DNA of 30,351 nt from a virus: positions 1 to 30,351 of the IMG/VR virus record IMGVR_UViG_3300042900_000613; one strand, 5' to 3'. Below the pieces are notes generated by a model, which worked only from the letters and a program-made list of their open reading frames with translations, searched no databases and was not told the DNA's origin. A program made the position numbers and the translations under genes. Of this stretch, positions 1 through 30,351 are shown in pieces. The first letter of the stretch is position 1. The number at the start of each line of letters is the position of its first letter.

Positions 1-488
1 ACAAGAGATTCATTGAAGTTGAATTGGTTTTTCCAACTACTGCCGACACCATGAAGACTAGTTTATATCGCTGGGAACGTATGTGTCGGTTATTTGCCGA
101 TACGGTGCTACATGAGATTATTCACACTAGACAATATCGTGCTAGAAATTTCAAAGACATTCCCGGATACGAAAGCACAGCCTATTACGCCAAAGATCGT
201 CGAGAACAAGAGTATTACGGACACCGAGATGAAATGGGCGCACACTCATTTAATCTAGCACAAGAACTGATTGATAAATTTGGTTTTGAAATTAGCGATA
301 TTAAAGAATATTTAGATAGCCCTGTTCCAAAAAGAGTTCGTCCAAATAGTTGGGGACGTTTTATGAAGGCTTTTGAATATGATCATAGTCATCCAAAAGT
401 CGTTCAAATGAAACGAAAAATAATGACCCAATTAGAAAATGCCTACTTAGGCAAACCATTTAAGACAACAAATCACTTGACATACTAA
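1..488 (+). CDS. HExxH zinc metallopeptidase-like phage protein (5' truncated)
   Basis: The reading frame is open to the left edge of the window, so the N-terminus lies outside; a TTG at 24 is only an internal start candidate. The visible part carries HEIIH about 30 residues after that TTG, the classical zinc-binding HExxH of metallopeptidases, followed about 40 residues later by an acidic D-E-M-G-A-H-S stretch that could supply the third metal ligand. No membrane segment or signal peptide is visible in the retained part. The C-terminal 50 residues are basic and not recognised. The layout recalls small SprT/gluzincin-like phage proteins, but no substrate can be assigned. The end of the gene overlaps the -35 box of the next promoter. 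Confidence 0.6.
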   Translation, partial: KRFIEVELVFPTTADTMKTSLYRWERMCRLFADTVLHEIIHTRQYRARNFKDIPGYESTAYYAKDRREQEYYGHRDEMGAHSFNLAQELIDKFGFEISDIKEYLDSPVPKRVRPNSWGRFMKAFEYDHSHPKVVQMKRKIMTQLENAYLGKPFKTTNHLTY

Positions 489-505
489 CTGTTAGACTGT
501 ATAAT
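477..505 (+). promoter_or_regulatory. Consensus sigma70-type promoter of the DNA ligase gene
   Basis: TTGACA (477-482), 17-base spacer, TATAAT (500-505): both hexamers match the consensus exactly. The -35 box lies in the last codons of the preceding gene. The spacer holds a small palindrome CTAACTGTTAG (485-495). Transcription should begin near 512, giving a leader of about 26 bases with GGAG (529-532) placed 5 bases before the ATG at 538. Confidence 0.8.
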
Positions 506-520
506 ATACACTTATACAGT
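496..520. promoter_or_regulatory. Palindromic operator candidate over the -10 box
   Basis: ACTGTATAA (496-504) and TTATACAGT (512-520) form a perfect 9-base inverted repeat with a 7-base centre that covers the -10 box and start site. The same arms (ACTGTATA / TATACAG) recur over the -10 box of the promoter at 17019-17046. The position suits a repressor. The spacing differs from the LexA box (CTGT-N8-ACAG). Confidence 0.55.
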
Positions 521-537
521 TAATTATTGGAGTTGAT

Positions 538-1857
538 ATGAGCGTTTGTGCTAGCCATATTTGGTCATTGGAAAGTCATCCAAGCCGTTTAAACAAAGAA
601 GCAATTATTGAAGCCATTGCCCAAGAAGGAAATAGTGAATTCTTTCAAGGCGCACGTCTTGCTCTAGACCCTATGATTACATTTGGATTGAAACAGATCC
701 CGGAGAAAAAAGATGAAGATGGTGCTGGCTTACCTTGGGATAGTTTTAGTCTCATTATTACTGGTTTTGTTAATCGTAGCCTCACAGGCAACCTTGCCCG
801 TGACACTGTTGCTAAAATGATGGCCAGTGCCACTAAGGCTGAATGGAATGGATGGTATCGACGCATACTGATCAAAGATCTGCGTTGCGGTGTTAGTGAA
901 AAAACAATTAACAAGGTTGTAGAGAAACAATGGCCCGACTATGCTATTCCAGTGTTTGGCTGTCAATTGGCACATGACAGTGCTAATCATGAAGCCAAAG
1001 TTTCTGGTAAGAAATTTATTGAAGTTAAACTGGACGGTGTCCGTGTGGTCACTATTGTTCGTGTCGACGGTCGGGTGGACATGTTTAGTCGCAACGGCAA
1101 GGAACTTGTAAACTTTCCACATGTTACCGAACAGATCAGTGCAGTGGTTAAAAAGGCGCCACCTAAGTATGATCTAGTGCTTGACGGTGAAATTATGAGT
1201 AGTAGTTTCCAAGACTTGATGACGCAGGTGCATCGTAAAAGCGATGTTAAGGCTAACGATGCTATTTTGAATTTGTTTGACATGTGTCCACTTGAAGACT
1301 TTGAAAAAGGATTTTGGAATAAGAGTCAAACAGTTCGTAGTCAAATGGTGCAGGCTTGGGTAGAACAGAATAATGAGATGTTGCCTAATGTTACTTGCCT
1401 TGCTAATGAACTGGTTGATTTGGATACAGATGAGGGTCAGTTGCGTTACAAAGAAATCAACGCACAGGCAGTGGCAGGTGGCTACGAAGGCATTATGATT
1501 AAAGATCCTCTTGCTGGTTACGAATGTAAACGTAGTGTAGCATGGTTGAAGTTAAAGCCATTTATCGAAGTATCATTGGAGGTAGTAGATGTCGAAGAAG
1601 GAACAGGACGAAACGTTGGCCGGCTTGGAGCGATTGTCTGTGAAGGCGTCGACGACGGAAAGACTATTCGGGTCAATGTGGGCAGTGGTTTTAGCGATAA
1701 TGGCCGCGATACTCATTGGGCTTCACGTGATTCCCTACTTGGTCAGATCGTGGAAGTGCGAGCAGATGCAGTCACTCAAAACCAGGACGGAACATACAGT
1801 TTGCGATTTCCAAGGTTCCTACGGTTCCGTGGATTTGAAGTAGGAGAGAAGATTTAA
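538..1857 (+). CDS. ATP-dependent DNA ligase
   Basis: Seals nicks in duplex DNA during phage replication and repair, using ATP and a covalent lysyl-AMP intermediate. The nucleotidyltransferase motifs are in order: motif I KLDG with catalytic K164, motif III LDGEIM around E218, motif IV EGIMIKD at E317, and motif V WLKLKP with K338 and K340. A C-terminal OB-fold follows, with the RLGA and VGSGFSD segments typical of phage ligases. At 439 residues it is close to the size of T4 and T7-type ligases and appears complete. The ATG at 538 has GGAG 5 bases upstream and its own consensus promoter. A second reading frame with a good ribosome binding site is nested in its OB-fold coding region (1589-1843). 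Confidence 0.95.
   Translation: MSVCASHIWSLESHPSRLNKEAIIEAIAQEGNSEFFQGARLALDPMITFGLKQIPEKKDEDGAGLPWDSFSLIITGFVNRSLTGNLARDTVAKMMASATKAEWNGWYRRILIKDLRCGVSEKTINKVVEKQWPDYAIPVFGCQLAHDSANHEAKVSGKKFIEVKLDGVRVVTIVRVDGRVDMFSRNGKELVNFPHVTEQISAVVKKAPPKYDLVLDGEIMSSSFQDLMTQVHRKSDVKANDAILNLFDMCPLEDFEKGFWNKSQTVRSQMVQAWVEQNNEMLPNVTCLANELVDLDTDEGQLRYKEINAQAVAGGYEGIMIKDPLAGYECKRSVAWLKLKPFIEVSLEVVDVEEGTGRNVGRLGAIVCEGVDDGKTIRVNVGSGFSDNGRDTHWASRDSLLGQIVEVRADAVTQNQDGTYSLRFPRFLRFRGFEVGEKI
1589..1843 (+). CDS. Possible nested small membrane protein (overlaps ligase)
   Basis: An 84-codon frame, out of phase with the ligase, starts at ATG 1589 behind GGAGGT (1578-1583), an excellent Shine-Dalgarno at ideal distance. 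The product has a charged N-terminus (about 28 residues), one hydrophobic stretch of about 20 residues (W-A-V-V-L-A-I-M-A-A onward) and a short polar tail with two cysteines: the plan of a small single-pass membrane protein such as a holin/spanin-type or stress peptide. It ends 14 bases before the ligase stop and just ahead of the exported hydrolase gene. The ligase frame is certainly real here, so this could be a chance open frame. No family was recognised. Confidence 0.3.
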   Translation: MSKKEQDETLAGLERLSVKASTTERLFGSMWAVVLAIMAAILIGLHVIPYLVRSWKCEQMQSLKTRTEHTVCDFQGSYGSVDLK

Positions 1858-1866
1858 GGCATCAAT

Positions 1867-2658
1867 ATGAAGTATTTTATTTCGCTAATCATCAGTATGT
1901 GGTGCATGGTAATACATGCTCAAGAACATGTAAAAGTCAACGGAACTAGTGCTGAGTTGTATACGAACACCACTAGGGCGCCTACCATTCTATATGTACC
2001 AGGTTGCAATGGACTAGATTTTATTGGAAAAGAATACCAATTATTTCATCGCAATAAATTTAAAGAAATATGGCCTAATGCAAACTTTGTGATTTCACAA
2101 TATGTTAACGACTATACAAACGGATCAGTTGACGGTAGATGTCATTGGTCGGGCGACGACAACAGATTAAAAGGCCGCCAAAGTTGGGATCAGGCTCTAC
2201 ACACTATAGAACTTGCAAAATGGATTAAACTTCAACCATGGTCGAATGGCCAAGTACATTTGTTTGGATTTAGTTGGGGTGGTAGAGTAGGTATTTGGAT
2301 ACCTGGAGATCGACACGGTACTGCTGGTATATTTGAGTCTGTAGCATTAATTTGGCCAGATTGTCGCCCTGTTCATAAAATTCAGGCAGGTGTGTTACAC
2401 ACTCCTACACGTATTTGGGCAACCGAAGAAGACCCATTAAGTATTCCTAAAAATTGTCCTAACTATTTTAAATCGCCGACAGATAAACTAACGTTGTCTT
2501 TATTTCCTGGCAATAGTCACGATTGGTTCAGTGGACCGTTTGGTCAGCCATATACTCGATGGTGGCCGGTACAGCGTGTAATAGTAAATCACGGGTACAA
2601 TGAAAATTGGACTAATCAGACTTTTAAAGATTGGAAAGAATGGGTTGATCAACTATGA
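1867..2658 (+). CDS. Exported alpha/beta-hydrolase (dienelactone hydrolase-like)
   Basis: The first 18 residues are a short basic start, a hydrophobic core and an AQ cleavage region, so the enzyme should be exported to the periplasm. The mature part has the alpha/beta-hydrolase order: a beta-strand with LYVPGCNG (oxyanion region), the nucleophile elbow GFSWGG with S136, an acid candidate D189 in the segment WATEEDPL, and H218 in NSHDW. The triad and spacing fit dienelactone hydrolase-like serine hydrolases; the substrate is unknown. It follows the ligase with a 9-base gap (AAGG, 1856-1859) and overlaps the next gene by ATGA, suggesting cotranslation. A secreted hydrolase is unusual for a phage; it could act on envelope esters. 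Confidence 0.8.
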   Translation: MKYFISLIISMWCMVIHAQEHVKVNGTSAELYTNTTRAPTILYVPGCNGLDFIGKEYQLFHRNKFKEIWPNANFVISQYVNDYTNGSVDGRCHWSGDDNRLKGRQSWDQALHTIELAKWIKLQPWSNGQVHLFGFSWGGRVGIWIPGDRHGTAGIFESVALIWPDCRPVHKIQAGVLHTPTRIWATEEDPLSIPKNCPNYFKSPTDKLTLSLFPGNSHDWFSGPFGQPYTRWWPVQRVIVNHGYNENWTNQTFKDWKEWVDQL

Positions 2659-2879
2659 AGATAAGTAGTAAAACAACTAATATTACAACCATACGGCCAG
2701 GTGATGATAAGTTTATGCTTAATGACGGGGTTGTTATGTGTCCCAGAGCAGGATTTGAAATTAGTCAAAATTGCCCTGCGGAATATAAAAGTATCTTTAT
2801 CACTGCTATAAATGCAGGATGGATTAAACCTGTAGCACATGTCTATGGTAAAGAACTAACAATGGATGCATTACGTTAA
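2655..2879 (+). CDS. Small conserved-type phage protein, unknown function
   Basis: Starts at the ATGA overlap with the hydrolase stop, so it is probably made by translational coupling. The 74-residue product has no signal peptide and no membrane segment. Its centre reads C-P-R-A-G-F-E-I-S and then C-P-A-E-Y, with two cysteines in similar Cys-Pro contexts, followed by a stretch ending V-A-H-V-Y-G-K-E-L-T. This resembles small proteins I associate with T4-like aquatic phages, but I cannot name a function. It ends 25 bases before the Bax-inhibitor gene. Confidence 0.6.
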   Translation: MKISSKTTNITTIRPGDDKFMLNDGVVMCPRAGFEISQNCPAEYKSIFITAINAGWIKPVAHVYGKELTMDALR

Positions 2880-2886
2880 TTAAATA
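2879..2886 (+). promoter_or_regulatory. T4-like late promoter candidate (ATTAAATA)
   Basis: ATTAAATA lies in the 25-base gap before the Bax-inhibitor-like gene and differs from TATAAATA at two positions. A start site about 6 bases further on would leave the AAGGAG (2893-2898) in the transcript. The region is AT-rich, so a chance match is possible. Confidence 0.3.
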
Positions 2887-2904
2887 AATTACAAGGAGAA
2901 AATT

Positions 2905-3594
2905 ATGTTTGGAACAACTTATACAGGCGGAATGTCATATCGTTCTGCAAGCGAAATTAATTCAGCAATGGGGCGTGTCTATGGACACATGAGCCTTGCT
3001 GTTATTGTATCAATGATTGTCAGTTATTTTGTAGGATCTAGTCCAGAGTTATTGGCATTCTTTTTTACAGGTGTGTTAAAGTGGATTGTAATCTTTGCAC
3101 CGCTAGTGGCAATTTTTGGCGTTGCTGTAATCCTAGGTAATAATCCAAGTAAGGGCGTAGCACAGTTATGCTTACATGGCTTTGCCGCATTGATGGGATT
3201 GAGTTTTGCTACAATCTTTGCAGTGTTCACTATGGGCAGTATTGTGTCAGCGTTTATGGGTGCGGCCATCCTGTTTGGTGTTATGAGTGGCTATGGCTAC
3301 TTTACCAAACAGAGTCTAGACAACGTTGGCAAGTTTATGTTTGTTGGTTTAATTGCAATCATCATTGCCAGTATTGTTAATATCTTTATTGGATCAACTG
3401 TGATGCAGATGGTAATCTCAGCACTGGCAATTATCATCTTCCTAGGCCTCACTGCTTACGATACACAGAAGATTCGTGAAGAACTTAGTGTAGAAGCCAG
3501 TGATGTTGCAGAAGTACGTGGTGCTCTGACTTTGTACATGGACTTTATTAACTTGTTTATTAACCTGTTACAACTGTTTGGAGATCGTAAATGA
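2905..3594 (+). CDS. Bax inhibitor-1 / YccA / TMBIM family membrane protein
   Basis: A polytopic inner-membrane protein with about seven hydrophobic segments between residues 28 and 225. The family signature is clear near the C-terminus: LTAYDTQKIRE with D186, and YMDFINLFINLL with D213. These match the two aspartates (D171 and D195) that form the pH-sensing latch of Bacillus YetJ, a calcium leak channel of this family. At 229 residues it is full length. AAGGAG lies 6 bases before the ATG. It overlaps the next gene at TGATG, so the two are translationally coupled. In the phage it may tune membrane calcium/pH homeostasis or delay host death or lysis; that role is inference. Confidence 0.9.
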   Translation: MFGTTYTGGMSYRSASEINSAMGRVYGHMSLAVIVSMIVSYFVGSSPELLAFFFTGVLKWIVIFAPLVAIFGVAVILGNNPSKGVAQLCLHGFAALMGLSFATIFAVFTMGSIVSAFMGAAILFGVMSGYGYFTKQSLDNVGKFMFVGLIAIIIASIVNIFIGSTVMQMVISALAIIIFLGLTAYDTQKIREELSVEASDVAEVRGALTLYMDFINLFINLLQLFGDRK

Positions 3595-4001
3595 TGCGTG
3601 AATATATTAACATTGTTTTGACAGAAAACGCCATTGAACAGTTTGCTAGTTTAGCGCATGACGAATGGCGTAGATCATTGCCGCCCAACGAACAAAATGA
3701 ACCCAGGATGCGAAGCAAAAACGGTGGTCCAAAAGCAGATATCAATGTGCCTTTTGATCAATTACACCCAACAGCACAACAAGAAAATCTAGCAGCAGGT
3801 CAAGCAGCCGCTGAGGCAGTTAGTAAGTTTCCCAACAATCTTGAACAAGCCGCAGAGTACATTCACATTGAATGGATGAAACGTAATCCCCAGGATGACT
3901 ATAACGCGGCACAACATAAATCGTATGATGAGTTGCCCGAAGATGAAAAAGAAAAAGATCGTGTTCATGTTAGAACTATGATGAAACTGATGAGAAAATA
4001 A
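3591..4001 (+). CDS. RyR-domain-like small protein, coupled to the BI-1 gene
   Basis: The C-terminal half has the pattern of prokaryotic/phage RyR domains: A-A-E-Y-I-H-I-E-W-M-K-R-N-P, then H-K-S-Y-D-E-L-P-E-D-E-K-E-K-D-R, then T-M-M-K-L-M. The N-terminal half seems to repeat it in weaker form (F-A-S-L-A-H-D-E-W-R-R, then V-P-F-D-Q-L-H-P-T-A-Q-Q-E-N), so the 136 residues may hold two tandem copies. There is no signal peptide or membrane segment. The start is ATG 3591 (or the adjacent ATG 3594), overlapping the upstream stop, with GGAG at 3580-3583. RyR domains in prokaryotes have no settled function. The assignment rests on pattern recognition. Confidence 0.6.
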   Translation: MMREYINIVLTENAIEQFASLAHDEWRRSLPPNEQNEPRMRSKNGGPKADINVPFDQLHPTAQQENLAAGQAAAEAVSKFPNNLEQAAEYIHIEWMKRNPQDDYNAAQHKSYDELPEDEKEKDRVHVRTMMKLMRK

Positions 4002-4002
4002 A

Positions 4003-4833
4003 ATGAGAAGTAACTATTGGTCATGCACTAAGTTTGCAGACTGGATCCGAGGAACACCTAAACGAGGTGCCTTAACTGCGGATGGTTGGGCAGAATGGGA
4101 AGATGAAGCCAAAGGCTACAATCCTGTTCGTTACTGGATTGCTGAAGAGGCTCTGGACGCAATTCAAAATTTTATCTGGTGGCCAGTGGATCAATTATAT
4201 GCTTTCAAATATTATATCAACAACCGTTTTGTTACCCGCACTAATAGTCTTACCGCTCATCCCAGGGATATTAAGCCTGGCCAGTGGCAAGACGTGGGGA
4301 ACCGCTTTTTGCCTTGCCTATTCAATGAGCTTGTTGATTTTGTTGAAATAGAAACTGCATGGAGTCACATTGCTTGGGGTGACAAGGAAGACCGTGCAAA
4401 ATACAATGCTCCATTCTGGGCTACAGGTTGGTTCCGTTGGCGGACTTGGCGTTGCCCACAAGCCGGACTTGATCATCTTGACTGGGCAATGACACTGACC
4501 AATGAAGAATGGTTAGAAGAAGGTGAAAAACACACTGCTGAACCTACTTCCCAAGCCGTACGTGCTAAAGAAATAAAAGAACTTTATCTATGGTGGACCA
4601 CTGTTTATCCTAATCGTCCTGACCCACACGATGCTAGTGGCTGGAGTGACTACTGCGAAAAGGCTCGGCTACTAAATGATGGCAGACTTTTTGGTAGCAA
4701 GAAGACTCCTGAACTCGAAGAACTCAGCACACGTTCACATGAACTACTACAGAAGATTGAAGCAGACTATGCGGCAGAAGACGAAGCCATGATGATCCGT
4801 TTAATCAAGGCTCGCGACAGTCTTTGGACATAA
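4003..4833 (+). CDS. Trp-rich conserved phage protein, unknown function
   Basis: A 276-residue soluble protein starting one base after the preceding stop. It is strikingly rich in tryptophan, with aromatic clusters such as FIWWPVDQLYAFKYY (residues about 58-72) and GWFRWRTWRCP (about 147-157), and ends in an acidic helical tail with coiled-coil character. No catalytic motif or membrane segment is evident. The N-terminal segment (F-A-D-W-I-R-G-T-P-K, then R-Y-W-I-A-E-E-A-L-D) recalls a protein found in T4-like marine phages, whose role I do not know. Its stop lies next to the pho box of pstS. Confidence 0.7.
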   Translation: MRSNYWSCTKFADWIRGTPKRGALTADGWAEWEDEAKGYNPVRYWIAEEALDAIQNFIWWPVDQLYAFKYYINNRFVTRTNSLTAHPRDIKPGQWQDVGNRFLPCLFNELVDFVEIETAWSHIAWGDKEDRAKYNAPFWATGWFRWRTWRCPQAGLDHLDWAMTLTNEEWLEEGEKHTAEPTSQAVRAKEIKELYLWWTTVYPNRPDPHDASGWSDYCEKARLLNDGRLFGSKKTPELEELSTRSHELLQKIEADYAAEDEAMMIRLIKARDSLWT

Positions 4834-4835
4834 TT

Positions 4836-4870
4836 TTGTAATCATTTTGTAATCTCTTTGTGTTTAAATA
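4836..4870 (+). promoter_or_regulatory. Pho box (three 11-base-spaced repeats) and -10/late box of pstS
   Basis: TTGTAAT (4836-4842), TTGTAAT (4847-4853) and TTGTGTT (4858-4864) are heptamers starting exactly 11 bases apart, the geometry of PhoB boxes (7-base direct repeats with 4-base spacers). TTTAAATA (4863-4870) then provides either a -10 element, with the repeats replacing the -35 as in pho promoters, or a T4-like late box. PstS translation starts at 4896. Phage pstS under host PhoB control is established for cyanophages. Confidence 0.75.
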
Positions 4871-4895
4871 ATGTTGTTACACAAGGAGATTTACC

Positions 4896-5900
4896 GTGAA
4901 CAAACTACTAGCAATTTTACTAGCCGCAGTGACAATGTCAGCGCAAGCCGCAGACATTACTGGAGCAGGCGCTACATTTCCATTCCCAATCTATGCCAAG
5001 TGGGCTGAAGGCTACAAAAAAGCCACAGGTACAGGCATGAACTATCAAAGCATTGGATCATCAGGTGGTATTAGACAAATCAACGCAAAGACCGTAGACT
5101 TTGGTGCTACAGACGCACCAGTAAGCGGTGAGAACTTGGACAAGATGGGTCAGGTTCAATTTCCTGCTATCATTGGCGGAACAGTTCCAGTAGTAAACTT
5201 AGATGGTTTCAAGCCAGGCGAACTACGCATCACTGGTCCAGTTATGGCTGAAGTGTTTATGGGCAACATTGCCAAGTGGAATGATCCTAAACTTCAAGCA
5301 TTGAATCCAGGTAAACAACTACCAGATCAGCCTATTACTATTGTACATCGTGCTGATGGTTCAGGCACAACATTCAACTGGACAGACTATTTGAGCACTG
5401 TTAGCCCAGAGTGGCTACAGCGTGTGGGTCGAGGCGCTGCTGTTAAGTGGCCTGCTGCTAGTTCAGTAGGTGGTAAAGGCAACGAAGGTATTGCAGCCAA
5501 TGTGAACAGAATCAAAGGCTCAATTGGTTATGTAGAGTATGCTTATGTTAAGAAAAACAACATGACATTCCTACAACTACAAAACAAAAGTGGCAAGTAT
5601 GTTAGTCCAGATGACCTAACATTTGCCGCAGCCGCAGACGGTGCTGATTGGTTCTCAGTTCCTGGTATGGGACTGAGTATTGTGGATCAAAAGAATCCCA
5701 ATGCTTGGCCAGTGAGTTCAGCCAGTTTCATCATTATGTACAAGACTCCTGTTAACAAAGCCAACAGTGATGAAGTGTTAAAGTTCTTTGACTGGGCATT
5801 CAAGAATGGCAAGAAAGATGCCGCAGACTTAGATTATGTGGCACTACCCGACACACTAACAAAGCAGATTCGTGAGCGTGTTTGGACACAAATTAAATAA
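4896..5900 (+). CDS. pstS: Phosphate-binding periplasmic protein PstS
   Basis: High-affinity phosphate receptor feeding the host PstCAB transporter. It starts with GTG at 4896 behind AAGGAGA. Residues 1-18 are a Sec signal peptide ending AQA, followed by the family start ADITGAGATFPFPIY. Phosphate-binding segments are present in order: GATFP, SIGSSGG, DFGATDAP, and RADGSGTTF with its Arg-Asp-Gly-Ser-Gly-Thr cluster. The length, 334 residues, matches bacterial PstS (about 346 in E. coli) and no frame damage is seen. It sits directly behind an apparent pho box, so it is probably induced under phosphate starvation. No other pst gene is nearby, as usual for phage copies that work with the host permease. 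Confidence 0.96.
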   Translation: MNKLLAILLAAVTMSAQAADITGAGATFPFPIYAKWAEGYKKATGTGMNYQSIGSSGGIRQINAKTVDFGATDAPVSGENLDKMGQVQFPAIIGGTVPVVNLDGFKPGELRITGPVMAEVFMGNIAKWNDPKLQALNPGKQLPDQPITIVHRADGSGTTFNWTDYLSTVSPEWLQRVGRGAAVKWPAASSVGGKGNEGIAANVNRIKGSIGYVEYAYVKKNNMTFLQLQNKSGKYVSPDDLTFAAAADGADWFSVPGMGLSIVDQKNPNAWPVSSASFIIMYKTPVNKANSDEVLKFFDWAFKNGKKDAADLDYVALPDTLTKQIRERVWTQIK

Positions 5901-5984
5901 AATTGTGTAAACGATTACAGAGGCTACCGCGTTATATATATGTAGGATATAAATTTCTACATTAACTAAAAAGGAAACTTTATC

Positions 5985-6203
5985 ATGAAATTGATCGCAA
6001 CTCTGATCGCAACTCTGATCGCAACAATGTTTGCCGCTACTGCGTTTGCTCAAGCACCTGCTGCCAAGAAAGAAGAAAAGAAGGCTGATGCCAAGCCTGC
6101 TGTTACAGCACCAGCACCAGCACCTGCCGCTAGCGCAACAGCAACGCCTTCCAAAAGTGAGCCTGCTAAGAAAGACGACAAGAAAGAGCCAGCTAAGAAG
6201 TAA
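5985..6203 (+). CDS. Small secreted Ala/Lys/Pro-rich peptide
   Basis: A 72-residue product: a signal peptide (about residues 1-22, ending FAQA) followed by a disordered mature part made almost only of Ala, Lys, Pro, Glu, Asp and Thr, ending EPAKK. The hydrophobic core is built from a 12-base tandem repeat giving L-I-A-T three times. AAGGAAA precedes the ATG by about 9 bases. TATAAATT (5948-5955) upstream lies between ATGTAG and CTACAT arms (5940-5962) and could be a late-promoter relative. Similar Lys/Ala/Pro-rich secreted peptides are common in Burkholderiales, a weak host hint. A second gene of the same design lies at 6432-6656. Function unknown. Confidence 0.7.
   Translation: MKLIATLIATLIATMFAATAFAQAPAAKKEEKKADAKPAVTAPAPAPAASATATPSKSEPAKKDDKKEPAKK
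5991..6026 (+). repeat. 12-base tandem repeat, three copies
   Basis: Three head-to-tail copies of YTGATCGCAACW (5991-6002, 6003-6014, 6015-6026) differ only at the first base of copy 1 and the last base of copy 3. They encode L-I-A-T three times within the signal-peptide core, so copy number would change core length by four residues per unit without a frameshift. Confidence 0.9.
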
Positions 6204-6204
6204 T

Positions 6205-6384
6205 CCAAAAGATCTAGAGGATAGTGAACTTGAAGTCAACGACGAGATCACTTTTGGTCGTAATCGACAATCAGAAAGATTTGGTAAACTAGTCGAAGAC
6301 GACGAATTATCAGATCATATAAAATTTAGATTATGGCTATCTAGACAAATTGCATTGGCAAAATACAGACAAGTCCATGGTTAA
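6205..6384 (+). pseudogene. Orphan C-terminal reading-frame remnant
   Basis: After the stop of the preceding gene, a frame one base out of phase stays open for 60 codons and reads like real protein: an acidic start (L-E-D-S-E-L-E-V-N-D-E-I), then S-E-R-F-G-K-L-V-E-D-D-E-L-S-D-H and an amphipathic segment F-R-L-W-L-S-R-Q-I-A-L-A-K-Y-R. There is no ATG, GTG or TTG in frame within this part; the frame continues upstream only as a shadow of the Lys-rich gene. AGAGG (6216-6220) precedes it but no start follows at the right distance. It could be the 3' remnant of a gene cut by insertion of the secreted-peptide gene, or be reached by +1 frameshifting at the AAG-TAA stop. Confidence 0.4.
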
Positions 6385-6385
6385 T

Positions 6386-6401
6386 AGCCCTGGGCTTTTT
6401 T
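6386..6401 (+). terminator. Weak rho-independent terminator
   Basis: AGCC-CTG-GGCT (6386-6396) is a 4-base stem with a 3-base loop running directly into six T residues (6396-6401). It is short but GC-rich and sits just after the stop of the orphan frame. Confidence 0.4.
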
Positions 6402-6431
6402 GTGTAAATAAATAATCAAAAGGAGACTGCT

Positions 6432-6656
6432 ATGAAATTATTAGCCGCGTTAGTATTGGGATTAAGTTTAGGATTAGCACAGGCCGGTGGAGAGCCTGGT
6501 AAGAAAGAAGAAGTTCGTAAGCCAAAGAGTGCTAGTATTAACTGCAAAGATGCTGCCAATGCAGACAAGATTGAATGCAAAAAAGCCAGCAAAGAAATGC
6601 CAAAGATTGAAAAGCCTGTGGTAGAAAAGAAACCTGAGCCAGCTAAGAAACAATAA
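6432..6656 (+). CDS. Small secreted Lys/Pro-rich peptide with a Cys pair
   Basis: Same plan as the peptide at 5985: a signal peptide of about 18 residues ending AQA, then a 56-residue mature part rich in Lys, Glu, Ala and Pro that ends EPAKKQ. Unlike its neighbour it holds two cysteines 11 residues apart (C-K-D-A-A-N-A-D-K-I-E-C) that could form a periplasmic disulfide loop. AGGAG lies 7 bases before the ATG, and TGTAAATA (6403-6410) upstream is a late-promoter candidate. A good terminator follows. The function is unknown; with its neighbour it probably works in the periplasm or at the envelope. Confidence 0.65.
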   Translation: MKLLAALVLGLSLGLAQAGGEPGKKEEVRKPKSASINCKDAANADKIECKKASKEMPKIEKPVVEKKPEPAKKQ

Positions 6657-6663
6657 TAATACG

Positions 6664-6707
6664 GCCCGCTCCTCTGATGTCTTAGACTTACGGGCGGGTT
6701 TTCTTTT
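6664..6707 (+). terminator. Rho-independent terminator after the secreted peptide gene
   Basis: CCCGC (6665-6669) pairs with GCGGG (6694-6698), enclosing a second small hairpin GTCT-T-AGAC, and is followed by TTTTCTTTT (6699-6707). It closes the pstS/secreted peptide region before the radical SAM genes. Confidence 0.6.
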
Positions 6708-6729
6708 GACTGAGCATTCATGATACCGG

Positions 6730-6758
6730 TTGTATTCACCTTGATTTTAATATATAAT
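6730..6758 (+). promoter_or_regulatory. Promoter giving a nearly leaderless radical SAM transcript
   Basis: TATAAT (6753-6758) is exact, with a poor -35 (TTGTAT, 6730-6735) at 17 bases. The ATG at 6764 is only 5 bases beyond the -10 box, so transcription should start at or next to the start codon, and there is no Shine-Dalgarno. A leaderless mRNA is implied if this promoter is used. Confidence 0.5.
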
Positions 6759-6763
6759 ACACT

Positions 6764-8023
6764 ATGACAAAACCAACTATATGTGCAGTGCCTTGGATGC
6801 ACTTAAACTTTGAGCCTAACGGAAAAGTTATTCCGTGTTGCTTGACCTCTGTTCACAACTATTTTGCTGGCGATTTAAATCATCAGACTATTGACGAAAT
6901 ATGGAACAGCGACAACATGAAGTCGTTAAGAAAAGACATGATTGAAGGCAAAGAACCAGAGATATGTCGCAAATGTTTTGATCGAGAACGAGTCACCGGA
7001 GAAAGTGGACGTTTCTATCATAACAGAGACTTCCCAGAAGTAATAGAAAAGATTCCAGAGATTACTCTAGAAGATGGAACTTGTACTACTATGGAGTTAA
7101 AGTACTGGGATTTCCGTTTCAGCAATCTTTGTAATTTTAAATGCCGCAGTTGTGGACCACGTTACAGTTCAGCATGGGTTCCCGATGCTAAAAAACTAGG
7201 CCTTACAGACCAAGAAAAAGTATGGAACATTGATTCGGTAGATGATAAAACAAATTTTGATTTCTTAAAGGATCAAGTTGATCACGTTGAACGCATCTAC
7301 TTCGCGGGTGGCGAGCCCCTGCTCATGCCTGAACACTGGCAAATTTTAGAAATGTTAGTTGAGAAGAAAAGATTTGATGTTAAGTTATCATACAACACCA
7401 ATGCGTCAGTGTTGACCTATGGCAAGAAGAATGTTCTCGACTATTGGCGTCAATGGCAATGGGGTAAATTAGAAATTTGGCCCAGTATTGATGAGATTGG
7501 TGCTCGAGCAGAATTGATACGTTCAGGCACTGTATGGAGTAAAGTAGAGGCTAATCTCATGGAACTAATGACTCTAGACAATGCCATTGTGCGGCCAGGC
7601 ATCACAGTAGGTGCATGGAACGTAGGAAGATTTCCGGAGATCATCGAGCATCTTATTAGTATAGGTGTTGTTCGCAAACATCCCAAGACTGACTTTATCA
7701 ACTATAACAATTTCTTTATTAATTTGTTAGAACATCCACCGCACTATCATGTCAGTATCTTACCTGATGATTATCGTGCAGCCACTGTGAGAAAATTAGA
7801 AACATGGGCTAAGGATCACAATGAAAAGTATAACACCAACATTGATCATTTGTTGACACATATTATACATGAACTTAAGAAATCTTTTGATTTAGAGGCT
7901 GCTCGGAAATTTGTCAAGGTTACAGATCAATTGGACAAATTACGAGGCGAAGATACTTACGAAACAATTCCGGAAATGTATCTAGTTTTAGAAGCCGTGA
8001 GGAATGCTGAAAATGGACAATAA
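6764..8023 (+). CDS. Radical SAM protein with N-terminal twitch/SPASM-like Cys domain
   Basis: The 4Fe-4S-binding motif C123-xxx-C127-xx-C130 (C-N-F-K-C-R-S-C) and the SAM-contact motif GGEP (182-185) identify a radical SAM enzyme. An extra Cys-rich domain comes before the core rather than after it: C7, C25-C26 in PNGKVIPCC, and C68-xx-C71 (C-R-K-C), like the auxiliary-cluster part of twitch/SPASM proteins. At 419 residues it appears complete. Relatives occur in large aquatic phages without known substrates. It overlaps a second radical SAM gene, followed by a glycosyltransferase-like gene, so the substrate could be a carbohydrate, nucleotide or peptide; this is not decided by the sequence. 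Confidence 0.88.
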   Translation: MTKPTICAVPWMHLNFEPNGKVIPCCLTSVHNYFAGDLNHQTIDEIWNSDNMKSLRKDMIEGKEPEICRKCFDRERVTGESGRFYHNRDFPEVIEKIPEITLEDGTCTTMELKYWDFRFSNLCNFKCRSCGPRYSSAWVPDAKKLGLTDQEKVWNIDSVDDKTNFDFLKDQVDHVERIYFAGGEPLLMPEHWQILEMLVEKKRFDVKLSYNTNASVLTYGKKNVLDYWRQWQWGKLEIWPSIDEIGARAELIRSGTVWSKVEANLMELMTLDNAIVRPGITVGAWNVGRFPEIIEHLISIGVVRKHPKTDFINYNNFFINLLEHPPHYHVSILPDDYRAATVRKLETWAKDHNEKYNTNIDHLLTHIIHELKKSFDLEAARKFVKVTDQLDKLRGEDTYETIPEMYLVLEAVRNAENGQ

Positions 8024-9050
8024 GATCGACGAACAAAAGATACTTTTTATAAACAAAGAAGAGATTTCATCACATACAGTGGAGGACTTACATTCGTTAA
8101 ATCTTAACAGATGGCGTGGGTGGTGGTGCTCGGCTGGCATGCGATCCTTGTATATACATCACGACGGTATAGTCTATAGAGGTACGTGCCAAGTAGGTGA
8201 TGCTCTTGGCAGCATTTATAATCAAGGAATAGACGGTCTAGAAGAACTGTATACATGGATTAAGTGCGACAAGGATGTGTGTGCTTGTGGTACTGACATG
8301 CAAAGCCCAAAAGTTAAAAGTTATGACGATATTAGTGTTGTTACACCAAGAAAAATTAAAAATTTAGATTTTGACGGCTTAACTACTGTTGATCTGGTTA
8401 AAGATCCTACTATGACATTTTCAGGAGTGTTTAAAGACTACAAACTAGTCATCTGGGAATTAGGACGTAGATGTAACTATGACTGTTGGTATTGTTTTCC
8501 CGATAGTCACAACAACTACGAAGGTCACAAAACTCTTGGCTCTTTGAAACATGGGTTAGAAAACTTGAGTAGATTCTGGGGCGCAAATCAAAAAATGAAA
8601 TTTGTGTTTACCGGCGGAGAGCCTACTTTTAATCCAGACTTTTTAGATTTTGTTACACACCTGCACGACGACTTATTTCATATAATACATACTACAACAA
8701 ACGGTAGCCATACTCCTGCATACTATTCTAAACTAATGCAGGTCAGCGATATTGGATTTAGTGCGCATCTGACTTATTTAGAACGTCCTGAAATCTATAA
8801 GAAATTTATATCCAACATTAAAAGTGCAGATGAAAGTAGACAACGCAATCACAATGCTAGTTTAAACTGGTTAGGTGTAAGAATTATGCTACAGCCAGGC
8901 AAACTGGATATGGCTAAAACACTGTATACAGATTGTAAAGAAGTAACACCCAATGTGACTGTAGATCTACTGCACGGCAATAATAAACAAATCTTGCCAT
9001 ATAGCCAAGAAGAAATAGCATGGGTAACTGAAACAAATGGAAGTTTATAA
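8013..9050 (+). CDS. Second radical SAM protein of the pair
   Basis: Has C154-xxx-C158-xx-C161 (C-N-Y-D-C-W-Y-C) and GGEP at 201-204, both in radical SAM order. An N-terminal Cys-bearing region (W-W-C-S-A-G-M-R, then G-T-C-Q, then C-D-K-D-V-C-A-C) looks like an auxiliary cluster site, as in the upstream gene. ATG 8013 is preferred because GAGG (7999-8002) is 10 bases before it; ATG 8004 is almost on top of that site. The gene overlaps the upstream one by 11 bases and abuts the next (TAA directly followed by ATG 9051), so three genes form one translational block. The two proteins differ enough that they probably have different tasks in one modification. Confidence 0.87.
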   Translation: MDNKIDEQKILFINKEEISSHTVEDLHSLNLNRWRGWWCSAGMRSLYIHHDGIVYRGTCQVGDALGSIYNQGIDGLEELYTWIKCDKDVCACGTDMQSPKVKSYDDISVVTPRKIKNLDFDGLTTVDLVKDPTMTFSGVFKDYKLVIWELGRRCNYDCWYCFPDSHNNYEGHKTLGSLKHGLENLSRFWGANQKMKFVFTGGEPTFNPDFLDFVTHLHDDLFHIIHTTTNGSHTPAYYSKLMQVSDIGFSAHLTYLERPEIYKKFISNIKSADESRQRNHNASLNWLGVRIMLQPGKLDMAKTLYTDCKEVTPNVTVDLLHGNNKQILPYSQEEIAWVTETNGSL

Positions 9051-10832
9051 ATGCCGGTAAATTTTGTTTTTGATAATATAGATCCTGATTCGAATATTCC
9101 AGAAAGCAATCTAATAGGTCATTATCATAACGCTGGTTGGGGTGTTACTCCTTATTGGTTTGAATGGGGAGTCGATGTTAATACACATCTATTAAAAGAT
9201 TCTGCATGGGATAGTACAATACAGCACGGGTTCGGCCAGGGCGAAACTGTACGGTGTAACTTAACTTCAAAGTCTTGGGATTTATACACTCGGTGTGAAG
9301 TATTAACAGGAGTTCCATATACCATCACTGTAGACATAAAATTAGAAACTGCTACAAATTGCAATATTTCTATTTTAGATTCAGATGTTTGGACATTCTT
9401 AGGTGGGGAATCTTTTAATATAAATGAGAAGTTGTCAACATCAGAATGGAAATCAGTTAGTGTAGAAATGCGGCCGAGCAAGTCTGGATTTATACATCTT
9501 CATATAGGAGCACTTGACAACCGCCTTCCTTCTCAAGAAGAAGGAACAGTTTTTATAAAAAACCTCAGAGTTACATCCCCTACAACTGATACATTAATAA
9601 CCTCCTTTGATACTCAAAACGGTAGTTATGTAGTCTTAAGAAATATAAAACACAACCCTCCTCATATTTTGTTATCAGAAATTGATAATTATAAACATGA
9701 CTTTAATGTATACCCTATAGTAATAACCACAATGGAATATCATTGGAGTTGGCCTTTGTTATTATTAGGTAAAAATATTGTTGATCTTATAAATGAAGAT
9801 AAACTTAAAATTTTATTTTTATGTAGTTTTGAACCAATGAAGGCGCCCACTGGTTGGATTACTCTAAATGAAATACATCAACAAGTTGGAACAATATGCA
9901 GTCTACAAAAGATTACACGACTTGATAACATTATTTTTGCAGCCACCGATTCTTCTATCGAAAGGCGATTGATAGAATATAAAACAGAAATTTCCAAATT
10001 TGATCCACCTAAACCAGAAATAAAATTTAAAGATGTTAATGCATACGGATATGTAGTTCCTAAAATAATTAGATCGTTAAATCATATTGACTGGTTAGGA
10101 ATTTATTGCAATAATTACAACAAACCTTATCTTTTTTTATATTTTAACAACCGAGTAACTTATTATAGATATGTACTGTTTAAACATTTAGAATATAAAA
10201 ATTTATTACAATACGGAATGTATTCTTGGAATGGCTTCGTTCCACCAGTGTCAACATTTGAAAATCCAATTGTTGAGTTTGCCGCATATGTGGAGCACGG
10301 GCATCATGAAACAGAAGAAGAGCAAAAATTTGTTGAGTACGTCATATCTAATCCTGATATAAAAGTAACAAAACTAGTTAATGACTTTGTAAATCTTTCT
10401 ATGGACCCGCTTAAAGAAGGCTCGAATGTTAATCCAGACTGGATTGCCAACACGTATTTTTCAGTGGTAACTGAAACACAATCTGGAGAAGGACCGGCTC
10501 AGGTAACTGAAAAAATTTACAAACTTATTTTTTGTTGCCATCCATTTATTATTTATGGCCCACGTTACCATCTTGAGACTTTGCATCGATATGGTTTTAA
10601 AACTTTCCCAGAGATGTTTGACGAATCGTATGATTCGATGCCGGAATCTTTTGAAAAATACAACCTTATATCTAATCAAATTAAATTTTATACTACCGAA
10701 GAAGGTAAGAAAAAGTTAGAACAACTACTTCCTACATTAAGAAACACATTAGAGTACAACAGAAATCACCTGTTGTCATTGTCATCTGATGATCTGTGGA
10801 ATAGTTTGGAAGACTTATATAAAAATAATTAA
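9051..10832 (+). CDS. Jelly-roll plus glycosyltransferase-like protein
   Basis: The N-terminal part (about residues 20-180) is beta-rich, with a W-K-S-V-S-V-E-M and G-F-I-H-L-H-I-G pattern like carbohydrate-binding jelly-roll domains. The C-terminal part contains T-E-K-I-Y-K-L-I-F-C-C-H-P-F-I-I-Y-G and then Y-G-F-K-T-F-P-E-M-F-D-E-S-Y-D, resembling the sugar-nucleotide site of GT-B enzymes related to GT10 fucosyltransferases and a family frequent in aquatic phages. At 593 residues it is complete, with no signal peptide. It begins directly after the second radical SAM gene. It looks more AT-rich than its neighbours, which may mean recent acquisition. Its stop overlaps that of the convergent minus-strand gene. 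Confidence 0.65.
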   Translation: MPVNFVFDNIDPDSNIPESNLIGHYHNAGWGVTPYWFEWGVDVNTHLLKDSAWDSTIQHGFGQGETVRCNLTSKSWDLYTRCEVLTGVPYTITVDIKLETATNCNISILDSDVWTFLGGESFNINEKLSTSEWKSVSVEMRPSKSGFIHLHIGALDNRLPSQEEGTVFIKNLRVTSPTTDTLITSFDTQNGSYVVLRNIKHNPPHILLSEIDNYKHDFNVYPIVITTMEYHWSWPLLLLGKNIVDLINEDKLKILFLCSFEPMKAPTGWITLNEIHQQVGTICSLQKITRLDNIIFAATDSSIERRLIEYKTEISKFDPPKPEIKFKDVNAYGYVVPKIIRSLNHIDWLGIYCNNYNKPYLFLYFNNRVTYYRYVLFKHLEYKNLLQYGMYSWNGFVPPVSTFENPIVEFAAYVEHGHHETEEEQKFVEYVISNPDIKVTKLVNDFVNLSMDPLKEGSNVNPDWIANTYFSVVTETQSGEGPAQVTEKIYKLIFCCHPFIIYGPRYHLETLHRYGFKTFPEMFDESYDSMPESFEKYNLISNQIKFYTTEEGKKKLEQLLPTLRNTLEYNRNHLLSLSSDDLWNSLEDLYKNN

Positions 10833-11179
10833 CCGTATTTTTTTACTTCTCTAACAGGGTCGTTTAATTTTTCAGCCATTAAATTTTTAAGGTCATATCG
10901 TTGATGCATAACATCTCGAACATGCAATGCCCTGCGACCAACTTCGGCAAGATCATATTTGTGTTCTACCCTAAATTTTTTAAAATCATCTTCTAAGTCC
11001 CAAACTTCTTCATGAACTTTGTAAAGCTGATCTAATTCTTCTTTAATCAAATCAAAGTTGATATTATGCAACTGATCTGTGTAAAAATCTAATTCTTCTT
11101 TGTTATTACCAAGTTTTGCAAATTTAAGTTTGGCTATACAATATCTATCAACTAGTTCAATGATTGGAAATTTATACAT
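10829..11179 (-). CDS. Small helical protein of a sugar-modification cluster
   Basis: A 116-residue, mostly helical and highly charged protein starting M-Y-K-F-P-I-I-E-L-V-D-R-Y, with a later G-R-R-A-L-H-V-R-D and ending near N-D-P-V-R-E-V-K-K-Y. This pattern recalls a small uncharacterised family found in bacterial polysaccharide gene clusters (I think DUF6165-like, not certain). It overlaps the methyltransferase by 8 bases and is the last gene of the minus-strand block. No catalytic motif is visible, so a chaperone or adaptor role is as likely as an enzymatic one. Confidence 0.6.
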   Translation of the reverse strand: MYKFPIIELVDRYCIAKLKFAKLGNNKEELDFYTDQLHNINFDLIKEELDQLYKVHEEVWDLEDDFKKFRVEHKYDLAEVGRRALHVRDVMHQRYDLKNLMAEKLNDPVREVKKYG

Positions 11180-12389
11180 TTTTAATTTCTACCTTGGGAA
11201 AATATTTCAAAAATAAATCGTGTGGTTCATCTCGTACCATCTTAATACGGTGAGTAATTTCTGCAAAGAAATTCCAGGCAAGTGGCATAAACAAGATCTT
11301 TTCGTTTTTATCAAAGTCGTTTAACACATCTATAGATTTAATAGGAATGTTTGTACCAGGAGTATACATATTTTGCTTTAATGGATTGTCATCAATTATT
11401 AAATTCAAAGATTGATTGATATAATTAAGAAGAGTATTTCCTTTAGCGGCTGCACCGTAACCAACTAATGTATACCCTTGATTTTTAAAATCATTTAATA
11501 TAGTAGTTAATCTTTTGACATTGTCAATTACAGCATCATGCCATTTATTATATGTTTCAATAGATAATAATCCACGAGACGATTCTAAATCAATAATGTT
11601 TTGTACATGGTAAGGACGACTATTCAATGTACTTAACACAAAAATATAACTGTTTCCGTGAATGGAAGATTTTTGTACATCGTTAAGATATAATCCTACT
11701 CTTTCGGCCAAATGTTTCATACTGTTGGCATTAAAGAAATTTACATGTTCGTGATATATTGCATCAAACTCATTATTCAATACCATATCTGCTTGGCTAG
11801 TCTGTACAAATAATAAGGTAGTGTCACTCATTAATTTACGGCATGACTCTAAAAATGTTGCCGGGTCGGGGTTGTGGGCACAAACATTTTGTGCAACAAT
11901 TACATCATATTTGACTTCTAATAATTTGCTGGTCACGTCTGGGCCAAAAAAATCACAAATAACATTATGATTAGTCCTACTTCGATCATACAAATTTTTA
12001 GCAGGATCAATACCATACGTATCAAATCCTAAATCTTTAAAATAATTTAACTGGGTACCATCATTACAGCCAATATCTAACACTTTACCAGTTACACCAA
12101 TATATTCTTGAATAAAATTAGCAAACCATTTACAATAGTCTTGTATTGTTTGATTGGTGCCAGTGGCATACAGATAATTTTTGTAAATAATTGCAGGATC
12201 TACTGAGTGACTTAATTGTAAATGTTTACAACTATAACATAATTTAACTGCTAACGGGTATCGATCTTCCGTGGATTCCACGGATTCCTTATAATTGTTA
12301 GCAAGTGGTTGGAGACCTAAATCTAACGCTATATGTATATTGTCAGAGTCACAGGCAAGGCATTTTATATTTTCAACTACACGACTCAT
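11172..12389 (-). CDS. Sugar C-methyltransferase (TylCIII/TcaB9 type)
   Basis: Three-part structure of NDP-sugar C-methyltransferases: an N-terminal zinc-binding Cys segment (C-L-A-C-D-S-D plus a later C-Y-S-C) with D-L-G-L-Q-P-L-A-N, a central SAM-binding Rossmann fold (V-L-D-I-G-C-N-D-G-T), and a C-terminal domain with G-Y-G-A-A-A-K-G. The Y-H-E-H segment matches the catalytic Tyr/Glu/His region of TcaB9. It probably adds a methyl group to a 4-keto sugar made by the upstream dehydratase. The start at 12389 is chosen because its ATG overlaps the dehydratase TGA as ATGA; an ATG 12 bases upstream is also possible. About 405 residues, the normal family size. Confidence 0.9.
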   Translation of the reverse strand: MSRVVENIKCLACDSDNIHIALDLGLQPLANNYKESVESTEDRYPLAVKLCYSCKHLQLSHSVDPAIIYKNYLYATGTNQTIQDYCKWFANFIQEYIGVTGKVLDIGCNDGTQLNYFKDLGFDTYGIDPAKNLYDRSRTNHNVICDFFGPDVTSKLLEVKYDVIVAQNVCAHNPDPATFLESCRKLMSDTTLLFVQTSQADMVLNNEFDAIYHEHVNFFNANSMKHLAERVGLYLNDVQKSSIHGNSYIFVLSTLNSRPYHVQNIIDLESSRGLLSIETYNKWHDAVIDNVKRLTTILNDFKNQGYTLVGYGAAAKGNTLLNYINQSLNLIIDDNPLKQNMYTPGTNIPIKSIDVLNDFDKNEKILFMPLAWNFFAEITHRIKMVRDEPHDLFLKYFPKVEIKNV

Positions 12390-13426
12390 ATTTTTAACCA
12401 ACGGTCATTCTTTAAAGTCCACTGTACCATTTGTTCAATACGTGTAGTAAAATCATACTTAGGCTCCCAACCTAGTTGCTTCATATACTCACCACTGAGA
12501 GCATATCTAAAGTCATGGCCAGGTCGTTGTGTATCATAACCAATCATAGTATATTTTAATTCTTTGCCCAATATATCAGCAATTGTTTGTGCCACCATAA
12601 GATTAGAAATTTCTTGTTGTCCTACAATATTAAATTTAGGGCATGTTACTTCACCAAAGTCATTAGCAAGAGGAAATCCTTTATGCGGAAGATCCATGAT
12701 AAACATAGTAGCATCTGCCACATCTGCGGCATGCACCCAGTGTCGCAATCCAGACTCTGTGCCGGTCTCTTCATCACAGTGAATAGTTACACTTTCCCCA
12801 GATAATATTTTACGCATAGCAATGCCAATAAATTTCTCTGGAGATTGTCGTTCTCCGAATACATTCATTGTATGTGTACAATAAATTGGCATACCAAATG
12901 TATTTTCGTATGCTACACATAATTCTTCAGCACCGGCTTTGGTTGCACTGTACGGACTACGGCTGTTGTAGCGATCATATTCTTTATATTCGATGCCTTT
13001 AGGAGCACTACCAAACACTTCATCTGTACCAAAATTGATAAATTTTTCTAAATTGGGTAGATAATTCCTAGCATAATCCAACAGATTACAAGTACCAACT
13101 ACATTATCCATTACAAATAACATAGGATTTTCTATTGACCGGGTCACATGACTTCCGGCGGCCATATGAATAATTATATCAACTGGTCCAATTTGTTTTG
13201 CTAGTTGCGAATTGATCTCAGCTTTGAGATCATGATGAATGATAGTTATTCTTGAAGTAGCATCAGTTCCAAACTCTTGCCGCAATTCGGACAGTCTATT
13301 TAAATTGCCAGAAAAATCTAATCGATCTAAACTAATAATATTGTATTCGGCATGTTTAAGTAATCGTCGTATCATATGATGCCCAATAAATCCTGCACCG
13401 CCCGTAACAAGTACTGTTTTTTTCAT
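12386..13426 (-). CDS. NDP-sugar 4,6-dehydratase (RmlB-like SDR)
   Basis: Extended short-chain dehydrogenase: TGGAGFIG at residues 8-15 binds NAD, T-D-E-V-F-G (about 134-139) gives the Asp/Glu pair of dTDP-glucose 4,6-dehydratases, and Y159-xxx-K163 (Y-S-A-T-K) is the catalytic Tyr-Lys. The C-terminal T-Q-R-P-G-H-D-F-R-Y-A matches the RmlB D-R-P-G-H-D-R-R-Y-A signature. The product would be a 4-keto-6-deoxy sugar nucleotide, the usual substrate of the methyltransferase that follows. ATG 13426 (M-K-K-T-V-L-V-T-G-G) is preferred over an in-frame ATG at 13474 because it fits the family start. About 346 residues, complete. Confidence 0.9.
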   Translation of the reverse strand: MKKTVLVTGGAGFIGHHMIRRLLKHAEYNIISLDRLDFSGNLNRLSELRQEFGTDATSRITIIHHDLKAEINSQLAKQIGPVDIIIHMAAGSHVTRSIENPMLFVMDNVVGTCNLLDYARNYLPNLEKFINFGTDEVFGSAPKGIEYKEYDRYNSRSPYSATKAGAEELCVAYENTFGMPIYCTHTMNVFGERQSPEKFIGIAMRKILSGESVTIHCDEETGTESGLRHWVHAADVADATMFIMDLPHKGFPLANDFGEVTCPKFNIVGQQEISNLMVAQTIADILGKELKYTMIGYDTQRPGHDFRYALSGEYMKQLGWEPKYDFTTRIEQMVQWTLKNDRWLKI

Positions 13427-13489
13427 TATTAAATGGTTCCTATTTTGTCCCCGTATTTGAATGGGAACAATCATTAATTTCTTGCAGAC

Positions 13490-13498
13490 TATTTATTA
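13490..13498 (-). promoter_or_regulatory. Late-promoter-like box for the minus-strand sugar cluster
   Basis: On the minus strand this reads TAATAAATA. The identical nonamer precedes the other minus-strand gene start at 22063 (22085-22093). It lies about 60 bases before the dehydratase ATG. Confidence 0.35.
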
Positions 13499-13524
13499 GC
13501 ATATAAATGGTTATCCAAAATATC

Positions 13525-13553
13525 TTGACTTAGCAGTAAATAGGTGCTATAAT
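13525..13553 (+). promoter_or_regulatory. Strong sigma70-type promoter with extended -10
   Basis: TTGACT (13525-13530), 17-base spacer, TATAAT (13548-13553) preceded by TGC, an extended -10. The start should fall near 13560, giving a leader of about 26 bases with AGGAG (13574-13578) placed 7 bases before ATG 13586. Confidence 0.8.
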
Positions 13554-13585
13554 ACATACATTGTTTAACGCATAGGAGCAACCAA

Positions 13586-14770
13586 ATGGCAACTAAACTC
13601 AAAAAAGAATCTATCGCACTTCGTGAAAAAGCCAAACGTGACTACAGTCCAAGTTGGGTAGGTTGTGAAGCGTGGGATGAGAATCAGTTTCTGCGTTATT
13701 TCCACAGTGCCATGAAGTACTATCGTATGGAGGCTTCCGGTAAAGAACTCAAAGTTAAAGTTATTGACTGGATGGGCAAAAATGGCTACGACAAGAAGAC
13801 CATTGCATCCTTTAAAAAAACCAAAGACAATCGTTGCTCGCTGACTGTAGGTTCAATTGCTGCCTGCTTGCTCAAAGGCATGCAGAGCACACGTCCGGAC
13901 TTTAACAATGGTCGTGACACTGCTACTTGGTTAAGTGCAGAAATTGCTAAAATTATTGATGAAGGCAAGAACGATATCGACGAAGATGCTGTCAAGGCCG
14001 AGGCAGATGCTAACAAGGCTATAGTTTATGTGCCAACTATTCAAGAACGTACTCGAGATGCCGCATTGTTGATGACAGAAGAAATTGAAGATGCATACGA
14101 AAGTTATCAAACTGATCCTGAGAACTTTGATCCCAAAGCATTCAAAATGCTGAACTTGCTCAAAGGCAAAGGTGCCAAGGCTGCTCATGCACGTATCATC
14201 CGTGATTTCTATGCCGGCGATCTTACAGAGTTGAACGAGTTGGCCAGTGGTGATGGTGACGAGCAGTTGAAAGAAGGCTACAAGCATCGTACTCGTAAGC
14301 AGATCAAGAACTTTATTGCGTTCCTGCAAGAGATTGAATCGGCTTGCAACATGCTGATGCAAGAAGCCAAAGTTAACAAGAAGCCCCGTAAAACCAAAGC
14401 AGTTAGCAAGGACAAATTGATTGCTAAACTCAAGTTCAAGAAGACTGATGAGCCTTTAAAACTGGTCAGTGTCAACCCTGCAGACATCATTGGTGCTCAG
14501 GAACTGTGGGTGTTTAATAGCAAAACTCGCAAGTTGGGCAAGTATGTTGCAGAGGAGTTTAAAGAATTAGGTGTTAAGGGCACTACAATCACAGGTTTTA
14601 GTGAGATGAAATCTGTGCAAAAGACTCTGCGCAAGCCTGCAGAACAGTTAGCGGCCTTTAAAGCAGCCGGCAAAGTAGTGCTACGCAAGTTCCTTGAAGA
14701 CATCAACGCTGTAGATACCAAAATGAACGGTCGCTTAAACGAAGAAACGCTGTTGCTCAAAGTAGCCTAA
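13586..14770 (+). CDS. Conserved phage protein, helical, Lys-rich; function unknown
   Basis: A 394-residue soluble protein with mostly charged helices, a strong promoter and a good ribosome binding site, so it is probably made early and in quantity. The C-terminal third has a beta-rich patch, E-L-W-V-F-N-S-K-T-R-K-L-G-K-Y, followed by G-T-T-I-T-G-F and S-V-Q-K-T-L-R-K-P-A-E-Q, which I recognise as a pattern shared by an uncharacterised protein of T4-like cyano- and other aquatic phages. A Lys-rich linker (about residues 262-285) joins the halves. No enzyme motif, signal peptide or membrane segment was seen. A nucleic-acid-associated role would fit the charge but is not shown. Confidence 0.8.
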   Translation: MATKLKKESIALREKAKRDYSPSWVGCEAWDENQFLRYFHSAMKYYRMEASGKELKVKVIDWMGKNGYDKKTIASFKKTKDNRCSLTVGSIAACLLKGMQSTRPDFNNGRDTATWLSAEIAKIIDEGKNDIDEDAVKAEADANKAIVYVPTIQERTRDAALLMTEEIEDAYESYQTDPENFDPKAFKMLNLLKGKGAKAAHARIIRDFYAGDLTELNELASGDGDEQLKEGYKHRTRKQIKNFIAFLQEIESACNMLMQEAKVNKKPRKTKAVSKDKLIAKLKFKKTDEPLKLVSVNPADIIGAQELWVFNSKTRKLGKYVAEEFKELGVKGTTITGFSEMKSVQKTLRKPAEQLAAFKAAGKVVLRKFLEDINAVDTKMNGRLNEETLLLKVA

Positions 14771-14787
14771 CTGAGATCAAACATGGG

Positions 14788-14812
14788 TTAAATACTCCAC
14801 TAAGGAGTATTT
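14788..14812 (+). promoter_or_regulatory. Hairpin hiding the ribosome binding site, with late box in its left arm
   Basis: AAATACTCC (14790-14798) and GGAGTATTT (14804-14812) form a perfect 9-base stem with a 5-base loop. The right arm holds the GGAG that serves ATG 14816. TTAAATAC (14788-14795), a late-promoter candidate, overlaps the left arm, so a transcript begun there (about 14800) would lack that arm and leave the site free. It could also act as a terminator for the gene before it, though the T run is short. Confidence 0.6.
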
Positions 14813-14815
14813 CTC

Positions 14816-15139
14816 ATGGGCGCAGGAGTAGCATCAGCAGATGCATTTAGAAACATCATAGTACATCCAGGGCATCATTACATTGGTGCTGACTCAACTG
14901 ACAGTGCTGTACAGTTGACCGCAGGATCCGGCATTGATCTAGAAGTAGATGTACACAGCAAAGAAATAATCTTTCACGGGACAAATTGTCTCAAATGTCT
15001 CAGTAAAGATGAAATTCTCAGCATTGAAAATCCACAGTTGGGCCAGTTGTTTGCAGTCAAACACAATGACACAATATCCGCACTCGCACTATTCAATGGT
15101 GTAAATTGGTCAAAAGTAGATCTAACATCTACTCTATAG
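14816..15139 (+). CDS. Small beta-rich structural/fibre-type protein
   Basis: A 107-residue protein with alternating beta-strand pattern: V-H-P-G-H-H-Y-I-G-A-D-S, then Q-L-T-A-G-S-G-I-D-L-E-V-D and a C-terminal L-F-N-G-V-N-W-S-K-V-D. The T-A-G-S-G-I-x-L segment is a frequent element of phage fibre proteins and also appears in the giant fibre downstream (A-A-G-S-G-I-N-I). It lies directly before a longer fibre gene. It is probably a virion component or a short fibre accessory; no specific homologue was recognised. Translation starts at ATG 14816, 8 bases after GGAG in the hairpin. Confidence 0.6.
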   Translation: MGAGVASADAFRNIIVHPGHHYIGADSTDSAVQLTAGSGIDLEVDVHSKEIIFHGTNCLKCLSKDEILSIENPQLGQLFAVKHNDTISALALFNGVNWSKVDLTSTL

Positions 15140-15142
15140 GCG

Positions 15143-15150
15143 TATAAATA
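15143..15150 (+). promoter_or_regulatory. T4-type late promoter (exact TATAAATA)
   Basis: TATAAATA in the 30-base gap before the fibre gene at 15170 is an exact match to the T4 late-promoter consensus. It is followed by TATACAGT (15149-15156), the same half-site seen at the promoters at 496-520 and 17038-17056. AGGG (15161-15164) is 5 bases before the ATG. Confidence 0.65.
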
Positions 15151-15169
15151 TACAGTCTAGAGGGCAGAT

Positions 15170-16462
15170 ATGGAAAACAATATAACATTCACTGGCAATA
15201 CTCAAAGAGAATTGGACGGTCAAGGGCTACTTTTTACCAGTGGAAACACTACAAAACACTTCATTATGCGTGAGGGAAATTTGTGGGCCAACACTAATAT
15301 TAATCTAACATCGGGATATGGGCTGTTGTATAACAATACGCTGGTTCTAAAACAAAATGAACTAGGCAGTACTGTTGTCAAAAGCAATCTTAAAGAAGTA
15401 GGTATTCTTAAGAATCTCACAGTGGGCGGGCATGCTAATTTAGGAAATACACTTAAAGTAGACAGTGATTTTCGACGTGTTGGTATTGGTACTGATGCTC
15501 CTAATGCTGGCCTCAGTGTTGTAGACAACGGAGTTGAACTGGTTATCGGTAGTCATAAAAATGACACTGGCAAAATTGGAACTTACACCGCTGATGATCT
15601 TGTGTTGGTAACTGACAATACTGATAGATTACTGATCACTAGATCAGGCGAAGTCATAGTTGGTCATACTAAATTTAAAAACGGTGTGCTGCGAGTACAT
15701 GGTAAAATCATTGCCGACAGCATAGAAACCAGCAATCGAAATAACAAAGCAATTGAATTTATTGCACCAGACTGGCACACTGAACCAGTAACTACCGGAT
15801 TAGTATGGTTAGGTTCGGGCAAACGATCATTGACTTTTGAAGTAGATCCTGACAGACTGGTCAGTACAGAAATTATAGACTTGGCCAAAGATCGATACTA
15901 CTGTGTCGACGGCGCCATGGTTATTAGTAAAAATACACTGGGTGCTACTGTCACTGAATCAAGTTTGACTAAATTAGGCACACTGCAAAATTTATCAGTC
16001 TACGGCACAGTCAAGTTTGACAGCAAAGGCGAAGTGTTGACGTTTGATAAAGGTTTACATTTAACCAGCAACAACAATACTATCAGTTTCGATTCTCAAG
16101 GTGTAAAAACATCCAACAGTTTTGAAGTTACTGTGGATGGAGAATCAGAAATCACAGTCAGTGCCGCAGGACATATTTCCATTGGCAATCGACATAACAC
16201 CAACAGAGTTGTATCAGTGTATGGACAACTAAGTGTAGGTGTTCGTCATCCAGATCCCACAGTTAGTTTCACCACTGCAGGCACTATGAGTTTTGCTGGA
16301 AAAAAATTCATAACTGGGGACAGCGTACCAGTATCAGGACAATTCAACAAAGGAGATATTTGTTGGAATATTGATCCCAAAATTAGTGATTATGTTGGTT
16401 GGGTATGTGTGATGTCTGGAACACCTGGACAATGGGAACCATTTGGTGCAATCGGAAAATGA
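15170..16462 (+). CDS. Tail-fibre/structural protein with internal duplication
   Basis: A 430-residue beta-rich protein with the hallmarks of phage fibre shafts: V-G-I-G-T-D-A-P-N-A-G-L-S-V near residue 105, repeated short strand-turn units, and a C-terminal segment G-D-I-C-W-N-I-D-P-K followed by G-W-V-C-V-M-S-G-T-P-G-Q-W, which is common at the end of phage tail proteins. A segment near residues 54-85 (L-V-L-K-Q-N-E-L-G-S-T-V-V-K-S-N-L) is repeated near 249-280 (M-V-I-S-K-N-T-L-G-A-T-V-T-E-S-S-L). It follows an exact T4-type late promoter. It probably forms a trimeric receptor-binding or accessory fibre. Its end overlaps the next gene. Confidence 0.8.
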   Translation: MENNITFTGNTQRELDGQGLLFTSGNTTKHFIMREGNLWANTNINLTSGYGLLYNNTLVLKQNELGSTVVKSNLKEVGILKNLTVGGHANLGNTLKVDSDFRRVGIGTDAPNAGLSVVDNGVELVIGSHKNDTGKIGTYTADDLVLVTDNTDRLLITRSGEVIVGHTKFKNGVLRVHGKIIADSIETSNRNNKAIEFIAPDWHTEPVTTGLVWLGSGKRSLTFEVDPDRLVSTEIIDLAKDRYYCVDGAMVISKNTLGATVTESSLTKLGTLQNLSVYGTVKFDSKGEVLTFDKGLHLTSNNNTISFDSQGVKTSNSFEVTVDGESEITVSAAGHISIGNRHNTNRVVSVYGQLSVGVRHPDPTVSFTTAGTMSFAGKKFITGDSVPVSGQFNKGDICWNIDPKISDYVGWVCVMSGTPGQWEPFGAIGK

Positions 16463-17045
16463 TATCTGGGTAGTGGGCAACGGGATTAGTAGACAAAATT
16501 ATCCGCTAAGAAAATTACAAGGCAAAATTATTGGGTGTAATGCCATACACCGTGACTACGTTGTTGATGAAATAGTTGCGGTTGATCGTCGAATGGTTGA
16601 AGAAATCAGACTCAATGAAAAATATCACAATACTGTAATTTACACTAGACAAGACTGGATGGCGTTTTACACTGATCAGACACAGATTAGACCAGTGCCA
16701 GAACTGCCATACAAGGGACTACATAAATTTGACAGTCCTTTACATTGGAACAGTGGACCTTATGCAGTGTTACTGGCGGCATTGAAGCAACCACACACTG
16801 TTAATCTATTGGGATTTGATCTGTACGGTATTGGTAAAACTTATAATAACTTATACATGAACACTCCTAATTATGGCAAGGCCGGTGACCGACCCGTCGG
16901 ACATAGTTTCTGGATAGTGCAGTTGGCAAAGATATTCGAACTTAACCCTAATATAGAATTTATACAGTGGCAACGACCTAATTGGCAAAATCCCTCCCAG
17001 TGGAAGGGATTCAAGAACTTGACAATTAAAGAAATTACTGTATAA
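16446..17045 (+). CDS. GT42/DUF115-like protein following the fibre gene
   Basis: Starts inside the end of the fibre gene with GTG 16446 (TTG 16443 is the alternative); the fold begins at once with I-W-V-V-G-N-G-I-S-R. Then come I-I-G-C-N-A-I-H-R-D, D-E-I-V-A-V-D-R-R-M, and W-N-S-G-P-Y-A-V-L-L-A-A followed by N-L-L-G-F-D-L-Y-G. This order (GNG-S, CNA, SG-A-A, G-D-Y) resembles the GT42 sialyltransferase/DUF115 group, in which the Gly-Asn and Ser-Gly segments contact the sugar nucleotide. About 200 residues, no signal peptide. Lying directly behind a fibre gene, it could glycosylate that fibre. It may instead be a nucleotide-binding phage protein without transferase activity. Confidence 0.55.
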   Translation: MQSENDIWVVGNGISRQNYPLRKLQGKIIGCNAIHRDYVVDEIVAVDRRMVEEIRLNEKYHNTVIYTRQDWMAFYTDQTQIRPVPELPYKGLHKFDSPLHWNSGPYAVLLAALKQPHTVNLLGFDLYGIGKTYNNLYMNTPNYGKAGDRPVGHSFWIVQLAKIFELNPNIEFIQWQRPNWQNPSQWKGFKNLTIKEITV

Positions 17046-17056
17046 TTACTATACAG
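17019..17056 (+). promoter_or_regulatory. Consensus promoter with the shared palindromic operator
   Basis: TTGACA (17019-17024), 16-base spacer, TATAAT (17041-17046). CTGTATA (17038-17044) and TATACAG (17050-17056) form a 7-base inverted repeat over the -10 box, matching the arms at 496-520. It should drive the QueD-KdsA-glycosyltransferase operon, with a start near 17053. Confidence 0.7.
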
Positions 17057-17093
17057 CGGACTTTTTACGTCATTCACCCCGCTATATAAACTC
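17055..17093 (+). ncRNA. 5' leader hairpin before the QueD-like gene (possible preQ1-type element)
   Basis: AGCGG (17055-17059) can pair with CCGCT (17079-17083) right at the expected 5' end of the transcript, leaving a 19-base loop that ends in CACC, followed by an A-rich tail ATATAAACTC. This broadly resembles the plan of class I preQ1 aptamers (5-base stem, CACC before the 3' arm, A-rich tail), but the loop is longer and only a weak pseudoknot pairing can be drawn. CTATATAAAC may instead be a late-promoter relative. Confidence 0.25.
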
Positions 17094-17134
17094 TGCATGT
17101 CGTCAAACTTGCTACCTTACAAAGGAGACTAGAG

Positions 17135-17641
17135 ATGGCAAATCTACAACCCGTACTTTATAAGTACACTTCGACAAAAGAATATCACGACGCATTTCCC
17201 TGTGCTTACAGGCAATGGAGAAGTGATAGTCACTGTAATTTAATTCACGGCTATTCATTTAGCATGAAGTTTTACTTTGGCACCAACAACCTAGACGTTC
17301 GCAATTGGGCGGCCGACTATGGTGGTTTAAAAGAACTAAAGAAAACACTAGAAGATCAATTTGATCATACACTAATTGTTGCACAAGATGATCCAGAAAT
17401 GGCTACATTCAAATTGCTACAAGAAAAGAATATGGCCAAGATTGTAGTGTTACCTCGTCTAGGTTGTGAAGGCCTTAGCGACATGCTCTACAAATATGTC
17501 AATGGCGTTTACATTCCAGAGATGTGGGGTAAGGGTGAAGCAGAACGCCTGTGGTGCTATCGTGTAGAAGTCCGTGAAACACAAGCCAATATGGCGTTCC
17601 GTGAAGGGCACCGTGAATGGAATGAAGACTTGTTTGAATGA
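17135..17641 (+). CDS. QueD/6-carboxytetrahydropterin synthase-like enzyme, variant metal site
   Basis: Belongs to the QueD/PTPS fold: the N-terminal segment F-P-C-A-Y-R-Q-W-R leads to S-H-C-N-L-I-H-G-Y, then D-Y-G-G-L-K-E-L-K and F-D-H-T-L-I-V, then G-C-E-G-L-S and V-E-V-R-E-T. QueD normally binds zinc with three histidines, one in A-A-H-R and two in H-G-H. Here two of those positions are Tyr (Y25, Y40); H38 and the catalytic-type C34 remain, and H33 could be a substitute ligand. I recall this H-G-Y form in other phages, so it seems a subfamily rather than a mutation. GGAG lies 8 bases before the ATG, and the gene is coupled to kdsA by ATGA. It probably acts in deazaguanine or pterin synthesis. 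Confidence 0.82.
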
Positions 17642-18462
17642 TTAATATTAATAATATTTCTATAGGATTAGGACAGGATCTTGCATTAATTGCAGGTCCC
17701 TGTCAAATTGAAAGCATGAGTCATGCTTTAGATACTGCAGGACATATTAGTGAAATTTGCAAAAAGGTAGGCTTAAAGTTTATCTACAAAAGCAGTTTTG
17801 ACAAGGCCAATCGATCAAGTATTTCAACACAGCGAGGTCTAGGAATTGACGAAGGACTACAGATTCTCAATGCTGTTAAACATCAATTAGGAGTGCCTGT
17901 TTTAACTGACATTCACGAAAGTTATCAGGCAGAGTTGTGTGCTAACGCTGGCATTGATGTTTTGCAGATCCCAGCGTTTCTCTGCAGGCAAACTGACCTA
18001 TTGTTGGCTGCAGGAGAAACAGGATGTGCCATTAATGTTAAAAAAGGTCAATTCCTTGCACCTCATGACATGAAAAATGTTGCAGATAAAATTGCATCAA
18101 CGGGCAATAAACGAATAATGCTTTGTGAAAGAGGATACACTCATGGATATAATAATCTTGTTGTCGATATGCGTAGTCTACCCATTATGGCAAGCACTGG
18201 CTATCCAGTGGTCTTTGATGCCACACATTCTGTTCAACAGCCTGGAGGAATGGGAGAAAGATCTGGCGGAGATAGGACCATGGTCCCGTACTTGGCGAGA
18301 GCTGCTGTAGCCACAGGCTCAGTCGCTGCTGTGTTTATGGAATGTCATGAAGATCCGGATCGAGCCCCTAGCGATGGACCTAATATGATTCCGCTGTCTC
18401 AGTTAGAATCGATAATAACACAATTGAAACAAATACATCAATTAACTCAAAATTATGAATAA
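17638..18462 (+). CDS. kdsA: 3-deoxy-8-phosphooctulonate synthase (metal-dependent KdsA)
   Basis: Condenses phosphoenolpyruvate with arabinose-5-phosphate to Kdo-8-phosphate, the first committed step to the Kdo of lipopolysaccharide. Family segments are in order: A-G-P-C-Q-I-E-S with C22, [33 protein letters not shown], and [10 protein letters not shown]. The cysteine in G-P-C marks the metal-dependent class; the E. coli enzyme has Asn there. At 274 residues it is full length. The ATG overlaps the stop of the QueD-like gene, and its own end overlaps the next glycosyltransferase by 8 bases, so the genes are cotranslated. KdsA is known from some marine cyanophages. Confidence 0.95.
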
Positions 18463-19162
18463 CGAAAAATGGATTGTATGCTTAAAGCATGGCAGCAAAT
18501 ATAGTGCATTGTATGTGAACAAATTGTACAGCATGGCCAAGCGCCACAGCACAGTGCCATTTAAATTTGCTTGCTTAACTGAGGACGGCACTGGTCTTAA
18601 CAAAGATATAAAAGTATTAAACTTGCCAATGTTGGGAAATACCAAAGGCTGGTGGTTTAAACCTTATTTGTTTGCTAAGTCGTTTCCGCTGACTGGAACT
18701 ATATTGTACTTTGATCTCGATTTGGTCATTGTAAACTCTATTGATAAATTTTGGGACTACGAGCCAGGCCAAAATGTTATCTTGCAAAATTTCAAATTGC
18801 CCAAACAACCAGAAACCAGCGACTTTAACAGCAGTATCATACGATTTACCAGTCAAAGTCTCACGCACGTATGGCATGAATTTGTCAGCGATAGTGAAAA
18901 AATCAAAATCAAGTATCACGGTGATCAAGATTGGATTTTTGCATCGGCACAAAAACAGTTTGTGACCTGGCCTAGCACCTGGGCAAAAAGTTACAAATGG
19001 GAAATTAGAAACAAAACTGACCTTGAAGTGTACAACAACCGATATAGATTTAAATCTATAGCCAACCCTACTGTGTCTCCAGATACCAGTGTGTTGGTGT
19101 TTCATGGTGATCCAAAACCACACGAAACAGATGATCCAATAATTGTGGAAAACTGGCGTTAA
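18455..19162 (+). CDS. Glycosyltransferase, GT-A/GT8-like (tandem copy 1)
   Basis: A 235-residue protein with a GT-A-like pattern: N-terminal [10 protein letters not shown], then F-A-C-L-T-E-D, then [10 protein letters not shown] and the metal-binding D-x-D as Y-F-D-L-D-L-V (D87, D89), later Y-H-G-D-Q-D-W-I and a C-terminal [10 protein letters not shown]. These features match small sugar transferases of the GT8-related type. It starts 8 bases inside kdsA without a clear Shine-Dalgarno, so translation is probably coupled. The next gene is a paralogue of the same length and plan. Confidence 0.75.
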
Positions 19163-19851
19163 TGATCAATGTTATCTGTTTGAAACACGGTACAAAATAT
19201 AGCAGTGACTATGTTAATCGTTTATATTATATGGTAAAACGACATCTAACACTGCCCCACAAATTTTATTGTTTTACTGAAGACACATCTGAAATTGATT
19301 CAAACATCATTATAAAACCTCTGCCCAACAATACTCTCAAAGGGTGGTGGTGGAAACCCTATATCTTTAAAAAAGGTCAATTTGACAGCGGCGATGTCAA
19401 TTTATTTCTAGACCTGGACACAGTGATAATAAAAAATATTGACAAGTTTTTTCAATTTCATCCTGATAGTTTTTGTGGCCTTAGAGATCCAGGCAGAGTG
19501 TGGAGGGCCAATTACCACATGTTGGGCAGTGCAGTGATGCGATGGAACAACGGTGACTTTTCGGACATCTGGGAAAACTTAGAAAAGAATCTAGGCATTA
19601 CTACAAAATATCATGGGGATCAGAATTATATCTATGCAATGCATAGCGATTCTATTGTATTTTACCCCGACGATTGGATTAGAAGTTATAAGTGGGAAGT
19701 AAGGTCTAAATCTGAATTGTTAAACGACAACAGTAACTTTAAAGAAATCAAAAATCCTACGCCACATCCTGAAACAGCAATATTGGCATTTCATGGTAAG
19801 CCAATGGTACATGTAGTTAAAGATCCTATAATAGTTGATAATTGGATTTAA
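19162..19851 (+). CDS. Glycosyltransferase, GT-A/GT8-like (tandem copy 2)
   Basis: Paralogue of the upstream gene, joined to it by a TAATG overlap. Matching landmarks are I-C-L-K-H-G-T-K-Y, F-T-E-D, K-G-W-W-W-K-P-Y-I-F, L-F-L-D-L-D-T-V (D84, D86), Y-H-G-D-Q-N-Y-I and A-F-H-G-K-P. The acceptor-side centre differs (G-L-R-D-P-G-R-V-W here), which suggests a different acceptor or linkage after duplication. 229 residues, complete. The last 26 bases overlap the convergent minus-strand glycosyltransferase-like gene. Confidence 0.75.
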   Translation: MINVICLKHGTKYSSDYVNRLYYMVKRHLTLPHKFYCFTEDTSEIDSNIIIKPLPNNTLKGWWWKPYIFKKGQFDSGDVNLFLDLDTVIIKNIDKFFQFHPDSFCGLRDPGRVWRANYHMLGSAVMRWNNGDFSDIWENLEKNLGITTKYHGDQNYIYAMHSDSIVFYPDDWIRSYKWEVRSKSELLNDNSNFKEIKNPTPHPETAILAFHGKPMVHVVKDPIIVDNWI

Positions 19852-20683
19852 GATATCTCAGTAGGTGATCAATAACGTCTGCTTGGCGCATTTCATCTGT
19901 GGTATATTCTGTTTGTAACAAAGTTGACAACCATTCAGTTTTATCATACACAGTAGGAGTCTCTATGTTGGCCAAATTAACATTGCTAACAGGATATGCT
20001 AAACTAGATTGATCAACGTGTACAGGAATTCCCCAAAGTGCAGCAATGATAGCCGGATTAGAATTGTGATTGATCAAAAATCGTGTGTTGCTGAGAGATT
20101 CTATTAAACTACGATCGTTGCTGAGTGGATTAGGTTTCGACACAGTGACATTTTTGTGCTTGCTCATATTGAACTGCATAGGGACTCGAGGATGTGCCCG
20201 TATATGAATTGGTCTGTGAGAAAATTTTCTCACGTTAGATATGGTATTTTCTAACCAATTAACAGTGATAGGTTGATTGCGCCACTGCTCACTCATGTGA
20301 TTTTGTGTACATATGGTTATGACATCCCCTGTAATTTTATCAGGATGTAATGATATCTTTTTTAAATGTGGCCTTGTAATGGACCGAGCCCATTCAAAAT
20401 GGCCCATGTTGACCCCATTGACGCCAATCTTCCAAGTTTGATCTCTCTCTAAACACCCAATTTCTAAAACTACCACAGGTTTGTTTCTAAGTTGAAATGA
20501 GTTGAATATTTCCTGTGCTGGTCGCATACGTCCGTTCCACAGCACTGACCATATCACTGCTACATCGGCCGTGATGTCATGTTCTACTACTTGTTGTCCG
20601 TGTTTGGTTAGTCCTTGTACAAACGCATCAAATACCGGAGCACTATTTAAAGCACCAAATTTATTAAATATCGAAAATTTCAT
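19826..20683 (-). CDS. Capsule/LPS-type glycosyltransferase-like protein
   Basis: Starts at ATG 20683 (M-K-F-S-I-F-N-K-F-G); the frame upstream offers only a TTG. 285 residues without a signal peptide. The C-terminal half has I-H-I-R-A-H-P-R-V-P, then S-L-I-E-S-L-S-N-T-R-F-L-I-N-H-N-S-N-P-A and A-L-W-G-I-P-V-H-V, the arrangement seen in capsule-export/KpsS-like GT-B transferases (a His-Pro region, a Ser/Asn-rich nucleotide site and a G-I-P strand). The exact donor is unknown. It is divergent from uvsE, whose promoter lies inside and just before its start region, and convergent with the tandem transferases. Confidence 0.6.
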   Translation of the reverse strand: MKFSIFNKFGALNSAPVFDAFVQGLTKHGQQVVEHDITADVAVIWSVLWNGRMRPAQEIFNSFQLRNKPVVVLEIGCLERDQTWKIGVNGVNMGHFEWARSITRPHLKKISLHPDKITGDVITICTQNHMSEQWRNQPITVNWLENTISNVRKFSHRPIHIRAHPRVPMQFNMSKHKNVTVSKPNPLSNDRSLIESLSNTRFLINHNSNPAIIAALWGIPVHVDQSSLAYPVSNVNLANIETPTVYDKTEWLSTLLQTEYTTDEMRQADVIDHLLRYLKSNYQLL

Positions 20684-20711
20684 TGACAAATTTCATTAGT
20701 TCTGTTATTAT
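20683..20711 (+). promoter_or_regulatory. Near-consensus promoter giving a leaderless uvsE transcript
   Basis: TTGACA (20683-20688), 17-base spacer, TATTAT (20706-20711). The uvsE ATG at 20717 is 5 bases past the -10 box and has no Shine-Dalgarno, so RNA should start at or beside the start codon. The -35 box overlaps the first codon of the divergent minus-strand gene. Confidence 0.65.
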
Positions 20712-20716
20712 ATAGC

Positions 20717-21757
20717 ATGACTACACATACCACACACAAACTTGGCTTTGCTTGCAAATGGATTGACCGTCCTGATCAAATGAACGGCATTAAGCCTAAA
20801 GATGACGCTAAACAATATAATACCAGCAGTACTACTGTCAGTTGGTTAAATAGACAAAGCCAGCAAATAGCCGAAGAAAAACTATGGGATCTAATGAAAG
20901 ACAACATAGAATCTATTCGCAAACTTGTTGAACGTGTAGGAGCACTTGATGAAAATCTTAGAATGGTACGACTCGGCAGCGATATCTTACCTGTGTATAC
21001 TCAGCAGGATTGGAGTTGGTTTTGGCGGCTTCCTGATGTCCGAGCCTATTGCGAAAGAGCATTTCGAGCCGTGGGAGATGTGGCTCGCCAGAGCGGCGTT
21101 AGGTTGTCTTTTCATCCTGGTCAGTTTACTGTCTTGGCAAGTGAGTCAGATGATATTGTAAATAGGTCAATAGAGGAGTTTGAATATCATGTCGATATGG
21201 TTCGCTGGATGGGATACGGTAAGTCGTTCCAAGACTTCAAAGTCAACGTACACATCTCAGGTCGAAGAGGTCCCCAAGGCATTAAAGATGTACTCGGACG
21301 ACTTACCCCCGAAGCAAGAAATGTTATCACAATCGAAAACGACGAGAACGCATGGGGAATCGAAGACAGTCTCGAACTGCAAAAGCATTGCGCCCTCGTG
21401 CTTGATATACACCATCACTGGGTCCGTACAGGAGACTACATTCACCCCTCCGACGATAGAGTTCTGCGTGTAATTGACAGTTGGCGAGGTGTACGCCCTG
21501 TTATGCATTATTCTGTTAGTCGAGAAGAATGGTTGCCTAATCACTGTAATAAAACACTACCTGATTATGCGGCACTATTAGAATCTGGGCACAAAAAACA
21601 AAAACTCAGAGCACACTCAAACTTCTACTGGAACACAGCAGTGAATGAATGGGCACTGAGTTTTTTAGCAACACATGATATCATGTGTGAATCAAAATCA
21701 AAGAATCTTGCTTCATTTGCTCTTTACGAGCAGGCTAAAACATTAAACCTTCTTTGA
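20717..21757 (+). CDS. uvsE: UV damage endonuclease UvsE (UVDE)
   Basis: A TIM-barrel repair endonuclease that nicks DNA 5' to UV photoproducts. Family segments are in order: L-G-F-A-C-K-W near the N-terminus, V-R-L-G-S-D-I-L-P, L-S-F-H-P-G-Q-F, V-N-V-H-I-S-G-R-R-G, I-E-N-D-E, L-V-L-D-I-H-H-H-W, M-H-Y-S-V-S-R, and R-A-H-S-N-F-Y-W. The conserved His/Glu/Asp residues of the metal cluster are present. 346 residues, a normal size. It is probably translated from a leaderless mRNA. The stop overlaps the end of the convergent Ala/Pro-rich gene by 15 bases. It fits a phage exposed to sunlight. Confidence 0.92.
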   Translation: MTTHTTHKLGFACKWIDRPDQMNGIKPKDDAKQYNTSSTTVSWLNRQSQQIAEEKLWDLMKDNIESIRKLVERVGALDENLRMVRLGSDILPVYTQQDWSWFWRLPDVRAYCERAFRAVGDVARQSGVRLSFHPGQFTVLASESDDIVNRSIEEFEYHVDMVRWMGYGKSFQDFKVNVHISGRRGPQGIKDVLGRLTPEARNVITIENDENAWGIEDSLELQKHCALVLDIHHHWVRTGDYIHPSDDRVLRVIDSWRGVRPVMHYSVSREEWLPNHCNKTLPDYAALLESGHKKQKLRAHSNFYWNTAVNEWALSFLATHDIMCESKSKNLASFALYEQAKTLNLL

Positions 21758-22063
21758 TCTAGACTTTCGTGGCGCTTTAGTAGGTACTGCAGGCGATTTA
21801 GGTTTAGCAGTAACTTTGGCTGGTCCGCGCTTTGCCGTAGATTTAGGCGCGGCTACTTCGGGCTGTGTTGGCTCAGTTACTATTGTATCAACTACTAACG
21901 TTGGCGCAACTGCGTCCGACGTGATTATCACTGCGTCAGGAACAATTGCCGCTACCGGAGCAGGTGCTGCCTCAACTACTGGTGTTACTTCTACTTTGTA
22001 TGGTGCCGCTGGGGCTGCTTCTGGCTTTTTGCCTGTGAAGAATTCTACGATTTTATTGAACAT
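21743..22063 (-). CDS. Ala/Pro/Val-rich basic-tailed protein (histone H1-like tail)
   Basis: A 106-residue low-complexity protein: a short helix M-F-N-K-I-V-E-F-F, then an Ala/Pro/Val linker of about 60 residues, then a Lys/Arg/Ala/Pro tail ending R-K-S-R-S-K-K-V. The tail resembles H1-like DNA-binding tails of bacteria and phages, so DNA or RNA binding is possible; nothing enzymatic is visible. AGGAGG (22071-22076 on the minus strand) lies 7 bases before the ATG, an excellent site suggesting high expression, and TAATAAATA just upstream (22085-22093) may be a late promoter. Its end overlaps that of uvsE. Confidence 0.65.
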   Translation of the reverse strand: MFNKIVEFFTGKKPEAAPAAPYKVEVTPVVEAAPAPVAAIVPDAVIITSDAVAPTLVVDTIVTEPTQPEVAAPKSTAKRGPAKVTAKPKSPAVPTKAPRKSRSKKV

Positions 22064-22084
22064 TTAAGTTCCTCCTGTGGCAAT

Positions 22085-22101
22085 TATTTATTACATAAAT
22101 A
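22085..22101. promoter_or_regulatory. Divergent late-promoter-like pair
   Basis: On the minus strand TAATAAATA (22085-22093) faces the basic-tailed gene; on the plus strand CATAAATA (22094-22101) faces the SOD-like gene. The two boxes are back to back. The plus-strand box ends 4 bases before ATG 22106, which has no Shine-Dalgarno, so that transcript would be nearly leaderless. Confidence 0.4.
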
Positions 22102-22105
22102 CCGC

Positions 22106-22663
22106 ATGACATATAATTTTATTCGGCATTATATATTAGAAGGCAAATCGAACACATTAGTGCATCTTAAATTGCCGTATGACCGCAATGATTTGGCACC
22201 GGTTAAAAGCAAGGAAACCATTGACTATCATTATGGTACATTGTATAAAGGATATGTTGATCGTTATAATACAGGCGAAGGTGATGCTGATTTTAACGAA
22301 GCAGGTGCTTTTTTACACAACATATATTTTGGACAGTTACAAAAACCCAACGGCGCCAATCCACCAACTGGCGCAGCATTGACATTTATAAACAAACACC
22401 ATAAAAGTGTTGATCAGTTCAAAGAAAAAATTACCAAAACAGCAATGGCAATACAAGGCTCAGGATGGGTGTATCTGGCCACTGATGGCAAAATCAAAAC
22501 AATCGTCAATCATGAAATTAAGAAAGACATTGTGCTGTTAATTGATTGGTGGGAACATGCTTGGGCATTAGATTATCAAGCAGACAAGAAAAAATATTTA
22601 GAAAACATTTGGAAAATTATAAACTATGATGTAATCAATGCAAGATTGTCTACAATCGGCTGA
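22106..22663 (+). CDS. Fe/Mn superoxide dismutase-like protein (shortened hairpin)
   Basis: Fe/Mn SODs turn superoxide into oxygen and hydrogen peroxide. The four metal ligands can be matched: H42 (D-Y-H-Y-G), H71 (G-A-F-L-H-N), D147 and H151 (D-W-W-E-H-A-W). Family context is also present: L-P-Y-D near the start, G-S-G-W-V-Y-L in the middle, and D-Y near the end. H42 and H71 are only 29 residues apart, against about 47 in E. coli SodB, so the N-terminal helical hairpin is shorter, and a second-shell His (H30 in SodB) is Leu here. Activity is plausible but not certain. It starts right after a late-like box; a terminator lies at 22698. Confidence 0.82.
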   Translation: MTYNFIRHYILEGKSNTLVHLKLPYDRNDLAPVKSKETIDYHYGTLYKGYVDRYNTGEGDADFNEAGAFLHNIYFGQLQKPNGANPPTGAALTFINKHHKSVDQFKEKITKTAMAIQGSGWVYLATDGKIKTIVNHEIKKDIVLLIDWWEHAWALDYQADKKKYLENIWKIINYDVINARLSTIG

Positions 22664-22937
22664 TGTCAGCCATGCTGCTGGCCGGCATGTCCCACACAAG
22701 GCGTCGCTCGACGCCTTTCTTTTGAGCAAATGTTTTGGGATTACAGTGTTCACAACAATGAAAATAACTGTTGCTGAGTCTTTTAGGATCCATTGATCCT
22801 TTCAATCGGCGAAATATTTCTCCACAACTGTCACACCGTAACACCGCATACCCACAACTGCGATTGTAGGTATGTAATTGCCCCAGTTTGCTAATTCTGG
22901 TATATGTAGACGTGCGTTCTTCCACTGTGATAAACAT
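22650..22937 (-). CDS. Small zinc-ribbon protein
   Basis: A 95-residue protein with two Cys pairs, C-D-S-C and C-C-E-H-C, 27 residues apart, separated by F-R-R-L-K-G-S-M-D-P-K-R. This is a typical zinc-ribbon layout, so nucleic-acid binding is likely; the specific role is not recognised. Similar short zinc-finger proteins occur in T4-like phages. Its start has no Shine-Dalgarno, but GTAAATAC (22941-22948, minus strand) sits 3 bases before the ATG, so the RNA may be leaderless. The 3' end overlaps the SOD-like gene by 14 bases, and the plus-strand SOD terminator lies within its coding sequence. Confidence 0.65.
   Translation of the reverse strand: MFITVEERTSTYTRISKLGQLHTYNRSCGYAVLRCDSCGEIFRRLKGSMDPKRLSNSYFHCCEHCNPKTFAQKKGVERRLVWDMPASSMADISRL
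22698..22723 (+). terminator. Rho-independent terminator of the SOD-like gene
   Basis: AAGGCGTCG (22698-22706) and CGACGCCTT (22709-22717) form a perfect inverted repeat, followed by TTTCTTTT (22716-22723). It lies 35 bases after the SOD stop and is read, on the other strand, as codons of the zinc-ribbon gene. Confidence 0.75.
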
Positions 22938-22940
22938 AAT

Positions 22941-22978
22941 GTATTTACATTAAGGTTATAAAAAAATAAGGTAAATAC
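22941..22978. promoter_or_regulatory. Divergent pair of identical late-like boxes GTAAATAC
   Basis: GTAAATAC occurs on the minus strand at 22941-22948 (facing the zinc-ribbon gene) and on the plus strand at 22971-22978 (facing the Fe-S carrier gene). The same octamer on both strands of a 58-base divergent gap supports a promoter role. Confidence 0.45.
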
Positions 22979-22995
22979 CCATAGAGGCAATAAAA

Positions 22996-23319
22996 ATGAT
23001 AGAAATTACAGAATCAGCAAAGATCAAAATTTTAGATATCCTTGCAGAAGAAAATGATCCCACTATGTCATTGAGAACATTTGTACAAGGTGGCGGATGC
23101 AGTGGGTTCACTTATGGATTTACGCTGGACAAAGAGCATAACGAAGATGATTTTGAAATTTCGTTGGACAAATTTAAAGTTTTAGTAGACGCTATGAGTA
23201 TGCAGTACTTACAGGGCGCAGTGATAGATTATAAAGAAGATTTACATGGTTCTTCTTTTTCAATTAAAAATCCCAATGCACAGTCAACATGTGGTTGCGG
23301 ATCAAGTTTCGGAGTATAA
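22996..23319 (+). CDS. A-type Fe-S cluster carrier (IscA/ErpA family)
   Basis: Carries or inserts Fe-S clusters into target proteins. All three ligand cysteines are present: C35 in Q-G-G-G-C-S-G-F, and C99 and C101 in S-T-C-G-C-G-S-S-F. 107 residues, the typical size, with no N-terminal extension. GAGG (22984-22987) is 8 bases before the ATG. The fibre gene begins 2 bases after its stop, so structural and Fe-S genes share a transcript. Such carriers are known from cyanophages and other aquatic phages. Possible clients within this window include the two radical SAM enzymes, which need 4Fe-4S clusters; that link is inference. Confidence 0.93.
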
Positions 23320-23321
23320 CA

Positions 23322-26300
23322 ATGGCAAGACAACAAGTAGATACTGGCACACAAGGTAATGACGGCACTGGCGACAGTATTCGCGAATCGTTCCGTAAAG
23401 TAAATGATAATTTTCGTGAACTATATGCCATCATAGGAGGTGGTGATACTATTGGCTTTGTCAACTTAGATGATGTCAGTATCAACAAACGCACCAGTTT
23501 AGGCACTGAAGTTTCCCCTGTGCAGGCTGCCACCAGTTTTGAAGGATATGCCAATCATGTGGTTGCTGTGAATTCTGTTGGCACAGCATTACGATTGAAA
23601 ACCATTGCTGCGGGCAGTGGCATTAATATCGACAACAGCAATCCCAATGCTATTACAATTACCAATATTTCTGGTAATGTGTCTGCAGACACCACGCCAT
23701 TGTTGGCTGCACCATTGAATGCCAACACATTTACTATCGGTAACATAGCCAATCCCGACAACGCTGCATTAACATTGTTTAATACTATACATGGAACCAC
23801 TGTTAGTCTTAATACATTGGCTGTGAACAAAGGATACGCTGACACTACCTATGTAGCCAAATCTGGAGGCACTATGACTGGGGCGTTGAATGTGCCTGCT
23901 GGTGCTACAGGTACACAAGTTCCACGTAGAAATGAAGTGGTTTCGAAGGCGGGCGATTCAATGACCGGAGCATTGAATCTACATGATCATCCTGGTGGAC
24001 TTGCCGGACAAATATCAACAGATCCAGAAGGTTTACGAGCTGCTACCAAATACTATGTAGACAACAACAGTTTTGCCAGTAGTGTAAACTTATTTGTAGC
24101 AACTACTGGTGACGATGCGCAGGCAAATACTCCTGCAGGCAAAGACGGTGGCAGTTTTTCTTATGCCTACGCAACCATTGGTGCTGCTTGTGCTCGAGCA
24201 GAAGATCTAATAGAACTGGGTAAAGAAGAACCAGGACCATATAGACAACTGTTGATATATACTCAAGGTCTTGAACAAACAGCCACTGAGGTCAGTACCA
24301 ATACATTCCTCAGCGGTAATAGTACCAGTTTGGCATACACAGACGCTACGTTTTTACTAAATCAGAACAGAACATTTATCGAAGCAGAAGCCATTGCATG
24401 GTTAGGATTGAATTTTCCTAACTTGGTATACAATTCTGTGGCATTTGCACAAAATATTTTAAATATTGTTGACAGTGTGATCATTGACATGACCACTGGC
24501 GGCAACTATCAAAGCAGAAATATTGGTAAAAATTATTACAGAGATGCTGATGCCATAATTGAACGAACAGTATATCCTGTAGAAACACTCAGTGCTATCA
24601 ACAGGATTAAAACTATATCTGCACAGATTGTGCAAAATACTGTAGTAGCAAAAACTGTTACTGGTATTGCTCCTAATACACAAACACAAGTTATCAACGG
24701 CATTTACAACAATGTGTCGGGACCCGCAGTAGCATATCAAAATAGTTTGTTTACCATTGTGACTGACATTGTCACCAACATTGCCAACGCACCGTTGGTA
24801 AATTTTGGCACCGGCCTAGTTGAAATTAGTTTTAGCAACGGCGGCAATGGATTTGTGGATCAAGGTAATGATACTAATCTTGACATCACTCCTGGCAAGA
24901 TCATTCGAGGTATGACATCAGGTGCCACTGCTGTAATTACAGAATATGCAGCCAACGAAGACAGTACCAATTTTGACTTTATTCGTTGTAGACTTTTGAG
25001 AGCGCCAATTAATTTTGTCATCGGCGAACAATTAGAATTTGGTGAACCCAACATTGAATTACAAATTACTATTAAGATAGAAAGTGGAATTTATTACGAA
25101 GACTTGCCTATCAAAGTTCCTACTAACGTTACATTAAAAGGTGATGAATTCCGTAGATGTATTGTTAGGCCACGAGATCGTATCAGTCAAAGTCAATGGG
25201 CACGTACATATTTTTATAGAGACGGAACATTTGACGGACTGTTGATAGGTAATATTGACTACAGTGTAAATTATGCGACCAGTGTTACACTTACACCAAG
25301 TGACACTTCGGGAAACATCAATTTTACACTGTCTAGTGGCATTGCTGATAGACTGTGGATTAACAAGGTATTGATAGCCGCTAATGGTAAAGCAATAATT
25401 ACCAACGTTAGTGGGGCAAACATCAGTGCCACAGTATTTGAACAACTCAGCAATACATTTGCTGTGCCTAGTGGAGAATGGTTCATTTACGACACGTTCA
25501 ATTATGGGTATCATTATCTAAGCAATCCTACAGATCCTGTGTTCACAGGATCTATCAGTGGAAACAATTTGACTGTAACATCGGTATCACAAGGTGTGTT
25601 ATTACCAGGAACTGTGATTTACGGTACTGGTATTGCTACGGGTACCACTATTGTAGATACTAAATTTGTGGGGGAGATCACCGCTACCACACTGACAGTC
25701 ACAGAGATGATCAATGGTCCAATTAGAATTGGTCAAGAACTAACTGGCACTAACATTCCGTTCGGTACTACGGTCAGCAGTCAATTAACTGGTAGCACTG
25801 GCGGAATAGGTACGTATACCGTAGATACTTCTAGTGCAGTAGTCACAGGATCAATTTCAGGAACAACACTGACAGTTACCGGAGTTACTGCAGGTGTACT
25901 GATTGCCGGTCAAGTTATTACTGGTGGTACTATTACTCCAGGAACCATAGTTTCAGGTAATGTTACTGGATTAGGTGGTGTGGGTACGTATACCGTAAAC
26001 ATCAGCCAGACTGTTACATCTACTACTATTACATCAACTATTAGTTCTACAACTATCGAGGCCAGCGGCTCAGGTGTTGGCAATACTGGAGTGTACACAG
26101 TTTCTATTAGTCAAACTGTGGGATCAACTACTATTAGAACAAGTCCCAAAAACAACAAAGATCTAGACATGTTCTTATGGAATGATGCTGGCAAGATGCA
26201 GAACATGACCGGCCAAGGTATGGGCGGATTCATGTGTGTGTTGGATCCAGCAGGATTAGTGGGATCTAAATCTCCATATTTTCAAAGTAACAGTTGTTTT

Positions 26301-29300
26301 ACACAGAGTATCAATAAACAGGCCTTTAGAGGAGGTATGTACATTGACGGGTTTGTGGGAAGATTGCAAGCCAACATTACCAACGCTAGTATCGACGGTT
26401 TAGAGTTAACACTTTCAGGATTAACATATAGAGCCCCGTTGGCGCCGTGTGCATTTTATGACAACGGTTCGAGATTTCAAGTAGATTATATTAAAAGTTA
26501 TGATTCTACCACTGGCATTGCGGTTGTTGAATTGAATGACACCACTCCCTGGAATAGCAGTAATGTGGGAATTATTTTAGAAACTCCGGGCAACAGATCA
26601 ATGTTGGCCAATGATTTTACACAGGTCAACGATCTTGGCTATGGTATTGTAGCAAACAATACTGGATTGACTGAACAGGTGTCGACTTTTACCTACTATT
26701 GTTACACTGCTTACTATGCTGTTAACGGCGGACAAATTCGCAGTATTGCAGGGTCTAACAGTCACGGTAAGTACGGACTACGCAGTATTGGTTCTGATCC
26801 TACAGAAATACCAGACGCAGTGACTTTGATGAATCCATTGAGTCAGGCTGCTAGAGTTTATAAATTGGCACCGTATGGTGCAGAATTCACTGCTACTATC
26901 TCTGGTACCACAATGACAGTGTCAGCAGTGTCATACGGTGAACTACTTGCGGGTCAAACTGTAAGAGGCACTGGGGTAACTAACAGCACATTGATCGACA
27001 GTCAGAGCAGTGGCACTACCGGCGGAGTAGGCGTGTACATATTGACCGTGGCCTCTACAGTGGCGGCGGCAACTACTATGACTGCGTCGTCTTTTATGAA
27101 TGCGACGGCTACTAGTTTGTTTGTCTATGCATATGATTACAAACCAACCAATACTTCTGAACTGGAAATTGATCACGGTGGTGCTATTGGCATATTGAGA
27201 TACGAAATCAACAGTATACAAAACACTGCTACTACATTTGGTGGCGATACGGTTATTCAATTGAATCTCAGCACTGCTGCCAACGACAATAGAACATCAA
27301 CTGGACTTGGTGCATTTTTAACTCATAATCAAGTTGTTGCTATTAGAACATTGACCAATTTCAAAGTAGACGGTGTAGAAAATGTGCAACCAGTACGACC
27401 CAGTACTGCTTTGCAGTTTGACAATCAATTTACATTCGTTTATAGAACTATTGCTTACAATTTGACCGAATCAACTGGTGAACTATTACCGGGTGATCAA
27501 GCAATTTTAACCAGTGATGCCCCTTACAGTTTTGTAAGAGTTAACACAGACGGCAATGATGGACGCACGGCTGATCCAATTGACGCAGGCAAGACCATGG
27601 GATTTACCGCAGGCGACACTAGAATTGCCATAGAAGACATTACTGAAGTGGAAAATATTTCTAGAATAAATGCTGGGGATCTTGTCACTGTATGGAGTGG
27701 AAAAACACACAAGGTAACATCTTATGTTCCCGAAGCATTTGGCACTAACCAAGTGATAACTGGCGCTACACAAGCCAATCCTTGTGTGATCACTGCTGTG
27801 GCACACGGACTAGTCAGCGGCGACAGTGTGAGAATAACTGGTGTCAGTGGCATGACACAATTGAATGACAGTATCTATTGGATCACAAAGTTGACCAATG
27901 ATACGTTTGAATTGTATGTCAATCAAAATAGAATTACAGGAGTTAACTCTGCAGTATTTGCAGCATACACTACCGGTGGAGTGGTTAGAAAACGTGTACC
28001 GACCCACATTATCATTACTGACGAATCTGACAAAAACGTGGTGCCGACTGCAGTGGGCATTGCCACTGGATTCCCAACCAGCGCCATAAGAACTTTGCGA
28101 ATAGGTGCTGATGGTGGAACTACTGGAGTCGTCACTGTGCGTATCAGTACTTGTCGTGCTACCAGTCATGACTTCTTGGACGTAGGCACTGGAGGATTCA
28201 ATACCACCAATTATCCTAACATCACATTTGGCAGTCCGGCACAGGCCGCTGTGCAATCACAAGAAGTGTTTGAAGAAACAGTGGGTCGTGTGTTTTTTGT
28301 ATCAACAGATCAATACGGTATCTTCCGAGTGGGACGATTCTTTACAGTTGACCAAGGTACTGGCACTGTGACATTCTCAGCGGCCATTGCGCTGAGTAAT
28401 CTGGACGGATTAGGATTCAAACGTGGTGTTGTGGTCAGCGAATTCTCTACTGACAATACCATGACTGCCAACAGTTCAGACACTGTGCCCACACAGAGTG
28501 CTACTAGAGGATATATTGACAAACGATTGGGATTGGACCACAGTGGTATTTCTGTTGGTGTTGGCGATCGAATTGGTCCGGGATTTTTACCATTAAATGG
28601 TCTTAACCCGATGAATGGTGCGTTGCAAATGGGCAACAATAGAATACAAGGGTTGGCCAATCCAGTGTCTAGTACCGATGCTGCTACCAAAGACTATGTT
28701 GATACCTTGACTGCTGCCTATGATGAATTTGAAGAATTAAATGACGTATATTTGTTGGCGCCAACAATAGGAGAAATTCCAGTATTTTTAGGTGCTGGTA
28801 ATGCAGTGACCAATGCTCCGTTTGCCGGCAATATCAATTCCACTGTGACATATTCAACTGCCACTGTGTTGCAAACTGCGATTGCGGATACGTTACCCAT
28901 AAGTGGATCATTAACCGTGACCAGCAGTACTGGATTCGACGGTGCCGGTGGAAGATTCGTCATAGGCGGGGAGGTGTTTAGTTACAGTAACATCAGTCCA
29001 GCCAATGTGTTGAATGGTATCACTAGAGGTTTGATGAGCACTACATCAACTACGCACAGCATCGGATCTGCAGTTTCATTCATTCCCAGTGCAGCATTAA
29101 CATTAAGTGTGGCTCCACTGTCATTGACCAATGCAGAAATCAGTGCTACTGCTGCAATTGATCAGAGCAAGTTGTTGTTGAACGATGCTACTACATCCAC
29201 TAAAGGTATTGCTAGTTTTTCCAGCACAAACTTTGCAGTGGCCAGTGGTGTTGTCACTGTCAAAGCCAATGGTATTGCATTAAGTAATTTGGCCACTATC

Positions 29301-30260
29301 AGTGATGCCAGCGTGTTGGCCAACTTCACAGGTGGTGCAGCAGTGCCAGCCGCTACTGCTCCCGAAACTGTGGTTACACGTGGCCTCAGCAACATGTTCA
29401 GCAGCACAGGTGTTGTGACATTGACGGCCACAGGGTCACCAACTGACACATTTGGTATCACCACAGTGTCGGCCAGTGCTACCAATAATACATTGTCATT
29501 GCGAGATAGCAGTGGCAGAATTGACACTACTGCGGTGTTGTTAAACGGCTCAGAGGTGTTGAGTTATTCAAGCACCACGCTGAAAGTTAAAACACCTGGT
29601 GGTGTTGAAATTATCAGCGCAACTGGTGGTGCTGCGGCGTCTACTCCGGTCACACTGACTGGTCAATTTACACTGGGTGCAAGTTCAACACTGGTGGCGT
29701 CAAGTGCTACTACTGCTGGTAGTGCTACAACTGCCACAACTGCCACACAGGCAGATTCATTATTGTGGAATGCTGCCTATCGTTCAGCAGCATCTACAGC
29801 CACAGCCAACACTATTGCAGCCAGAGATGCCAGCGGCGACTTGTATGCAAACTTGTTCCAAGGAACTGCAACCAGTGCTAGATACGCTGACTTAGCGGAA
29901 TATTACTCAGCAGATACCGAATACGAACCAGGCACTGTGTTGATATTTGGCGGAGACAGTGAAGTAACCATTAGCAAAACACTAAGCGATACCAAGTTGG
30001 CAGGTGTGGTAACAACCAACGCTGCCTATATGATGAACAGTGATTTAGCAGGAACAAGAGCAGGAGTAGCACTGCAAGGGCGGGTACCTTGCAAGGTAGT
30101 AGGCCGTGTCAAGAAAGGTGAAATGTTGACTACATCAGCGGTAGCCGGACATGCTACTCGTTCATTAGATCCAAAAATTGGAACCATAATTGGCAAAGCC
30201 TTAGAGGATAAAGATTACAGCGAAGCCGGTGTAATCGAAGTTGCAGTAGGACGAGTATAA
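23322..30260 (+). CDS. Giant tail-fibre/structural protein (2312 residues)
   Basis: The start is ATG 23322 behind GGAG (23311-23314); an ATG at 23289 lies inside the preceding gene. The N-terminus carries a fibre module [10 protein letters not shown] then F-R-K-V-N-D-N-F. It is followed by two M-T-G-A-L units (about residues 181 and 211), a beta-helix-like region ([10 protein letters not shown], about 590), glycine/threonine repeats (about 740-941 and 1187-1256), an FCCH-like segment known from phage tail proteins (27763-27993), another M-N-G-A-L unit with [12 protein letters not shown] (about 1765), and a C-terminal domain from about 2187 ([10 protein letters not shown], later G-R-V-P-C-K-V) typical of fibres in T4-like aquatic phages. 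It probably forms a long host-binding fibre. Confidence 0.9.
25539..26145 (+). repeat. Degenerate Gly/Thr beta-repeat array in the giant fibre
   Basis: Successive units of the type G-S-I-S-G-x-x-L-T-V-T, then a G-V-L-x-x-G-x-x-I stretch, a G-T-x-I segment and G-G-x-G-T-Y-T-V occur near 25542, 25671 and 25841, with a fused shorter unit after 26010. A further copy lies at about 26883-27090. The same kind of unit is widespread in phage fibres and other surface proteins. Confidence 0.75.
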
Positions 30261-30351
30261 TGACACAAAAAACAATAAATTTAGGAACGGCGGATCAGGG
30301 CAACGGTGATCCAATAAGAGTTGCTTTTAGCAAAGTCAACGACAATTTTAC
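30260..30351 (+). CDS. Start of a second fibre-type gene (3' truncated by window)
   Basis: ATG at 30260 overlaps the stop of the giant fibre gene (TAATG). The 30 visible residues read [10 protein letters not shown], then G-N-G-D-P-I-R, then F-S-K-V-N-D-N-F. This is the same N-terminal module as the giant fibre, so it is a paralogous virion attachment domain on a second structural protein. The rest lies beyond the window. Confidence 0.75.
   Translation, partial: MTQKTINLGTADQGNGDPIRVAFSKVNDNF

Follow-up and report, generated by a model that had tools for sequence, protein, structure and literature searches.

A hairpin over a late-gene start site, with a putative late promoter inside it, at a conserved junction of T4-like phages

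At one gene junction of T4-like phages early read-through RNA is very probably silenced in translation by a hairpin that late RNA would lack, as predicted from the sequence. The junction was found in a virus record of 30,351 bases, analysed over its whole length and called the window here; judged by its late box and by the PA5oct, phiM12 and Cr30 relatives of its 394-aa gene, the window is a T4-like phage fragment. The element would act as a timing insulator that separates a late gene from the early-type gene in front of it (Table 1). Polymerase from the sigma70 promoter at 13525-13553 would transcribe the phrog_11903 gene and, because no terminator intervenes, run into the next gene. In this long RNA positions 14782-14798 would pair with 14804-14818, and the late gene would stay untranslated because this pairing closes both its Shine-Dalgarno and its AUG. 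During late infection, transcription by a T4-type late RNA polymerase would start inside the hairpin, with its box at the 5' arm and its start at approximately 14800, and the resulting short RNA, without the 5' arm, would begin a few bases before an open Shine-Dalgarno. The late start site, the timing of the two promoters and the effect on translation are predictions.

Table 1. Features at and around the junction in the window
Feature	Position	Strand	Description
sigma70-type promoter	13525..13553	+	TTGACT-17-TATAAT, TG before the -10; would drive the phrog_11903 gene
upstream gene	13586..14770	+	phrog_11903 family (E 6e-63), 394 aa, no known function
outer 5' arm CATGGG	14782..14787	+	pairs with 14813-14818 (RNA fold)
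late-type box GTTAAATA	14787..14794	+	inside 5' arm; GATAAATA in relatives; probably weakened (alignment; box statistics)
inner 5' arm AAATACTCC	14790..14798	+	sequence; fold
loop ACTAA	14799..14803	+	T4 late promoter spacing (box start + 13) predicts a late start at about 14800
inner 3' arm GGAGTATTT	14804..14812	+	carries Shine-Dalgarno GGAG 14804-14807; sequence; fold
outer 3' arm CTCATG	14813..14818	+	includes start codon 14816-14818; fold
ORF behind hairpin	14816..15139	+	107 aa, orphan
perfect late box TATAAATA	15143..15150	+	belongs to next gene (15170); no strong hairpin, z 0.8
virion-structural / fibre-type gene	15170..16462	+	phrog_6002, short-tail-fibre C-terminus

Architecture of the junction in the window

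The strong promoter that a preliminary description of this DNA had placed before the upstream gene was borne out as a near-perfect sigma70 match (11 of 12 consensus positions), the best of its type in the region, and a promoter of the TTGAC-TATAAT type precedes the phrog_11903 gene in all 29 relatives printed. The gene is taken as early-type from this promoter. Relatives of its protein, from PA5oct, phiM12, Cr30 and others, share at most about 39% identity with it, and an AlphaFold model (mean pLDDT 63; confident for approximately residues 17-267 only) gave no significant match in the PDB. Host-like genes were also observed in the window, namely those for an ATP-dependent DNA ligase (538-1857), a Bax-inhibitor-like protein (2905-3594), a phosphate-binding protein (PBP; 4896-5900), a QueD-like protein (17135-17641), a DAHP/KDO8P synthase-family protein (17638-18462), an Fe/Mn superoxide dismutase (22106-22663) and an Fe-S assembly protein (22996-23319), the QueD-like and Bax-like names being given from sequence appearance only.

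The hairpin lies about 20 nt past the stop codon of the upstream gene. Sequence and fold confirmed the perfect 9-base stem, closed by a 5-nt loop, that had been claimed over the GGAG of ATG 14816; what that description had missed was an outer stem of six pairs, formed across a 2-nt bulge (14788-14789), in which the start codon takes part as well. The folding energy of the 38-nt element is -16.9 kcal/mol, and in computed folds of the read-through RNA the Shine-Dalgarno and AUG are paired with sequence upstream of the late start. Opening of the start region costs 12.7 kcal/mol in the read-through RNA vs 3.5 kcal/mol in an RNA from 14800. With the upstream part shuffled the mean opening cost was 6.4 kcal/mol and 8 of 1000 shuffles were as high as 12.7 (z 3.35), in a test that shuffles only the sequence upstream of the assumed late start and thereby builds in part of the geometry that it detects. 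Perfect 9-bp hairpins numbered 4 in the 30-kb window vs a mean of 1.25 in shuffles; since the chance of such a hairpin in 30 kb is not small, the stem alone is unremarkable and the argument is carried by its position at the start site and its conservation.

Early synthesis of a structural protein was what the hairpin had been proposed to prevent. The first gene behind it proved to be an orphan, with no relatives in PHROGs, Pfam, the PDB, phage records and collection or IMG/VR; pairwise comparison with the large fibre protein of the window gave a weak similarity (E 0.004), and the ORF looks like an insertion or recombination product. In relatives the fibre-type gene directly follows the hairpin; in the window this ORF lies between the two. 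The second gene, at 15170, is recognisably virion-structural, has its own TATAAATA and shares 41% identity with its homologue in locus L033, which is hairpin-controlled there. This second gene would escape silencing in read-through RNA unless transcription stops earlier.

Conservation of the hairpin and its exchange with terminators

Hairpin, covariation, geometry, locus-specific conservation and exchange with terminators were all computed. A query with the upstream protein yielded 80 fetched loci, and a hairpin was called where closing of the start site depended on upstream sequence with z >= 3 vs shuffles. The first sample comprised 56 distinct junctions with a late box, the window included. 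Hairpins were called at 46 of these, and the other 10 all carried an intrinsic terminator, located after the stop codon of the upstream gene and before the late box; both devices occurred only in L021 and no junction had neither (Fisher p 3e-10, uncorrected for descent). A second sample, collected later with a different query and unused in framing the rule, added nine new junctions, all with a hairpin and without a terminator. Taken together, 65 distinct junctions have the same upstream gene followed by a gene with a NATAAATA box, and they divide into 54 with a hairpin only, 10 with a terminator only, 1 with both and 0 with neither, the start site being hidden by upstream RNA in 55/65. Control junctions (n=8), in which the next gene has a Shine-Dalgarno but no late box, gave z of -1.4 to 2.2 and no such closing.

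A tree of the upstream gene requires approximately seven switches between hairpin and terminator. Common descent links the loci of both types, so independent swaps number about 7, far below 65; the exchange is nevertheless repeated. Among the terminator loci, L166 has kept the inner stem and lost the outer one, and of L021 and L028 one has an intact hairpin and the other a weakened one. The terminators of relatives sit upstream of the late box, separate from the hairpin over the ribosome binding site. This exchange is the most interesting part of the data and is evolutionarily unusual. An evenly poised interpretation is that insulation as such is under selection at a conserved early/late junction, with the hairpin (carrying the late promoter in an arm or in the loop) and the terminator interchangeable and repeatedly replaced, and with the hairpin of some members instead surrounding the AUG of a predicted leaderless late mRNA.

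Compensatory changes, proposed earlier as a check, were found in relatives: paired columns covary, with 32 double-change cells vs 16.3 after shuffling, and 81% of cells are paired vs 31-46% when the arms are slid against each other. The column pair next to the AUG, which in the window belongs to the outer arms, covaries as G-C in 27 sequences, A-U in 11 and G-U in 1. The late box is placed in the 5' arm in 46 of the 55 hairpins and in the loop in 9, the loop-type hairpins having an unrelated 5' arm further upstream (for example TCTCTCGT/ACGAGAGA in L036 and GGAGTCTCT/AGAGACTCC in L041). In none of the 55 does the 5' arm reach the predicted late start (box start + 13). In L149 and L068 the stem extends into coding sequence, and in L023, L024, L026 and L031 the AUG falls exactly at the predicted late start and is enclosed by a long stem, which suggests a leaderless late mRNA in these four. 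Leaderless or near-leaderless late mRNAs, in which the ATG follows the late box start by 13-16 nt and so lies no more than 3 nt from the predicted late start, are also predicted for L021, L028, L075 and G001 289445 / G002 298958. A further arrangement was observed in L248 around 3199-3275, where an intact class-A hairpin is followed by a 5-codon frame (MLNSA stop) and then by another late-type box and start; it may be a remnant of the device.

IMG/VR contains the motif GATAAATACTCNNNAGAGAGT 63 times, 61 of them directly behind a phrog_11903 homologue, and a scrambled control motif with the 3' arm reversed gave 5 matches. A search of 257 Gb of cellular genomes gave three matches, two without the phrog_11903 neighbour and one at the same junction in a contig that has this gene. 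The proteins that follow it begin differently (e.g. MTQLSIQDG, MALNIFEPLKF, MADNTIIPD and MANQFNSTD), and the nine downstream proteins checked match virion-structural and tail-fibre families. PA5oct, phiM12, Cr30, OC, DLP6 and BUCT-ZZ01, cultured phages that have the upstream gene, showed no such box and hairpin behind it on inspection by eye.

The use of the device elsewhere was assessed in two related large records, G001 and G002 (356 and 345 kb), in which 82 genes with a NATAAATA box gave a median z of 0.16. Genome-wide use was rejected, as most late genes lack a hairpin. The phrog_11903 junction ranks first by z in each record, and the device is special to certain junctions, not general. 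A loop-form hairpin with z 3.6-3.7 was observed at a second junction (G001 225592, minus strand, in L111; G002 231585, minus strand, in L093); there TATAAATA lies in the loop of CCTAGTA..TACTAGG and AGGAG is hidden, and the gene in front of this junction encodes a protein that ends like ClpP, judged by eye.

The late box of the window and alternative readings

A late-type box does overlap the left arm in the window as had been described, although the claimed TTAAATAC is better read as GTTAAATA, one mismatch from the GATAAATA of relatives and different from the T4-type late box NATAAATA at position 2. In G001 and G002, NATAAATA stands before genes in 58 of 147 occurrences (39.5%) and NTTAAATA in only 7 of 215 (3.3%), so that the latter is hardly enriched; for NCTAAATA the figure is 11 of 118 (9%). 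A GCTAAATA box together with a loop-type hairpin was found in L225 and L263. Because NTTAAATA so rarely precedes genes compared with NATAAATA, late initiation at approximately 14800 is possible in the window but uncertain, and may be weak or dead. The window retains an intact 'off' half, the predicted early silencing, and has an 'on' half that is possibly weak because its late box carries a substitution.

It is accordingly conceivable, if somewhat unlikely, that the device is half broken in the window, the hairpin silencing read-through while the mutated box gives no late start, so that expression of ORF 14816 would be low and the fibre gene would depend on its own TATAAATA at 15143. Consistent with such decay, the close relatives L002, L004 and L005 (95% identity in the upstream protein) have GATAAATA where the window has GTTAAATA, the substituted box is rare in gene context, the orphan ORF is interposed before the usual fibre gene, and the exact arm pair of the window was found in no other IMG/VR contig. 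The Shine-Dalgarno and the pairing are, however, well kept, and position-2 variants seem to be tolerated, as GCTAAATA is accompanied by a hairpin in L225 and L263 and NCTAAATA reaches 9% in context.

Termination, attenuation or RNA processing at the hairpin, by which the early transcript would be ended or cut, would suit its place right behind the upstream gene and the true terminators present at the same junction in other relatives. This is nonetheless very unlikely, as the stem runs into CTCATG without a U tract and the terminators of relatives lie apart from the ribosome-site hairpin, upstream of the box. An intrinsic terminator scan of the strand of the window hairpin found none, the stem having 4 G-C among its 9 pairs and no U tract.

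Highly improbable, too, is that the inverted repeat acts as DNA, either as a dyad for a regulator of the late promoter or as a second, divergent late promoter. Its overlap with the promoter, and the likeness of its 3' arm to the box complement in many relatives, speak for such a role, but in many the 3' arm is one base short (TATT-ATCC, TATTTCC) and hence forms no opposite-strand box, which was the ground for rejecting the divergent promoter. The arms of loop-type hairpins (L036, L041 and L038) moreover share no sequence with the box, and G-U pairs are frequent, occurring in 13 and 10 sequences at two pairs. Thermometers are likewise hairpins that close a Shine-Dalgarno, but a ligand- or temperature-sensing leader is scarcely credible here, since transcripts from a promoter inside the hairpin would lack the sensor, and Rfam models of riboswitch and thermometer families gave no match at E up to 1.

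Comparison with known systems

A handful of T-even genes are the documented cases of the T4 lysozyme-type switch; its logic recurs here as the rule at one junction in dozens of T4-like phages. It thereby becomes possible to test why phages shield late genes from early read-through, and late genes become recognisable and timeable from sequence in uncultured phages. An intrinsic terminator between early and late units, present at the same junction in 11/65 relatives, would serve the same end; it acts on transcription whereas the hairpin acts on translation, and the window has no terminator. In T4 soc, gene 49, I-TevI and segB and in Aeh1 mobE, which is described as a promoter-less cassette, late genes lie inside early or middle units and the longer RNA conceals their ribosome site (PMC3014915, PMC2988022). 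The logic of hiding is the same in these cases, and the genes are not homologous to those of the junction.

In T4 gene e, early read-through RNA folds over the ribosome site; the late promoters TATAAATA lie in the 5' arm and the loop, and transcripts that start at them do not contain the 5' arm (PMC3014915). With the same opening metric, T4 gene e gave 15-17 for the long vs 2-4 for the short and 7.5-8 for the shuffled RNA (z 3.7-4.3), and its core pairing AAATACC/GGTATT is similar to AAATACTCC/GGAGTATTT of the window. The gene e logic proposed earlier for the window is right in kind and finds its best support in relatives, which have a conserved sigma70 promoter, a NATAAATA box in the 5' arm or loop, a covarying stem and replacement by terminators; in the window itself the box is GTTAAATA and the first gene an orphan. 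The junction differs from gene e in that an orphan or fibre-type gene takes the place of lysozyme, the upstream gene is another one, there is one late box, not two, and the stem of relatives often extends over the AUG into coding sequence. The mechanism read from the device is of the known T4 e/soc/49/I-TevI type; what is new is the locus, and the clade that carries it has no cultured member.
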